DNA of 64,000 nucleotides from an uncultured Roseburia sp. Its GTDB lineage: Bacteria; Bacillota; Clostridia; Lachnospirales; Lachnospiraceae. Where the stretch lies: positions 1 to 64,000 of the forward strand of contig CANRSX010000016.1 of assembly GCA_947642555.1 (NCBI GenBank). The letters run 5' to 3'. The notes under the pieces are model-generated. The model searched no databases. It saw only the letters and a list, made by a program, of their open reading frames with translations, and had not been told where the DNA came from. Each line of letters opens with the position of its first letter. Position 1 is the stretch's first letter. The position numbers and the translations under genes were made by a program. Positions 1-64,000 of the stretch are shown piece by piece.

Positions 1-356
1 AAGCCATGAAACATAATTTAGAGCATTTCTCTGAACTCATGGAAACACAATTAACAGAAGAAGCGAAAGAAATTGGAAAGCAATCTGATATGCTGTATGG
101 CAGACTAACCGCTGATTTGTCAGAAGATGTTTCTTCTCCTAAAATGCAATCCATTGTAGATGAACTGTTGCAGCTTATACAGAAAAACAGCATCAGCATA
201 TCTCTCGATAAGCCCTATATCAATGTCCTTATCGACACATATTCAAACGATTATATCAAAAGCATGACTGACAGCAAATATGGAGAAGGGGCTTCTGATT
301 ATATCGTAAAAGCGTTCCGTTATTACTCGGAGAATAACGCTTCCGAAAACAATTAG
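1..356 (+). CDS. C-terminal part of a regulator, possibly MerR/TipAS-type (truncated by window start)
   Basis: ORF is open to the left edge; the C-terminal SKYGEGASDYIVKAFRYYSEN resembles the end of TipAS-type domains. Confidence 0.4.
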   Translation, partial: AMKHNLEHFSELMETQLTEEAKEIGKQSDMLYGRLTADLSEDVSSPKMQSIVDELLQLIQKNSISISLDKPYINVLIDTYSNDYIKSMTDSKYGEGASDYIVKAFRYYSENNASENN

Positions 357-385
357 AGCCATTTTAGAGCCAACAGGCATAAAGC

Positions 386-426
386 AATCCCGGAAACGCC
401 CATTTTATCAGCATTTCCGGGATTTT
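386..426. terminator. Rho-independent-type terminator between convergent genes
   Basis: 11-bp perfect inverted repeat AATCCCGGAAA (386-396) / TTTCCGGGATT (414-424) followed by T-rich sequence. Confidence 0.65.
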
Positions 427-431
427 ATCCG

Positions 432-1991
432 TTACTCGAACTCTATCGTCCCCGGCGGCTTACTTGTGAGGTCATAGAAAATTCGATTCACCCCCCTGAC
501 CTCATTGATAATCCGGCTCATCACCGTCTGCAGCACCGCAAAGGGCACCTCCGCGCTCTCCGCCGTCATGAAATCCACCGTATTTACCGCCCGAAGCGCC
601 ACGGCATAATCATAGGTGCGCTCATCCCCCATAACGCCGACGGAACGCATATTTGTGAGCACCGCAAAATACTGCCCAATTGATTTATCCAGTCCGGCTT
701 TCGCGATCTCCTCGCGGTAGATCGCGTCCGCGTCCTGCACGATCCGCACCTTCTCCGCCGTGACGTCGCCGATAATGCGGATTCCGAGTCCCGGCCCCGG
801 GAACGGCTGACGGTAGACCAGTTTTTCGGGAATTCCGAGCTCCAGCCCGGCTTTTCTGACCTCATCCTTAAACAGATTCCGCAGCGGCTCGATGATTTCT
901 TTGAAATCAACATAATCCGGCAGACCGCCGACATTGTGATGCGACTTGATCACAGCGGATTCGCCGCCAAGCCCGCTCTCCACCACATCCGGATAGATAG
1001 TTCCCTGCACCAGGAATTCCACCGCGCCGATTTTTTTCGCTTCCTCCTCGAAGACGCGGATAAATTCTTCCCCGATGATCTTGCGCTTCTCTTCCGGCTC
1101 CGTCACGCCCGCCAGTTTTACATAAAAACGATCCTGCGCATTGACACGGACAAAGTTCAGCTCATAGGGGCCGTTCGGGCCGAACACCTCCTCGACCTCA
1201 TCCCCCTCATTTTTCCGCAGAAGCCCGTGATCGACGAAGACACAGGTCAGCTGATCGCCTACCGCCTTTGAGAGGAGTACTGCCGCCACGGAAGAGTCGA
1301 CACCGCCGGACAGACCGCAGAGCACCTTTCCGTCTCCGACCTTTTCGCGAATTTCAGCGATCGCATGTTCCACAAAGGAATCCATCCGCCAGGTTCCCGC
1401 ACAGCCGCAGACGCTGCGCACAAAGTTGTGCAGCATCTTCGTTCCCTCCTGCGTGTGAAGCACCTCCGGATGAAACTGAATCGCGTACAGCTGCCTCTTT
1501 CGATCCTCCGCCGCCGCTACCGGACAGTCCGCCGTGTGCGCCGTGACGGTAAAGCCGGGGGCTGTTTTCGAAATATAATCAAAATGACTCATCCAGCAGA
1601 CGGTGGAGGGAGAGACGTCCGCAAACAGCGGGGATGTCTGCTCCACGAAAACCTCCGTCTTCCCATACTCGCGCACCGGCGCCCGCTCCACGGTTCCGCC
1701 CAACACATGCATCATCAGCTGCGCGCCGTAGCAGAGCCCCAGTACCGGGATCCCGAGCTCAAACAGCTCCTTCGTGCAGGTCGGCGCCCCTTTCTCGTAA
1801 CAGCTGTTCGGCCCTCCGGTGAGAATGATTCCTTTCGGTTTCAGCTCCTTAATCTTATCGAGGTCTGTCCGATACGAATAAATCTCGCAGTAGACATTGC
1901 ATTCCCTGACCCGTCTCGCCACGAGCTGATTATACTGTCCGCCAAAATCGATCACAATTATTTTTTCCTGAAAAAAAACCTGTCTGCCCAT
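432..1991 (-). CDS. guaA: GMP synthase (glutamine-hydrolysing)
   Basis: 519 aa; GATase motif [12 protein letters not shown]-PPase loop [11 protein letters not shown]-terminal [15 protein letters not shown] and KPPGTIEFE. Confidence 0.97.
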
Positions 1992-2067
1992 CCCGGCTCC
2001 TCTCCTTCATTTGTCTGAATCACCTTATTAAAATGCTGTGGTCAGATGCGTCCGACCCTGGCATCTT

Positions 2068-2096
2068 ATTATAAAATACGCCCCGCCGCATGGCAA
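2068..2096 (-). promoter_or_regulatory. Predicted sigma-A promoter of guaA (TTGCCA-17-TATAAT)
   Basis: On the minus strand, -35 TTGCCA (2091-2096) and consensus -10 TATAAT (2068-2073), 17-bp spacer, about 77 bp upstream of the guaA start. Confidence 0.6.
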
Positions 2097-2193
2097 GACG
2101 TTTTTTGCCGGTCAGAACTCCTCCTAATGCAAAACAGGCAAAAACAAACCGCATTCGCGCATACAGCGCCCGATACGGGAACATACTAATCCC

Positions 2194-2808
2194 ATGAAAA
2201 AACAAACGCACCTGCCGGATTTTCGCAAACTCTGCCCACCGGAGCAGAATCATACCGCATTCGTGCTCTCACAGCTGATTTTTTTCTTTTTTCTGACCTC
2301 TGTCGGCGGATTTCTGTGGGAGGTTCTGCTCTTCCTTGTAAAAGAAGGGACATTTGCCAACCGCGGGTTTCTCTATGGCCCCTGGCTGCCGGTCTACGGT
2401 GCGGGCGCCGTTTTGTTTTACATCTGCCTTGTAAAATTAAAAAACCATCCTGTCATCGTGTTCCTTCTCTCCCTTCTCATCGGAAGCGGAGTGGAATTCG
2501 TGATCGGATGGTTTCTCGACACGGTATGGGATCTGCGCTACTGGGATTACCGCGGCAGTTTTCTGAATGTTCACGGCTATATCTGTCTGTGGTCCGCCCT
2601 GGGTTTTGGCATCGCCGGCGTCCTCTGGGTCTGCTTTCTCTCCGGATTTCTCACCCGGTGCTGGCTGCTGCTTCCGGCTCCCGTGCGAAGCCGCATCCTT
2701 TCCGTGCTCCTGCTGCTGTTTCTCGTAGACTGCGCAGCCGCGCTGATTTTTCCAAACATCGGGAAATATATCACCTTTTCCGCCACGGTATGCCGCCGGG
2801 CATTCTGA
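2194..2808 (+). CDS. Membrane protein of the putative ABC-transporter type IV (CmpB-like) family
   Basis: 204 aa multi-TM; GGFLWEVLLF...GFLYGPWLPVYGAGAVLFY...EFVIGWFLDTVWDLRYWDYRG pattern typical of this family. Confidence 0.7.
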   Translation: MKKQTHLPDFRKLCPPEQNHTAFVLSQLIFFFFLTSVGGFLWEVLLFLVKEGTFANRGFLYGPWLPVYGAGAVLFYICLVKLKNHPVIVFLLSLLIGSGVEFVIGWFLDTVWDLRYWDYRGSFLNVHGYICLWSALGFGIAGVLWVCFLSGFLTRCWLLLPAPVRSRILSVLLLLFLVDCAAALIFPNIGKYITFSATVCRRAF

Positions 2809-2873
2809 CCCGATCCGGTCTGACCTGCGCCCCGGGTACCGGCCGTTTCCATGCTGCCTCACCGGTTATGGTC

Positions 2874-3749
2874 TCATCGATCTGCATCCAGCCCGATATC
2901 CATGCTTCCCGAGCGAAATCCGGCGAGATCCAGTGTGACATAGGGATAGCCCAGGCCGTTTAAGGCATTCGTAATTTCTTTCTGATGGTCCGACACAAGA
3001 GGAAACTCCTCCACATCCACCTCGATCCTGGCAATCGTATCATGCACCCGCAGCCGGACATTCCGAAATCCCAGTGTTTTTAAAAAATCTTCTCCCTTTC
3101 CCACGGCTTCCAGCTTTTCATATGTGAGCTTCGTCCCGTAGGGAAAGCGCGTCGCCAGGCAGGGAGCAGCGGGTTTTGCCGCCACGGACATGCCGTATTC
3201 CGCCGCAAGTCTGCGCACATCCGCCTTTGTCATGCCGGCGTCTGCCAGGGGACTTTTTATCCCAAGCTCTTTTAGCGCACGGATCCCGGGGCGGTAGACA
3301 TGCAGGTCATCCTCATTCGTCCCCTCGAGGATCCTTCTGACGCCAAGCTCCTCCGCTTTCTGTAACATCTGCATAAAAAGAAATTTCTTACATCTGTAGC
3401 AACGGTCTGTCGGATTATCTCCGATCCCCGCGCTTTCCAGTTCGTCCACCGGGATCACAAGATGTACTGCGCCGATTTTCTCCGCCAGCGCCTCCGCGGC
3501 CCGGATCTCTCCCGCCGGATGAAGCCTCGTCTGCATCGTCACCGCGTACACGGTTGTCCCTCGCGCCTTCGCCGCCTCACAGGTCAGTTTTAACAGCAGG
3601 CTGCTGTCCACGCCGCCGGAAAACGCCACGATGACGGGTTTCTGCGCAGCATCCGCAAGTGCCGCCCGCAGGCTGTCCCGTTTTTCCCCGTACTCACATG
3701 CGGGCACGTCGTCTTTTATTGTTTCTTTCTTTTTATTCATATTTTTCAC
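2874..3749 (-). CDS. larE: ATP-dependent sacrificial sulfur transferase LarE
   Basis: PP-loop SGGVDSSLLLKL, conserved Cys region DRCYRCKKFLF, GTNEDDLHVYRPG; adjacent to larC. Confidence 0.9.
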   Translation of the reverse strand: MKNMNKKKETIKDDVPACEYGEKRDSLRAALADAAQKPVIVAFSGGVDSSLLLKLTCEAAKARGTTVYAVTMQTRLHPAGEIRAAEALAEKIGAVHLVIPVDELESAGIGDNPTDRCYRCKKFLFMQMLQKAEELGVRRILEGTNEDDLHVYRPGIRALKELGIKSPLADAGMTKADVRRLAAEYGMSVAAKPAAPCLATRFPYGTKLTYEKLEAVGKGEDFLKTLGFRNVRLRVHDTIARIEVDVEEFPLVSDHQKEITNALNGLGYPYVTLDLAGFRSGSMDIGLDADR

Positions 3750-3837
3750 CGTTTTTCACAGGATCATGCCATAGCCGTTTGTGGCAGGCGCCCCTGTCAA
3801 TCTTTCACACCGGCCCGAAATTCTTTCCGCGACCCTC

Positions 3838-5226
3838 TCACAGCCACGCTTCCGCGTCGCTTTCCGCGCCTCCCGCATCCTCTTCCTCTGCGTGATAAAA
3901 CAGCTCCATCATCTGCCAGAAGGAGATTCCCTGCGCTTTCGCAAGCTTCGCCACGCTCTCATATTCCGGGTAACGGCGCACCTGTCCGTTTGGAAGCGTA
4001 CATTTTTTCACCGCCAGCTCCCCGCAGGGAAGCGTCACGGTATCCGCCTCCCGTTTCAGTACTGTCCGTTCCATGGGGATTTTCCGAATACCTATAGTTG
4101 TGGTTTCCTCAAAAATAATCTGCTCCAGCTCCGAAACCTTTTCCTCACCGCAGATCACGCAGAGTTCATAGGCCGGTCTGTGTTTTTTCATGTAAACCGG
4201 CACAAAATGGACGTCGCGGGCCCCGCTTTCCATCAGCCGGTCCATCACATGTCCGAGAGCCTCCCCGGTGCAGTCATCGACATTTGTCTCTAGTTTATAA
4301 ATGCAGTCCGCCTGGCGAAATGACTCTGTCTCAGATGCCGGCACTGCCTGCCGCCCTCCCTCTGCATCCCGCGGCATCCCGGGAGCAGACCCCTGCGCTT
4401 CGATCAGCATGGCCCGCAGCAGGCTCGGGTTCTCATAATTGCGCTTTCCGGCCCCGATTCCGATCCGACGGATCACGAAGCGTTCCGGCAGACGGCCCGA
4501 CGTGCGGATGGCGGCTGCCACGGCGGCTCCGGTGGGCGTCACCAGCTCCCCCTCCGTTTCCGTAATATGGAGCGGAATCTGATACTTCTGTACGATATTT
4601 GCCACCGCCGGTACCGGCACCGGCAGGATTCCGTGCTGGCAGCGGACGGTTCCCCTCCCCTCGCACAGACAGGGCACGACAGTCTCCGTGATATCGAGAT
4701 TGTCCAGGCACACGGCCACAGCGAGGATGTCCACAATGGAGTCGATGGCGCCCACCTCATGGAAATGTACCTGATCCGCCGGCACGCCGTGGGCCTTCGC
4801 CTCGGCCTCCGCCAGTACGGCAAAGATCCGGCGCGCCATATCCTTCGCCCGGTCCGTCATCGCCGCCGCGTCGATGATCGCAAGGATCTCCGGCAGGCCG
4901 CGGTGCTCGTGATGATGTCCGTGCGCATGGTCATGGTCGTGGCTGCCGTGCTCATGCTCATGACTCTGCCCCCCATGCGTATGCCCGTACAGGTATTCCA
5001 TGTCGTGGTCATGATTCTCATGGGCCGCATCCAGCTTCACGTCAAAATCGCACACGTCCAGCCCGGCTTTTTTCGCCCGGCTGATTTTTATCTCAAAGCC
5101 CTGTACCGGCAGGCTGTCAAGGGCGTGCTGTAACACCTCCTGATCCGCTCCCAGATCGAGAAGCGCCGCCACCATCATATCTCCGCTGATCCCGGTATCG
5201 CATTCCAGGTATAATGTCTGTCCCAT
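3838..5226 (-). CDS. larC: Nickel-pincer cofactor biosynthesis protein LarC (single uninterrupted ORF)
   Basis: MGQTLYLECDTGISGDMMVAALLDLGAD start, His-rich loop HENHDHDMEYLYGHTHGGQSHEHEHGSHDHDHAHGHHHEH, ETNVDDCTGEALGHVMDRLMESGARDVHF; start set at ATG 5226 rather than the upstream ORF extension. Confidence 0.93.
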   Translation of the reverse strand: MGQTLYLECDTGISGDMMVAALLDLGADQEVLQHALDSLPVQGFEIKISRAKKAGLDVCDFDVKLDAAHENHDHDMEYLYGHTHGGQSHEHEHGSHDHDHAHGHHHEHRGLPEILAIIDAAAMTDRAKDMARRIFAVLAEAEAKAHGVPADQVHFHEVGAIDSIVDILAVAVCLDNLDITETVVPCLCEGRGTVRCQHGILPVPVPAVANIVQKYQIPLHITETEGELVTPTGAAVAAAIRTSGRLPERFVIRRIGIGAGKRNYENPSLLRAMLIEAQGSAPGMPRDAEGGRQAVPASETESFRQADCIYKLETNVDDCTGEALGHVMDRLMESGARDVHFVPVYMKKHRPAYELCVICGEEKVSELEQIIFEETTTIGIRKIPMERTVLKREADTVTLPCGELAVKKCTLPNGQVRRYPEYESVAKLAKAQGISFWQMMELFYHAEEEDAGGAESDAEAWL

Positions 5227-5340
5227 GTCTTTTATCCCCTTTCTCTGCAGATCGGTCAGCGCCGCACATATCCTTTTCCTGTGCAGTGCCGACAGAACTA
5301 TTTTACAGAAAACGGACCCATCAGACAAGACTGATTTTAT

Positions 5341-5526
5341 AAAAAAGTTCAGCCATGCTTCGCAAAATGGGCGAATCGTGCTCGCATGAATGAGCACATT
5401 CTGCGATGCATGAGCGGAGCGCCCGTATATGAGCAAAAGTGAGCCGTGAAACGGCGGGGAGCGCCGTAGGCGCGGTTTTGCGAATGGCGCGGGCTGAACG
5501 ATAACTTTTTTAGAAAAAGTTCAGCC
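5341..5526. repeat. Intergenic repeat/MITE-like palindromic element
   Basis: 17-bp direct repeat AAAAAGTTCAGCCATGC at both ends; imperfect terminal inversion AAAAAAGTTCAGCC..TTCGCAAAA versus TTTTGCGAA..GGCTGAAC..AACTTTTTT; terminal hairpin GGCTGAAC-GATA-ACTTTTTTAGAAAAAGTTCAGCC. Confidence 0.55.
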
Positions 5527-5541
5527 ATGCATCACAATCTC

Positions 5542-5588
5542 TTGACTTTTTGAACTGCGTTCAATATAATATATTTGAACAACGTTCA
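5542..5588 (+). promoter_or_regulatory. Sigma-A promoter with two TetR-type operators
   Basis: TTGACT (5542-5547), 17 bp, TATAAT (5565-5570); perfect palindromes TGAAC-TGC-GTTCA (5551-5563) and TGAAC-AAC-GTTCA (5576-5588). Confidence 0.8.
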
Positions 5589-5602
5589 GCAGGAGGTATC
5601 GT

Positions 5603-6175
5603 GTGGATAATAAAGAAGCAATCATACAGGCAACGATGAATCTCATTGAGGAAAAAGGGGAACATGTAGAGGAGGTTACAGTCCGTGAGATATGCAAAAG
5701 CGCAGGCGTTGGATTAGGGCTTGTAAATTATCATTTTGGAAACAAAGATAAACTCATCGAGCAATGCATTGAGCGTATGATAAACGGAACAGTTGAGCAT
5801 TTTCAAAATATACGAGAGAAAACAGATGTTTTTACTCCTTTTGAGAAGTTGGAGTATCTCGGCAATATGACACTTGATTTTCTGTTTGAACATTATGCCA
5901 TTTCCAAAATTTCTGTTCTTACCGATATGCAGTCACCGAAAGAAAATGACAACACTTGCAGAACTTATGCGGCATATCTTCCGCTTGTTGCAGCCTGCCG
6001 TCCTGACCTTGATGAAGCGGCGATAAGGCGAAAAACGCTGTATCTGATTACCGTTATGCAGCAGATGTTCCTGCGATACGAAATTATTTCGCAAATATTG
6101 GGGATTGACCTTAGACAGAAAGAAAACCGCAGGAATTTTCATACACAGGTTTTACACGATATTCTGGAGGTATAA
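5603..6175 (+). CDS. TetR/AcrR family transcriptional regulator
   Basis: 190 aa; N-terminal HTH IIQATMNLIEEKGEHVEEVTVREICKSAGVGLGLVNYHFGNKDKLIEQCI. Confidence 0.92.
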   Translation: MDNKEAIIQATMNLIEEKGEHVEEVTVREICKSAGVGLGLVNYHFGNKDKLIEQCIERMINGTVEHFQNIREKTDVFTPFEKLEYLGNMTLDFLFEHYAISKISVLTDMQSPKENDNTCRTYAAYLPLVAACRPDLDEAAIRRKTLYLITVMQQMFLRYEIISQILGIDLRQKENRRNFHTQVLHDILEV

Positions 6176-6178
6176 AGA

Positions 6179-6897
6179 GTGAAAATAACAGTGATAAACG
6201 GAACCGAAAAACACGGCGTTACCTACCGTTTAAAAGAGATGTTTTTAGCAGAATTCAGGGATAAGGCGGATATTACAGAATATTATCTTCCAAAGGATTG
6301 TCCGGGCTTCTGCACAGGTTGCCTGAGTTGTATATATTAAAGAGTGAAAACACTTGCAAAGACGCAGAATATATTGGGAGAATTGATAAATCACTTTTAG
6401 AAGCAGATCTGATTGTGATGACGTCTCCTGCCTATGTGTTTCACGCCACGGGAGCAATGAAAGCATTTCTTGACCATTTCGCTTACCGCTGGATACCGCA
6501 CCGCCCTGCTCCTGAAATGTTTCGAAAGCGCGCAGTCATCATAGCGCAATGCTTAGGCAGTGGAGCAAAATCTGCGGCGAAAGATATGAAGCATAGTTTA
6601 TCCTGGTGGGGAATTTCTAAAATCGGGATATTTACTGGTGCTTTGATGAGCGATATTGTCTGGGAAAACCTTTCCCGTAAGAAACAAGCCGAGTTTACGG
6701 GAAAGATTCAAAAGCTATCCCAAAAGTTTGCCCGTATAGATTATACAAAGCCCGCACACACAAATCTGATTACGAAATTCAGGGTTTTCTTTTGCCGTAT
6801 GATGCAGAAATCCATACACAAATCAGACCCCGAATACCCTGACGGGAAGTACTGGGCAGAACAGGGGTGGCTCGACAGCGGCAGACCATGGAAATAG
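6179..6897 (+). pseudogene. Flavodoxin/NAD(P)H-dependent FMN reductase-like gene, frameshifted
   Basis: GTG 6179 frame encodes MKITVINGTEKHGVTYRLKEMFLAEF...CPGFCTGCLSCIY then TAA at 6338; the family continues in another frame (KSENTCKDAEYIGRIDKSLLEADLIVMTSPAYVFHATGAMKAFLDHF) to 6897. Confidence 0.75.
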
Positions 6898-6931
6898 CAG
6901 AAGCATTTGAATTATTGTATCGCAAAAACCC

Positions 6932-9241
6932 TCAGCTGCCAGCCGATGTCATCACCACCCGCTTCCCCCGTTCCCGCAGTCCTGCATCATCGATTACACA
7001 TTCTACATTCGAAGGTACCTCCGTCTCCAGCAGAATCTCCTCCGCCGTCTCCTTTACGTGCACGCGGATCCGTCCCCTTACCGACTGATAAGCACAGGTA
7101 AATTCATGGATGCTCTCCGGCAGCCAGGGGCGAATCGTCACCTTTGCAAAGCCCGGCTCCTTTGGGATAATACCGGCGATGCCGTTATAGTACCACTCGA
7201 TGATATGCCCCATCATATCGTGGCAGTGGCTCCGCGGATTCGTCTCCCAGTACTCCCCCAGCGTGGTCTCGCCGTCCAGGACAAAGGCGTAATAGCCCGG
7301 ATGGGTTTCGCGCAGGACAAAGCGGCTGATCTGCTCATTCATCCCATACCTCCTGGCACACTGGATGATATATGGCAGTCCGACCTCCCCGGCGATCAGC
7401 GCGCCCTCCGCATCAATGGTATCCCGCAGCGCCCGGATGACATCCTCTTTTTTCTCTTCCAGCGTCATCCCCCAGAACAGCGGCAGCGCCTGGGAAGCCT
7501 GGGTCAAAGTGCTGCCGTCAGCCTCGCCGCGGTCGGCATTCCACAGGCCGTAGCACCAGTACCCTTTCTCCGGGTGGCGGATCAGCAGCTTTGCGTTGTA
7601 GCGATCCCGGATATCCTCCGCCTGCTTTTGCAGCGTCCTCTGCTCCTCTGGGCGGTTTAAAATCCCTGCGAACTCTGCCAGGCACACGGCGTCCGCGTAG
7701 AGAAACGCGGTCTCCACATTTTCGCGCGCCAGCTCGTTTTTCGGATTGCCCCAGTCGCCCAGGCCGTGGCAGATAAAACCGTCATCGTTTACCTTTGTAA
7801 GCAGATGCTGAAAATACCGCATCCCGGCTTCGTAATTATCCTCAATGATCCCGATGTCCCCGTAAAACAGGTAATGCCAGTACGGGCCCAGGATACAGGC
7901 GCTGCCCCAGGGGATGATGTCATAAAAGCTCCCCATCCCCGGCACCGGGAGCACGTTCGGGATGTAGCAGGGGCACTGGGAGGGCATCAGCCCGTCGCCG
8001 GGATAAAATTTTTCCCCGGCAAAATCGTAAAAATAATCCTCCTTCGTGTGCTGCGCCACGCGCATGTCCCGCAAAAATTTTTCCCAAAGCAGCCTGCCGT
8101 CCTTCATGTAAAAAATGGAGCAGGCCATCAGATGATTCGGCTCCTGCCACGCGAAACGCTCGATAGTGGGGCAGTCGGTGTGAACGCCCACCATATTTGC
8201 CTCCACCGTCCGCTCAATCATGTCGTATACCTGATTGTAGCGCTCATCGTCGCAGGTGAAGCTCCCGTCCGTCTTATGGGCGCTGGTGATCGCGTGGGCA
8301 GTAAGGCCACGGATTGCGGCGTGCTCCGGCAGCTCCACGCCCACATAGCGCCCAGCGAAATAGGTAAAGGCCATGCGGTATGTTTCCCACACGTCATCCG
8401 CTCCGACGATATAAGTGATACAGGAATCCACGGTCGTCCAGCCCTTTGCCACCTGGTCCACATCGCCGTCTGCCCCCAGCTTTTCCGCCGGATAAACGCG
8501 GATCTCATCCCCTGTTTTTCCTTTTACCTCAAATTCCAGGATCCCGGACATATTCTGGCCGAAATCGTAGATCTCTCTCCCATTTACCGCGCCGCAAGGT
8601 CTGCCAGGGTATGATTTTATCACCTTCACCGGCGGCATGGTCTGCTCCCGGATCTCTGCCCCGGGGATCTCCTCCTTCGGCACAAGGGACGCCTGCTGCC
8701 ACGCGCTGTCGTCAAATCCCGCCTCGCACCAGCCCTTCTGCGCCAGTCTGCCGTCCATTGTCTCCGAGCCATAGACATTGCTCATGACGACGGGATGCTC
8801 CTTCACCCGGAACCGCTCGTCCGCCGTGACCACCTCCGATGTCCCGTCCTCATATTCCAGCGCAAGCTCCATCGCAAAGATCAGGCAGCTGCCAAAAGGC
8901 CGGTAGGGATTCGGATTCGGCGGCATGAACTTCGGAAAGGAAAAGGTATAGTGCTCGTCACATTTGATGTACCAGCCGTTCCCCACCGCGGCGCCGATCA
9001 CATTTTTCCCCTTCCGAAGCAGGTCTGTCACGTCAAATATAGTATAATAGATCAGCTTCCGGTAATCGGTCCAGGCAGGGTCGAGCTCATGGTCCCCCGC
9101 CTTTTTTCCATTGATATAAAAATGAAACTGCCCCAGGCCGCAGACCTTTGCCACGGCGCGGGTTACCGGCCTCGTGATCCCGATTTCCCTTCTCGCGTAA
9201 AAGGGTCTTGCCGTCTGATTTGTGATCCATGTCTGAAACAT
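6932..9241 (-). CDS. Glycoside hydrolase family 78 (alpha-L-rhamnosidase-like)
   Basis: 769 aa; FYINGKKAGDHELDPAWTDYRKLIYYTIFDVTDLLRKGKNVIGAAVGNGWY, TDCPTIERFAWQEPNHLMA, C-terminal FAKVTIRPWLPESIHEFTCAYQSVRG. Confidence 0.88.
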   Translation of the reverse strand: MFQTWITNQTARPFYARREIGITRPVTRAVAKVCGLGQFHFYINGKKAGDHELDPAWTDYRKLIYYTIFDVTDLLRKGKNVIGAAVGNGWYIKCDEHYTFSFPKFMPPNPNPYRPFGSCLIFAMELALEYEDGTSEVVTADERFRVKEHPVVMSNVYGSETMDGRLAQKGWCEAGFDDSAWQQASLVPKEEIPGAEIREQTMPPVKVIKSYPGRPCGAVNGREIYDFGQNMSGILEFEVKGKTGDEIRVYPAEKLGADGDVDQVAKGWTTVDSCITYIVGADDVWETYRMAFTYFAGRYVGVELPEHAAIRGLTAHAITSAHKTDGSFTCDDERYNQVYDMIERTVEANMVGVHTDCPTIERFAWQEPNHLMACSIFYMKDGRLLWEKFLRDMRVAQHTKEDYFYDFAGEKFYPGDGLMPSQCPCYIPNVLPVPGMGSFYDIIPWGSACILGPYWHYLFYGDIGIIEDNYEAGMRYFQHLLTKVNDDGFICHGLGDWGNPKNELARENVETAFLYADAVCLAEFAGILNRPEEQRTLQKQAEDIRDRYNAKLLIRHPEKGYWCYGLWNADRGEADGSTLTQASQALPLFWGMTLEEKKEDVIRALRDTIDAEGALIAGEVGLPYIIQCARRYGMNEQISRFVLRETHPGYYAFVLDGETTLGEYWETNPRSHCHDMMGHIIEWYYNGIAGIIPKEPGFAKVTIRPWLPESIHEFTCAYQSVRGRIRVHVKETAEEILLETEVPSNVECVIDDAGLRERGKRVVMTSAGS

Positions 9242-9261
9242 ATCTGCCTCCTTCCAAAGCG

Positions 9262-10026
9262 CTATCGCGATTCCCGGTACTGCTGCGGCGTCATCCCGGT
9301 TTTCTTTTTGAAGATCCTCGTAAAATAGGAGGAATAGGAAAAACCGGTCCGCTGGGAGATCTCCACAATACTTAAGTTTGTCGTCGCGAGCAGCTGTTTT
9401 GCGATTGAGATCCGCTTCTGAATGATATAATCGCTTAAGGACATACCCGTCTCTTTCCGAAAAAGCTTCGTCAGATAATCCGGGCTCATATACACCTGTT
9501 TTGCGAGCTCTTCCCGCGAGAGCTCCACCTGAATGTTCTCCGTGATGATCCGCTTTACGGTATCCACCGGCGAATCCGCCTCCGGCGTTTTGGTGAGCTC
9601 GCCCCAGATCGTCTCAAGATTTTTTGTATCCTTCTGCCTTTGTACCGAAAGAAGGCCTTTTCTGATGATCTCTTCCAGCTCGTCATATGGGATCGGCTTT
9701 AACACATAATCCGCCGCCCCCATCCGGATCGCGTCCTGGCAATAGGAAAATTCTGCATGACAGGTGTAGAATATGCTGACGATATCCGGGTAATGTTCCC
9801 GCACCCACCGGATCAGTTCAAGACCGCTGCCGCCCGGCATCTCGATATCGCTTACCATGATATCTACCGGATGCCGTTCTATCACCCTGACCGCCCGCTC
9901 CAGGCTGTCCGCCTTATAGATTTTTGTGATATGAAGGGCCGGCCAGTCCACGCCGTTTTCCATGCCGGCCAGGGCCAGCTCCTCGTCATCCACCAGCAGT
10001 ATCGCGTACTGTCCCATCTGTCTCAT
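9262..10026 (-). CDS. Response regulator with AraC-type output domain (YesN-like)
   Basis: Receiver ILLVDDEELALAGMENGVDW...MVSDIEMPGGSGLELI; C-terminal AraC HTH ISQRTGFSYSSYFTRIFKKKTGMTPQQYRE. Confidence 0.92.
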   Translation of the reverse strand: MRQMGQYAILLVDDEELALAGMENGVDWPALHITKIYKADSLERAVRVIERHPVDIMVSDIEMPGGSGLELIRWVREHYPDIVSIFYTCHAEFSYCQDAIRMGAADYVLKPIPYDELEEIIRKGLLSVQRQKDTKNLETIWGELTKTPEADSPVDTVKRIITENIQVELSREELAKQVYMSPDYLTKLFRKETGMSLSDYIIQKRISIAKQLLATTNLSIVEISQRTGFSYSSYFTRIFKKKTGMTPQQYRESR

Positions 10027-11743
10027 CCTCCTGCCAGCGCAGCGGTATAAAGATCAGAGCCACCGCGCCGTCCTCGTTTTTCAGAATCACCCGCGCCGCA
10101 TCGCCAAAAACCAGTGCAAGCCGCTGCTTCACATTTCGGATCCCCACATATTTTCCGGTGGCGTCCGCCCCTGCATCCTGCCGGATCATCGCAAGCACTT
10201 CCTCCTGATAGCCCTTCCCGTTATCCCGGACCTCGATCAGTACGTAGAGTTCCCCGTGGTCTTCCACGATCCTGCCCCGAATGGAGCAGACGTTGTGCTG
10301 CTCGAAATTCACCGCGTATTTGATGCTGTTCTCCACAAAGCTCTGTATGACGAAGGGCGGGATCAGCGCGTCCTCCACCTCGGCGCTGATATCCGCCACG
10401 AACCGGATCCGGTCGGGAAACCGCAGCTTCTGGATCTTCATGTAATGCTCCACATGCTCCATCTCCTGCTGCACAGTCACAAGCTGTTCCGGCGAGCGGA
10501 ACATATATCTCGAGTACTCCACAAGACTCATCGTCATCTCCTGAATCAGCGCATAATTTTTCACCTGTGCCAGAGAATAGATGATATTTAAGGCATTCAG
10601 GTAAAAATGCGGGTTCACCTGCATCTGCAGATACTGGAGATAAGATTTCTGAATATCCAGCTCCTTCTCATAATTATCGATCTTCAGATTTTTAATCTCG
10701 GAGACCATGTCGTTAAAATTGTGAAGCATGTTATCGTACTCCGCGACAACGCTGTCACTTTTTACCACATAATCCCATTCGCCGTCCCCGACCCGTTTCA
10801 TTGCGGTGTCCATCTGACGGACAGGCTGATACAATGCCCTTTGTATGACAAACGACGATATTGTCATAAACAGCAGCAGACCTGCGATAAAGGCAAGAAT
10901 CAGCCGGCGGATCTCCCGCATCTGATTGCGCAGCGAGTCAGGCCTCGTCCAGGTTCCGATGTAAAAATCACGCTCCCCTGACAGATGGCAGAGCTGCAGA
11001 TACCGCTCCCCCGACAGCTCCACAAAATCGCCGTTTCGCGTGATGTCCACAACGTCACAGAGATTTTCCGTCGCAGAGATCACGCTGCCGTCCAGATCAC
11101 AGATAAACGCCATGCAGTCATAATCCGTTGTCAGCTCCTCTAACGGTTCCAGTACGGTATCCCCGTTTAAACACATGCCGATGTAGCTGTTCCGGATCTT
11201 ATAAAAACGGATCAGGTAGCCCTCGCTGTCTTCCTTTACGAGCAGATATCCCCTTCCCGGCGCTTTTCCCTCCTCATAACATCCATCGATGTAATCCCGG
11301 ATCTGTGCCTCTAACGCGTCATCCGTAAGCACCTCACCCCGTCCCGCCGTCACCCGGGTAAACAGAGGATCCGCACTTCCCGGCACATAATAAAATAAAA
11401 ACTGCAGGGACTCGTTCCACCCGGAAATCTTTGACAGGGAATTTACAATCTCCTGTTTTGCCATAAACATCTGCGTCTCACTGCCTCCGGTCTCCAGCCG
11501 TACCACTGCCTCCGAATCGTTAAAATACTGATACAGATAGCTCTCGATCGAATCCAGCGACTGATTGACATAACCGATGTTAAGCTTTAAAAGCGCACTG
11601 CGGTTTTCGATCTCCTGTCCCGTCAGATTTTCGATGCTCGCGATTCCGAAACGCAGAAAAAAGGCGGAAAAAGCGCACAAAAGAATCCCCGTGATCACGC
11701 CCAGCCACCAGATCAGTCTGTGTTTTTTTCCCACCTTCATCAT
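9986..11743 (-). CDS. Sensor histidine kinase, YesM-like
   Basis: HAMP-like region, QMQVNPHFYLNALNIIYSLAQ, HATPase N-box SFVENSIKYAV, VEDNGKGY-type motif VRDNGKGYQEEV. Confidence 0.92.
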   Translation of the reverse strand: MMKVGKKHRLIWWLGVITGILLCAFSAFFLRFGIASIENLTGQEIENRSALLKLNIGYVNQSLDSIESYLYQYFNDSEAVVRLETGGSETQMFMAKQEIVNSLSKISGWNESLQFLFYYVPGSADPLFTRVTAGRGEVLTDDALEAQIRDYIDGCYEEGKAPGRGYLLVKEDSEGYLIRFYKIRNSYIGMCLNGDTVLEPLEELTTDYDCMAFICDLDGSVISATENLCDVVDITRNGDFVELSGERYLQLCHLSGERDFYIGTWTRPDSLRNQMREIRRLILAFIAGLLLFMTISSFVIQRALYQPVRQMDTAMKRVGDGEWDYVVKSDSVVAEYDNMLHNFNDMVSEIKNLKIDNYEKELDIQKSYLQYLQMQVNPHFYLNALNIIYSLAQVKNYALIQEMTMSLVEYSRYMFRSPEQLVTVQQEMEHVEHYMKIQKLRFPDRIRFVADISAEVEDALIPPFVIQSFVENSIKYAVNFEQHNVCSIRGRIVEDHGELYVLIEVRDNGKGYQEEVLAMIRQDAGADATGKYVGIRNVKQRLALVFGDAARVILKNEDGAVALIFIPLRWQEDETDGTVRDTAGG

Positions 11744-11771
11744 TTCCTCATTTCCGTGCCGCCGCAGTGTT

Positions 11772-13163
11772 TCAGCGTAATGTCAGATCCAGAATCTCAA
11801 GCCCCTCCGGGTTTAAAAACCGCAGCGTCAGCTCACAGCCGGTCCCGTCCGCCGCACTTTTCCCACAGCCCGGATCCGCAAATTCTAATTTTCTATATTT
11901 GTCATCATTCACTCCCGGTTTCCCGACCGGCCCGATCTCCATCGTCCCGGCGCAGACCCCGTCCAGGTACACCGCAATGGTTCCGGTTCCACGGCAGGTC
12001 ACTGCGATCCCGCGAAAGCCCTGTGCGCTTTTCACATAGCGGAATACCGCCTCGTCACCGTCGGCAATATGTGTCAGCTTCTCTCCGTACTGCTCATCCA
12101 CATCGATGTATGTGCTTCCGCGCAGGCCGCAGGCCTGATAGCCCATGATCTTCTCCCCCGGCGCAAAGGGAGCGCCGACGCCCTGGGAGGTCATCTTCAC
12201 CTCGTCGATGGAACCGTCTGCGTTGATCCGGATCGGCTCGATGCAGAGCCTGCGGTGTTCCTGCGTGCCCCTGCTGCAGCGGTGATAAAAGACATACCAC
12301 TGCCCGTTCACGCACTCGATAGAGCCGTGGTTATTCCAGCTGGCCGGATCGCAGCCGTCATTGTCGATGATGATTCCCCGGTAGGTGAAGGGTCCCAGGG
12401 GGGATTTCCCGGTGGCATAGCCGAGAGAAGTCGGCTTTCCCCGCTCCATATCCGCATAGACATAATAATAGGTGTCGCCGATTTTGCGCATGGAGGATCC
12501 CTCGTGGAAGAAATGCTCCTCCTCCGTCACCAGGTCGTCCACCACCGCATTCCGGTCAAAGGACACCATGTCCGGGTTTAACCGCACGCCGTGTGAAAAG
12601 AGCTGGCCCCAGTAATAATAGGCCTGATCGTCGTCATCGATGAATACAGCCGGGTCGATCCCCCCGCAGGGCAGCTGCTTCGGATCAAGGAACGGCCCCT
12701 CCGGACGGTCTGACACGGCGACGCCCTCGCTGTCGTCCTTCATGCAGAAATAGAGATAATATTTCCCGTCCCGATACACGGCGTCCGGCGCAAATAAAAG
12801 CGGCGGATCCGGCTCGTCACCCTTTTTCTCAAACTTCTCCTTATCCGCGGCGAGATCCATGTCCGCCAGCATTTTCTGTATAAAGGGCGTGGGGTGCGTC
12901 CAGTCGATTCCCGGATACTTCGGCGCGTCCGGGTCGCCGAACCAGGGAACGTCCTTCCCCCGCAGCGAGACGTCGTGCACCCTCCAGCGCTCCATATTCG
13001 GCGTGGACACCACATGGTATTCCTCGCTGCAGTACACGTCCTCCCTGTCGTCATAGCTCCCGTAGAGATAAAGCTTCCCGTCCGGCATCACATGCGCCTC
13101 GGCGTCCGGCACATGATGCTCTAACGGCAGGATCGGATTTCTCCTGTTACAGAATTCACGCAT
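11772..13163 (-). CDS. Glycoside hydrolase family 43
   Basis: MREFCNRRNPILPLEHHVPDAEAHVMPDGKLYLYGSYD; FIDDDDQAYYYWGQ, FHEGSSMRKIGDTYYYVYA, NNHGSIECVNGQWYVFYHR; start at ATG 13163 (8-bp overlap with the upstream gene). Confidence 0.88.
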   Translation of the reverse strand: MREFCNRRNPILPLEHHVPDAEAHVMPDGKLYLYGSYDDREDVYCSEEYHVVSTPNMERWRVHDVSLRGKDVPWFGDPDAPKYPGIDWTHPTPFIQKMLADMDLAADKEKFEKKGDEPDPPLLFAPDAVYRDGKYYLYFCMKDDSEGVAVSDRPEGPFLDPKQLPCGGIDPAVFIDDDDQAYYYWGQLFSHGVRLNPDMVSFDRNAVVDDLVTEEEHFFHEGSSMRKIGDTYYYVYADMERGKPTSLGYATGKSPLGPFTYRGIIIDNDGCDPASWNNHGSIECVNGQWYVFYHRCSRGTQEHRRLCIEPIRINADGSIDEVKMTSQGVGAPFAPGEKIMGYQACGLRGSTYIDVDEQYGEKLTHIADGDEAVFRYVKSAQGFRGIAVTCRGTGTIAVYLDGVCAGTMEIGPVGKPGVNDDKYRKLEFADPGCGKSAADGTGCELTLRFLNPEGLEILDLTLR

Positions 13164-14241
13164 AGTCTTCCACCCTCCATTCCTCTTTCCAGTCGATCCA
13201 GACCCGCTCCTCCTCAAACCGGAGCGGCAGCCAGACATAATCGGAGACAGAGGAATTGATCCTCATCTCACGCGCATCCTCCTCGGTGAAGACAAAGTCG
13301 CTGTCCGGGTCAAAGATCTTCTGAAACTTCTCATGAATCTTTTTATAAAATGCTCCCGTGGCAAAGGCCTCCCCTTCCTGCGCGGCAAGCTCCGGCTTCC
13401 AGCGGTCCGCCAGCGCAATATACAGATCCCGCTTCGCCGGATGTTTAAAGACAGATGTAATCTGTGATCCGAAGGAGGTCATGCTCGTATCCCCGGCATG
13501 GGGACTTCCCTGCACCGCATAGGGCCCGTGCCAGTCGGCTGCCGCCGCCACTTCCGAGGGATTCGGATAATAGCCCGTGGTGCCGGAGGTGATCAGATAG
13601 TGGACGTCGTTTCTCATAAAATGCGCCGGCGCCTCTCTGGAATCCGGCGGCCCTTCGTGTACGAAATGCTTCGTGTACTCCCCCTTCACATCCGTGTAGT
13701 CCTCATTCAGCTCCACGCTGTAGATAAAGGTATGAGGGCTCTCGCTGAACAGATACGCCCGTCCCGTTTCGGGATCCGCCTTGAGATCAAAATCCCCGAC
13801 CTGCAGCCCGCAGGGATTCAGCCTGGGATTCACCATCTCATACGGCCCTAAGATATGCTCCGCCCGCAGCACCGCAAAGGCCGACGGCTCCCCCATGATT
13901 TTTAACCACGCGACATATGTCTTTGTCCTCTCATGGTACAGGATGTGCGGCCGGTCCATCATGGCCGAGGGATGCAGCGGGGAGGACGGGTCATCCGGCT
14001 CCGGGGGAATGATGATCCCCTCGCTCTTCCAGTTGTACAGATCCTTCGAGGAATAGCAGCGCACGCCCCAGTGCCAGATCTCATTCTCCCCGGTGGTCCG
14101 CTCCTTGTTTTCCCCGTACCAGTAAAAGGTATCGCCCACGGCCAGAATGCTTCCGCCGTGGGCCTGTATCCGGTTTCCCTCCGTATCCAGCCAGATCCGG
14201 CCGGGTCTGATCGCATCGTACATTTTTGTCTCCTCCCTCAT
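13156..14241 (-). CDS. GH43-like (five-bladed propeller) glycoside hydrolase
   Basis: IQAHGGSILAVGDTFYWYGENKE, CYSSKDLYNWKSEG, MDRPHILYHERTKTYVAWLKI, FSESPHTFIYSVELNEDYTDVKGEY. Confidence 0.8.
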   Translation of the reverse strand: MREETKMYDAIRPGRIWLDTEGNRIQAHGGSILAVGDTFYWYGENKERTTGENEIWHWGVRCYSSKDLYNWKSEGIIIPPEPDDPSSPLHPSAMMDRPHILYHERTKTYVAWLKIMGEPSAFAVLRAEHILGPYEMVNPRLNPCGLQVGDFDLKADPETGRAYLFSESPHTFIYSVELNEDYTDVKGEYTKHFVHEGPPDSREAPAHFMRNDVHYLITSGTTGYYPNPSEVAAAADWHGPYAVQGSPHAGDTSMTSFGSQITSVFKHPAKRDLYIALADRWKPELAAQEGEAFATGAFYKKIHEKFQKIFDPDSDFVFTEEDAREMRINSSVSDYVWLPLRFEEERVWIDWKEEWRVEDYA

Positions 14242-16502
14242 TTTAGCACAACCTGAACCGTTTTTTCCAGTACCCGCTCGCTGTCCGTTCCCACAAAGAG
14301 GCGGAATTCTCCCGGCTCGACCACATAGTCGCAGGATCGGTTATAAAATCCCATCTCGCTTACCGGCAGTTCGAACCGCACCATCGCCCGCTCCCCTGCC
14401 GCGAGGGAAATTTTTTCAAACCGTTTCAGCTCCTTCACCGGCCGCGCACAGGACGCCGTCACATCGCGCAGATAGAGCTGAACGATCTCCTCCCCCGCAT
14501 ATGCGCCGGTATTTTCCACCTCCACGCTGCACCGTAAGGTTTCCTCCACCGTCAGCGTTTCCTGTTCGATCCGGAAATCTTCATACGAAAATGTCGTATA
14601 GCTTAAGCCGTAGCCGAAGGGGTAAAGCGGCGCGATCGGAATGTCCTGATATTTTGATGTAAATTTAAAATCGCTGCCTGGCTTTCCGGTATTCGGGTGA
14701 TTGTAATACATGGGCTCCTGGCCGGCCTCATTCGCAAAGGTCACGGACAGCTTCCCGGAGGGATTATAGCGGCCGTAAAGGATCTCCGCGATCACATTTC
14801 CGCACTCCGTTCCCGGATGCCACGCCTCTAAAATCGCCTGAATCCCCGGATTCTCTTTGAGACAGCCGACCGCTAACGGCCTGCCATTTATAAGCACCAC
14901 CGCCACCGGCGTCCCGGTTTTCACAAGTCCCGACAGAAATTCCTCCTGCGCCCCCGCCAGATGCAGGTTCGCCCTGGATGCCGCCTCGCCGCTCATATAC
15001 TCCCGCTCTCCGCCCACCGCGATCACGAGATCCGCCTGCTTCGCCGCCTCATACGCCTCCGCAAAGTCCGACCGGTCGTCATTCACATCAAAGCCCCGCA
15101 CATACCGCACATCGACCCCTTCTGATGCATAACTCCGCAGTCCTTCGACGACTGTCACCACCGGCTCCGCACTCCCGGTAAACGCCCAGGGACCGAGCAG
15201 CGCCTGTCTGTCCTCCGCGATGGCACCGGTGACCAGGATACGCGTTACCTCCCTGCGGATCGGGAGAATTCCGTCATTTTTTAACAGGACCACGGAGCGT
15301 TTTCCCACCTCACGCGCACATTTCCGGTTTTCCTCTGTCAGCGTCACCTCCGCGATCTTTGCCGGATCATACGTATAGTCCCGGTCAAACAGTCCGAATT
15401 CGAATTTTTTCTTCAGCACGCGCCGCACCGCCTCATCGACAACCGTCTCGTCCAGTTCTCCCTCCGACACCAGCTCCTCCAGATAACCGGCATAATCAAG
15501 CGATGACATATCCATATCCCCGCCTGCCAGAAGCGCAAGCCGTGCCGCATCCTTTTCGTCCTTCGCGCAGCCGTGCGCCACACACTGCCTCACTCCTTCC
15601 GCGTCGCTGACGACAAATCCGGTAAAACCCATTTTTCCCCGCAGCAGATCCGTTAACAGCCAGCGGTCCATGGTACAGGGCACGCCGTTTAAATCGTGAA
15701 ACGCGCTCATCACCGCACCCACGCCCGCATCGATCGCCGCCTGAAACGGCGGAAGGTATGTTTCGTACAGCTGCCGCTCCGACAGATCCACCGTGTAATA
15801 ATCCTGCCCGCCGCTGACCGCGCCGTACGCGAGAAAATGCTTCGCAGAAGCCATCAGACGGCAGCCGTCCTCCTCTTTTCGCTGAAATTCCTTCACGAGC
15901 GTCTCCCCGATCCGGCCCGCCAGATACGGATCCTCGCCGGGGCTCTCCACGATCCGGCCCCATCTGGCATCCCGCGCAATATCGAGCATCGGACCGAAGG
16001 TCCAGTTCACGCCTCCCGCATACGCTTCCCGCTTCGCCACATGCGCCATCGTGCGCACGCATTCCATATCCCAGCTGCAGGAGAGCGCCAGGGGCGTCGG
16101 AAAGATCGTGCGGTAGCCGCGGATCACGTCCGCGCCGATCAACAGCGGGATTTTCAGACGGCTGTCTTCCACTGCGGCCTTCTGTACCCGCGCAATCTTT
16201 TCATCCTCATAGAGATTCACAAAATTTCCCAGCTCGCCGGACGCCACCTCATCCTCCCGCAGATTTTCCTCGCACATGGCAAGCCTTCGGTCCAGCTCTT
16301 CCTTCGCGAGCTTTCCCTGCAGCATCTCGGAAACCCAGGTATCGATATCGGCCTCAAAGCCCGGCAGGGCGCAGTTCATTCTGGTCCCCGCCTGATTTAA
16401 CTGCCCGATTTTCTCCCTCAGCGTCATGCTTTGCAGCAATTCTTCCACACGTTCATCGATTGTCATTTCCGTCGTCCGCCTTTCCGCGGTGCGGCGGGTC
16501 AT
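14238..16502 (-). CDS. Glycoside hydrolase family 3 (beta-glucosidase/xylosidase-like)
   Basis: GH3 N-domain GPMLDIARDARWGRIVESPGEDPYLAG, nucleophile region GFVVSDAEGV, C-terminal fibronectin-III-like NTGAYAGEEIVQLYLRDV; start ATG 16502 overlaps the upstream permease stop (ATGA). Confidence 0.93.
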   Translation of the reverse strand: MTRRTAERRTTEMTIDERVEELLQSMTLREKIGQLNQAGTRMNCALPGFEADIDTWVSEMLQGKLAKEELDRRLAMCEENLREDEVASGELGNFVNLYEDEKIARVQKAAVEDSRLKIPLLIGADVIRGYRTIFPTPLALSCSWDMECVRTMAHVAKREAYAGGVNWTFGPMLDIARDARWGRIVESPGEDPYLAGRIGETLVKEFQRKEEDGCRLMASAKHFLAYGAVSGGQDYYTVDLSERQLYETYLPPFQAAIDAGVGAVMSAFHDLNGVPCTMDRWLLTDLLRGKMGFTGFVVSDAEGVRQCVAHGCAKDEKDAARLALLAGGDMDMSSLDYAGYLEELVSEGELDETVVDEAVRRVLKKKFEFGLFDRDYTYDPAKIAEVTLTEENRKCAREVGKRSVVLLKNDGILPIRREVTRILVTGAIAEDRQALLGPWAFTGSAEPVVTVVEGLRSYASEGVDVRYVRGFDVNDDRSDFAEAYEAAKQADLVIAVGGEREYMSGEAASRANLHLAGAQEEFLSGLVKTGTPVAVVLINGRPLAVGCLKENPGIQAILEAWHPGTECGNVIAEILYGRYNPSGKLSVTFANEAGQEPMYYNHPNTGKPGSDFKFTSKYQDIPIAPLYPFGYGLSYTTFSYEDFRIEQETLTVEETLRCSVEVENTGAYAGEEIVQLYLRDVTASCARPVKELKRFEKISLAAGERAMVRFELPVSEMGFYNRSCDYVVEPGEFRLFVGTDSERVLEKTVQVVLK

Positions 16503-17380
16503 CCCTTCACCGCACCGATTGTCATTCCTTTTACAAAATATTTCTGGAAGAATGGGTAAACACATAAGATCGGCACCACGCCGAGCACCGCCACCGCCAT
16601 TCTCACCGATGTCGTGGGCACGGCTCCCGTCCCGACATTGCCCATCGTAGCCGCCTGTTTCAGATACTGTGCGTTGGTCAGCATCCGGTTTAACAGGCCC
16701 TGAATGCTGTTCAGCTCCGGCTCCGTGATATAGTACAGGTTGTTGTTCCAGTCATTCCAGTAAGAAATGCCGGACATCAGGCCGACTGTCGCCATGATCG
16801 GAAGGCTCATCGGTATCACGATCCGAAACAGGATATACAGCTCCCCCGCACCGTCCATCCGCGCGCTCTCTAACACCTCTCCCGGAATATTCGCCTGAAA
16901 ATAACTGCGCATCATCATGATCACAAACCCGTTTGTCACCAGATTCGGGAGCAGCAGCGCCGCAAAGGTATTTTTGATATGAAAGGTCTGCGTCCACATC
17001 ATATAGGTCGGCACCAGCCCGCCCGCAAAGAGCATGGTGAAAAACACGTAAAAGCTGAAAATCCCTCTTCCCGGCAGGCTGCTTAAGGAAAGCGGATATG
17101 CGATCAGCGTCGTCACCAGAATGCTTAGCGTCGTCCCGAGCACCGTGAGCAGCAGGGTCACGCCGTACGCATGAAACACACTCGCGTCTTTTAACAGAAA
17201 TTCATATGCCGTCGTCGTAAATTCCTTTGGCAGAAACGAATAGCCACTTGCGATCAGCGCCGTCTCGGAAGAAAAAGACGACGCGATCAGAAGGAGAAAC
17301 GGCGCCAGGCACGCGATACACATCAGAATCAGTATCGTGTTGATTGTTATTTTATATCCTCTGCTGTTATCTACCATCAT
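16499..17380 (-). CDS. Carbohydrate ABC transporter permease (CUT1, LplC/YtcP-like)
   Basis: 293 aa; EAA loop region YFQANIPGEVLESARMDGAGELYILFRIVIPMSLP; C-terminal YFVKGMTIGAVKG. Confidence 0.93.
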   Translation of the reverse strand: MMVDNSRGYKITINTILILMCIACLAPFLLLIASSFSSETALIASGYSFLPKEFTTTAYEFLLKDASVFHAYGVTLLLTVLGTTLSILVTTLIAYPLSLSSLPGRGIFSFYVFFTMLFAGGLVPTYMMWTQTFHIKNTFAALLLPNLVTNGFVIMMMRSYFQANIPGEVLESARMDGAGELYILFRIVIPMSLPIMATVGLMSGISYWNDWNNNLYYITEPELNSIQGLLNRMLTNAQYLKQAATMGNVGTGAVPTTSVRMAVAVLGVVPILCVYPFFQKYFVKGMTIGAVKG

Positions 17381-17389
17381 GGCACCTCC

Positions 17390-18316
17390 CTAAAACATGG
17401 CATTTTCTCTGCTGACCTTATTTACGATCGCATTTGTGGTCATTACCAGGATAAATCCGACAATGGACTGGTAAAATCCCGCAGCGGCGCTCATCCCGAT
17501 ATTCCCGTTATTCATCAGCCCGTAAAAGACATAGGTATCAATTGTCTGCGTCACGTTAAACAGCGCGCCGGACTGCATCGGAACCTGATAAAACAGGCCG
17601 AAATCCGAATAAAACATTTTTCCGATTGCAAGGATCGTCATCGTGATAATCGTCGGTTTTAAGCACGGCAGCGTAATGTGGATAAATTTCTGCCACCTGG
17701 TCGCCCCGTCTAAGGAAGCGGCCTCGTAAAATCCGGGATCGATCCCGCCGATATTTGCCAGATACATGATACAGCTGTACCCGACTCCCTTCCACAGATT
17801 GATCAGCACCAGCAGGAAGGGCCAGTATTTCGGCTCCGAATAAAAGGAGACCGGCTGCCGCCCCAGCGGCTCCAAAATATGATGATTGACAAATCCCGTG
17901 TCCGAGGCGAGAAATCCGTTGACCAGATACGCGACCACGACAATCGAAATCATATACGGCAGCAGAATGATCGTCTGGTAGACCTTTTTCCGCCGTTTGG
18001 ATACGATATCATTCAGAATGACCGCAACCCCGATGGCGCAGGCGGTTCCGAGCACGATGAATACCAGATTATAGAGAATCGTATTCCTCGTAATCGTCCA
18101 CGCGTCTTTTGTCGTAAACAGATATTCAAAGTTGGTAAGGCCCGCCCAGGGGCTTTTGTACACGCCGTCCCTGACGTTGTAGCGTTTAAACGCCAGCACC
18201 AGCCCCGGCATCGGCATATAGTTATTGATAAACAGATAGATCAGCGCCGGAAGCATCATGAAGTAGAATGGCAGATGCTTTCTGATCTGTTTTCCCAGGG
18301 ATTTTTGTTTCATCAT
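17390..18316 (-). CDS. Carbohydrate ABC transporter permease (CUT1, LplB-like)
   Basis: LPFYFMMLPALIYLFINNYMPMPGLVLAFKRYN; EAASLDGATRWQKFIHITLPCLKPTI; start at ATG 18316. Confidence 0.93.
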   Translation of the reverse strand: MMKQKSLGKQIRKHLPFYFMMLPALIYLFINNYMPMPGLVLAFKRYNVRDGVYKSPWAGLTNFEYLFTTKDAWTITRNTILYNLVFIVLGTACAIGVAVILNDIVSKRRKKVYQTIILLPYMISIVVVAYLVNGFLASDTGFVNHHILEPLGRQPVSFYSEPKYWPFLLVLINLWKGVGYSCIMYLANIGGIDPGFYEAASLDGATRWQKFIHITLPCLKPTIITMTILAIGKMFYSDFGLFYQVPMQSGALFNVTQTIDTYVFYGLMNNGNIGMSAAAGFYQSIVGFILVMTTNAIVNKVSRENAMF

Positions 18317-18369
18317 GGCCCTCCTGTTATTGTAAAAGCATTTCGTTTTGTCCGCGCGGTTCGCAGGCT

Positions 18370-19908
18370 CTATTCCTGTGCGGCCAGCCATGCGTCCAGC
18401 TGTCTCTGCTTCTCCCCGATTACCTTGTCAATTCCCGCGTCCTTTAACGCCTGCCTGAATTCCGGCAGCACCGTATCCACGTCCACGGCGCCGACTTCAA
18501 GGCCGTATGCATACTGCTGGATTACATTGTTGCAGGCCGTTACCTCATTAATGACACTGGTATTATCAAACGTAAATCCCATCGCCTTTGATTTCTTTGC
18601 GTTCTGGTTGAACTCCGTCATCTTTTTGCCGAGCTCCGGCGCAGCTCCCTGCCACTCTCCGCCGATATAGCTGTTTGGCCAGATCCAGGTCATGGCCGGG
18701 TGATACGCGCAGGAAGACATATCCTGTCCGTCCAGCCAGGTATAGGTTCCGTCCTCCGCCACCTGATAGTGGACGCCCTCGATCCCGTAATTGAGCAGAT
18801 CGGATACAGCCGGGTCCGAATACATCAGATTTAAAAATTTCATGGCTGCCTCCGGCTCCGCTGCCGCGTAGGGAATGCTCCACATCACAGCCGTCACGTT
18901 TCCGGTTGTGGACAGCGGCTCCGTAATCGGAATCACGCCGATGGGATATCCTGTATTTAAGGTGTGCTCGTATTCGGAACCCGGATTTCCCGTCACCAGT
19001 GAAAAGAACCCTTTCCCGGAACGCACCATATCGCCCCAGCTCTCCGTATTGGTCGCCGCGTCCTTATCCACCAGGCCCGCCTGATACCACTCCCGCATCT
19101 GCCGGATCAGCGCTTCGTACTCTTCCGTCTCATAGAGATTGACAACCTCCGTGCCCTCTCCATAATTCATCAGCACGCCGAGCCGGTCCTCCAGGCTGTC
19201 CCAGTTGTAGCTGCCGAACTGATTTAAGGTATTTCCGCCGTTTGAGACGAATACCGGCATATCCGGGTACGCCTCGTGCACCGCCTCCATCACGGGAGTC
19301 CAGTCCGCCAGCGTCTTTACATTGCTGACATCCAGATTCAGCTCCTCCACGATATCCTTCCGGTATGTAATGGCCGTCGTCGCCGCAAAATCCTTCTGTC
19401 CCGCAATCCCGTACAGATTCCCGTTAATCACGCCGGCCTTTAAAAATTCCTCGTCATAACAGGCTGCAATATCCTGTCCGTACTGCGCGTACAGATCGTC
19501 CAGCTCCAGAAACGCCCCCTGGGATACGCCCTGTGACACGCCGCCCATATTTACCATCAGATCCACCGGCTCGCTTCCGCTTAACAGCAGATTGTACTGC
19601 TCGAACCACTGCCCGATGTCGAGCACGGTCCAGTTGACCTCCACGCCGATCTTCTCCCGGCTGATCTCGTTGATCGCATCCTGGACAGCCTTGTAATCCG
19701 TCGTGCTGCCGATTCCCATGGTATACATGTTGATCGTCTGAACCTCTCCGGTTCCCTCCGCCCCGGCGGATCCGCCGTTTTCCGTCGTCCCGGCCGCAGC
19801 CTGGTTTTCTCCCACTGCAGCGCCGCCCTGTTCCTGTCCGCCGCAGCCCGCCAGAAGGCCTGCCGCCATCGCACCCGCCAGTAACATCCCGATTACCCGT
19901 CTCTTCAT
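18370..19908 (-). CDS. Extracellular sugar-binding lipoprotein (CUT1 ABC transporter)
   Basis: Lipobox MKRRVIGMLLAGAMAAGLLAGCGGQ; LplA-like body; immediately upstream of two permeases. Confidence 0.92.
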   Translation of the reverse strand: MKRRVIGMLLAGAMAAGLLAGCGGQEQGGAAVGENQAAAGTTENGGSAGAEGTGEVQTINMYTMGIGSTTDYKAVQDAINEISREKIGVEVNWTVLDIGQWFEQYNLLLSGSEPVDLMVNMGGVSQGVSQGAFLELDDLYAQYGQDIAACYDEEFLKAGVINGNLYGIAGQKDFAATTAITYRKDIVEELNLDVSNVKTLADWTPVMEAVHEAYPDMPVFVSNGGNTLNQFGSYNWDSLEDRLGVLMNYGEGTEVVNLYETEEYEALIRQMREWYQAGLVDKDAATNTESWGDMVRSGKGFFSLVTGNPGSEYEHTLNTGYPIGVIPITEPLSTTGNVTAVMWSIPYAAAEPEAAMKFLNLMYSDPAVSDLLNYGIEGVHYQVAEDGTYTWLDGQDMSSCAYHPAMTWIWPNSYIGGEWQGAAPELGKKMTEFNQNAKKSKAMGFTFDNTSVINEVTACNNVIQQYAYGLEVGAVDVDTVLPEFRQALKDAGIDKVIGEKQRQLDAWLAAQE

Positions 19909-20105
19909 GATTTCCTCCGTTTCCGCCGCAACCCGGTCAAAAGTCCTGCTGTTTCTCCGGTGCGGCTGTCTGTCATTCCTGATTGTTCTGATGCTCTGAT
20001 TATAGCGGGATCCGGGATCTGCATCCATAAATATTCCGTCCTGTGCCTTACACTTTTCCGTCCGGCTGCTTTGTCGCGAAGGGCAGTGCCGTCTGCCGGA
20101 AATAC

Positions 20106-20145
20106 AATGACCGGGAAAAACCTGTCACGGTTCTTCCCGGTCATT
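20106..20145. terminator. Inverted repeat, possible terminator or regulatory hairpin
   Basis: Perfect 12-bp inverted repeat AATGACCGGGAA (20106-20117) / TTCCCGGTCATT (20134-20145) upstream of the SBP gene. Confidence 0.4.
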
Positions 20146-20421
20146 CTCTTTGTCTGAAATGAAAAACAAATCAGACACAGTCTCTAACCGAACTCGGCTG
20201 TAAAAGGATTCCCACGCAGGTCACCCCAGTTTTTTCCGCATCTGCCCTTTAAATAAATATGCCGGTAACGGCTCAAACAATTCTGACAGGGAGGCGTATA
20301 CCTTGTACCATAAGCAATAACCAATAACAAAAAATAATAATACGCGTTCTTCCCCGACCTTTTACATTTTCATGAGCGTAATCGTTTCCATTTTCTGTGG
20401 CAGACCCGGACGGAAAGCATA

Positions 20422-20943
20422 TTAATCCGGTAACTCAAATTCCATCGTCACGGTCGTGTTTACAACATCAAGAGCGGTCTGAATCATCCGCAGTTCATCC
20501 GATATTCTTGTATAGTCCTCCTTCGCTTTTTCCACGGAATAGTTGGCATAGCAATAGTCTATGATCATGTTGCGGCCAATCCCGCCGACATAAGTCCTCT
20601 GTTTTGGCAAACGGTTCTGCATATCAAATAATCTGTCCCGCATCTCTGTCAGCTGTGGAATATATACCAGTATCTGGTCAATCGTCATCCCGGTATCTCC
20701 AACTGTCTGTGAGGAATTAAAGCAGTTAATGGCATGTTTCAGGATTCTGATTTTCCGATTGAAGAACTCTAAAGATCTCTGTGTTTCCTCGTAGTTGTAG
20801 ACAGGCCGGACAGATTCAGCCTCCTCCCCGAGCGAAGCGTTGAATATGCTGCTCTGGCGCTCATTTGCCAGCAAAATATTTTTTTCTTCCAAAACCTTTT
20901 TCAGCATCTTTGATGCTTCCGCCGACGTAACCGTGTACTTCAT
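20422..20943 (-). CDS. Uncharacterised coiled-coil protein (DIP1984/DUF-like)
   Basis: MKYTVTSAEASKMLKKVLEEKNILLANERQSSIFNAS; start at ATG 20943 preceded by AAAAGGAGA; no clear catalytic motif. Confidence 0.6.
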   Translation of the reverse strand: MKYTVTSAEASKMLKKVLEEKNILLANERQSSIFNASLGEEAESVRPVYNYEETQRSLEFFNRKIRILKHAINCFNSSQTVGDTGMTIDQILVYIPQLTEMRDRLFDMQNRLPKQRTYVGGIGRNMIIDYCYANYSVEKAKEDYTRISDELRMIQTALDVVNTTVTMEFELPD

Positions 20944-21113
20944 GTCACTGATCTCCTTTTTTAAGATTTCAATTTCATTCTTCGCGCCATCTGCACCGCC
21001 TGTCGTCAATGCACGTTCATTTATCTTTAACAAATTATAAGATATGTATATGCATTTATTACCGCTGCTCACAAATTCCTGCACCTGTCCTGACGGCAGT
21101 CTGCCTCAGATGA

Positions 21114-21980
21114 TTATTCCTCCCCCGGATACATGGCCGCATGCCGGATCGGGAGCCATTCGCGGATCGCCTTTCTCAAAGACAGATCCCAGAAATCCCA
21201 TTCGTGCGCATAGCCGGGCACCTCCTCAAAAGAGGCGTCGTAGCCGAGCGCCTTTAATTCCTCATAGCCCTGCCGGCAGCGGCCCAGCGAACCGTCATTC
21301 CCGCCGCAGGTGAAGAAAAATTTCGTCGACATCTTCCCCGCTTCGGCATTCCGCTTTGCGGCTGCATATGCGTCATGGGGCCCGCCCTTAAAGGCATCCA
21401 GATCCCCGTAAATATATTTCATCTCCGGCATCGGCATCAGATCCGGATCCATCTCCTCTAACTGCTTCGGCTTCTTTAAGGGTGCGAAGTTCTTTATGAT
21501 ATCCGGATGACGGGCCGCTCCCGACATGATCAGCGCCGCCGCAAACCGGTCCGGATCCATCAGCGCCCATTTCATCGCGCCGTGGGCTCCCATGGAAAGC
21601 CCGCCGACAAAGTTGTCCTCCTGCCGGTCCGACAGCGCGAAGAGGCTCTGGCACATGACCGGAAGCTCTTTCGTTAAGTATTTCCAGTATTTCGGCCCGT
21701 GCTCTGCATCCGTGTAATCCGCATTGTGATCGGCGGGCATAACCACTGCCAGCTTGTGGTCATCCGCATAGCGGAGGATATTCGAAAAATTCACGTAATC
21801 CGAATCGTCCCCGCTGCCGCCGTGCAGCAGATACAGGGTCTGATACTGCATCCCCTTCACATAATTCTCCCCGGCGCGTCCTCCCATGACGTCCGCAAAG
21901 GAAAAGCTCGGCAGACAGATCGTGACATTTGTCTGCATTCCCAGATACTTGGATAAAAAGTTCATTTTAATCAGTGCCAT
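21114..21980 (-). CDS. Alpha/beta-hydrolase esterase (tributyrin esterase/EstA-like)
   Basis: LYLLHGGSGDDSDY, nucleophile elbow GGLSMGAHGA, C-terminal GYAHEWDFWD catalytic His. Confidence 0.85.
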   Translation of the reverse strand: MALIKMNFLSKYLGMQTNVTICLPSFSFADVMGGRAGENYVKGMQYQTLYLLHGGSGDDSDYVNFSNILRYADDHKLAVVMPADHNADYTDAEHGPKYWKYLTKELPVMCQSLFALSDRQEDNFVGGLSMGAHGAMKWALMDPDRFAAALIMSGAARHPDIIKNFAPLKKPKQLEEMDPDLMPMPEMKYIYGDLDAFKGGPHDAYAAAKRNAEAGKMSTKFFFTCGGNDGSLGRCRQGYEELKALGYDASFEEVPGYAHEWDFWDLSLRKAIREWLPIRHAAMYPGEE

Positions 21981-22109
21981 TGTGCTGCTCCTTTCTTAAA
22001 AACACATTCTGTGTTGTCTTCACTTTTATTTTATAGCGTTTTCCGGCACGATCATAGAAATATTGTCCTCTATCATATAAAAATTGTATCCGTTTTGTCG
22101 GGAAAACGA

Positions 22110-22889
22110 TCAGATCCGTATCATCCTCTGATACATCTGCTCCGCCTCCTCAGTCACCTGAATCCTGCCCTCCCGGATATAATGCTCAATCCGCGCCGCG
22201 TACCAGTAATCCCCGACATCCATCCGGTACAATCCGATCAGGTCCCCGATGAGGCGGCCTTCCTTCACGGGTGTCTCCCCCAGCCGTTTCCAGATCAGAA
22301 AGTCGTAAAAATCCTCCGGCACGCCGGTGAGCCGGCCGTTAATCAGCGCGCGCAGGGGACTGTTGTCCTCCACAAGCTCCCTCCATTCCGACGCGAACAT
22401 GCGGATCTCGTTTCTGGTCAGCTCTCTCTGGCGCGGCAGGAATTCCTCAAACTGTTCCGCGGAAACATTGCGCCAGCTGCCATGACTGACGATGGTCTGC
22501 CCTTTTACGCAGTACTCCGGCAGCTTTACGACACTGACCGGATTCTCACAGCCGCACAGCCGCGCACACAGCTCGTACAGGCCGCAGCGCGCATATGCGC
22601 TGTCGCTGTACCAGATCCGGAGCGGCTCCCCGGCTTCTATGTATTCCGCCAGCCGGGAGGTCTCCACAGCCTGGTGTGCTGCCAGCTTTTTCCGGAATGC
22701 CTCCTGTCGCTGCCGATCCGGCTCACAGAGGGAAGCGATCAGCTCCTGCCGGTACGCACTGTCCGGCTCCTTCTGGATATCGCCGATGTCCAAAAGATAT
22801 CCCAGGCAGATCACCTTTTTCGATTCCTTCCGCGGCTTCGCCACCTTTAACGACTCCGCCTCGCTGTATCCGAATAAAACTTCTATCAT
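22110..22889 (-). CDS. DUF1835/DUF3658-type protein
   Basis: MIEVLFGYSEAESLK..., CLGYLLDIGDI, LRIWYSDSAYARCGLYELCARL, C-terminal RLGETPVKEGRLIGDLIGLYRMDVGDYWYAARIEHYI. Confidence 0.75.
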   Translation of the reverse strand: MIEVLFGYSEAESLKVAKPRKESKKVICLGYLLDIGDIQKEPDSAYRQELIASLCEPDRQRQEAFRKKLAAHQAVETSRLAEYIEAGEPLRIWYSDSAYARCGLYELCARLCGCENPVSVVKLPEYCVKGQTIVSHGSWRNVSAEQFEEFLPRQRELTRNEIRMFASEWRELVEDNSPLRALINGRLTGVPEDFYDFLIWKRLGETPVKEGRLIGDLIGLYRMDVGDYWYAARIEHYIREGRIQVTEEAEQMYQRMIRI

Positions 22890-23177
22890 ACTGTTTCCTC
22901 CTGCAATCAGAAATAATGTTCTTTTCTATAACAGCGAACTCTCCTTCACCGAAAATATCCGGCACGCTCAGTATACATATTTCAGACTGTTTTTTCAATG
23001 GTTTCCCTCACGTAAGTAAAACGCTATTGCATTTGATTTATCTTTGTCGTATAATCACTCTGTAAATCTTTTTAATCTTTTATCCCATCATTCTATCGCG
23101 CTTTCGGAATTCCCGAAACTTTTCAGACAGGAATGGTTGAGAAAAAACACAAAAACACGTATAATGGAGGAAAGCCT

Positions 23178-24143
23178 GTGGCAAAAAACACAACATGGTA
23201 TCAGAAGAATTTCTTTTGGAAAAGACTGCGGATCAACCGGAAGTACAAAGACCGCCTGTTCCGCTTCCTTTTTCAGGACAAAACAGACCTGCTGGCACTG
23301 TACAACGCGGTGAACGGGAGCTCCTACGGCGACCCGGAGAGCCTGGAGATCGTCACCCTCGACGACGTGATCTTCATGAAAATGAAAAACGATCTCTCCT
23401 TCATGATCTCGAATCAGCTGAATCTGTACGAGCATCAGAGCACCTACTCTCCCAACATGCCCCTGCGCGGCCTGATCTATTTCACGCACCAGTATGAGGG
23501 ACTGCTCTCCCGCCAGGAGGAAAACCTGTATGGCACAAAGCTGCTTCGTCTGCCCACGCCGGAGTACGTCATCTTCTACAATGGCAGAAAGGAACAGCCG
23601 GACCGCACGGAGCTGTTCTTATCCGACGCCTTTGAGACAGGGCACGGCACCGGCTGCCTGGAATGCCGGGCGATGATGCTGAACATCAATCGGGGGCACA
23701 ACGGGGAGCTGATGAAAAAATGCAGACGCCTTTGGGAATATTCCGAATTTATTGCGGAGGTAAACGACAACCTCGACCAGAACATGTCCCTGAAGGCAGC
23801 GACGGTCCGGGCCATGGATGCCTGTATCCAGAAAGGAATTCTTACCGATATCCTGCTATCCAACAGAGCGGAGGTGCTTGGCATGCTGCTGACAGAATAC
23901 GATGAGAAAAAACATATGCGGACGCTGTACCGGGAGGGCTATGAGGACGGATTTGACAAAGGTGAGCAGGCTGGCTTCAGCAGAGGCGAACAGGCCGGCT
24001 TTGACAGAGGCGAGCAGAATCTGCTGGAACGAATGATTCACAAAAAGCTGCAACGCGGGAAGGATGCCGCTGCCATTGCGGAGGAACTCGAGACAGATGT
24101 CGATGTCGTTCGGAAGATAATGGAGAAGCTTTCCTCCGTCTGA
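23178..24143 (+). CDS. Rpn/PD-(D/E)XK nuclease-family transposase-like protein
   Basis: NRKYKDRLFRFLFQDKTDLLALYNAVNGSSYGDPESLEIVTLDDVIFMKMKNDLSFMI; GTG start 23178 preceded by GGAGG; C-terminal GEQAGF repeat tail. Confidence 0.75.
   Translation: MAKNTTWYQKNFFWKRLRINRKYKDRLFRFLFQDKTDLLALYNAVNGSSYGDPESLEIVTLDDVIFMKMKNDLSFMISNQLNLYEHQSTYSPNMPLRGLIYFTHQYEGLLSRQEENLYGTKLLRLPTPEYVIFYNGRKEQPDRTELFLSDAFETGHGTGCLECRAMMLNINRGHNGELMKKCRRLWEYSEFIAEVNDNLDQNMSLKAATVRAMDACIQKGILTDILLSNRAEVLGMLLTEYDEKKHMRTLYREGYEDGFDKGEQAGFSRGEQAGFDRGEQNLLERMIHKKLQRGKDAAAIAEELETDVDVVRKIMEKLSSV
23959..24018 (+). repeat. Approximately 24-bp in-frame tandem repeat in the Rpn-like gene
   Basis: Encodes DKGEQAGF-SRGEQAGF-DRGEQ; repeating (a)gaggcgaacaggccggcttt units. 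Confidence 0.65.
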
Positions 24144-24165
24144 TGCGGATCCGATTCTGACGCTG

Positions 24166-24194
24166 ACTGCCCGGCAGGTATTCTGCCGGGCAGT
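24166..24194. terminator. Inverted repeat between convergent genes, probable terminator
   Basis: Perfect 11-bp stem ACTGCCCGGCA / TGCCGGGCAGT with a 7-nt loop; weak T-tract. Confidence 0.5.
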
Positions 24195-24222
24195 TCATTC
24201 GTCTCCTCTTTTCTCCTGCCCT

Positions 24223-25083
24223 TTACAGATAGGAAAAAGGCTCCCCCGCATCCAGAAAGACCGCCGGGATTCCCTCCGTGATCGGAGCCAGCCAGTCGGG
24301 CAGATATTTCATCCCCCACTCCTCACTGCGCTCATGCCCGAGCACCAGCATCCCCTTATTCATGCCGAGCATCGCCGCGTCGCGCACGTAAGCCGACAGG
24401 GTCCACTCCGTGATATCCCCGCAGATCACGACATCGATGTTTTCCCGGTCCATCTGAATCATGGGCGCCTCCTCCCGGCCGAGACCGAGACTGCCTCCGC
24501 CGACCAGCACCGACACACGACGCACCGGCATGTCCGGATTGCCGACGATCTGCACCACATCCATGCCCGCCTTTTCCTTAAAGAAACCGCACAGCTCCCG
24601 CAGCGTCGTCTCCGGCAGCTCATAGACCGCGCCGAAATGTCTCCAGAACTCCGCCTTTGCGGGATCATTTTCTCCATACTTTTCTACATCTGTCATGTTC
24701 GTGCGATACGCCTCCCAGCCGAAGGCGCGGTCAAACCCTGTATAGATCTCGTCGGTGTGCCCGATGTGCATGTGATCGTGAAAGCGCCAGATCGCAATCT
24801 GTTTTTCCTCAATAAGCCGCCGCTTCTCCTGATAGACCGGATCGCATTCCACCCAGTCCGTCTGATCCGCCCCGGTAAACCAGGTGGGCTCGTGGGTGAT
24901 AATAAAATTGACCCCCCGGGCCGCAGCCTCGCGGATCACCTCTACGGTGGCCATAAAGGTACAGCCGATCTTTTTTACCTCCATCCCCGGATCGCCGGCC
25001 ATCAGCTGATCACAGGTCTGATCCAGGGGCAGGTTTACCCCTGTCTTTTCCTTTATTCTGTCAATAAGTTCCTGTACGGTCAT
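24223..25083 (-). CDS. Nif3-like dinuclear metal-centre hexameric protein
   Basis: MTVQELIDRIKEKTGVNL, FIITHEPTWFTGAD, WRFHDHMHIGH, DVVICGDITEW. Confidence 0.85.
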   Translation of the reverse strand: MTVQELIDRIKEKTGVNLPLDQTCDQLMAGDPGMEVKKIGCTFMATVEVIREAAARGVNFIITHEPTWFTGADQTDWVECDPVYQEKRRLIEEKQIAIWRFHDHMHIGHTDEIYTGFDRAFGWEAYRTNMTDVEKYGENDPAKAEFWRHFGAVYELPETTLRELCGFFKEKAGMDVVQIVGNPDMPVRRVSVLVGGGSLGLGREEAPMIQMDRENIDVVICGDITEWTLSAYVRDAAMLGMNKGMLVLGHERSEEWGMKYLPDWLAPITEGIPAVFLDAGEPFSYL

Positions 25084-25140
25084 CCTGTCCTCTTTTCTGC
25101 ACGGTATCGTGCGCATCTTTCTTCTGGTCCGGCTGCCGGA

Positions 25141-25938
25141 TCACTCCCCCAGCATCCACTGAATCGCCGGCTCCAGATACTGATTCCAGAACAGCCAGTT
25201 GTGCTCCCCCGGGCTCTCATAGTATGCATGCGGTACATTCCGCTCCTCTAAAAATCCATGGAACCCGCGGTTTTCCTGCAGCAGAAAATCCTCGGTACCG
25301 CATGCCATAAAAATCCCCGGAATCTCCTTCCCTACATCCTGAAGCCTTCTGACCAGCTCCTCGGGATTGTTCTCGCTCTTAAGCAGCTCCTCCGGCGCAC
25401 CGAAGACCATCCGGTAGTACTCATAATTCGCCACCGGATTTCCATTTCCGGGCTTCATATCCGCCACCTCGTGCATGATCAGCGCCGACGAGAGCGCAAA
25501 GGCCTTTGAAAAGGTCTCCGGGTACGCCAGCGCCGTATGCAGTGCGCCAAAACCGCCCATGGAAAGGCCGCCGATCAGGGTGTCCTCCCGGCGGGCCGAA
25601 AGGCCGAAGGTATCCCGCACATACGCCACGAGCTCCTTTCCGACATGTGTCGCATATCCGCGCCCGGTTTCCGGTCCGTCCAGATAAAAGCTGTTTTCCC
25701 CTGACGGACAGACCACCGCCAGGTTATACGCTGCGGAAAACTCCTGAATCCTGCTTCCGTACAGCCAGTCACTGCAGCCCCCCGTGTACCCGTGCAATAA
25801 AAACAGTGTCTTCGCCGGACGCTTAAAGTGAGGATTCTCCTCCCGCATCATCTCCGGCAGATCGTTTGGCAGGATCACCTCAAAGGGTACCATCCTGCTC
25901 AGTGTCTCTGAGTGAAACTCCATTCGTGCTGTTGCCAT
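25141..25938 (-). CDS. Alpha/beta-hydrolase esterase
   Basis: FLLHGYTGGCSDWLYGS, GGLSMGGFGALHTAL, C-terminal GEHNWLFWNQYLEPAIQWML. Confidence 0.88.
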   Translation of the reverse strand: MATARMEFHSETLSRMVPFEVILPNDLPEMMREENPHFKRPAKTLFLLHGYTGGCSDWLYGSRIQEFSAAYNLAVVCPSGENSFYLDGPETGRGYATHVGKELVAYVRDTFGLSARREDTLIGGLSMGGFGALHTALAYPETFSKAFALSSALIMHEVADMKPGNGNPVANYEYYRMVFGAPEELLKSENNPEELVRRLQDVGKEIPGIFMACGTEDFLLQENRGFHGFLEERNVPHAYYESPGEHNWLFWNQYLEPAIQWMLGE

Positions 25939-25943
25939 AATCT

Positions 25944-26711
25944 CTATTCTCCTCTCTCTTCCCATTCCAGCATCACCACCGACCTGTCATCCGTGGATCC
26001 GCCTGCCACGGCCTCGTTTGCAAGCTCCGGCAGAAGCTCCTCCGCCGGCCGGCCGCTTCCCATCAGCTCCGCAAGCTTCTCCGGCGGAATATGGTCATGA
26101 ATCCCGTCCGACGTCAGGAAAAAGCGCTTTGTGCCGGGCAGGTAGATTTCCTCTGTCTCCAGCCGTTTTGCAAATCCGGCCTCCGGCATTCCGACATAAG
26201 CCGTGAGCGCCTCCCCGCCTTTCACCCCGTCTAAGGAATCAATCTCACCGTTTTCCAGCCAGTCGTTTTTCTGATTGTGATCCACCGTCAGCTGCATCAC
26301 ATGTCCGGCATCCCCGGTCACCTGGTAGAGCCTGCTGTTCCCCGCCCACAGGACGTAAGCCTTCTCTCCCAGCCGGTAAAATCCGACAAAGGTAGAGGCC
26401 ATCCCGCGGCATTTCTCCGTGCCCCGGGCGATCTGCGCAATGGTCTCATTTACCTGCGCCAGCCGGATCCGCAGCGCTTCCACCGGCAGGTTCTCCCCGC
26501 CCGCCTGGGACAGCAGCGACGCCGTAAGCCCGGAGGCCGCCTCCCCCGCGCGGTGTCCTCCCACGCCGTCCGCGACGCCCAGCAGAAAATTCTGCGGCAC
26601 CGCGATCCGGATGGAACCGCTGCTCATCACAAGATGGCTGAGCAGCACCGTATCCTGACAGACGCCGTTCCTGTGGTGTTCTCCCTTTTTTACATATGCG
26701 TATACGATCAT
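25944..26711 (-). CDS. PP2C-family serine/threonine protein phosphatase
   Basis: GVADGVGGHRAGEAASGL, STFVGFYRLGEKAYVLWAGNSRLYQV, FLTSDGIHDHI, STDDRSVVML. Confidence 0.93.
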   Translation of the reverse strand: MIVYAYVKKGEHHRNGVCQDTVLLSHLVMSSGSIRIAVPQNFLLGVADGVGGHRAGEAASGLTASLLSQAGGENLPVEALRIRLAQVNETIAQIARGTEKCRGMASTFVGFYRLGEKAYVLWAGNSRLYQVTGDAGHVMQLTVDHNQKNDWLENGEIDSLDGVKGGEALTAYVGMPEAGFAKRLETEEIYLPGTKRFFLTSDGIHDHIPPEKLAELMGSGRPAEELLPELANEAVAGGSTDDRSVVMLEWEERGE

Positions 26712-26763
26712 CCGATTCTCCTTTTATTCTGCCAGTCAGAACCGCTTTGCTGCTCTGGCCCTG

Positions 26764-28233
26764 TCACCTTCCCGCTGTCTGGGGTGTGCGCAGATAGAGG
26801 GCGTGCATCGTCTCCAGCGTGTCTGACGTAAACAGCCGCTCCTTGATCTCCTGATAGCGCTCCCTGGTGATCTCCTCCACCACGCCGTCCACCGGCTCCT
26901 CGGTATCCGGGTCGCAGTGGCTGGCGTCGTTCCTGGCGATGCGCACCATGTGAAGCACATTCAGCGCCTCATCCATGCGCCGCGCAAAGCCGACATCCCG
27001 CCCAAAGCCCGCCGCCCGGAGAATCCGCGCCTTCGCACCGTTATTCCGGCAGAGGCCTAAGATGTCATTCTGATTTAATCTGCCTGATTTGTCCCGGTGG
27101 AGTCTGGCGTAGGCGTCATGATTAAAGGTTTCCGCCACCCTTGCGATCTCTCCCATCACAAAGCCCTCCACCGCTTTTCCGAGAAAGCTCATCGGCCCTG
27201 CGTAATCCCCGAGTCCGATGGCCTCACAGGCATTCTCATAAAAAGCCGCCTGGTAGAGCAGATGCCCCCGCCGCTCCCTGGCATTAAAAAACTCCAGCTT
27301 CTTCCGGTATCCCTCCGAGCCCTCCTCGAGCACCGACTTTAAAAAACCTCGGATGTATTCCTCCCGCGTCACCGGCGCCACCTCCGGCACCCGGGCCGAC
27401 AAACGATCTTCGTAGTCGATTCTTCCTTCATCCGCGCGGATTCTTAAATCATCGGGGCTGATCGCGGCGACAGCTCCGTTGATCCGCTGTATGTCCCCCT
27501 GGATCTGTGTCAGGCTCTCGTTTGCCAGCACCACACCCCGGTAGGTCTCGCTGGTCTTCTGCCGGATCTCCTCCATAAAATCCTGCAGGATATCCCATTG
27601 CACCGGATCCGACGCGGCAGCCGCGGGCTTCACCGGAAGATTGTCCTCCCCCGCTGCCAGGATCCGCACGTCGATGGTCTGGTCCGACGCGTTTCTCCCG
27701 CCAAACCGGAGCACATCGCCCCCGGACAGCTCGCGGATCTCGTCTTTTTTCAGCCGCTCCTGGTTCACATACACCGCGGATTTCTGTCCCGTGTCCCGGC
27801 AGTAGCCCACAAAGAGCCGGTCCTGATCGATGTGCAGCTCGACGTTGTAGCGGCTGATACAGGCGTAATGCCGGTCGATCTCCCCGCTGCCGCTACTGAA
27901 AAAGAATCTGCTGTCTGTGGTAAACGCGATCCGGCCAAGCACCAGCCCCTCCGGCCCGATGGGAATACGGGTCACCTTCGCCTGCACCGGCTTTCCCTTT
28001 TCATACCTCGTAGCCGTAATATAAAACAGCGGCTCCGGCTCTTCCCAGGGTTCCTCCTCGTCGTCGTTCCAGCTTATGGCCTCCGTCTCCACGCCAAAGG
28101 GTTTTTCCTCCTCCTTTAAAAAGCTCTCCGCCCGGGGCATCTGATTCTCCCAGGAATCCGGCTCTGATGCCGGCAGATGCCGAAACACCGGCTTACGCTG
28201 ATAATACCTCGTATTCTGATCTGAAGCGCCCAT
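26764..28233 (-). CDS. FHA domain protein with C-terminal RNDASH (HEPN/DUF4145-like) region
   Basis: FHA-like segment LVLGRIAFTTDSRFFFSSGSGEIDRHYACISRYNVELHI...VYVNQERLKKDEIRELSGGDVLRFGG; C-terminal VLHMVRIARNDASHCDPD; RBS AAGGAG. Confidence 0.8.
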   Translation of the reverse strand: MGASDQNTRYYQRKPVFRHLPASEPDSWENQMPRAESFLKEEEKPFGVETEAISWNDDEEEPWEEPEPLFYITATRYEKGKPVQAKVTRIPIGPEGLVLGRIAFTTDSRFFFSSGSGEIDRHYACISRYNVELHIDQDRLFVGYCRDTGQKSAVYVNQERLKKDEIRELSGGDVLRFGGRNASDQTIDVRILAAGEDNLPVKPAAAASDPVQWDILQDFMEEIRQKTSETYRGVVLANESLTQIQGDIQRINGAVAAISPDDLRIRADEGRIDYEDRLSARVPEVAPVTREEYIRGFLKSVLEEGSEGYRKKLEFFNARERRGHLLYQAAFYENACEAIGLGDYAGPMSFLGKAVEGFVMGEIARVAETFNHDAYARLHRDKSGRLNQNDILGLCRNNGAKARILRAAGFGRDVGFARRMDEALNVLHMVRIARNDASHCDPDTEEPVDGVVEEITRERYQEIKERLFTSDTLETMHALYLRTPQTAGR

Positions 28234-28260
28234 CTGATTCTCCTTTATCCGTCAATTATC

Positions 28261-30039
28261 TTATTTTTTCATGCCGCGGATCCGCGCAAAGAAGCCGAAC
28301 CGCTCTTTCTTCCCGGGCTTCGCAGGCACCTCTTTTTTCTCCGCCGGTGCGTCCTCTTTTTCCAAAAAACCTTCGTAGTACTCAAATCCACCTTTTCCGT
28401 AAAAAGGGCGGAAGCGCTGTCTGGCATTCAGAATCGCCTGTCCCTGCCGGTTCTTAAAATTCTCCCCGGCAGCCCGTTTAAACATTCCGCGCACCTCCCA
28501 CTTCAGCTGCGGATCCATCCTGATCTGTTCCGTCAGTTCCTGAAAATAATACTCCAGCCAGCACATCGCCAGCTCGTCGTCTATCTCATACCGCATTCCG
28601 CAAAGCGGCGTTCCCTCCAGCGCCTCCTTCGTCGAGGGCAGGCCGGGACAGTCCGCCTCCGATCCCGACAGCATCTCTTCCCATGTCTTCCCTGACACGA
28701 AACACTCCGGATCTTTCGCATACTGGGCCAGCTGCTCAAAGGCCAGCAGGTGTGACAGTTCCCGTATCAGCTCTTCCCCGAAATGCTGCGGATGTATCAC
28801 GCCGGTCCTCTCCCAGTTTTTCTGTATATAAAACCCGCACAGCTCCCACATCAGCGTGATGACAGGCACACCCGTCCTGACCGTCCCGTCCTCCGCCTCC
28901 ATACGGGTGACAGCTCTCCCTTTTTGGGGATCCCATACAGAAGCGCCCGGCGGCAGCTTCTGATGTATTTCCTCAACCGACACCTGAAACTGACGGGACT
29001 TTGTATAGTTCCGGATCCCGGCGTCAAACATTTCCCTGTATTCCGCCGCCTGGGGCGAGTCCGACCATTCTGGCAGATATGGCTCCACATGAAAAACACT
29101 GCAGTGGCGAAGATATTCCGGGAGCCCTTCTTTTAATGCATCCCGCATCTTAAGATGATAGCCATTCTCCTTCATCGCGCGCTCAAAGCAGTCTTTCCAC
29201 AGCTTCAGAAATCCCGCCGGCAGCTGCGCCTTCCCGTCCCACCGGAAAAGAACGCCCAGATAAAAAAATTCCCCCCGGCAGTCATACCCGTCCGCCGCAA
29301 TGCATTTCGTCAGCTTCAGCGCCCGATCGGGAATATCCTCCGCCTGGAACGCATCCAGAAGCTTCTCCGCCGTCTTCCAAAGACTCTCCGCCTCCGCCCT
29401 GTCCGTAAAGTAAAGCTGCGCCGCGCTCTGCTGCAGCAGAGACGCCTCCACCGCGGTCAGACAGGCGGCTGTCTCCGAATCCATGTACCGGTCCAGATCG
29501 CTTCGCGACAGATATAATTCAAATATCCGGACCGCCTCGGCATTCTGTGTCGGCTCCCGGGGAACTATGGTCTGCAGCAGCCAGTATTTCGCCTGCACGG
29601 TCAGATCCTGTGTCTGGCAGGGATCTGCCGCTGCTCCATTTCCCGCCAGAACCCTGCGCTCCGCCTTCTCCAGCTGCAGGATATCCCCCAGCAGCCTTGC
29701 CGCCTCAAGACCCCCGCTTCTGTCCGGCGCAAGGAATTCGATCCGTGCCTCACAATCCGCGATTTCCTGGTTTTGCCTGCTCATTTCCTGTTTCACAGAA
29801 TCAGTCCGCACAAGGGTCTGGCCGCCGTAGGCAAACATCTCCGCCAAAAGCCTGATCCGTTCCTCTTTTTTCTCAAGCTCTCGTTTTGGCTTTTTCAGAT
29901 TCTTTAACTGTTTTTTCACTCTGCCGTATTCGGCTGCCCTCTCTTTTTGCCCCTGCGCCTGCTCCCGTTTCTGCTCCAGTTCAGAATTGAATGCATTCAG
30001 AACCTTTTGTAATTTCTTCCGATCCGGTTTCCTGTTCAT
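28261..30039 (-). CDS. Uncharacterised 592-aa protein, N-terminal coiled coil and basic C-terminal tail
   Basis: Long ORF, ATGA overlap with the upstream kinase, same operon as FHA and PP2C; no recognised domain. Confidence 0.75.
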   Translation of the reverse strand: MNRKPDRKKLQKVLNAFNSELEQKREQAQGQKERAAEYGRVKKQLKNLKKPKRELEKKEERIRLLAEMFAYGGQTLVRTDSVKQEMSRQNQEIADCEARIEFLAPDRSGGLEAARLLGDILQLEKAERRVLAGNGAAADPCQTQDLTVQAKYWLLQTIVPREPTQNAEAVRIFELYLSRSDLDRYMDSETAACLTAVEASLLQQSAAQLYFTDRAEAESLWKTAEKLLDAFQAEDIPDRALKLTKCIAADGYDCRGEFFYLGVLFRWDGKAQLPAGFLKLWKDCFERAMKENGYHLKMRDALKEGLPEYLRHCSVFHVEPYLPEWSDSPQAAEYREMFDAGIRNYTKSRQFQVSVEEIHQKLPPGASVWDPQKGRAVTRMEAEDGTVRTGVPVITLMWELCGFYIQKNWERTGVIHPQHFGEELIRELSHLLAFEQLAQYAKDPECFVSGKTWEEMLSGSEADCPGLPSTKEALEGTPLCGMRYEIDDELAMCWLEYYFQELTEQIRMDPQLKWEVRGMFKRAAGENFKNRQGQAILNARQRFRPFYGKGGFEYYEGFLEKEDAPAEKKEVPAKPGKKERFGFFARIRGMKK

Positions 30040-32090
30040 CCCGATGTCATCCCTCTCTCTTTTGCCAGCTTCTCACACATAGCCGCCTCTGGACGCTTCA
30101 CGGTATCCTTCGCCTCCATGAGAAACGCGTAATAATCGACCCTCAGCTTTCCGTCCCCCGTGTAACACGCCTGCTGGATCCGCAGCGCCTTATTCAGATC
30201 CGTCTCATACAGCTCTTTTAACCAGGCAAGGAAATTCCGGTTTTCCTCAAAATCCCTGCCAGCCCGGTTCAGCCAGGCGCTGCCCTGCATACAGAAGGAA
30301 AGCCGGTACAGCTTCGCAATTACGCATGTCTTGTTTCCTTTGGCAAGCTCTTCCGTTATCTGTTTCGCCAGCGCCATATCATGCGCTCCTATCCCCCATG
30401 CATCCGGATAATTCTGGAAAAACCGCTCCACCGTACCTGAGGCAAACATCTCCACAAGCTCCTGATACAGATCCTTCGGCCCGTCTTTCACCGGTTTCGG
30501 AAGACGGTATCCGCCGCCACTTCTCTTCTTTTCTTCCAGCAATACTGCATAGATCGTCCGCCCGAACTCCTCTCTCGTGGCAAAAACATGATTGCGGTAA
30601 CGCAGCCTGCGCTCATAGAACTCCGCCGGCAGATAAGTCTCCATGATCATCTGATCAAAGATCTCTTCCTTCCTGGCCTCATCCGCCTGCATCTCCTCCC
30701 GGACCTGGTCAAAAAGATTCGCCACATCCTCGCCGAATCTGCTAAAGATCCGGCTCCATCTCGCGTTGCGCAGCAGGTTTTCGATCGTCTCGTCCCAGTG
30801 CTCCAGAAACAGAACCGCCATCTCCTCCGTGGAGTGGATCTTTACCGGCCGCTCCTGCCCGTATTTTACGACGACCTCCGTCTGTGGGCCGGCCACAGTC
30901 TTTTGTACTCTCGCAGTTCCCCGCTGCATTTCCGTCTGCCCGGATTGTCCGCCCGCAGCCTCCTGACCAGATGTCTGCACGCCAAAACCGGCGCCTCTCT
31001 GCTGCTCCGCCGCGATCTCGAGGCCGGTTCGGATGCCGCGGGCCGCGTCATGGTTCCCTTCTTTTACATATGTAATCCATGTTCTGATCTGCTTTGCGCC
31101 CCAGCGGTTATGGTTTCTCTCCCGCCGGTCCGTATCGCTGTAGATCGTGCCCTCAAAAAAACGCGCCAGGTAGTCCGGCAGCTGCTGCGGCAGCAAAAGG
31201 CCGTACCAGGTGTAGGCGGATTCCATATTCCGCCCCCGGTAGGCCTGATCCTCCGCCGTGTCGTTCATCTCGTCCATCCGCGGATAACGCCCCGCCACAA
31301 ATTCCGCCATGGTAAAGCCGAAGGAATAATAGTCTGTGGCGGCGCTGACCTTCGCCTTCCGCGCGTTCGTGAGCTCCGGCGCCGTGTAGCCGCGGGTCAC
31401 CATCGTGGCCGTCACGCTGCTCTCACCCTCCGGATGCCGTTCCCCGCCGACTCCGGCTCCGAAGTCGATAAGCACCAGGTGGTTTTTCCCGTCCGTTCCC
31501 TCGTACTGCATGATGTTGTCCGGCTTGATATCGGAATGAAAGATATGCTGCCCGTGCAGCGCAAAAAGCGCGTCATTCAGCCCCTCCGCCTCCTCGAGGA
31601 ACAGCCGTTCAAACAGTTTTTTATTTTTGCCAAAGGACTCGAATTCCAGGAAACCGTCATAGGGCTCATAAGCGCGCATCACAACCATATAGTACTTGTG
31701 ATCCTCCGTGATGCCGTCCGCGAAGATTTTTGCCAGGTGCGGGTGATTCAGCCCCATTACGGTCCGGTTCACCTCATGGATCTTCTCGATCCTCGCCCGT
31801 GTATTTTTCGCCAGCGGATAAAGCTTTGCCACCGCGGACACGCCGTCCGGCAGCTTCCCCTCCCGCAGAAAACAGTCGTATACCTTCGCCTGGCCGCCCT
31901 TATTCCGCGGAAGGCTCCCTTTTGGAACGTACCAGGGCCCCATCACAGCCCGGCCAGACAGCGGCTGGCCCGATGCGCCGGCGGCCGGCTGTACCCGGGC
32001 GTCTGTCTTCCGCTCCTCTTCCTGCTCCAGATATGTCGTGGGAACCGCCTCATACGCCGGCCCGCCCGGTTTCTTTTCCGATGTATTCAT
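30036..32090 (-). CDS. Eukaryotic-like serine/threonine protein kinase (no TM segment seen)
   Basis: GGQAKVYDCF Gly-rich loop, AVAKLYP Lys, HSDIKPDNIM catalytic loop, VLIDFGAGVGG DFG motif, TRGYTAPE P+1 loop. Confidence 0.95.
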   Translation of the reverse strand: MNTSEKKPGGPAYEAVPTTYLEQEEERKTDARVQPAAGASGQPLSGRAVMGPWYVPKGSLPRNKGGQAKVYDCFLREGKLPDGVSAVAKLYPLAKNTRARIEKIHEVNRTVMGLNHPHLAKIFADGITEDHKYYMVVMRAYEPYDGFLEFESFGKNKKLFERLFLEEAEGLNDALFALHGQHIFHSDIKPDNIMQYEGTDGKNHLVLIDFGAGVGGERHPEGESSVTATMVTRGYTAPELTNARKAKVSAATDYYSFGFTMAEFVAGRYPRMDEMNDTAEDQAYRGRNMESAYTWYGLLLPQQLPDYLARFFEGTIYSDTDRRERNHNRWGAKQIRTWITYVKEGNHDAARGIRTGLEIAAEQQRGAGFGVQTSGQEAAGGQSGQTEMQRGTARVQKTVAGPQTEVVVKYGQERPVKIHSTEEMAVLFLEHWDETIENLLRNARWSRIFSRFGEDVANLFDQVREEMQADEARKEEIFDQMIMETYLPAEFYERRLRYRNHVFATREEFGRTIYAVLLEEKKRSGGGYRLPKPVKDGPKDLYQELVEMFASGTVERFFQNYPDAWGIGAHDMALAKQITEELAKGNKTCVIAKLYRLSFCMQGSAWLNRAGRDFEENRNFLAWLKELYETDLNKALRIQQACYTGDGKLRVDYYAFLMEAKDTVKRPEAAMCEKLAKERGMTSG

Positions 32091-32309
32091 GTAACTTCTC
32101 CTTCACTGTCCGCTCCGTGGTCTTACGCTTACGCAAACAGCGGCGCTCTGTCAGTTTTCCTTCTATCCTATCATAGTGCACTTCCGATTATTTGCCAAGG
32201 AAAAATTACTGACAGCGGCGTCCACATTTTGGCTTTACTTTTTTGTCGAATGATTTTATATTTAAGTTATATCAGCAGGGCATGATCCCGGAAAGGCGGT
32301 GCGGACGCG

Positions 32310-33512
32310 ATGCGCAGACGGATTATTTCAGTTTACATATGTCTTCTTCTGGCTTTTCTGCCGGTTTTTGCCGCATCGCGCGAACCGGTTTTTGCCGCAT
32401 CGCAGTCCGGCGCCGCAAAAGACGGGGACGCTGCTTTTGTTTACGAAGATTATCAGGAATACAACGCCCGGCTCGCGGCCGTCGCGCATGCATCGGATCT
32501 TCCTGACTGCGGGTTTGACGTCGTGGAGGAGCAGATCTTTCCCTTTACGCTGACCATATCGGATGATCCGGCGGACGACGCAGACCGCTCAGATGCGCCT
32601 GTGGAGTCAGGTGCGCCTGACGAAACAGACGACGCGGACACAGTATACCTCGTCCCTGCCTTTGACCGGGAGTACCGCCGCCTGGCGCTGTTTTTTACTG
32701 ACAGGGAGGGCGCGGTATTTTACAGAACCGATCAGCTCGAGACGAACCACAGGGCAGCCGGACAGCTCGCACAGCCAAACGAGGGCATTCTCGCCGTCTC
32801 CTTTTCGGATCAGAACGGCGATTCGCTGACCGATATCACGCTCATTACCTCCTGCGTCAACGAAACCGGCGCCTACGCGGGGAGGAGTTATAAGATCGGG
32901 GACGTGCTCTTTCAGGACGGCGCGTCGCATACGTTTTACAGGGACTACCGGATTTCGGATAAGATCAACCGGTTCGGGATGAACAAAAGCGTCAATGAGA
33001 TCACAGCCTTTGTCCGGGACGGCTCCTCCGCGGAATTTATGTATACCGCGACAACGCTCACGGAATTAAAGACGCACGGCATGGTCATCGTGGAGGAACA
33101 GTGTTATACGCGAACCTTCGAAAAACAGGGTCGCCTTACGGTCGTGCCGGGCATCTGCCGGATTGCGAATTACGATGTATTTATGATTTATCTGGTCAAT
33201 GAACAGGACTATATCGTATCCAGCTTACAGCCGATGGGAGAAGCGGATAATCTCTATGCGCTGCGCGGCATCCAGTGCCGTGATATCGACGGGGACGGTC
33301 TTAAGGATATCGTGGTGCTGGCAAAATACAGCTATGAGGAGGCGGACGGACAGTTTGCGGTGGTAAACGATTATTCCGTTTATTACCAGCGCACCGGCGG
33401 TTTTTCCGCGGATACGGAGATAAAAAAAAGCTGTCCGTGCACGGACGGGGACACGATGGAGCAGCTGGTGGAACGGCTGCGCGCTTACTGGGGGTGGAAA
33501 TCAGAGCAATGA
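32310..33512 (+). CDS. Secreted protein with FG-GAP/VCBS-like repeats
   Basis: Signal peptide MRRRIISVYICLLLAFLPVFAASRE; SDQNGDSLTDITLIT and CRDIDGDGLKDIVVLAKYS metal-binding-type repeats. Confidence 0.7.
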   Translation: MRRRIISVYICLLLAFLPVFAASREPVFAASQSGAAKDGDAAFVYEDYQEYNARLAAVAHASDLPDCGFDVVEEQIFPFTLTISDDPADDADRSDAPVESGAPDETDDADTVYLVPAFDREYRRLALFFTDREGAVFYRTDQLETNHRAAGQLAQPNEGILAVSFSDQNGDSLTDITLITSCVNETGAYAGRSYKIGDVLFQDGASHTFYRDYRISDKINRFGMNKSVNEITAFVRDGSSAEFMYTATTLTELKTHGMVIVEEQCYTRTFEKQGRLTVVPGICRIANYDVFMIYLVNEQDYIVSSLQPMGEADNLYALRGIQCRDIDGDGLKDIVVLAKYSYEEADGQFAVVNDYSVYYQRTGGFSADTEIKKSCPCTDGDTMEQLVERLRAYWGWKSEQ

Positions 33513-34168
33513 TAAAAATACTGGTAGTGGACGATGAAAAACCAATCTGCGATCTGATCGACTTAAACCTTTCCGCCGCGGGCTATCACTGCAGCACGGT
33601 GCAGGACGGACTTGCGGCGATCGACCGGATTGAACAGGAACATTTTGATCTGATTCTGCTCGACGTCATGCTGCCCGGCGCGGACGGCTACGATATCATG
33701 GAATACATACGCCCGCTTGAGATTCCCGTGATCTTCGTCACAGCAAAGCACGCTGTCAGGGACCGGGTGAAAGGGTTAAAGCTGGGCGCGGACGACTATC
33801 TGGTCAAGCCCTTCGACGTCGTGGAGCTCGTGGCGAGGGTGGAGGCCGTGCTGCGGCGTTATCATAAGGCGGACCAGCAGCTGACCGCAGGCGACGTCGT
33901 CGTGGATGTGGACGCCAGGACAGTGACAAAAAACGGGAAACCCGTGGTGCTGACCAACAAGGAATTCGGGCTTCTCGTACTGTTTATCAAAAATAAAAAT
34001 GTCGCGCTCTTTCGTGAAACCCTGTATGAGAAAGTCTGGGAAGAAGAGTATTGCGGTGACAGCCGCACCCTCGACCTCCATGTGCAGCGCCTGCGCAGGA
34101 AGCTGGGATGGGAACGTCACCTGGTGGCGGTGTATAAGGTCGGATACCGCCTGGAGCTGCCCGGATAA
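33509..34168 (+). CDS. OmpR/PhoB-family response regulator
   Basis: MIKILVVDDEKPICDLIDLNL, LILLDVMLPGADGYDIM, KPFDVVELVARVEAVLRR, winged-helix DSRTLDLHVQRLRRKLG; ATGA overlap with the previous gene. Confidence 0.95.
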   Translation: MIKILVVDDEKPICDLIDLNLSAAGYHCSTVQDGLAAIDRIEQEHFDLILLDVMLPGADGYDIMEYIRPLEIPVIFVTAKHAVRDRVKGLKLGADDYLVKPFDVVELVARVEAVLRRYHKADQQLTAGDVVVDVDARTVTKNGKPVVLTNKEFGLLVLFIKNKNVALFRETLYEKVWEEEYCGDSRTLDLHVQRLRRKLGWERHLVAVYKVGYRLELPG

Positions 34169-34195
34169 GCAGGCTGCGCGGGCACGGAGGTTTTC

Positions 34196-35626
34196 ATGAA
34201 ATTTTCATCAAAGCTTTTGCTATCTACAATTATAGTACTTGCGATGGCGCTGGGTTTCAGCGGATATTATCTGGTCAATTATGTGTTCGAATCCTCCTTA
34301 AACCGGGAGATCCGGCAGGCGATGGACGAGAGCAGCATCTTAGGCTTCGCCTTTGAGACGGCAGCCTTAAATATTCCGGCGAAATACAGCGTGCTGCCGG
34401 ACGGCACCGCGGAGGAAATCGCTTCGAGCCTTGAGCGCAGCGGCCCGGATTCCAGCCGTCTGATCCGCATTTCCGACGAGAAAAAGCAGGCGCTTTATGC
34501 CAGCGTCGGCTTTGAGGCGGATTCTGGACTGCTCGAAGAGACCGGCGAACAGACCAAAGCGTACCGGATTTTAAAAACGGAGCACGGATATTTCATCCAT
34601 ACAGGCCTCGCGGTCACCACGCCGGACCGGATCCTTTACCTTGAGATGATGAAGGACGTCTCCGAGGTATTTAAAGAGCGTGAGACCGGATTTTCCCTTT
34701 ACCGGAGGGTCATGCTTGTCATGCTCCTCGCCGGCACGGTTGTCATGCACTTCATCGCCTCTCTGTTAACCCGGCCGATCCGCATTTTAACCAGGGCGAC
34801 CAGGCGGATGGCGGCAGGGGAATACCGGTACCGCGCAAAGCAGGTGAGCCGGGATGAACTCGGGCAGCTCACGGCGGATTTTAACCGCATGGCCGGAGTG
34901 CTCGAGGAGACCATCCAGAAGCTTGAGGACGAGCTGGATGCAAAAGAAGAATTTATCGGCGCGTTTGCGCACGAGCTGAAAACGCCGCTGACCGCGATCA
35001 TCGGGTACGCGGATGTGCTGCGCTCCCACCGGCTGGATGAAGAAAAACAGTTTTTATCGGCAAATTACATCTATACCGAAGGGAAACGGTTAGAGGCCAT
35101 GTCGTTCCGTCTTCTGGACATTATTGTCACAAAAAAACAGGAGATCCACCCCCGGCGCATTCCGGCGGCTTCCCTGTCCGACTATCTGCAGGGCATGTTC
35201 GGCATGGATTCAGAATGGATCTTTTGCTTTGATTTTGAACCCGGAATCGTTTACGCGGAGGGAAATCTCTTAAAAACCGTTTTGGTAAACTTAATTGACA
35301 ATGCCTGCAAGGCGTCCGAGCCCGGAAGCGAAATCCGCATCACCGGCAGAGCGGAAGAAAACGGATACCGCTTTGCGGTCCGGGATTTCGGGGTCGGGAT
35401 TCCGCAGGAAGAGCTTCACAAAATCACGCAGGCATTTTACATGGTTGATAAATCCCGCGCCAGGAGCAAAAACGGCGCCGGTCTCGGCCTTGCGCTCTGT
35501 GCGGAAATTTTAACGCTGCACCACAGCGCACTTGAGATTGAAAGCACCCCGGGAGAGGGAACCCGCATCGGCTTCATTCTGCCCGGACAGAAAGGAGGGG
35601 AGCAGCTTGCAGAACATACGGATTAA
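34196..35626 (+). CDS. Sensor histidine kinase
   Basis: TM, HAMP, H-box FAHELKTPLTAIIGYADVL, N-box LVNLIDNACKAS, G-boxes DFGVGIP and KNGAGLGLAL. Confidence 0.96.
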   Translation: MKFSSKLLLSTIIVLAMALGFSGYYLVNYVFESSLNREIRQAMDESSILGFAFETAALNIPAKYSVLPDGTAEEIASSLERSGPDSSRLIRISDEKKQALYASVGFEADSGLLEETGEQTKAYRILKTEHGYFIHTGLAVTTPDRILYLEMMKDVSEVFKERETGFSLYRRVMLVMLLAGTVVMHFIASLLTRPIRILTRATRRMAAGEYRYRAKQVSRDELGQLTADFNRMAGVLEETIQKLEDELDAKEEFIGAFAHELKTPLTAIIGYADVLRSHRLDEEKQFLSANYIYTEGKRLEAMSFRLLDIIVTKKQEIHPRRIPAASLSDYLQGMFGMDSEWIFCFDFEPGIVYAEGNLLKTVLVNLIDNACKASEPGSEIRITGRAEENGYRFAVRDFGVGIPQEELHKITQAFYMVDKSRARSKNGAGLGLALCAEILTLHHSALEIESTPGEGTRIGFILPGQKGGEQLAEHTD

Positions 35627-36449
35627 ACCGGACGCCCGGCTGGCGTTCCCCTTATGCGCCGGCCTGATCGTGCTCTTATCCGTCTTCGGCCCTGAAGCCC
35701 TGGCACGCTATAAGGACAGGTCCATCCTCAATGAGATTCACGCGGAAGCAGTGGAAGGAGCCGGAACCGGTTACCGTTACCAATTAAGCCCGAACGAAAA
35801 AATCTACATCCTCTCCTGCTGTCTGTTAAGCCGGACGCTTCCGGAAAGCGAACAGAGCGCGCTGACCCGCCCCGAGGCTTCCGTCGTCACGTATCCTGAT
35901 CTGGAGGGGACGTATGCATTTGTCGTGAATCACAGAGGGCCGTCCGGAAAAGAGCTTACATCCGAAGAAATCTATGAGACCTGTTCCGGGGAGATTGCCG
36001 CCTTACAAGCGCTTGACATCCTGCCCGACGGAATCCGGGAAATTGACGAGGCATCCTATGACGCCACGCTCTACTCGGCCATCGATATTCCTGAGCCGGG
36101 AAATAATGTCTCTGTCTGGAAGGTGTCCCTGTCGGATAGTCAGAAAAATGCCGATAAGACAAACCGGCTGATCGACGCCTATATCGACGCGGACGACGGG
36201 AAGATCTGCGAATTTTATGTCCGGACGGAATTGTCCTGGGAGGAAATCGATCCGGATGCCATCGTGGAGGCGTGGAGAACTTATATCGGGCTTGACGCGC
36301 CCACAATTTACGAGTCGGACAATCCGCTTCTTGAGACCACGCCGTATTTTAAAAAATATGTCTTTTCCGGGATCGGGGAAGGAAAAACCGTGGTTACCGT
36401 CGGTTTTTATGAGGGGATCAACGAATTGTTTTTAAAGGTTTCGAAATGA
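35607..36449 (+). CDS. Uncharacterised membrane-anchored or secreted protein
   Basis: TTG start at 35607 after AAAGGAGGGG; LAFPLCAGLIVLLSVFGPEALA hydrophobic segment; overlaps the HK 3' end. Confidence 0.7.
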   Translation: MQNIRIKPDARLAFPLCAGLIVLLSVFGPEALARYKDRSILNEIHAEAVEGAGTGYRYQLSPNEKIYILSCCLLSRTLPESEQSALTRPEASVVTYPDLEGTYAFVVNHRGPSGKELTSEEIYETCSGEIAALQALDILPDGIREIDEASYDATLYSAIDIPEPGNNVSVWKVSLSDSQKNADKTNRLIDAYIDADDGKICEFYVRTELSWEEIDPDAIVEAWRTYIGLDAPTIYESDNPLLETTPYFKKYVFSGIGEGKTVVTVGFYEGINELFLKVSK

Positions 36450-36491
36450 TGCAACTTTGATGCAACTTTGATGACAATCTGATGCAGCCCG
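36448..36491 (+). promoter_or_regulatory. Phased 11-bp direct repeats (putative response-regulator box)
   Basis: GATGCAACTTT-GATGCAACTTT-GATGACAATCT-GATGCAGCCCG, followed by AT-rich GCATATATGCTGTGTATGAA and the amidase gene. Confidence 0.6.
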
Positions 36492-36542
36492 CATATATGC
36501 TGTGTATGAACACAAAGCACACGCAGGAAGGGGCATCCGGTT

Positions 36543-37949
36543 ATGTACGAAAGAACGTATCACATCATCCGTAAGACACACAGGCAGAAGATCCGGCAGA
36601 CCATACGGCGCATCGCCGCCATGACAGCCGTCACCGCGCTGATCATCACAGCCACGATACTCGCAGGCAGGCTGCTGCCGGTAAAAGCCTCTGCCCCTGG
36701 CGGCGCACGCACGGCTTTCACGACCGTTCAGGCGGCAGGCAGCGCCATGCATCCGGCCGTATCCGGGTTCATCCTTTCCTACAGCGAAGCAGCTCCCACA
36801 GCGGATCCGGGCGTCCCGGTCATCATCCTCGACCCCGGTCACGGCGGGGAGGATGAGGGCTGCATCTGCGGCGGCATTCTGGAAAAGGACTTAAACCTCT
36901 CCATTGCAAACCTGGTGAAAACCCGGCTGGAGGCCCTCGGCTTTTCCGTGATCCTGACCCGGGACGCGGATATATATCTCCCCAAGGAAGACCGGGTGAT
37001 CCTGGCGAATCAGAGCGGCGCCTCCCTCTACGTCAGCATCCACCAGAATTCCGCGGAGGATCCCGGGATAAGCGGCCTTGAGGTGTGGTATGACGAGGAC
37101 GGCGTCCGCGACAGCGGACGGCTGGCCCGGCTGATCGAACAGCAGGCTCTCGCACAGACCGGCGCGGCAAAACGGGAGCTCCACGGCGATGCCGGGTTTC
37201 ATGTGACCGGCCAGACTGTAATGCCCGCCTGCCTGGTGGAATGCGGATTCCTTACAAACGACGCGGAGCGGGGGATGATGGTCACGGCAGAATATCAGGG
37301 GCGGATCGCGGACGGGATCGCACAGGGTATTGACCTGTATTTTCACCCGAAAACCATGTATTTAACCTTTGACGACGGTCCTTCCCCGGAGAACACGGTC
37401 CGTGTGCTGGACATCTTAAAAGAACGGGATATCCGGGCAACCTTTTTCCTTGTCGGGGAAAACGTGCGCAGATATCCCGAAATTGTTCAGCGGATCGTCG
37501 CGGAGGGGCACACCATCGGCATTCACTGTGACAGCCATGACTACAACCGGATTTACGCGAGCGCAGACAGCTATCTCGCCGACTTTGAAGCCGCCCATCA
37601 GACTCTCCTGGAGCTGACCGGCATCGACGTGAAGCTGTTCCGGTTTCCCGGCGGGAGCGTCAATGATTTTAACGCTGGCGTCCGGGATGAAATCATCCGT
37701 GAAATGACGGCACGCGGCTGTATTTATTTTGACTGGAACGCCAGCTTAGAAGACGCGACGGCAGAGGCCGACCCCGCGCAGCTTGTCGCAAACGGCGTGT
37801 CGACGACGCTGGGGCGGCAGAAGGTCGTCATGCTCGCCCACGATGTCAAAACGCATACCGCGCTCTGCTTAGAGACGCTTCTGGATTCACTCCCGGAATA
37901 CCGGATGCTGCCGCTGGATGAAACGGTGGAACCGATTCAGTTTCGCTGA
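36543..37949 (+). CDS. Bifunctional N-acetylmuramoyl-L-alanine amidase (Amidase_3)-polysaccharide deacetylase (NodB) fusion
   Basis: Amidase motifs VIILDPGHGGEDEG, SLYVSIHQNS, CLVECGFLTN; deacetylase motifs YLTFDDGPS, HTIGIHCDSHDY, RFPGGSVNDFN. Confidence 0.93.
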   Translation: MYERTYHIIRKTHRQKIRQTIRRIAAMTAVTALIITATILAGRLLPVKASAPGGARTAFTTVQAAGSAMHPAVSGFILSYSEAAPTADPGVPVIILDPGHGGEDEGCICGGILEKDLNLSIANLVKTRLEALGFSVILTRDADIYLPKEDRVILANQSGASLYVSIHQNSAEDPGISGLEVWYDEDGVRDSGRLARLIEQQALAQTGAAKRELHGDAGFHVTGQTVMPACLVECGFLTNDAERGMMVTAEYQGRIADGIAQGIDLYFHPKTMYLTFDDGPSPENTVRVLDILKERDIRATFFLVGENVRRYPEIVQRIVAEGHTIGIHCDSHDYNRIYASADSYLADFEAAHQTLLELTGIDVKLFRFPGGSVNDFNAGVRDEIIREMTARGCIYFDWNASLEDATAEADPAQLVANGVSTTLGRQKVVMLAHDVKTHTALCLETLLDSLPEYRMLPLDETVEPIQFR

Positions 37950-38107
37950 CCCCGGGCAGCTGTGCCGGACGCGTCCCAGAAAATATGAAATTAACTCCCA
38001 CCTCCGGCCGGTATGTGCTATAATGGCCAAAGAAGAACATTCATTCTGCGGCTGTCTGTTCGCCCATTTTGCGAAGCATGACGGAACTTTTACGAGGAGG
38101 TATTCTG

Positions 38108-38755
38108 ATGAAACGACACACTTTTGCCATGGAAATAAAAAACGGCCAGATGAACCTTTACCGGAAAAAACTGAGGGAATTGTGGCCGGATCTTGTCCGG
38201 TTTCTCGATGAAAACAGCATTCACAATTTCAGCATCTGGAACTGCACATCCCTGATCTTCGGGTACTGTGAAAGTGATGACGAAAGCGTGCGTTCCGCTG
38301 ACGCCGCAGAGCAGATCAGGGCGCTCACCGCCTGCATCGAAGATACCTTCACCTGGATTTCGACTCCCGGAGAAAATATGCGCCTGATGTATCATAATTT
38401 TGGCATCGTGAGGGAAAGCAAAGAGCTGATCCGTCACAGAATGTTTATGACTAAATTAAAACCGGGCTGTGAGGAAGAGTACAAGGCGCGCCACGACGCC
38501 CTGATCGCAAAGAGAGGCGATGCGCCCGATCCCGGCCCCGACAGCAACTTCAGCATCTGGAGCGCGGGCGGCTACATTTTCGGCTACGACGAAATCGACA
38601 CCACCATGGAAACGGAGGAAACGCCCCAGGCCCGCGAAGGCACCGTAGCCTGGGAGACAAAGCAGCTCGGAATCATGGACTGGATCACCAACGATATGGA
38701 CTGGCTTACGAACTCCTGTCACCCCGCCAGTGTGCGGCTTGCATGGCATGCGTAG
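38108..38755 (+). CDS. Protein with two tandem L-rhamnose-mutarotase-like (RhaM/dimeric barrel) domains
   Basis: Domain 1 HTFAMEIKNGQMNLYRKKLRELWPDLVRFLDENSIHNFSIWNCTSLIFGYCE; domain 2 HRMFMTKLKPGCEEEYKARHDALIA...NFSIWSAGGYIFGYDE; RBS GAGGAGG. Confidence 0.7.
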   Translation: MKRHTFAMEIKNGQMNLYRKKLRELWPDLVRFLDENSIHNFSIWNCTSLIFGYCESDDESVRSADAAEQIRALTACIEDTFTWISTPGENMRLMYHNFGIVRESKELIRHRMFMTKLKPGCEEEYKARHDALIAKRGDAPDPGPDSNFSIWSAGGYIFGYDEIDTTMETEETPQAREGTVAWETKQLGIMDWITNDMDWLTNSCHPASVRLAWHA

Positions 38756-38775
38756 CAGAAGGACATTTTGAGAAA

Positions 38776-38832
38776 AAAGCGCCGGGAAGTCGCATAAACA
38801 CTATGTTTTTGCATGCTCCCGGCGTTCTTTTT
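38776..38832. terminator. Rho-independent terminator between convergent genes
   Basis: CGCCGGGA (38780-38787) / TCCCGGCG (38817-38824) followed by TTCTTTTTATT. Confidence 0.7.
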
Positions 38833-38854
38833 ATTCCCTGTTTCTGCTGTGCTT

Positions 38855-40117
38855 CTAGGTTTCTTCCTCCTCCGTATCCCGATGGAAATATTTGTCGAGA
38901 TCTTTTTTGCGTTCCTCCGACATTCCCTTTTTCACCGGAAGCACCGCCGCGTTAGCGACATCCCCGATCATCCGGATCGCGAATTCCACATTCCGCTGTA
39001 TCGCCGTCTCGCTTAACGTATCCATCAGGTCATGGATCGTATGGATCTCCGCAGAGCCTGTCTCTCTGCTTAAACCAAGCGCCGGAATCCCGTGATCGCA
39101 GAACGGCGCGGAATCGCTCGAATGCACAAGCGCCTTTATCTCCGCGGAATAGCCCGCCAGCTTGCAGTACTGCTCCGCAAAGGTCTCAAGCTCTTTCTCC
39201 CCGGTCACAAAAATCTGGTTTGATCCGAGGATCGTCCCGCACATATCGAAATTAAAGCAGAAGCCGATCTGCTCCAGCAGCGTTTCGTTCTGCTCAATGT
39301 ACGCCTTTGAACCAAGCAGCCCCTGCTCCTCGCCGCCGCACCAGAGAAAGCGCAGCGTCCGCTTCGGCGGGTGCGCAAGAAAATAGCGATAAATCGCCAG
39401 AAGGGCGGTGGTCCCGGTGGCATTGTCCCAGGATCCCGTGCCGAGCGGCACAGAATCATAATGCGCGGTCAGAACAATGGATTCCTCCTTATGTACCGTT
39501 CCCTCGATCACCGCCAGCACATTCTGGCTCTCCGCGTCGTAATTCTCCTGCTCCAGGGTAAGCGTCACGCTTTTTACCTCGTCCCGCACAAGCGCCGCAG
39601 CGTCCGCCGACGTGATCATAAATCCCGGAATCACACCGTTGCGCGAAAAATGATCCCGCAGCCGCAGCGGATACAGGGAAGCTTCCTTCTCCGAAGCATA
39701 ATATTTCCCCTTCATCACCAGAAACGCCGCAGCGTGATGCTCCGCGAGACGCTTGTAGGTCTTTTCATCCGCCAGCTTATTGAGCAGCACCGCCGTATCG
39801 CTTAAATCCCCGGCTTCGGAAAAATCGATTTCAGATCCATCTTCCAGAAAAAGCAGCTTACATTCCCGGTCGATATTGCCGGATCCCAGATACGGCACGC
39901 AGTAAATCTCCTTTCCCCCTGCCTTCACCGAACACTTACTCACCCTCGCAAACGGAAACGAAAACGTCATCCGCTCACCGCGCACATCAGGCTTTCCCGC
40001 CGCCTCGCCAGCGAGCGCGATCTCCCGTTCGATCAGCTTTGCCGCCTTCTTCTCCTCCGGGCTTCCCGCCACGCGGACAAAGCTTAGTTCCTCCACAAAA
40101 TCCAGCAATCTCTCCAT
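38855..40117 (-). CDS. M28-family metallopeptidase (aminopeptidase)
   Basis: VLTAHYDSVPLGTGSWDNATGTTALL, FLWCGGEEQGLLGS, FNFDMCGT, HSSDSAPFCDHGIPAL; start ATG 40117. Confidence 0.92.
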   Translation of the reverse strand: MERLLDFVEELSFVRVAGSPEEKKAAKLIEREIALAGEAAGKPDVRGERMTFSFPFARVSKCSVKAGGKEIYCVPYLGSGNIDRECKLLFLEDGSEIDFSEAGDLSDTAVLLNKLADEKTYKRLAEHHAAAFLVMKGKYYASEKEASLYPLRLRDHFSRNGVIPGFMITSADAAALVRDEVKSVTLTLEQENYDAESQNVLAVIEGTVHKEESIVLTAHYDSVPLGTGSWDNATGTTALLAIYRYFLAHPPKRTLRFLWCGGEEQGLLGSKAYIEQNETLLEQIGFCFNFDMCGTILGSNQIFVTGEKELETFAEQYCKLAGYSAEIKALVHSSDSAPFCDHGIPALGLSRETGSAEIHTIHDLMDTLSETAIQRNVEFAIRMIGDVANAAVLPVKKGMSEERKKDLDKYFHRDTEEEET

Positions 40118-40121
40118 GATA

Positions 40122-40763
40122 TTACTCCCTTCTCTTTTCTTTTTCAAACCGGCGTGCCCTCTCCTCAAACTGCCCGTAAAAATCCTTTGGCGCATACTGC
40201 TCCTCATAAAACGTGTGGAGCAGGTTCAGGTTGATCTGCTTTAAAAGCTCCTCATCCTCCCCGGCACACGCCCAGGTCCGCTCCATAAGCCCCTTTCTGA
40301 TCCCATGCCATCTCACCAGGAACGCCTCATACCGTTTCAGCTCCGGCACCCCAAGCCATTTTTTTATCTTCACCTTCGTGTGATTCTGGCTCACGCAGGC
40401 CTCCTCCAGCAGAAAATAGGAAAGCCCCTCCTCCTCATAGCGCCTTCCCAGCGGAAACAGGCGGCAGAGCCCCGGACGGAACACATGGATCCCGCAGCGG
40501 TTTTCCTCATTTAAAAACCCGCAGCGCTCCGCCTCCCCCTGCATGGCAAGGCATGGCAGAATCAGACCCTCCTCCACCCGAAGCTCCACTTTCTCCCGCA
40601 AAAGTCCGGCGAACGTAGTATGGAGATTCGTCTCCAGCTGCCAGACATCATACGGATCCAGCACAATGGAATCCCCCATCCCCTGACAGCAGTGAAAACA
40701 GCCCCGGCAGTCGTTACAGCCGGCTTTTACCATATCGTTTGCATGAAATAAGATTGTGCTCAT
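40122..40763 (-). CDS. YkgJ-family Cys-cluster protein
   Basis: CNDCRGCFHCCQGMGDSIVLDPYDVW ... FLNEENRCGIHVFRPGLCRLFPLG. Confidence 0.85.
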   Translation of the reverse strand: MSTILFHANDMVKAGCNDCRGCFHCCQGMGDSIVLDPYDVWQLETNLHTTFAGLLREKVELRVEEGLILPCLAMQGEAERCGFLNEENRCGIHVFRPGLCRLFPLGRRYEEEGLSYFLLEEACVSQNHTKVKIKKWLGVPELKRYEAFLVRWHGIRKGLMERTWACAGEDEELLKQINLNLLHTFYEEQYAPKDFYGQFEERARRFEKEKRRE

Positions 40764-40847
40764 TGGATTCTCACCTCCGCCCTATTATAACCCCGGAGGT
40801 CAGAAATGTTAAGGCCCGAAAAAGAAAAATGATACTTTGCTGAATAA

Positions 40848-42320
40848 TCAGGCCGCTTTCGCCCCGGCCTTGATCTCGGCGATACGCTCCTGAATCTCCT
40901 CCATCTTCTCTTTTGTCAGGGGATAGAACTTCATCGCAATAATATTACAGATCCAGCCCAGTACAGGCGCCCCGATAAAGCATGCCATTGTCACCCAGAA
41001 AATAGCGGTGGAATACGGCGTATCCTGCGTCGGCTGCTCCGTCCGAAAGCCGATCGCCGCAATCATCAGTGACACAAACATTCCTGCCAGTGAAGAAATC
41101 ATTTTATCCACGAAAGAAAATAATGTCCCCATCAGCCCCGGCACATATTTTCCGGACCGGTACACCTCATAATCGGCGCAGTCGGCTGTCATTGGAATCA
41201 CAATGTTGCCGGACATGCTGGTACAGCCGCTCATCACGACAAATATCACAATATACGCTACTGTAAAGAATGAAATACTGGTCAGGCTGTAAGTCGTCGG
41301 ATCCCCGAATACAAACAGTAACAGCAGCAGTCCGGCGCATATGATCCCGCCCCAGGTACCAGTCAGAAGAGCCTTTTTCTGCCCCATTCGCCGCGCAACA
41401 AAGTTCATCAGCGCCAGTGAAGCCAGAATATTCGGAATGGTAAGCAGCGCGCTCGTTGAGCCATACAGCGAATAGTCTCCGATAATAATACCGAACAGCA
41501 TAACATATACGACCGAATTTGTCTTCATAGACTGCGAAAGCTTATCGGAAGATGCGGATACCACCAGCATTTGAATTGCACGGTTATTTTTCAACACCTC
41601 CCAGTAATCACGGATGCGGATTCTGACCACTTCTCCGGTTCCGTAATACTCCAGCCGGTCCTTTCTCGACAGTCCGATGACTGCCAGAATCGCAAACAGC
41701 AGTGAGACCGGAGCCAGCGTACCCCACAGCGCCATAAAAAAATCGGGTCTGCCAAATGCCTCCGCTCCGCCATACTTCGGAATCAGGACATTCGTCACAA
41801 TCAGCGGCACAATCGCCATCATAAGCGTATTATACACTGCATCAAACATTGCAAACACCGGCCTCTGCGACGGGTCGTTCGTCAGACATGTCTGTGCAGA
41901 TTTTGTAACCACACACTGGCAGGTATATCCAATGATATAAATCATATACATGACAATGTAAAACGGAAATCGTGCCGCCTGCGGAAGCACGGGCGTCACC
42001 TTAAAAATAATAAAGCTGGTGATCATAAGAATCAGATCACCGATTATGATAAACGGCCTGTTCTTCCCAAATCTTGTATTTGTTTTGTCCACAATAAATC
42101 CGATCACAGGGTCGGTAACGCCGTCCCACATTCTCATAATTGTCGTAATCGAACCGGCCAGCACAACCCCTACTCCCACAATTCCTACGAGGAAATAAGA
42201 CACATACATAAAAATCATCATATACAGATTCGTTGATGTGTTGTTGAGCGCGTAAAATCCAATCTCCCATATTTTCGCGCGATGAATACTGCCTTCTGTT
42301 TTCGTGTTGCCTGTTCCCAT
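40848..42320 (-). CDS. Glycoside-pentoside-hexuronide (GPH):cation symporter, MFS
   Basis: 12-TM; MRMWDGVTDPVIGFIVDKTNTRFGKNRPFIIIGD signature. Confidence 0.92.
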   Translation of the reverse strand: MGTGNTKTEGSIHRAKIWEIGFYALNNTSTNLYMMIFMYVSYFLVGIVGVGVVLAGSITTIMRMWDGVTDPVIGFIVDKTNTRFGKNRPFIIIGDLILMITSFIIFKVTPVLPQAARFPFYIVMYMIYIIGYTCQCVVTKSAQTCLTNDPSQRPVFAMFDAVYNTLMMAIVPLIVTNVLIPKYGGAEAFGRPDFFMALWGTLAPVSLLFAILAVIGLSRKDRLEYYGTGEVVRIRIRDYWEVLKNNRAIQMLVVSASSDKLSQSMKTNSVVYVMLFGIIIGDYSLYGSTSALLTIPNILASLALMNFVARRMGQKKALLTGTWGGIICAGLLLLLFVFGDPTTYSLTSISFFTVAYIVIFVVMSGCTSMSGNIVIPMTADCADYEVYRSGKYVPGLMGTLFSFVDKMISSLAGMFVSLMIAAIGFRTEQPTQDTPYSTAIFWVTMACFIGAPVLGWICNIIAMKFYPLTKEKMEEIQERIAEIKAGAKAA

Positions 42321-42374
42321 CGTACACTCCTCCTTTAGTTAAAATAAAATCATACCCGAACAGCAGATAACGGT

Positions 42375-43940
42375 CTATATCACAAGATAGGCTATTGTCA
42401 GCGGAAGAAGTTCCAGCCTGCCTGCTGCGGTCTTCGGAACAATCTCTGGCATCGTCCCCTCTCTGCTCAGTTCTGCGGTCTTTCCGTTTATCTGCATCCT
42501 CTGCGAGCGGATATGTTCGGCGCTCAGCACATATACCTCGGCCTTCCCCTCAAATTTCAGCACTGTAGTTTCTTTTGGAGAATTGTTGATCACTGCATAT
42601 GCAAAGCCGTCTCTGCCGTCTCTCCTGGAATGCACGTAGATATGTGCGCCTTCCCTCTGCGAAATCCCCGGATCATATACCGTTGTTCCCATTACCCGGT
42701 TCCAGAGACAGACCGCCCAGTAATTCGGACGCGGAAGATGCGTAACCGGATCCAGATATCCGTAGTCAGAGGATGCAAGTGTATTGTGAAAAATGATGCC
42801 GTCTGTAACCGCTGCAAAGCTTCCAAGCTCATTCACGGTCCGGAATACATCCAGAAACGTCGGTCCCCAGGTATTTCCTCCTCCGCCGGCATCTCCCGCC
42901 TCCGTCACCCACAGGGGTGCGCCGGGACAAAACCGGTCACGAAGCGATCCGTAATATCCGGCAGCTTTTTTTACCACTGCAAGATACTCCTCCCCGATCG
43001 CCTCCTCCTGTGCCCAGTGCCCTTTTCCAGTCTCTGCGAGACGCTCGGACAGGCCGTTATAACAATGATAACTGAATACATCCGGCATTTCCCTGCACAT
43101 CTCCATCAGCCGCTCCGTCGGGATCGGCTTCAGGCGCCTTACCGCTGACCGCTCTGACTGCCTGCTTGCACCGGTCCTGTCCCCGCAGCCGCATGGCCCT
43201 GCAAGGATAACCTCCGGATAATTTTTCCTGACAAAACGGTAGAAGGCATCCTGATCCTTTGCGAGATCCTGCTCTTTGTACGCGACAGAGATATTGTCCC
43301 CGACAAAATTTGGTTCGTTCATAAACTCTGCCGCCGCAATCGGAACGCCGTAATCTCTGCTGTAGTCGAACAACAGCTTCGCCTGCTCCGGCGTCCAGGG
43401 CTTTCCCCCCTTATGATCTCCCTTGCAGTTGCTGACGGAAATCATAAGTTTTCCCTTCGTCTCCCGCACGAAATCAAGCACCCCGTCCCACTGTTCTTTC
43501 GTCAGCAGCGCCTGATAGCCCTCAGGAACCTCTCCTCCCGTATGACCGTCAAAGTCATAATATGTCCCCGTCGCCCAGCCCCCGCTGACACGGATATAGC
43601 AGGACCCCAGCGCCGATGCCAGCATACGGATTCTCTCCCCGCCGAGGTTTACAGGATCATACTGCTGCATCATTTCGCCGTATCGCGTAAGCTCTACCGG
43701 CACGACCTGTATTTCCCCGCTTATCTGTTCCGGCGTATACGCCTTCCAAAAGGTTCCCCCGGTGACATTCGCCATCTCAATGTTATAAGAAACCAGGCGT
43801 TCATCAGCCTTTCTCAATTTCCTGAACCCTGTCGGTTCCAGCCTTACTTCCACCACAGAGTCCTCCACCCCCCTTCCATATTCTCTGACCTGAGTATAAC
43901 AGGTTCCGGCATATTGATTTATCAATTTTTTTATGTTCAA
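42375..43940 (-). CDS. GH79-like (heparanase/beta-glucuronidase-like) glycoside hydrolase
   Basis: Clan-A-type acid/base AAAEFMNEPNFVG, candidate nucleophile LWVTEAGDAGGGG, C-terminal ASSDYGYLDPVTHLPRPNYWAVCLWNRVMGT. Confidence 0.7.
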   Translation of the reverse strand: MNIKKLINQYAGTCYTQVREYGRGVEDSVVEVRLEPTGFRKLRKADERLVSYNIEMANVTGGTFWKAYTPEQISGEIQVVPVELTRYGEMMQQYDPVNLGGERIRMLASALGSCYIRVSGGWATGTYYDFDGHTGGEVPEGYQALLTKEQWDGVLDFVRETKGKLMISVSNCKGDHKGGKPWTPEQAKLLFDYSRDYGVPIAAAEFMNEPNFVGDNISVAYKEQDLAKDQDAFYRFVRKNYPEVILAGPCGCGDRTGASRQSERSAVRRLKPIPTERLMEMCREMPDVFSYHCYNGLSERLAETGKGHWAQEEAIGEEYLAVVKKAAGYYGSLRDRFCPGAPLWVTEAGDAGGGGNTWGPTFLDVFRTVNELGSFAAVTDGIIFHNTLASSDYGYLDPVTHLPRPNYWAVCLWNRVMGTTVYDPGISQREGAHIYVHSRRDGRDGFAYAVINNSPKETTVLKFEGKAEVYVLSAEHIRSQRMQINGKTAELSREGTMPEIVPKTAAGRLELLPLTIAYLVI

Positions 43941-44022
43941 TCAGATATTATTTATATCAAGTTGTAATTACCCGAATATTATGCGATAATATCTGCAATT
44001 TCTTTGACAGGAGGTTCCTCAT

Positions 44023-45252
44023 ATGTATCGGCAGCTACTGGAATTTACGATCGCCACCCTGAATGAAATCAGACTTTCCTCCCGCTTTCTGAAAGATCCG
44101 CTCCTTCCTGATACGGAATATGATCTCGGACTGCGGAATACCCTGTTTGCACACAGCGAAGACCCCGCACAGACCTGTTTTCAGATATCGCCCTATACGT
44201 CCCACTATCTGTGCCGTATTACGGATATCTACCATTGCGAATATTTTCTGTTAAAGATACCGGATCTGACATCCGACACCTTTTTCCTGGCCGGCCCGTT
44301 TTTAAACCATGCGTTTTCAACAACCGACCTCTATGAATTATGCGATCATCTTCGGCTGCCCAAAACCATATTTGGTTTTATACAACAGTATTACACTGCG
44401 CTTCCCATCGTTTCGGATGATCGCTGGATAGAAGGCATGTTCTGTTCCCTTGTGCAGACGCTGTGGCCGGACAGAGAAGATTTATGCCTGTACCGCTGTC
44501 AGGCCGAGCCCCCTGCCTGCCCTTTCGCACCGGCAGACATCCCTGCTCCCACCGAAAATACCATCGCTTATCTCGAACAAAAATATGCAAGTGAAGAATC
44601 CCTGATTCGCACCATACGGCAGGGACGGCTTGAAGAGATTGACAGGATCTGTTCCAGACTGGATCTCACAACAGTACGGCAGCATTTTCCAGACTCTGTA
44701 CGCGATCAGAAAAACTGCCTGATCGTGCTCAATACCATCTGTAAAAAGGCAGCACAGTACGGCGGCGTACACCCGGTTTACCTCGATGACCTGTTCCAGA
44801 AAACCGCCTTTTCTATTGAAAGTGCCGTCTCCCTGAAGGATCGGAATCTTATTTTCCGGCAGATCCCCCGCCGATACTGTATGCTCGTGCGCTCGCACTC
44901 GACGGCCGGCTATTCCTCCCTGATTTCGCACGCCATCTCCTATATTGATTTTCATTTTGACGATGAGGATCTGAGTTTAAAGCAAATCGCCTCGGTTCTG
45001 GCGGTGAATAAAAGCTATTTGTCCACGCTTTTCAGACAGGAAACCGGCAGCACGCTGACTGCCCATATCACCCGTATACGAATGGAAAACGCTGTTTATC
45101 TGCTGAATACCTCGACGCTCTCTCTGCAGGAGATCGCCAATTTCTGCGGCATAAGCGATCTGAATTATTTTATCCGGCTGTTTAAAAAGCATACCGGCAG
45201 GACTCCGGGAAAATACCGTGAGACAATCCTGCGGAAAAATCGGGAACTGTAA
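44023..45252 (+). CDS. AraC-family transcriptional regulator
   Basis: C-terminal HTH SLKQIASVLAVNKSYLSTLFRQETGSTLTAHI...LQEIANFCGISDLNYFIRLFKKHTGRTPGKYRE. Confidence 0.93.
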   Translation: MYRQLLEFTIATLNEIRLSSRFLKDPLLPDTEYDLGLRNTLFAHSEDPAQTCFQISPYTSHYLCRITDIYHCEYFLLKIPDLTSDTFFLAGPFLNHAFSTTDLYELCDHLRLPKTIFGFIQQYYTALPIVSDDRWIEGMFCSLVQTLWPDREDLCLYRCQAEPPACPFAPADIPAPTENTIAYLEQKYASEESLIRTIRQGRLEEIDRICSRLDLTTVRQHFPDSVRDQKNCLIVLNTICKKAAQYGGVHPVYLDDLFQKTAFSIESAVSLKDRNLIFRQIPRRYCMLVRSHSTAGYSSLISHAISYIDFHFDDEDLSLKQIASVLAVNKSYLSTLFRQETGSTLTAHITRIRMENAVYLLNTSTLSLQEIANFCGISDLNYFIRLFKKHTGRTPGKYRETILRKNREL

Positions 45253-45260
45253 CTGCACCC

Positions 45261-45307
45261 GAAAAAACCGGGCCGGATCTCCTGACATTCAGGCGATCCG
45301 GCCCGGT
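45261..45307 (-). terminator. Rho-independent terminator of the oppF-end operon
   Basis: On minus strand: 13-bp stem ACCGGGCCGGATC / GATCCGGCCCGGT followed by TTTTTT. Confidence 0.85.
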
Positions 45308-45326
45308 ACTATTCCGGGTCTTGTAA

Positions 45327-46295
45327 CTATGCATGTTCGAAAAGCGGGAAATGGCAGGCACAGCTCCTCCCGTTGCCCATATCCCGGAATGCGGGCACCT
45401 CCTCTGCGCAGCGCTCCTTCGCGTAGGGACAGCGGGTGTGGAACCGGCAGCCGGAGGGCGGCGCGATGGGACTCGGGACATCCCCGCCCAGGGGTTCGTG
45501 CTCCTCCTTCCGGCGCTCCGGGTCCGGAATCGGTACGGATTCCAGCAGGCACTTCGTGTAGGGGTGCAGCGGCTTCTCATACACCTCCTCCGCGGATCCG
45601 ATCTCGCAGATCCTCCCCAGAAACATCACGCAGACGCGGTCCGAGATGTACCGCACCACGCTTAAGTCATGTGAGATAAATAAATAGGTCAGGCCCAGCT
45701 CCTGCTGCAGATCCTTCAGCAGATTTAAAATCTGCGCCTGGATCGAGACGTCCAGCGCGGATACCGGCTCGTCGCAGACCACCAGCTCCGGGTTCAACGC
45801 CAGCGCCCGGGCGATTCCGATCCGCTGTCTCTGTCCGCCCGAAAACTGGTGCGGATACCGGTTGTAATACTCCGGCCGGATGCCGGTGCGTTTCATCAGC
45901 TCCCGCACCCTCGCCTCCCGCTCCTGCTTACTGCCATAGAGCCCGTGAATCTTCATCGGCTCCTCGATAATCTCCCCCACCTTCATCCGCGGGTCAAGGG
46001 AAGAAAACGGATCCTGGAAGATGATCTGCATCCGCTGGCGGAATTCCCGCAGCTGCTTCTTTTTTATCTGCGACAGGTCTGTTCCGTCAAATTCGATCCG
46101 GCCGGCCGTGGGCTCGATCAGGCGCAGCAGCAGCCGGCCCAGGGTGGATTTGCCGCAGCCGGACTCACCCACGAGGGCCAGTGTCTCCCCGCGCCGGATG
46201 GAAAGATCCACCCCCGCCACCGAGCTGACCACACCGCCGGGCACATAAAAATCCTTGACCAGGCCTTCCGCCTTTAAGAGTACTTCCTGTCCCAT
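45327..46295 (-). CDS. Peptide/nickel-type ABC transporter ATP-binding protein (OppF/DppF-like)
   Basis: Walker [13 protein letters not shown], signature [16 protein letters not shown]-terminal oligopeptide-ABC Cys cluster [14 protein letters not shown]; start ATG 46295 in TGATG overlap. Confidence 0.95.
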
Positions 46296-47293
46296 CACGT
46301 CTCCCCTCCTTCCTTCATCCGGCAGCACCGCACCAGGTGTCCGCCGCCGCAGTCTGTCAGCACCGGCTCCTGTGCGACGCATGTCTCACACGTTGCCTCG
46401 CATCTGGGCGCAAAGCGGCAGCCCTTCGGCAGCTTTAACAGATCCGGCACCATTCCTTTGATATTATAAAGCCTCTCCCCGCCGGACTGCATCTTCGGCA
46501 GGGACTGGATCAGCCCTCTCGTGTAGGGATGTAAGGGATTGCGGAAGAGCTCGTGCACATCGGCATACTCCACCACCTGGCCCGCATACATGACATACAC
46601 GTAATCGCAGATCTCCGCCACCACCCCCAGGTTGTGGGTGATCATCAGGATCGACGTGCCCTGTTCCTTCTGGAGCTGCTTCATCAGCCAGAGAATCTGG
46701 GCCTCGATGGTCACATCGAGCGCTGTGGTGGGTTCGTCCGCGATCAGAAGATCGGGGCGGCAGGCCATGGCCATGGCGATCATCACGCGCTGGCGCAGTC
46801 CCCCGGAGAGCTGGTGCGGATAACTGCGGAACCGCCTCTCCGGGTCCGGGATTCCGACCTGTCGGAACAGGGTCAGCACCTTCTCCTTCGCCTCCTCCTT
46901 TCCGATCTCTTTTTTATTGTGGATCAGGATCGCCTCCCGCACCTGCTTTCCCACGGTCTCCACCGGGTTTAAGGAGGTCATAGGCTCCTGAAAAATGATC
47001 GAAATGCGGTTGCCGCAGAGCTGCCTGCGCTCCTTTGCCGAAAGCGTTAAGAGGTCCTCCCCATGGAAGAGGATCTCGCCCTCCGTCACCTTCCCGGGGC
47101 GCGATACCAGCCCCATGACCGACATGGCCGTCATGCTATTGCCGCACCCGGATTCCCCCACCAGCCCCACGGTTTTCCCCGCGGGGATCTCGATGTCGAC
47201 ACCGTCCACGGCCCTGACAATGCCCGCCTTTGTGTCAAACTGCGTGTGCAGGTTTCTGATCGAAAGCAGAGACTCTGTCTGTTGTTCTGTCAT
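46295..47293 (-). CDS. Peptide/nickel-type ABC transporter ATP-binding protein (OppD/DppD-like)
   Basis: [41 protein letters not shown]. Confidence 0.95.
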
Positions 47294-47308
47294 CGGCGTC
47301 CTCCTTTC

Positions 47309-47620
47309 TCAGATCCGGCACAGCAGATCTTTTACTACGTTTGCATTCACAGGCTCTAACAGCATTTCCTCCTGCGCCCGCTCCTTACAGGCCAGCCGCA
47401 CTTCCCCGTTGAGCTTTAAGAGGCATTTGCCGCAGGCTGCCTGCCTGCATGCCGCATGATCAAAATACGCCAGCGTCGGATCCAGCCTGCGGTAGATATA
47501 GTCCAGCACGTTCATCACGGAAACCTCCTCCCCCTCCGGAAAGGGCACGTGGTACTCCTGCGTCCACTGCCGCTCCTCCGTCGGGCTGTAGCGCCGGATC
47601 GTTACATGATAATCTTTCAT
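47309..47620 (-). CDS. Short 2Fe-2S protein (SdhB/FrdB N-terminal-domain-like)
   Basis: 103 aa; VLDYIYRRLDPTLAYFDHAACRQAACGKCLLKLNGEVRLAC; lacks the C-terminal 3Fe/4Fe-4S domain. Confidence 0.82.
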   Translation of the reverse strand: MKDYHVTIRRYSPTEERQWTQEYHVPFPEGEEVSVMNVLDYIYRRLDPTLAYFDHAACRQAACGKCLLKLNGEVRLACKERAQEEMLLEPVNANVVKDLLCRI

Positions 47621-47632
47621 CCTAATCTCCTT

Positions 47633-49396
47633 CTATTCCAGGGTCTCCACCACTTTTTCAATATAATCCGGATAGCTCTGACAGCAGTCCTCCGGCCTCA
47701 TCTTCGTCAGCACCGCCGGGACCAGCTGCTCCCTTAAATCCATGCCGGAGAGCACTATATTGTACAGACAGTTGTGGTTGTCCGTCACAAAATAATCGCT
47801 GCGGATATGAACGCCGCGGCTCTCCTTCCGAAGCAGCGCGGAGGTCGCCACCGCCCTCGCGCAGGGAAGCATATTCCGAAGCTCTAAGTATTCTCTCCAC
47901 TGACGGTTGTACGCCCGCCCTTTATCCTGCATGGCGGCAGACGCGAGCGCCGCCTCAAGCTCCTCTAATCCCGCGATCGCATCGTTCAGCTTCTTTTCAC
48001 ACCGGATCACCGGCAGGCTTCCCGCGGTCAGTTCATGCATCCGTTCCTTTAACGCTCCGGGCGCTTCGCCCTCCGACCTGCCAAACGGGCGCACAAGCTC
48101 TTCCTCGATCCCGGAGAGCTCCGAATCGCCGGCTGTCAGCAGATCACAGTCCGCCGCAAATGCCGCCGCGGATGCCCCGGCCTTCGCGCCTTCCACCAGC
48201 ATCTCCGTCGTCGCCGCCGATACGCGGTTCGCGCCGAACATTCCGCCGCTGCACTCCCCTGCCGCAAACAGGCCCGGCACACAGGTGCTCATGTCCGTCG
48301 CGACGCGGATTCCTCCCTCAAAATAGTGGGCGGAGGGCTGTACGGTGATGGAGCGCCCGGCCTCAAAGATCTTCATGATGTCCGCATAGATCCCCTTCTT
48401 CAGCGGGGGCAGATCCAGATACAGCTCCTCCATGATCTCCGTCGGCTCCTTCGGAAGGGAGAAATACACGCCGCCGGCCGCGGCTCCCCTGCCTGCCAGG
48501 ATCTCCGACTGGATCGCGTAGGATAACAGCATCTTATTCCACTCGGTATCCAACGCCAGCCGCTCCACCTTCGGGGAGAGATAACGCTGGGTAAAGGTCT
48601 TGCCGTACTTATTCAGCAGCACCCCGTACCCGGTGGATATAAAAATGTAGGGAAGGATATTCCCCTTATACATGAGCGGATACCGCGTCACCGTGGGGCA
48701 GAAGGAGATCATCTCCATGTCGATCAGCTCCGCTCCCGCCCGAAGCGCCGCCGCCTGTCCCTCCCCGCAGAGATCCGTGGATCCGCTGTTTTCCGGGAAA
48801 ATATTGTGGGCGCCGCCCGTAGCGAGAACGACTGCCTTTGACGGAACCGCCAGGATGCCGCCCTCCGCCAGATCCACGCAGACCACGCCGCAGACCTGGC
48901 CGTCTTTCACGATCAGATCCGTAAACATGGTATCCTGCAGAAATGTCACGCCAAGCTCCCGCGCCTTTTTATAGAGCACATCCAGGATATCGGAACCGAA
49001 TACCGATACCTCCCGTTCTCCCTCCATGCCCCGGATCGTTAAGCCCCACTCCGTCATCTCCGTAAGGCGGCTGCCCGCCGTCTCCACAAAAAGTGTGAGC
49101 ATCTCCTGATTGTTTAAGTAAAACCCCTCTTTTACGATATCCGCAAACCACTTCTCCGGCGTATCGTCCGCTAATCTGCTGCTGATTCCAAGCCGGTCAA
49201 GCGTCGCCCCGTCACAGGCGATATCCGCACTGATATTCGCTCCCGCCAGAAGGGTCGCACCGCTGCGGTTTGCCTTTCCCCGGCAGATCACAAGCGTCCT
49301 CGCCCCGTTTTCGGCGGCGCCGATTGCGGCCCGCAGGCCCCCTCCGCCGCTTCCCACCACGATTACGTCATACGCCTTTTCCATTTTCATCGCCAT
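47633..49396 (-). CDS. FAD-dependent fumarate reductase/succinate dehydrogenase-like flavoprotein
   Basis: VVGSGGGGLRAAIGAAENGARTLVI dinucleotide-binding motif, VVLATGGAHNIFPENSG, CVPGLFAAGECSGGMFGANR. Confidence 0.9.
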   Translation of the reverse strand: MAMKMEKAYDVIVVGSGGGGLRAAIGAAENGARTLVICRGKANRSGATLLAGANISADIACDGATLDRLGISSRLADDTPEKWFADIVKEGFYLNNQEMLTLFVETAGSRLTEMTEWGLTIRGMEGEREVSVFGSDILDVLYKKARELGVTFLQDTMFTDLIVKDGQVCGVVCVDLAEGGILAVPSKAVVLATGGAHNIFPENSGSTDLCGEGQAAALRAGAELIDMEMISFCPTVTRYPLMYKGNILPYIFISTGYGVLLNKYGKTFTQRYLSPKVERLALDTEWNKMLLSYAIQSEILAGRGAAAGGVYFSLPKEPTEIMEELYLDLPPLKKGIYADIMKIFEAGRSITVQPSAHYFEGGIRVATDMSTCVPGLFAAGECSGGMFGANRVSAATTEMLVEGAKAGASAAAFAADCDLLTAGDSELSGIEEELVRPFGRSEGEAPGALKERMHELTAGSLPVIRCEKKLNDAIAGLEELEAALASAAMQDKGRAYNRQWREYLELRNMLPCARAVATSALLRKESRGVHIRSDYFVTDNHNCLYNIVLSGMDLREQLVPAVLTKMRPEDCCQSYPDYIEKVVETLE

Positions 49397-50108
49397 CTGC
49401 CCACTCCTTCTTACTTACAATTGTATCAAACGCCTGCCGGCTGCGCGCCGCAAGCTCCTTCGCCGCCTCTTCTCCGTACTCCGCCGCAAACCCGGCCAGC
49501 ACCTCTTCCGTCACGTGCGCTCCCTCCGCGCCAAAGACGCCCTCTGACACCGCGGAATACACATGAAACACATGGGCGCAGTGATAAAACAGCGGCATCA
49601 CCGGATCCGCGCCCGCCTCCGCGCTCCTCTGCTCCGCCAGCTCTAACACATCGCTTCTCATGCCCTCGTCGCGGAAATAAAACCGGCAGCAGTCTCCGTA
49701 ATGCTGGGTCGACGTCGTCTCCAGCACCAGCTCCGGTTGAAAGCCCCTTACAATCGCGCGGTCGATCTCCTTACAGTAGACTGCCCCGCACTCCTTCATC
49801 CCTCTTCTGGCAAACTGCTGTGCCCAGGGGCAGCGGGTCACCTGCTCGTTGACCACGCCGGGCTCCCCCCACATTTTTACATCGAAAAATTCCTCCGTGC
49901 TGCCATATTCGCCGTACGCAAAATAGGACACAAAGTCTAAGGGCTGCCCGTCCGCTATGGCGCGCATGGCCATGCGTTTACCGCGCTGCTCCCCGTAGGT
50001 CTGCGCCGCCTGGATAAACGCCGCTTTGCCGCGCTCCCCCCACTTTGCGGTGAGCAGCCGGTAATATTCGCTGACAATCCAGGCGTGATGATATTCATTC
50101 CACTCCAT
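49368..50108 (-). CDS. L-2-amino-thiazoline-4-carboxylic acid (ATC) hydrolase-like protein
   Basis: MEWNEYHHAWIVSEYYRLLTAKWGERGKAAFIQAAQTYGEQRGKRMAMRAIADG; CAVYCKEIDRAIVRGF-type region; STQHYGDCCRFYFRD. Confidence 0.75.
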   Translation of the reverse strand: MEWNEYHHAWIVSEYYRLLTAKWGERGKAAFIQAAQTYGEQRGKRMAMRAIADGQPLDFVSYFAYGEYGSTEEFFDVKMWGEPGVVNEQVTRCPWAQQFARRGMKECGAVYCKEIDRAIVRGFQPELVLETTSTQHYGDCCRFYFRDEGMRSDVLELAEQRSAEAGADPVMPLFYHCAHVFHVYSAVSEGVFGAEGAHVTEEVLAGFAAEYGEEAAKELAARSRQAFDTIVSKKEWADGDENGKGV

Positions 50109-50152
50109 GATAATCCCCCTCATCCCGGTGCACGCTCACACCGGCGTTCCTG

Positions 50153-51079
50153 TTATTTCTTCTGTCTCGGATCCATCGCGTCCCGCACGCCGTCCCCCAA
50201 AAGGTTAAAGGACAGCGAGGTGATGACAATGGCAAGTCCTGGCGCCAGTACCATCCAGGGCGCGTCCCGCATGTATTCCCTCGCGTCGGAGAGCATGGCC
50301 CCCCACTCCGGCGTCGGCGGCTGCACGCCCATGCCGATAAAGCTTAAGCTCGCCGCGATCATGATCATGGTGGAAAGGCTGATGGTAGCCTCCACGATAA
50401 TCGGCCCCATACAGTTCGGTATGATGTGCCGCATGATAATGTGCAGATCCGTCGCGCCGTTCGCCCTGGCCGCCTCGATATAGTCCATGGAATTGACGCT
50501 TAAGACCGTCGCTCGTACTACTCTTGTAAAATACGGTGTCATCGTGATACTGACCGCCAGGATCAGATTTCCCATGCCGTTACCGATGGCCGCCACGATG
50601 GACAGTGAAAACAAAAGCGGCGGCAGGCACATAAACACATCCACAATCCGCATCACAATCGTGTCCACCGTTCCCCCGCGATATCCGCAGAGCACCCCCA
50701 GCAGAATCCCTGCAAGGCATGAGATAAAGATCGTGGAAAATGCGATAAACAGGGATGATCTCGCCCCGAACACCACCCGGGTAAAAATATCCCTCCCGTA
50801 TCCGTCCGTGCCGAAGAGATGGCCGGCCCCGGGGCCCTGGGACCGCACCGAGATATCCTGCAGCGTCACCAGCTCCGCGTCCGCGATCACATTTGCGAAC
50901 ACCGCCATCAGAATAATGATCACCATAACGACAAGTCCAAGCAAAGCCGTCTTATTTTCACAGAACCGGTGCCAGAACTCAAACTTTTCTTTTTCGATAA
51001 ATTCCTCTTCCTCCGTCGGCACCCTGCCGGTAACCTCCCCCGCGGGGACCGCCGGTTCTTTTTCCTTCCATCTCATCAT
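50153..51079 (-). CDS. Peptide/nickel-type ABC transporter permease (DppC-like)
   Basis: HLFGTDGYGRDIFTRVVFGARSSL; YIEAARANGATDLHIIMRHIIPN. Confidence 0.95.
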   Translation of the reverse strand: MMRWKEKEPAVPAGEVTGRVPTEEEEFIEKEKFEFWHRFCENKTALLGLVVMVIIILMAVFANVIADAELVTLQDISVRSQGPGAGHLFGTDGYGRDIFTRVVFGARSSLFIAFSTIFISCLAGILLGVLCGYRGGTVDTIVMRIVDVFMCLPPLLFSLSIVAAIGNGMGNLILAVSITMTPYFTRVVRATVLSVNSMDYIEAARANGATDLHIIMRHIIPNCMGPIIVEATISLSTMIMIAASLSFIGMGVQPPTPEWGAMLSDAREYMRDAPWMVLAPGLAIVITSLSFNLLGDGVRDAMDPRQKK

Positions 51080-52071
51080 GATGCCTTCACCTCCGAATCC
51101 GGTTTCCCCCTGTCCCGTTTTCCGGAGGGGCGTTTTCCTGTCCCGATATAGCTGGTGCGCACGCGCGGATCGATCACCGTGTACGCCACATCCACGATCA
51201 GAAGGATCACGCAGAAAAGAAACGCGATAAACAGCGTGCCTGCCATCACCTGCGGCACATCCTTCGTCCGGATGGAAGTCACGATCAGATTCCCCAGGCC
51301 TGGCAGGGAAAATACCGTCTCGATCACGACGGCGCCCCCTAGAAGGCTGCCGAAATTCGAACCGATGACCGTGATCACCGGCATCAGCGCATTCTTTAAC
51401 GCATGCCCGAAGATCACACCGCCCTCCATCCGTCCCTTGGCCCGTGCCGTCCGGATATAATCCTGATGGATGGTGTCAAGCATGGCGGAGCGGGTCATGC
51501 GGATGACCTCCGCCAGGGACGGCAGCGAAAGCGCGATCACCGGCATCACATAGGATTTCCAGCCGCTCTCCACCCCGTAGGAGGGGAGGATGCCAAGCTT
51601 TAGTGAGAAAAACAGCATCATCATCAGGCCCAGCCAGAAGCTGGGAATCGAAGCCGCCATCATGGAAAACACCGTCAGAATCCGGTCCAGTATGGAATAC
51701 TGCTTTACGGCGGAAATCACGCCGAGAAAAATGCCGAGCACGCTCACCGTGACGATGCTTAAGCCTGCCAGCTTTAAGGTGACCGGAAACCGGGCAAAAA
51801 TCTCAAGAAACACAGACTGACGACTCCGGTAGGAGACGCCGAAATCCCCGTGCAGCACGCCCCACATATAGTTGCCGTACTGTACCAGAAACGGCTTGTC
51901 GAGCCCTAACTCCGCGCGCATCTTATCCAGCGCATCCTGCGGCGCACTCGCGCCGAGCATGATACGCGCCGGGTCTGCAGGGGTAAAATATAAAATCGAA
52001 AACACAATAAAGGAAACCGCGATCATGATCGGTATGAGGATCAGGATCCGTTTCAACACATACTTTGCCAA
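51076..52071 (-). CDS. Peptide/nickel-type ABC transporter permease (DppB-like)
   Basis: MAKYVLKRILILIPIMIAVSFIVFSILYFTPADPA; YIRTARAKGRMEGGVIFGHALKNALMPVITV. Confidence 0.95.
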   Translation of the reverse strand: MAKYVLKRILILIPIMIAVSFIVFSILYFTPADPARIMLGASAPQDALDKMRAELGLDKPFLVQYGNYMWGVLHGDFGVSYRSRQSVFLEIFARFPVTLKLAGLSIVTVSVLGIFLGVISAVKQYSILDRILTVFSMMAASIPSFWLGLMMMLFFSLKLGILPSYGVESGWKSYVMPVIALSLPSLAEVIRMTRSAMLDTIHQDYIRTARAKGRMEGGVIFGHALKNALMPVITVIGSNFGSLLGGAVVIETVFSLPGLGNLIVTSIRTKDVPQVMAGTLFIAFLFCVILLIVDVAYTVIDPRVRTSYIGTGKRPSGKRDRGKPDSEVKAS

Positions 52072-52151
52072 TGCTAACCACCTCTTCCGACTACGGTAAA
52101 AAGAAGGAGGGAGAAGTGATCCCGCTTCCCTCTCCTTCTGTCATCCTTACA

Positions 52152-53765
52152 TTAGTTCCATGAAAAATCCTTATACATATATTTCTGGGTCGGAACTGCT
52201 TTTACGCCCTTTAAGTTCGCATTGTAAACCACAGTCGACGCCTGGAAATACAGCGGTACAAAATATGCCTCGTCCGCAAGGATCTGATTTACCTTAATGT
52301 AGATCTCGTCGCGCTTTGCGGAATCCAGCTCTGTCCTGGCCTCATCCAGCAGCGCGTCGATCTCCGGGTTATTGATTCTGGATACGTTAAACGTACCGGT
52401 CGAGTGGAACATATCGTAGTAAGCGCTGTCCGTATTTGCGATCTCCATCGGGTAGCCGCCGCGGCTGACGTCATAGCCGCCGTCCTCGAAGGTCGCCCAC
52501 CAGGTACCGCTCTCCACCGGCTCAAGCTCTAAGGTAACGCCGACTGCCGAGAGCTGTGCCTGTAAGGTCTCGCCGAGCTTCGTGTTGTCCGTGGACTCAC
52601 CATAATAGAAGGTCAGCACCAGATCCTCCGCTCCGGCTGCCGCCAGCAGCTCCTTCGCCTTCTCCGGGTCATAGGGATATGTGGTGACGTCCGTGGTATA
52701 ACCTTCCTGCCCCTCTACCAGCGCCATGTCGCCAACATAACCGGTTCCCTCGGTAATCATGACGTTTAACGCCTCGCGGTCGATCGCGTAGGAGAGCGCC
52801 TGACGCACCTCCTTCGGGATGCGGTTGCTGTTGAAATTCGTGTAGTAGAAGCTGTTGCCCACCGTGCTGTCGGTCGCCAGGTTCTCATTGCTCTGCGCCT
52901 GCTGGTACGTCACTGCGGAGAGAGCCGTTCCGAAGGCCAGATCCGCCTCGCCGGTCTCTAATGCCACCAGCGCTGTATTTGTGTCTGCGATAAAGTTGAA
53001 GGTCAGGTTCTTAATGGACGGCGCGCCGTTCCAGTACTCCTCGTTCGCCTCCAGCTTCACATTCTGTCCTGCCGTCCAGCTGACAAATTTGTAAGCGCCG
53101 GTACCGATGGGGTTGCGGCCAAACTCTTCCAGGTCAACACTGTTGAAGTAATCCGCGTCGATAATCTCGCAGTACCACAGCATGTTCAGGAAATTACCGT
53201 AAGCGTATTTCAGATTGATCGTCACGGTATGATCGTCGACAATCTCACAGTCCTTAATGGCAAAGGACGCAAACTGCATCCAGGACTCCTCGGTAAAGCG
53301 GTCCACCGAAAGCTTCACATCCTCCGCGTCCATCACATCCCCGTTGTGGAACTTAATGCCCTCCTGAAGATGGAAGGTATAGCTCGTTCCGTCGTCGGAT
53401 ATATCCCAGCTGGAAGCCAGCATCGGCTGAACCTTTCCCTCCTCGTCAAGAGCCACCAGGCCGTCAAAAATATTGCTGCAGAAATTGATCTCCGCAACGG
53501 ACGGAAGCGCCTGCGGATCCAGTGTGGAAAATTCCGCGCCGAGGATCACCGTGAGATCATCCCGGTCCACAGCGCCAGCATCGGCGCTGCCCGCGTCACT
53601 TCCGGTATCGGCTCCGTCGTCACTCCCGGCGCTGCCGCCGGCCTCTGTGCCCGCCGCGCCCGATCCGCCAGCATCCTGCCCGCCGGACTGTTTGTCTCCG
53701 CCGCCGCACGCGGTCAGCGACAGCGCCATGCCAAGCGTCAAAAGCAGTGCAATTGGTTTTTTCAT
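52152..53765 (-). CDS. Peptide/nickel-type ABC transporter substrate-binding lipoprotein
   Basis: Lipobox ALSLTACGGG, SBP family 5 body DISDDGTSYTFHLQEGIKFHNGDVMDAEDVKLSVDR. Confidence 0.95.
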   Translation of the reverse strand: MKKPIALLLTLGMALSLTACGGGDKQSGGQDAGGSGAAGTEAGGSAGSDDGADTGSDAGSADAGAVDRDDLTVILGAEFSTLDPQALPSVAEINFCSNIFDGLVALDEEGKVQPMLASSWDISDDGTSYTFHLQEGIKFHNGDVMDAEDVKLSVDRFTEESWMQFASFAIKDCEIVDDHTVTINLKYAYGNFLNMLWYCEIIDADYFNSVDLEEFGRNPIGTGAYKFVSWTAGQNVKLEANEEYWNGAPSIKNLTFNFIADTNTALVALETGEADLAFGTALSAVTYQQAQSNENLATDSTVGNSFYYTNFNSNRIPKEVRQALSYAIDREALNVMITEGTGYVGDMALVEGQEGYTTDVTTYPYDPEKAKELLAAAGAEDLVLTFYYGESTDNTKLGETLQAQLSAVGVTLELEPVESGTWWATFEDGGYDVSRGGYPMEIANTDSAYYDMFHSTGTFNVSRINNPEIDALLDEARTELDSAKRDEIYIKVNQILADEAYFVPLYFQASTVVYNANLKGVKAVPTQKYMYKDFSWN

Positions 53766-53780
53766 AATCGTTTCCTCCTT

Positions 53781-55016
53781 TTACATCAGCGCGATAATCT
53801 GATCGGCCGTGCGGTTTTTCACCCGCGCCAGCAGATCCTCGCACCAGGCTTTGTCATAATAACAGCCATCTTTTATCACAGCGAGATAAGATCTCGCATT
53901 GGATACATTCTCCAGCGGATTCTTCGCCATCACCAGGATATCCGCGTCCATTCCTTCTTTTAACATCCCCACATGGTCCAGGATTCCCATGTTTCTCGCC
54001 CCGTTGACCGTTCCGCACTGCAGCGCACGGTAAGGCGTAAAGCCGAAATAATTCACCAGATGCTCCAGCTCGTTATACACGGAAAATCCGCCTACCACAC
54101 CCGGATTCGGCACGTCAGTCCCAAGCATCACGCGGTCGGAGTATTTGTTAAAGATCTTCTGCCGCTCGACTTCCTCCAAAAAATCGTACTCATCATAACG
54201 ATGTTTGTCGATCCTCCACTGCGTCACCTTTTCCCAGTCCTTCTGCCAGTATGGATTCATGTACTCGCGCCCCGGCACCTGATTTAAGTCCCCGCGGATA
54301 TGTACAAAATTCTCGATGGTCAGCGCCACCTCCACGGTCGGGCAGGTCCACATCCCGGACTCCGCCAACATGATGATCTCCTCCTCATGCTTCGTATCCG
54401 GCAGGCAGCTGATATGCTCCAGCGAGTAGTAGCCGGATTTTGCCAGCTCCTCGAAGGTCACGAAACGGTTTCCATGTCCTACCACCGGGATCCCCAGCTC
54501 GTTCGCTGTGCGCATGATCTCAAAAAACGCATCCCGCGGGATATCCGGATAGGTCTTCACATACTGATAGCCGTCCCGGAAGCACTCCAGCACCGCCCGG
54601 TGTCCCTCCTCGGGCGTCGTCACGATCTTCGAGCCCGCCCAGTAGGTCACGCCGTCGGTCAGAGGGCCGGTGGAATACACGTGAGGACCCGGGCGGATAC
54701 CCGCGTCGATCTCGCGCACCCACTGCTGCGTCTCCAGAAAACCCCACATATTCCGGCAGGTCGTCACGCCGCAGGCGATCAGCATCTCCGTGATATCGTC
54801 GGAATCCATATGGATATGACAGTCAAAGAGCCCCGGCATCAGGAACTTTCCGGTGCAGTCCCGCTCCGCCACATCCGAGATGTCAATGTGCGGCGCTATT
54901 TTGTATATTTTGCCGTTTGCCACAAACAGATCCATCTCATAGAGCACCCGGTCGTTCTCCATGGTGATCAGATTCGCATTCCGCAGAATATACATGGAAT
55001 CATCTTTTCGATACAT
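53781..55016 (-). CDS. Amidohydrolase-superfamily metal-dependent hydrolase
   Basis: FLMPGLFDCHIHMDSDD, VKTYPDIPRDAF, IPVVGHGNR, YSLEHISCLPD, VMLGTDVPNPG, GMDADILVMAKNPLENV. Confidence 0.92.
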   Translation of the reverse strand: MYRKDDSMYILRNANLITMENDRVLYEMDLFVANGKIYKIAPHIDISDVAERDCTGKFLMPGLFDCHIHMDSDDITEMLIACGVTTCRNMWGFLETQQWVREIDAGIRPGPHVYSTGPLTDGVTYWAGSKIVTTPEEGHRAVLECFRDGYQYVKTYPDIPRDAFFEIMRTANELGIPVVGHGNRFVTFEELAKSGYYSLEHISCLPDTKHEEEIIMLAESGMWTCPTVEVALTIENFVHIRGDLNQVPGREYMNPYWQKDWEKVTQWRIDKHRYDEYDFLEEVERQKIFNKYSDRVMLGTDVPNPGVVGGFSVYNELEHLVNYFGFTPYRALQCGTVNGARNMGILDHVGMLKEGMDADILVMAKNPLENVSNARSYLAVIKDGCYYDKAWCEDLLARVKNRTADQIIALM

Positions 55017-55122
55017 AACATCACTCCCCTCGTTTTACCAGACAGCCGCTTTGATCCGATGCGTGTTCGGATGCGACGGTGAATTTGCGATTCAGCAGTT
55101 TTTCGTTTTTAAATACTACAAA

Positions 55123-55134
55123 TATAGTTCTATT
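55123..55134. promoter_or_regulatory. Putative MarR operator at the amidohydrolase operon promoter
   Basis: TATAG-TT-CTATT, same half-sites as TATAG-CA-CTATA upstream of marR. Confidence 0.45.
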
Positions 55135-55226
55135 GTGTCAGACAATATGATTTCACAGGTTCGCTTTTATAAAATTTTCACTGTCAAAGCACCCGTGAAA
55201 TCATCCTTCCGGATCACAGAAACGCC

Positions 55227-55679
55227 TTACTTCAGATACTCCTTCAGGTAATTCGTGTAATGCTCGATGAATTCGAGGATCGCTCTCTGCTCGTCTTCCG
55301 TGTAGTAATGAAAATACTCGTAGGTCATCGGACTGGTGCGCTCGTGGAACTGGTAATGTCCCTCGTATGCACGCTCCCCCAGCTCCGTCAGCCTGTAGAA
55401 TACCACCTTGCGGTTGTTCTCATTGTGATAGCTGGTCAGAAGACCAGAGGTCTCCAGCCGGTGCGTCATCTTGGAAAACGTACCCTTGCGAAGTCCCACC
55501 TTCTCCGCCAGCTCGGAAGCATTCAGATCCGGATGATTATGTACTGCCTCCAGCAGATGAACCTCCCGCGCGGACATCACAATCCCGCAGCCGTAGTCCC
55601 TGCGCTTCTCATCGACGATGTCGCTGTAGTTGCACAGCTGAACCATGGCCTCGTCCATCTGCTTGATAAAATTATCCAT
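55227..55679 (-). CDS. MarR-family transcriptional regulator
   Basis: wHTH LNASELAEKVGLRKGTFSKMTHRLETSGLLTSYHNENNRKVVFYRLTELGE. Confidence 0.93.
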   Translation of the reverse strand: MDNFIKQMDEAMVQLCNYSDIVDEKRRDYGCGIVMSAREVHLLEAVHNHPDLNASELAEKVGLRKGTFSKMTHRLETSGLLTSYHNENNRKVVFYRLTELGERAYEGHYQFHERTSPMTYEYFHYYTEDEQRAILEFIEHYTNYLKEYLK

Positions 55680-55704
55680 GCCATCACCCTGCTGCTTTCT
55701 AGTT

Positions 55705-55716
55705 TATAGCACTATA
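55705..55716. promoter_or_regulatory. Putative MarR autoregulatory operator
   Basis: Perfect palindrome TATAG-CA-CTATA overlapping a minus-strand TTGACT-17-TATAGT promoter 26-37 bp upstream of marR. Confidence 0.5.
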
Positions 55717-55751
55717 CCACTTTAACATGTCAAAGTCAATAGTTTCCAAAG

Positions 55752-55790
55752 AAAAAGTTTCCGAAGAAACTATTTCTTCGGAAACTTTTT
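55752..55790. terminator. Bidirectional terminator at the 3' end of the ATPase-Toprim cassette
   Basis: Perfect 18-bp stem AAAAAGTTTCCGAAGAAA / TTTCTTCGGAAACTTTTT with a 3-nt loop. Confidence 0.85.
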
Positions 55791-56421
55791 ATAACAGGCC
55801 TTTTTCCAGCAGCATCCTCCGTATCCGTTTTATCGCGCCTGTCAGACTATCCGAATTCACACATGCCTCATCAATATTCCAAATCTCGTCGATATATTTT
55901 CCCCATATCGAGTTATATGTAGAAGGTTTTTTCCCGGGTCGTTCAAAAGAAAGCGCATTTCTTATCGAGACCGACTTTGATAATGGTGCTATCTCTGTCA
56001 GTATATACAGACTTGTTTTATAAGGAATATGATCTGAAATTTCTTTATCCACCCTGTGTTTTGAAGGAATCATATCAATCGGTATCCCAAAATATTCCGC
56101 CATACCTGTTCTGTCAGCCAGCAGCCAGGATTCCGCTTCATCAACAGCAAAATTGATCGCGGCATAATCAACATTTCTCTCTTTCTGCAGATACCGGTTC
56201 AGAAGATCTATGATACAGTTGTCATCCGAATCAAAAACCCCCACTACCGGATATTTCTTTGCAAAATTAAGCATTGTCCCAAGTGACTCAAGGGCCCGTG
56301 TACCATGCACGCGGAACGTCAGATCTTCAAATTCAGGTTCAGTCTCAGGCAGACAAAATCTGACCAGACGTTTTGCAATCTGTTTTGTCACAAAATCTTC
56401 CCCGCCAATATATATGGTCAT
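55789..56421 (-). CDS. Toprim-like protein (DUF4435/DUF4276/RloB-like) paired with an AAA ATPase
   Basis: MTIYIGGEDFVTKQIAKRLV (acidic residue near the start), VVGVFDSDDN (DxD), FAVDEAESWLLADRTGMAEYFGIP; start ATG 56421 with GGGAGG SD. Confidence 0.65.
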   Translation of the reverse strand: MTIYIGGEDFVTKQIAKRLVRFCLPETEPEFEDLTFRVHGTRALESLGTMLNFAKKYPVVGVFDSDDNCIIDLLNRYLQKERNVDYAAINFAVDEAESWLLADRTGMAEYFGIPIDMIPSKHRVDKEISDHIPYKTSLYILTEIAPLSKSVSIRNALSFERPGKKPSTYNSIWGKYIDEIWNIDEACVNSDSLTGAIKRIRRMLLEKGLL

Positions 56422-56434
56422 TCTGCCTCCCGAT

Positions 56435-57661
56435 CTATAAAAAGTCAAATAGCGACAATTGTCCATCCATGATTCCTTTCGGTGTAACTTTGGGAATCAC
56501 TGCATCCGCCGGCGTATACCCTGCTTCGATTTTTGCTCTTACAGCGTCACTCGAACTGGCCTTTTCTATCGTTGTTCCCTCTTTTCCTGGCTCAAGTATC
56601 ATAATTTCATCCAGATCAATCGTATCTGTATCCAGAAGATCATAACTATGGGATGAAATTATAACCTGACGATTTTTGGCAATATTACTTTTCTGGGCAT
56701 TTGCAATAAACATCGGCAACTGTTTCACTATTTCGGAATGCAGATACAATTCCGGTTCCTCCAGCAGCAGAACCCCTGATCCGTCTAAAATTGCCCATAT
56801 GATTCCCAGCAGTCTCAACGTGCCGTCTGAGAACTGATCTTCTCTTTGGTATGCTTCCTGCGGTCTGAAATGTTCGTATTTTACCTGCAGATGCGGCCGG
56901 CCATTTTCATCCTGCTTAAATTCCAGATTTGAGAACTGCGGTACGGCCATTTTTAAAATCTTATTTATTATTTTCAGCCTGGAATCCCTTTTTCTTGCCG
57001 AAGTCGCCGATATACTTTCCAGCAGGTTTCTCCCATAAAAATCCTCCGTAGCTGCAGAAGGTAAAAATGAATCCGTCTCCCGTATCAGCTGCGGTATAAT
57101 GTTTACATATGAAATCTCTTTAAAGCAATCATACAGCACCCGGTATTCACCATTCATCGCCGGCTGCTCTAAAAAGGTAAACTGATTTGACAGATAATCT
57201 CCGGCAGCATATTTTCTGTCCAGCAATATTTTATCCTGACATGTGATTCGTTCCAGCCGGATATTAATGTCCCTGTTTTCCTGTTTTCCTGCCGCCGAAT
57301 TAAACTGCAGCTGGTATGTCCACTCAACAGCGCCATCCTTTTTTTCATCTGTCAGACGTACAAATATCTCGATATAATTCTGGCTTCTGGCATTCAGATA
57401 CCTTAATTTCTTTATTCCTCCCCGGGCATTGACTGCTTTTTGCAGACCATCTACTGTAACATCCTTTAAAAAGCGAAAGACATCCAGAAGATTCGATTTT
57501 CCGGCTGCGTTTGCTCCTATTATAAATGTTCTGTTTGTGAGTTCAAAATCAGCATTCCCAAAATTTCTCCAGTTTTTCAGCCCTAACTCCCGAATTTTCA
57601 ATGCGGTATCCTCCCCCGTTTTTACTAAAAGCATCGTAACATATTCCGCTGAAAATTTCAA
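56435..57661 (-). CDS. AAA family ATPase (AAA_15/AAA_21, OLD/RecF-like)
   Basis: FIIGANAAGKSNLLDVFRFL Walker A, DQFSDGTLRLLGI signature, GVLLLEEPELYLH Walker B, VIISSHSYDLL. Confidence 0.92.
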   Translation of the reverse strand: MKFSAEYVTMLLVKTGEDTALKIRELGLKNWRNFGNADFELTNRTFIIGANAAGKSNLLDVFRFLKDVTVDGLQKAVNARGGIKKLRYLNARSQNYIEIFVRLTDEKKDGAVEWTYQLQFNSAAGKQENRDINIRLERITCQDKILLDRKYAAGDYLSNQFTFLEQPAMNGEYRVLYDCFKEISYVNIIPQLIRETDSFLPSAATEDFYGRNLLESISATSARKRDSRLKIINKILKMAVPQFSNLEFKQDENGRPHLQVKYEHFRPQEAYQREDQFSDGTLRLLGIIWAILDGSGVLLLEEPELYLHSEIVKQLPMFIANAQKSNIAKNRQVIISSHSYDLLDTDTIDLDEIMILEPGKEGTTIEKASSSDAVRAKIEAGYTPADAVIPKVTPKGIMDGQLSLFDFL

Positions 57662-57898
57662 ATGCTATGCTTCCTGCAGCAGATCAGCCGCCACTTTCAA
57701 ACGGAAGGCCATGGAGCGATTCCGCCCCGGATGCTGTCATGAGAATCTCGTTTTCCAGCCGCACGCCGAATCTGCCAAAAAATAATAAATGTGCCCCGGA
57801 TAATGGAAATCAGCAGCAGAATCCCGTTCTTCCTTGACAAATCCGTGGCATTCCCTTAAACTTTTATCAGTTTAATCCATATAAAGGGGGACACGATT

Positions 57899-58234
57899 AT
57901 GGGAATTGACTGGGAAGAGATTCTGGGCGCAGAGGGCGATGAGCTGGCGGATGCATATGAAGCCCGTATCGAAGAAGAAGAGCGGGCGTCCTCGCCTCGT
58001 CCGGTAACTCTGACAGATTATTGTACGGGTATCTGGCAGGGGAGAAATATCCGATTCAAAAAAATATTCAGCAATCATACATTTACAGCTGAGGAATGTG
58101 AGAAACTGCTGAAGGGGGAAGTAATCTCCTTTTCCGCTGTCAGTAAAAAAGGAAAACTGTATACGGCAAAGGGTAAACTGGCGGATTTAAATTATAATGG
58201 TCACAATTATGTCGGCTTTAAATTTGTCGATTAA
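57899..58234 (+). CDS. Small protein with topoisomerase III C-terminal/DUF3945-like domain
   Basis: FKKIFSNHTFTAEECEKLLKGEVISFSAVSKKGKLYTAKGKLADLNYNGHNYVGFKFVD; RBS AAGGGGG upstream. Confidence 0.6.
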   Translation: MGIDWEEILGAEGDELADAYEARIEEEERASSPRPVTLTDYCTGIWQGRNIRFKKIFSNHTFTAEECEKLLKGEVISFSAVSKKGKLYTAKGKLADLNYNGHNYVGFKFVD

Positions 58235-58263
58235 GCGGGCGCGTCAGAAGGCTTTCCTTACAC

Positions 58264-58305
58264 GAAAAAACGGCAGCACCCTGGCTCCTCCCCAGAATGC
58301 TGCCG
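58264..58305 (-). terminator. Terminator of spoIIID
   Basis: On minus strand: CGGCAGCA / TGCTGCCG stem followed by TTTTTT. Confidence 0.75.
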
Positions 58306-58333
58306 CCCATCTGTCTCTTTTTTGTTCCGCCGC

Positions 58334-58594
58334 CTACACCGCCGGCTGCTGATGCAGATATTTTTCCTTCGTCGCCATCCCGCCCCGGATATGACGCTCG
58401 GATTTGTTCACGTCAAGTACTTTTCTCGTCTCCGCAGCAAGCGATGGATTGACCTGCGCAAGGCGTTCTGTGACATCTTTATGTACCGTGCTTTTACTTA
58501 TCCCGAAATGCTTCGCAGCCTGCCGGACCGTGGTATTGTTCTCGATAATATATCTTGCAATCTCCATCGCTCTTTCTTCAATATAACCTTTCAA
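58334..58594 (-). CDS. spoIIID: Sporulation transcriptional regulator SpoIIID
   Basis: 86 aa; MKGYIEERAMEIARYIIENNTTVRQAAKHFGISKSTVHKDVTERL...NPSLAAETRKVLDVNKSERHIRGGMATKEKY. Confidence 0.97.
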   Translation of the reverse strand: MKGYIEERAMEIARYIIENNTTVRQAAKHFGISKSTVHKDVTERLAQVNPSLAAETRKVLDVNKSERHIRGGMATKEKYLHQQPAV

Positions 58595-58750
58595 AAGAAA
58601 TCCCCTGCACTACTTGTTTTTACATTGTATGCAGAGGAATCCCTGAATATGTCTTCCGGTTCTGAGGCCGGAAGGGACAGCATTTACATCGGTTCCCGGA
58701 ATCTCTCTATCCTGCACTGATGCTTTCTTTTTCCCGCCGGGGCCTCCCTG

Positions 58751-59557
58751 TCATCTGCCCTCCGTAAATCTCTCCGCCCGATCCTCGAACTCCTCCGCCC
58801 AGCCGTCCATCTTCTCCTCGTACGCGCGCTCAGCTTCCGCAAGCCCTGCCTCCACCTCCGGCGAAAATTCCTCCGTATACAGATTGCCCATAAACGCATT
58901 GACGAAGGCGTCGCTGATGTGAAGCTTCCAGGCCCCGTCCTCCTCCCAGGCCTCCACCGCAATCTCCATCGTGCAGGTTTCTTTCGGATCCTGCTCCTCC
59001 ACGATGGCGAGCAGCGCATCCATCCCGCTTGCAAGATCCCTGATCTCCCCGACCAGCTCCCGGATTCCCAGGCCGTCGCTTTCCGACATCTGTCGCGTCA
59101 GATAAATCATATATTCGCCCATCACATCCGTCATATCCGTGTTTGTGATGGAAAGATCTACAAAGACGCCGTCCTTCTCCTCCCTCACCCCGGTAATTTC
59201 CCAGGACAGATGCTCTAAGATCCTTTCATTCAGCTCCCGGCTGGCCTCGTACCGTTTTCCCTTTCTTCTTCCCCCGAGCAGCTCGTTGAAGGTCCGGTAT
59301 TCCGTTTCGGTGGGCATCCCGATCCAGTTGTGATGCGTGCACACATAGTTGTCCGTGTACGCGTTGAAGGTCTCAAGATCCAGCGCCTGCAGGCTTCCCA
59401 TCACATACTCCGCGGCCTCCTCCGGCGAATCCGCCGGTTCTCCCGCCGCTCTTTTTCCGCAGCCGCCGGCAAACGCCAGCCCGGTCAGTGCCAGCCCGGT
59501 CAGCATCCATAGCGCTGTGCGTTTTTGTGTTGTCTTTTTTACAGTCATAGTTTCCAT
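58751..59557 (-). CDS. Uncharacterised lipoprotein (DUF5105-like)
   Basis: Lipobox LTGLAFAGGCGKR; C-terminal VEAWEEDGAWKLHISDAFVNAFMGNL. Confidence 0.72.
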   Translation of the reverse strand: METMTVKKTTQKRTALWMLTGLALTGLAFAGGCGKRAAGEPADSPEEAAEYVMGSLQALDLETFNAYTDNYVCTHHNWIGMPTETEYRTFNELLGGRRKGKRYEASRELNERILEHLSWEITGVREEKDGVFVDLSITNTDMTDVMGEYMIYLTRQMSESDGLGIRELVGEIRDLASGMDALLAIVEEQDPKETCTMEIAVEAWEEDGAWKLHISDAFVNAFMGNLYTEEFSPEVEAGLAEAERAYEEKMDGWAEEFEDRAERFTEGR

Positions 59558-59679
59558 TCTACATGCCTCCTCTTCTCCCTGTCATCGCGGTTTCCTCTGC
59601 GTCCGAATCGTACACCCGTATTATAAAAAGAGACGGCCGCACCGGCAAGATGCCCGGCACGAATCGACGCTCTGACAGC

Positions 59680-59709
59680 AAAAAACGGCGGTCAGTACCG
59701 CCGCCGTTT
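59680..59709 (-). terminator. Terminator of the GHKL/LytTR operon
   Basis: On minus strand: AAACGGCGG / CCGCCGTTT with TTTTTTG tail. Confidence 0.75.
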
Positions 59710-59715
59710 CTGTCA

Positions 59716-61020
59716 TCATGCCGGATCATCCAGGTCAAACACTGCGGAGAAGCTGAAAAAACCTCCCTCGCAGCGGAGGGCGGAGACTGCACCGTATCGT
59801 TGTACCACCCCGTCCACATTGAGAAGGCCGATGCCGTGGCTGCCCTCCCCCTGCTTGCGGGTGGGCAGTGTCTTTCCGCGGATCTCCACCGGTTCGTCCA
59901 CCGGATTGCGCACCGAAAGGATCATCTGTCCCTCCTCTTTTACCATCTGAAACCAGATCACCCTCTCTGTGCCTTCCTGCAGACGGCAGCAGGCCTCGAT
60001 CGCATTGTCCAGCAGATTGACCAAAAGCGTCACCAGATCCTCCTCCCGCATCATGAGGCCGGAGAGGTCGCAGACATTCAGGATCATCACAATCCCCTGC
60101 TCCGACGCCTCCTGGTATTTCTGGTTCAGCACCACATTGACCACCGCATGGCCGGTATTGATGTGATCCGCATGCTTTTTTAAGCTCCCGGCCAGCCCGG
60201 CGACATAGTCCCGCGCCTCCTTTTCGTCACCGGCCTCGAGCATTCCCAGGATACAGTTCAGCTGGTTTTTATAATCGTGCAGCGCGCTTTTCTGCCGCTC
60301 ATACTCTTTCTGCATACTCCGGTAAAGGCTCATCTCGTTCTGGGTGCGCTCCTGTAACAGCGCCAGGCGCGACAGCTCCTCCTCCTTTCCGAGCATGCGC
60401 ACGATGACCTGGCAGACGCACACACAGATCACCGCAAGGCCGGATATCGCGGCCAGCCGCACCGAAGCGCCCGCCGTCGTCCCGTCCCAGGAGATCATGC
60501 TGACTGCCATAATCGCTGTCATGGCGGCCGCCGGCACATACCCGTAGCGCTCCAGCCGCATACGGCCGATTCCCCTGCCGCGCGCACGATACCGGTAACG
60601 GAACAACAGCATCAGGCACAGATTTACACACACGGTCGCAGATTCCACCACCTGTGCCGTCTGATCCGTGAGCGCGGGCAGAAACACTACGGCCCCGGAG
60701 GCCAGCAGTTCGGATATCAGCCAGTACAGTCCGCAGAGCAGCACGGAAAAAAGCAGCTTCCTTATCACACTGCCCTGATAATACAGCTGCTCCACGATAA
60801 AATACACCGCGATCACACGCACCGGCTGGAAAAGATAAGGCGGAATCGGCGAAATCGCAATGATCAGAAACCCTGCCGCAACCGCCAGAATGTCGGTATA
60901 TGCCAGCCATCTGTATCTGTCCGTCCACGTCCGCCTGGGCAGTACCGTCTCAAAAAAAGCGCTGCATCCGATCCCCATCAGCAGCGACATCATCCCAATT
61001 CTGATCAGGTCCATCCGCAC
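59716..61020 (-). CDS. GHKL-domain sensor histidine kinase (AgrC-like)
   Basis: N-terminal TM segments; LHDYKNQLNCILGMLE H-box, LLVNLLDNAIEACCRL N-box, GSHGIGLLNVDGVVQRYG. Confidence 0.92.
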   Translation of the reverse strand: MRMDLIRIGMMSLLMGIGCSAFFETVLPRRTWTDRYRWLAYTDILAVAAGFLIIAISPIPPYLFQPVRVIAVYFIVEQLYYQGSVIRKLLFSVLLCGLYWLISELLASGAVVFLPALTDQTAQVVESATVCVNLCLMLLFRYRYRARGRGIGRMRLERYGYVPAAAMTAIMAVSMISWDGTTAGASVRLAAISGLAVICVCVCQVIVRMLGKEEELSRLALLQERTQNEMSLYRSMQKEYERQKSALHDYKNQLNCILGMLEAGDEKEARDYVAGLAGSLKKHADHINTGHAVVNVVLNQKYQEASEQGIVMILNVCDLSGLMMREEDLVTLLVNLLDNAIEACCRLQEGTERVIWFQMVKEEGQMILSVRNPVDEPVEIRGKTLPTRKQGEGSHGIGLLNVDGVVQRYGAVSALRCEGGFFSFSAVFDLDDPA

Positions 61021-61727
61021 GCTCCTTTGTATACGGTATATGCTTCCTTTACCGCCTGATACTTAAGACGCGGCACCGGAAGCTCCTCCCCGGTATCCAG
61101 ATAAACCAGATAATTGCTGATTTTTCTGATATGCTTTGGATTGACGAGATAGCTTTTATGGATGCGCAGAAATTCATATTCCCGCAGCCGCGTTTCGATC
61201 TCATCCAGTTTTTCGTAGATCCCGTATGCGGCCGGCTCTGTGTCCATATAATAAAACACGGACTTGTGCTTCCTGCTCTCCACATAGAGAATGTTGTCAA
61301 TGAAAAGGCTCCTCTCTCCTCCGGTAAAGGGCAGCACGATCTGCGCCGCCCGCAGCTTCCGCAGGATGGCATCCATACACTCCGGCAGCGCCTGCTTCAG
61401 CGTGTCCTTCATGATATAGCGCACAGCGTCCACCTTATAGCCCTCCAGCACATAATTCATGTACGAGGTCACAAGCACGATCTGCGTGTCCGAGCGGAAG
61501 GAGCGGATCTTCATCGCGGTTTTTAAGCCGTCCATCTCTCCCATGCTGATATCCATAAACACGATATCATATTTTACCGCATTTTCGGACTGACGCAGAA
61601 ATGCCTCCCCGGAAGGAAAGGCATCCACTGTAAATCCGATCTCCTTTTTCTGAAAATATGCCTCCAGCAGCTGACGGATCTTTTTTCTGTAAAATTCCTC
61701 GTCGTCACACACCGCGATATAAAGCAT
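61005..61727 (-). CDS. LytTR-family response regulator (AgrA-like)
   Basis: MLYIAVCDDEEFYRKKIRQLLEAYF; DIVFMDISMGEMDGL; LytTR EYEFLRIHKSYLVNPKHIRKI; start ATG 61727. Confidence 0.94.
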   Translation of the reverse strand: MLYIAVCDDEEFYRKKIRQLLEAYFQKKEIGFTVDAFPSGEAFLRQSENAVKYDIVFMDISMGEMDGLKTAMKIRSFRSDTQIVLVTSYMNYVLEGYKVDAVRYIMKDTLKQALPECMDAILRKLRAAQIVLPFTGGERSLFIDNILYVESRKHKSVFYYMDTEPAAYGIYEKLDEIETRLREYEFLRIHKSYLVNPKHIRKISNYLVYLDTGEELPVPRLKYQAVKEAYTVYKGACGWT

Positions 61728-61793
61728 CCTCACTCCTGTCCCCTTCTGCAGCCGGGCTCCTGCACCGACGCGTTTCCGGCATCCTGCGGCTCT

Positions 61794-61841
61794 GCAAAGC
61801 AGCGCCTGCACCGACGGCCGTCGCAAAGCAGCGTCTACACC
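61794..61841. repeat. Short degenerate direct repeat (29-bp period)
   Basis: GCAAAGCAGCGCCTGCACC (61794-61812) and GCAAAGCAGCGTCTACACC (61823-61841). Confidence 0.45.
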
Positions 61842-62335
61842 TGCGCGAGAATATCCGCCGCGATGATACGCACCGGCCTGCCGTCCGTCGGAACCATCAG
61901 ATCCGCCACCGTCTCGTACCGCTCCCTGCGTTTTTCCATCAGACCTCTTATATAGTCAATATTCATGTTTCCGTTTAACACCGGGCGGTTTGTGCTGTAG
62001 CGGACGCGTTCAAAGATCGTCTCGGGAGACGCCGTCAGAAGGACGATATGACCGCTTTCCTTCATGCGCGCAGCGTTCTCCTCCCTCAGCACGCTTCCCC
62101 CACCGCAGGAGACCACAAGCTCCGATTCGCCGGCAAGCGTTCTGACAAGCTCCGTTTCCAGATCCCGGAAATATTCCTCGCCGTATTTTGCAAAAATCTC
62201 CGTGATCGGCATTCCCGCTTCCTGCTCGATCCGCTGATCCATCTCAATCATATCCATTCCCGAAGCAGCGGATAACGCCCGTGCCACCGATGTTTTTCCC
62301 GCTCCCATAAATCCGATCAGATAAATATTTTTCAT
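61835..62335 (-). CDS. aroK: Shikimate kinase
   Basis: IYLIGFMGAGKTSVARALS Walker A, EMDQRIEQEAGMPITEIFAKYGEEYFRDLE, VSCGGGSVLR. Confidence 0.95.
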   Translation of the reverse strand: MKNIYLIGFMGAGKTSVARALSAASGMDMIEMDQRIEQEAGMPITEIFAKYGEEYFRDLETELVRTLAGESELVVSCGGGSVLREENAARMKESGHIVLLTASPETIFERVRYSTNRPVLNGNMNIDYIRGLMEKRRERYETVADLMVPTDGRPVRIIAADILAQV

Positions 62336-63201
62336 CGATAAAACAGCTCCTTTACCTCATCCACCGGCATATCCTGCCCGGTGAACAGCTTAAACGCCAC
62401 GACGCCCTGCCACAGCAGCATGCCTCTGCCGCCGATGCAGATACAGCCCGCTTCCTTTGCCTCGCGAAGCAGCCTGGTCTCCTCCGGGTTGTACACCACG
62501 TCCGCCACCACAAGCCCCGGCCGCAGCGCGCTGGTGTCCTTTAACACGCTTTCCGCGTCCATCGGCTTCATCCCTACAACTGTCGCGTTCGCAAAAATGT
62601 CGCTCTCCGCGATCTCCGCCGTCATCCGCTTTGTGTCGGCGATATCATATACGCGGATCACACATCCGGGCGCTTCCCCTTCCACCTTTTTCGCCAGTTC
62701 CTCCGTTCTTCCGAAAAATTCGTCTTTCCGGTTAAACACAGAGATCTCGCGCACACCGTCTAACGCGCACTGCACCATGATCGCTGCCGCCGCACCGCCG
62801 CCGCCGGCAAGCGTGAGCTTCTTCCCGCGGATCTTAACACCTTCGTCCCGCAGGCTTTCCACAAATCCGACGCCGTCCGTGTTGTGGCCGGTCAGCCTTC
62901 CGTCCTCATTTACAATTGTATTCACCGCGCCGATCAGACGCGCTGCGGGCGACAGTTCATCCATACAGTGGAATGCCGCGCTTTTGCAGGGCATCGTCAC
63001 GTTGCCGCCCCGCATCTTGTAGGTGCGCATTGCCGCAATCGCCGCCTCCGTCTCCCCGACCTTTGTATCGATCGCCACATAGACATAATCCAGCCCGAGC
63101 TTCGCAAAGCTGTAATTATACATCGCCGGGGATCCCGAATGCCCGATCGGCGAACCGAACAGCGCCATCAGTCCCGTATGTCCCGTAATCCTGTCTTCCA
63201 T
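62332..63201 (-). CDS. aroE: Shikimate dehydrogenase
   Basis: GLMALFGSPIGHSGSPAMYNYSF, GNVTMPCKSA, GHNTDGVGFVESL, LAGGGGAAAAI; ATGA overlap with aroK; start ATG 63201. Confidence 0.94.
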   Translation of the reverse strand: MEDRITGHTGLMALFGSPIGHSGSPAMYNYSFAKLGLDYVYVAIDTKVGETEAAIAAMRTYKMRGGNVTMPCKSAAFHCMDELSPAARLIGAVNTIVNEDGRLTGHNTDGVGFVESLRDEGVKIRGKKLTLAGGGGAAAAIMVQCALDGVREISVFNRKDEFFGRTEELAKKVEGEAPGCVIRVYDIADTKRMTAEIAESDIFANATVVGMKPMDAESVLKDTSALRPGLVVADVVYNPEETRLLREAKEAGCICIGGRGMLLWQGVVAFKLFTGQDMPVDEVKELFYR

Positions 63202-63300
63202 CTTTCTGTGAACCTCCGTTTTCTGATTTCCCCCGAAGCTCCTTCTCCCCACAGACACATCATGCACATGCCGGTTCCGTTTCCCCGCTGCCTTTTGCCG

Positions 63301-64000
63301 CTACCAGCAGAGCACCTCATGCCCTGTCTCTGTCACCAGCACCATGATCTCCCACTGCGCGGAAGGTTTTCCGTCCTCCGTGTAGACCTCCCAGTCGTTT
63401 TTGGGATCCACACAGATCTCCACCCCTCCCATATTCACCATGGGCTCTATCGTAAAAATCATCCCCGGCACCAGCAGCATCTCATGGCCGCGCGTACTGT
63501 TATACCCCACCCAGGGCTCCTCATGAAAATCCAGCCCGACTCCGTGGCCGCCGATCTCACGGACGACCGTATAGCCGTTGGCAAAGGCATGATCGTGCAC
63601 CGCCTGCCCCATATCCCCGAGAAATCCCCAGGGCCGTACCTGCTCTAATCCAAGCTGCACGCATTCCTTTGTGACCTCAACCAGCTTTCGCTTTTCCTCC
63701 CCCACATCCCCGATGCAGTACATCCGGGAGGAATCCGAGAAATATCCGTTTAAAATCGTCGACGCATCGACGTTTACGATATCGCCCTCTTTTAAAATGA
63801 CATCCTCCGACGGAAACCCGTGGCAGACCTGATCGTTGACCGAGGTGCAGACACTGTACGGATACCCCTGATAGTGCAGCGGCGCCGGGATTCCCCCCAT
63901 CTCCGTGGTCATCTCATAGACGATCCGGTCGATCTGCGCCGTGTTCATCCCTTCCTGAATGTGCTCCCCGATATAATCCAGCACGGCAATGTTAATCTTA
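63301..64000 (-). CDS. map: Type I methionine aminopeptidase (5' end beyond window)
   Basis: VCTSVNDQVCHGFPS, GDIVNVDAS, REIGGHGVGLDFHEEPWV, GMIFTIEPMVNMGG; frame is open to the right edge. Confidence 0.93.
   Translation of the reverse strand, partial: KINIAVLDYIGEHIQEGMNTAQIDRIVYEMTTEMGGIPAPLHYQGYPYSVCTSVNDQVCHGFPSEDVILKEGDIVNVDASTILNGYFSDSSRMYCIGDVGEEKRKLVEVTKECVQLGLEQVRPWGFLGDMGQAVHDHAFANGYTVVREIGGHGVGLDFHEEPWVGYNSTRGHEMLLVPGMIFTIEPMVNMGGVEICVDPKNDWEVYTEDGKPSAQWEIMVLVTETGHEVLCW

Follow-up and report, generated by a model that had tools for sequence, protein, structure and literature searches.

A kinase, FHA and PP2C operon of an uncultured Roseburia sp. as a likely accessory phosphorylation switch

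Introduction

In KKP, the toxicity of an unbalanced kinase is held by a PP2C phosphatase, whose gene comes first and is accompanied by genes for two kinases, one of them with a cold-shock domain (CSD), and this arrangement is known from Gram-negatives only (PMC11341870). A kinase, a PP2C and an FHA protein make up the threonine phosphorylation pathway of the T6SS (PpkA-PppA-Fha), the PASTA/PrkC-Stp1 pair has a membrane kinase with PASTA repeats, and the TerY-P triad combines a vWA protein with a kinase and a PP2C. FHA proteins are commonly adaptors. An operon for soluble proteins that write, read and erase Ser/Thr phosphate would constitute a compact signalling switch in a gut-type Firmicute. 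Here, we describe a candidate from an uncultured Roseburia sp., in which writer, reader and eraser share an operon whose genes overlap or lie close together. The window referred to below is the whole stretch analyzed (64,000 nucleotides of contig CANRSX010000016.1).

Organization of the Operon and Its Products

All four ORFs of the block were shown to be intact and to run in the same direction on the minus strand, from 32090 down to 25944, in agreement with the original prediction of a kinase, 592-aa orphan, FHA and PP2C operon. The features of the region are:

32170–32198, minus strand: sigma-70-like candidate promoter, TTGGCA-17-TATGAT (10/12 consensus match)
30036–32090, minus strand: Ser/Thr kinase, 684 aa (Pfam Pkinase, catalytic residues, relative in UBA1729)
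28261–30039, minus strand: orphan protein, 592 aa (predicted N-terminal coiled coil, no profile match)
26764–28233, minus strand: FHA protein, 489 aa (Pfam FHA, E = 5.6e-4, at the cut-off)
26917–26934, minus strand: RNDASH, candidate HEPN Rx4H RNase motif (FHA protein residues 434–439)
25944–26711, minus strand: PP2C-type Ser/Thr phosphatase, 255 aa (Pfam PP2C, NCBIfam Stp1/IreP)
25141–25938, minus strand: alpha/beta-hydrolase esterase (Pfam Esterase, E = 3.4e-16), probably co-transcribed
24223–25116 (alternative start 25083), minus strand: DUF34/NIF3-family protein (Pfam DUF34_NIF3, E = 3.5e-18)

The sigma-70-like site, located some 80 nt ahead of the kinase gene, is a consensus match only and no proof of a promoter. 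The kinase gene is preceded by the ribosome-binding site GAAGGAGAAG and overlaps the orphan gene in an ATGA at 30036–30039, and the FHA and PP2C genes have the same ribosome-binding context, AAAGGAGAATC, ahead of each; both the overlap and the near-identical contexts had been predicted. Directly past the PP2C stop, a well-spaced Shine-Dalgarno sequence (SD), AGAGAGGAGAAT, precedes the esterase ATG at 25938, and 24 nt separate the esterase stop from the start of the NIF3-family gene at 25116, whose alternative start at 25083 has a closer SD. Because of this spacing and these ribosome-binding sites, the transcript probably continues past the PP2C gene through the esterase and NIF3-family genes, the latter probably being its last gene. 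Thus, the predicted four-gene extent holds for the co-directional block, but the transcript probably comprises six genes. A second Esterase-family (PF00756) gene was found at 21114–21980 (minus strand), within 5 kb of the one at 25141–25965 (minus strand).

The kinase matched Pfam Pkinase above the cut-off (E = 3.4e-20) and contained KGGQAKVY (64–71), K89, HSDIKPDN (185–192; HSD where HRD is usual), DFG (209–211) and APE (237–239), with catalytic K89, D187, N192 and D209 all present, as claimed previously for its catalytic motifs. Judged by its glycine loop, Lys, HxD, Asn, DFG and APE, it is a Hanks-type Ser/Thr kinase. The kinase domain (about 64–325) is followed by an RWGAKQIRTW motif (329–338) and a helical C-terminal domain (about 396–660). 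A TM segment was found in none of the four proteins (top 19-residue hydropathy mean 1.2), which includes the kinase, predicted to lack one.

The PP2C protein scored over the Pfam PP2C cut-off (2.3e-7) and matched NCBIfam Stp1/IreP with E = 1.8e-27, yet with 96 bits compared to the 230-bit cut-off. QD20, ADG (47–49), SDG (201–203) and DD (241–242) were present; the core metal ligands are intact, and the protein belongs to the PP2C phosphatases. Since the Asp of GDSR is replaced by Asn (GNSR), the protein may have a changed third metal site. The protein showed 71 bits to a PP2C from an Aristaeella lactis plasmid and 59 bits to the Stp1 of its own genome. Both the window PP2C and the plasmid PP2C had the variants GN[ST]R and DDRSV, and the sequences suggest that GN[ST]R PP2Cs represent a real subfamily.

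Comparison with Described Systems

No described system was matched at any curated cut-off applied to the sequences, and the module, acting like a kinase/phosphatase switch, is a member of none of the named systems tested. Like KKP, it has a Hanks-type kinase and a PP2C in a single operon, but there is only one kinase, the PP2C gene lies downstream of the kinase gene and no CSD is present, which places it outside KKP. The best PADLOC matches of the kinase were the MADS mad6 and PD-T4-6 kinases, in the kinase domain only; its 53.6 bits compared to the NCBIfam MADS6 cut-off of 460 bits, together with the lack of MADS partner genes, show that it is not a MADS member. The trio of kinase, PP2C and FHA is shared with the T6SS pathway; however, the neighbourhood is without T6SS genes, TagH was not matched and the kinase has no TM segment, so that membership of this pathway was rejected as well. 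In contrast to the membrane kinase of the PASTA/PrkC-Stp1 pair, the window kinase has no TM segment and reached 46 of the 450 bits required for PknB_PASTA. The real Stp1/PrkC pair of the genome was located on contigs C69/C44, and because the genome thus has its own pair elsewhere, the window operon is not the housekeeping system. Unlike in the TerY-P triad, no vWA match was found in the four window proteins, and the operon does not belong to this group either. Secretion genes were not found beside the block, consistent with the cytosolic phospho-signalling module without adjoining secretion genes proposed in the original prediction.

Genomic Context and Distribution

On its right, the block lies head-to-head with a divergent operon encoding FG-GAP, response-regulator, histidine-kinase and amidase-deacetylase proteins. 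This FG-GAP/two-component operon was also present in ten other genomes of the same genus. Among eight same-genus genomes examined, none had relatives of the kinase block within at least 12 kb upstream of the FG-GAP operon, and the esterase and NIF3-family genes were likewise not found beside it in eight same-genus relatives. As eight genomes keep the FG-GAP operon without any block gene beside it, the kinase block appears accessory at its site. A foreign origin judged by GC content was rejected, since the block showed no contrast to its flanks, and next to the block there was no integrase, phage gene, mobile element or dense defence island; the defence-island setting raised earlier did not materialize, as the block lies in no clear one. 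At 55789–57661 (minus strand), an AAA_21 ATPase gene (408 aa, 413 bits to PADLOC HEC-01A) is followed by a gene for a 225-aa HEC-01B match; from their sequences, these are a candidate HEC-01-like anti-phage pair, 24 kb from the block.

The distribution searches were performed on samples and required detectable similarity, so a fast-diverging protein could escape them. Among 299 family genomes, sampled with no more than one per genus in nearly all cases, the kinase had one strong relative, in Lachnospiraceae UBA1729, and this was its lone full-length relative (25% identity over 50–670, E = 1e-55, C-terminal domain included). Profile searches of class genomes with the C-terminal domain (about 390 genomes) or the whole kinase (283 genomes) returned only the window's own copy. 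The FHA protein had no relatives in 391 other genomes (392 sampled from the order); neither it nor its C-terminal domain matched plasmids or phages above chance, and it was absent from viral contigs in an exact-peptide scan. Five weak matches to the C-terminal domain from the phylum were rejected as short, one of them being probably a CCA-adding enzyme. For the orphan, no significant match was found in Pfam, NCBIfam, PADLOC or PDB, and relatives were absent from 97 other genomes (98 searched, 59 of the same genus) and from the genome contigs, viral contigs and plasmids searched. An orphan match in another genome (33% over 87 residues) was rejected because it fell inside the coiled coil of an RND transporter. 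The full four-gene module is represented by one genome. The co-conservation of the four genes, named in the original prediction as its own refutation test, thus failed as far as the test was run: none of the genomes searched held a relative of the orphan or of the FHA protein, and the neighbours of the kinase relative differ (see below). The system, ranked earlier among the strongest candidates for an undescribed one, is indeed undescribed, but is known from this single genome only.

Possible Output of the Switch

The FHA protein was predicted to consist of an FHA domain (about 98–190), a coiled linker (214–256) and a helical C-terminal domain (285–489). The FHA domain reached 20.7 bits in Pfam, exactly the curated cut-off of 20.7 bits (E = 5.6e-4); G99-R100 and S127-R128 were kept, and the His of SRxH was Asn (SRYN). 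Pfam had no match to the C-terminal domain. The single-sequence AlphaFold models (pLDDT 33 for the protein, 40 for the C-terminal domain), of which only the secondary structure is usable, gave no Foldseek match at E ≤ 0.001. In the low-confidence model of the C-terminal domain (pLDDT 40), RNDASH ends a predicted helix, after which come a loop and another helix.

HEPN proteins carry Rx4-6H where helix 3 ends, and the R is followed by a polar residue (PMC3710099). The placement of RNDASH, with N after R, is that described for this motif. A comparison profile built from ten DUF4145 (HEPN) proteins aligned to the C-terminal domain exactly at RNDASH with 3.0 bits, a score higher than for 1986 of 2000 shuffles (14 scored higher) and than for all 85 real decoy segments. 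The HEPN hhalign probability was 0.4%, and RNxxxH was present in 8% of shuffles. In comparison with HEPN RNases (PMC3710099), the domain, predicted to be all-helical, and its Rx4H, in which N follows R and which lies where a predicted helix ends, are alike, whereas there is no significant profile match and no confident structure, and the Ex3[KR] of HEPN is missing from helix 2. The modelled helices and the motif are suggestive of HEPN character, not of membership, and make an HEPN RNase output plausible. The predicted role of the C-terminal domain as output is thus weakly favoured, through the HEPN-like RNDASH.

A phospho-switch is the likely function of the operon. In a fuller form, which we hold tentatively and at somewhat below an even chance, it is an accessory cytosolic switch in which the kinase writes, the FHA domain reads, the PP2C erases and the FHA C-terminal domain responds, perhaps as an HEPN RNase. 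Starting from the gene order, the domains, the catalytic residues and the lack of TM segments, we infer a substrate, a signal, a direction of control and an RNase as follows. The kinase would phosphorylate itself and/or the orphan on Thr/Ser, the orphan being its likeliest partner because of the translational coupling of the two genes, with either the orphan or the C-terminal domain of the kinase as the sensor of the trigger signal. The FHA domain would then bind the phosphorylated partner, whereby the helical C-terminal domain, the likeliest effector and tentatively an HEPN-type RNase, would be repositioned or assembled, and the PP2C would strip the phosphate and hold the switch off. A narrower proposal, in which phosphothreonine read-out by FHA under kinase/PP2C control releases or assembles an HEPN RNase toxin, possibly anti-phage, seems unlikely. 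If the C-terminal domain were an RNase, protein phosphorylation would be tied directly to RNA cleavage.

A non-nucleolytic output, for which the FHA protein would serve as an adaptor (scaffold) while the output, e.g., in cell-envelope or metabolic control, would come from the orphan or from the esterase and NIF3-family proteins, is a serious possibility, although we consider it doubtful. It agrees with the common adaptor role of FHA proteins, with the marginal HEPN support, with the esterase gene and its good SD immediately after the PP2C gene, followed by NIF3, and with the head-to-head position of the block to the FG-GAP/amidase-deacetylase operon; against it, esterase and NIF3-family genes accompany the FG-GAP operon in 0/8 relatives.

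Rather unlikely is an anti-phage or toxin-antitoxin-like function in the manner of KKP, with a toxic unbalanced kinase and the PP2C as antitoxin. The sparse accessory distribution, the candidate HEC-01-like pair 24 kb off, the defence kinases (MADS mad6, PD-T4-6) as nearest PADLOC models and the precedent of kinase toxicity restrained by PP2C (PMC11341870) all point in this direction, but the PADLOC matches are limited to the kinase domain and far under NCBIfam cut-offs, KKP depends on a pair of kinases and on the setting of a Gram-negative prophage, and the block has the GC content of its surroundings and neither an integrase, a phage gene nor a dense defence island beside it. A defence role of the operon as such is plausible.

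A decaying or one-off cluster without dedicated module function, to which the missing co-conserved copy, the FHA domain at the cut-off with SRxN and the GNSR of the PP2C could point, is very unlikely given that all four ORFs are long and unbroken, with good SDs and with the catalytic residues in place, and that the PP2C GN[ST]R variant also occurs in the Aristaeella plasmid PP2C.

Related Kinase Clusters in Clostridia

On UBA1729 contig DCIJ01000026.1, the kinase gene is followed by genes for a coiled-coil/LRR_5 protein (783 aa) and a protein starting with MSGPK. This cluster resembles the window operon in the full-length kinase relative and in the gene with an N-terminal coiled coil directly next to it, and differs in the LRR_5 gene and the MSGPK protein and in having no FHA or PP2C on its truncated 6-kb contig. 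The similarity of the orphan to the second UBA1729 protein (shuffle p = 0.02) involved the coiled coil only and was not accepted as homology, and its match to an MSGPK profile was rejected (hhalign probability 1.1%). In the A. lactis plasmid (NZ_CP069422), the gene order was kinase, MSGPK, FHA, 4Fe-4S, ClpB-like AAA, PP2C, DUF6273 and kinase. Kinase, FHA and PP2C are together here as in the window, and kinase 2 has RWGxxx[VI]xxW, but the cluster contains two kinases and AAA ATPase, 4Fe-4S and MSGPK proteins; moreover, its FHA protein is short, separate and without the C-terminal domain, and an orphan relative is not found in the cluster. In the window's own genome, contig C24 (locus L020, 4525–16134) encodes an FtsK/EssC-like ATPase, a kinase, an MSGPK-like protein, a zinc-ribbon FHA protein and a ClpB-like AAA protein.

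The UBA1729 MSGPK protein has relatives in the Aristaeella plasmid cluster and on contig C24. Proteins of this family, starting with MSGPK (or MSS), recur beside kinases (L006, 4845–5849; L050, 7113–8405; L020 on C24, 7057–8217) and, where tested, matched neither Pfam nor NCBIfam. The kinases of all four clusters (window, UBA1729, Aristaeella and C24) have RWGxxx[VI]xxW in common, immediately behind the kinase domain. From these sequences, the window operon may belong, as a divergent member, to a loosely connected set of kinase modules in Clostridia, a lead drawn from this motif and a small number of pairwise similarities and not from a tree. The kinase thereby points to loosely related, apparently unnamed Clostridial clusters of RWG-W kinase, MSGPK, FHA, ClpB-like AAA and PP2C proteins. 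No account of FHA-HEPN or MSGPK clusters was found in the literature searched, an absence that is no proof. A second kinase-PP2C-FHA trio was detected in the same genome on contig C1 (6461–10787 of L021), near TadE-like genes and with a layout unrelated to that of the window operon.
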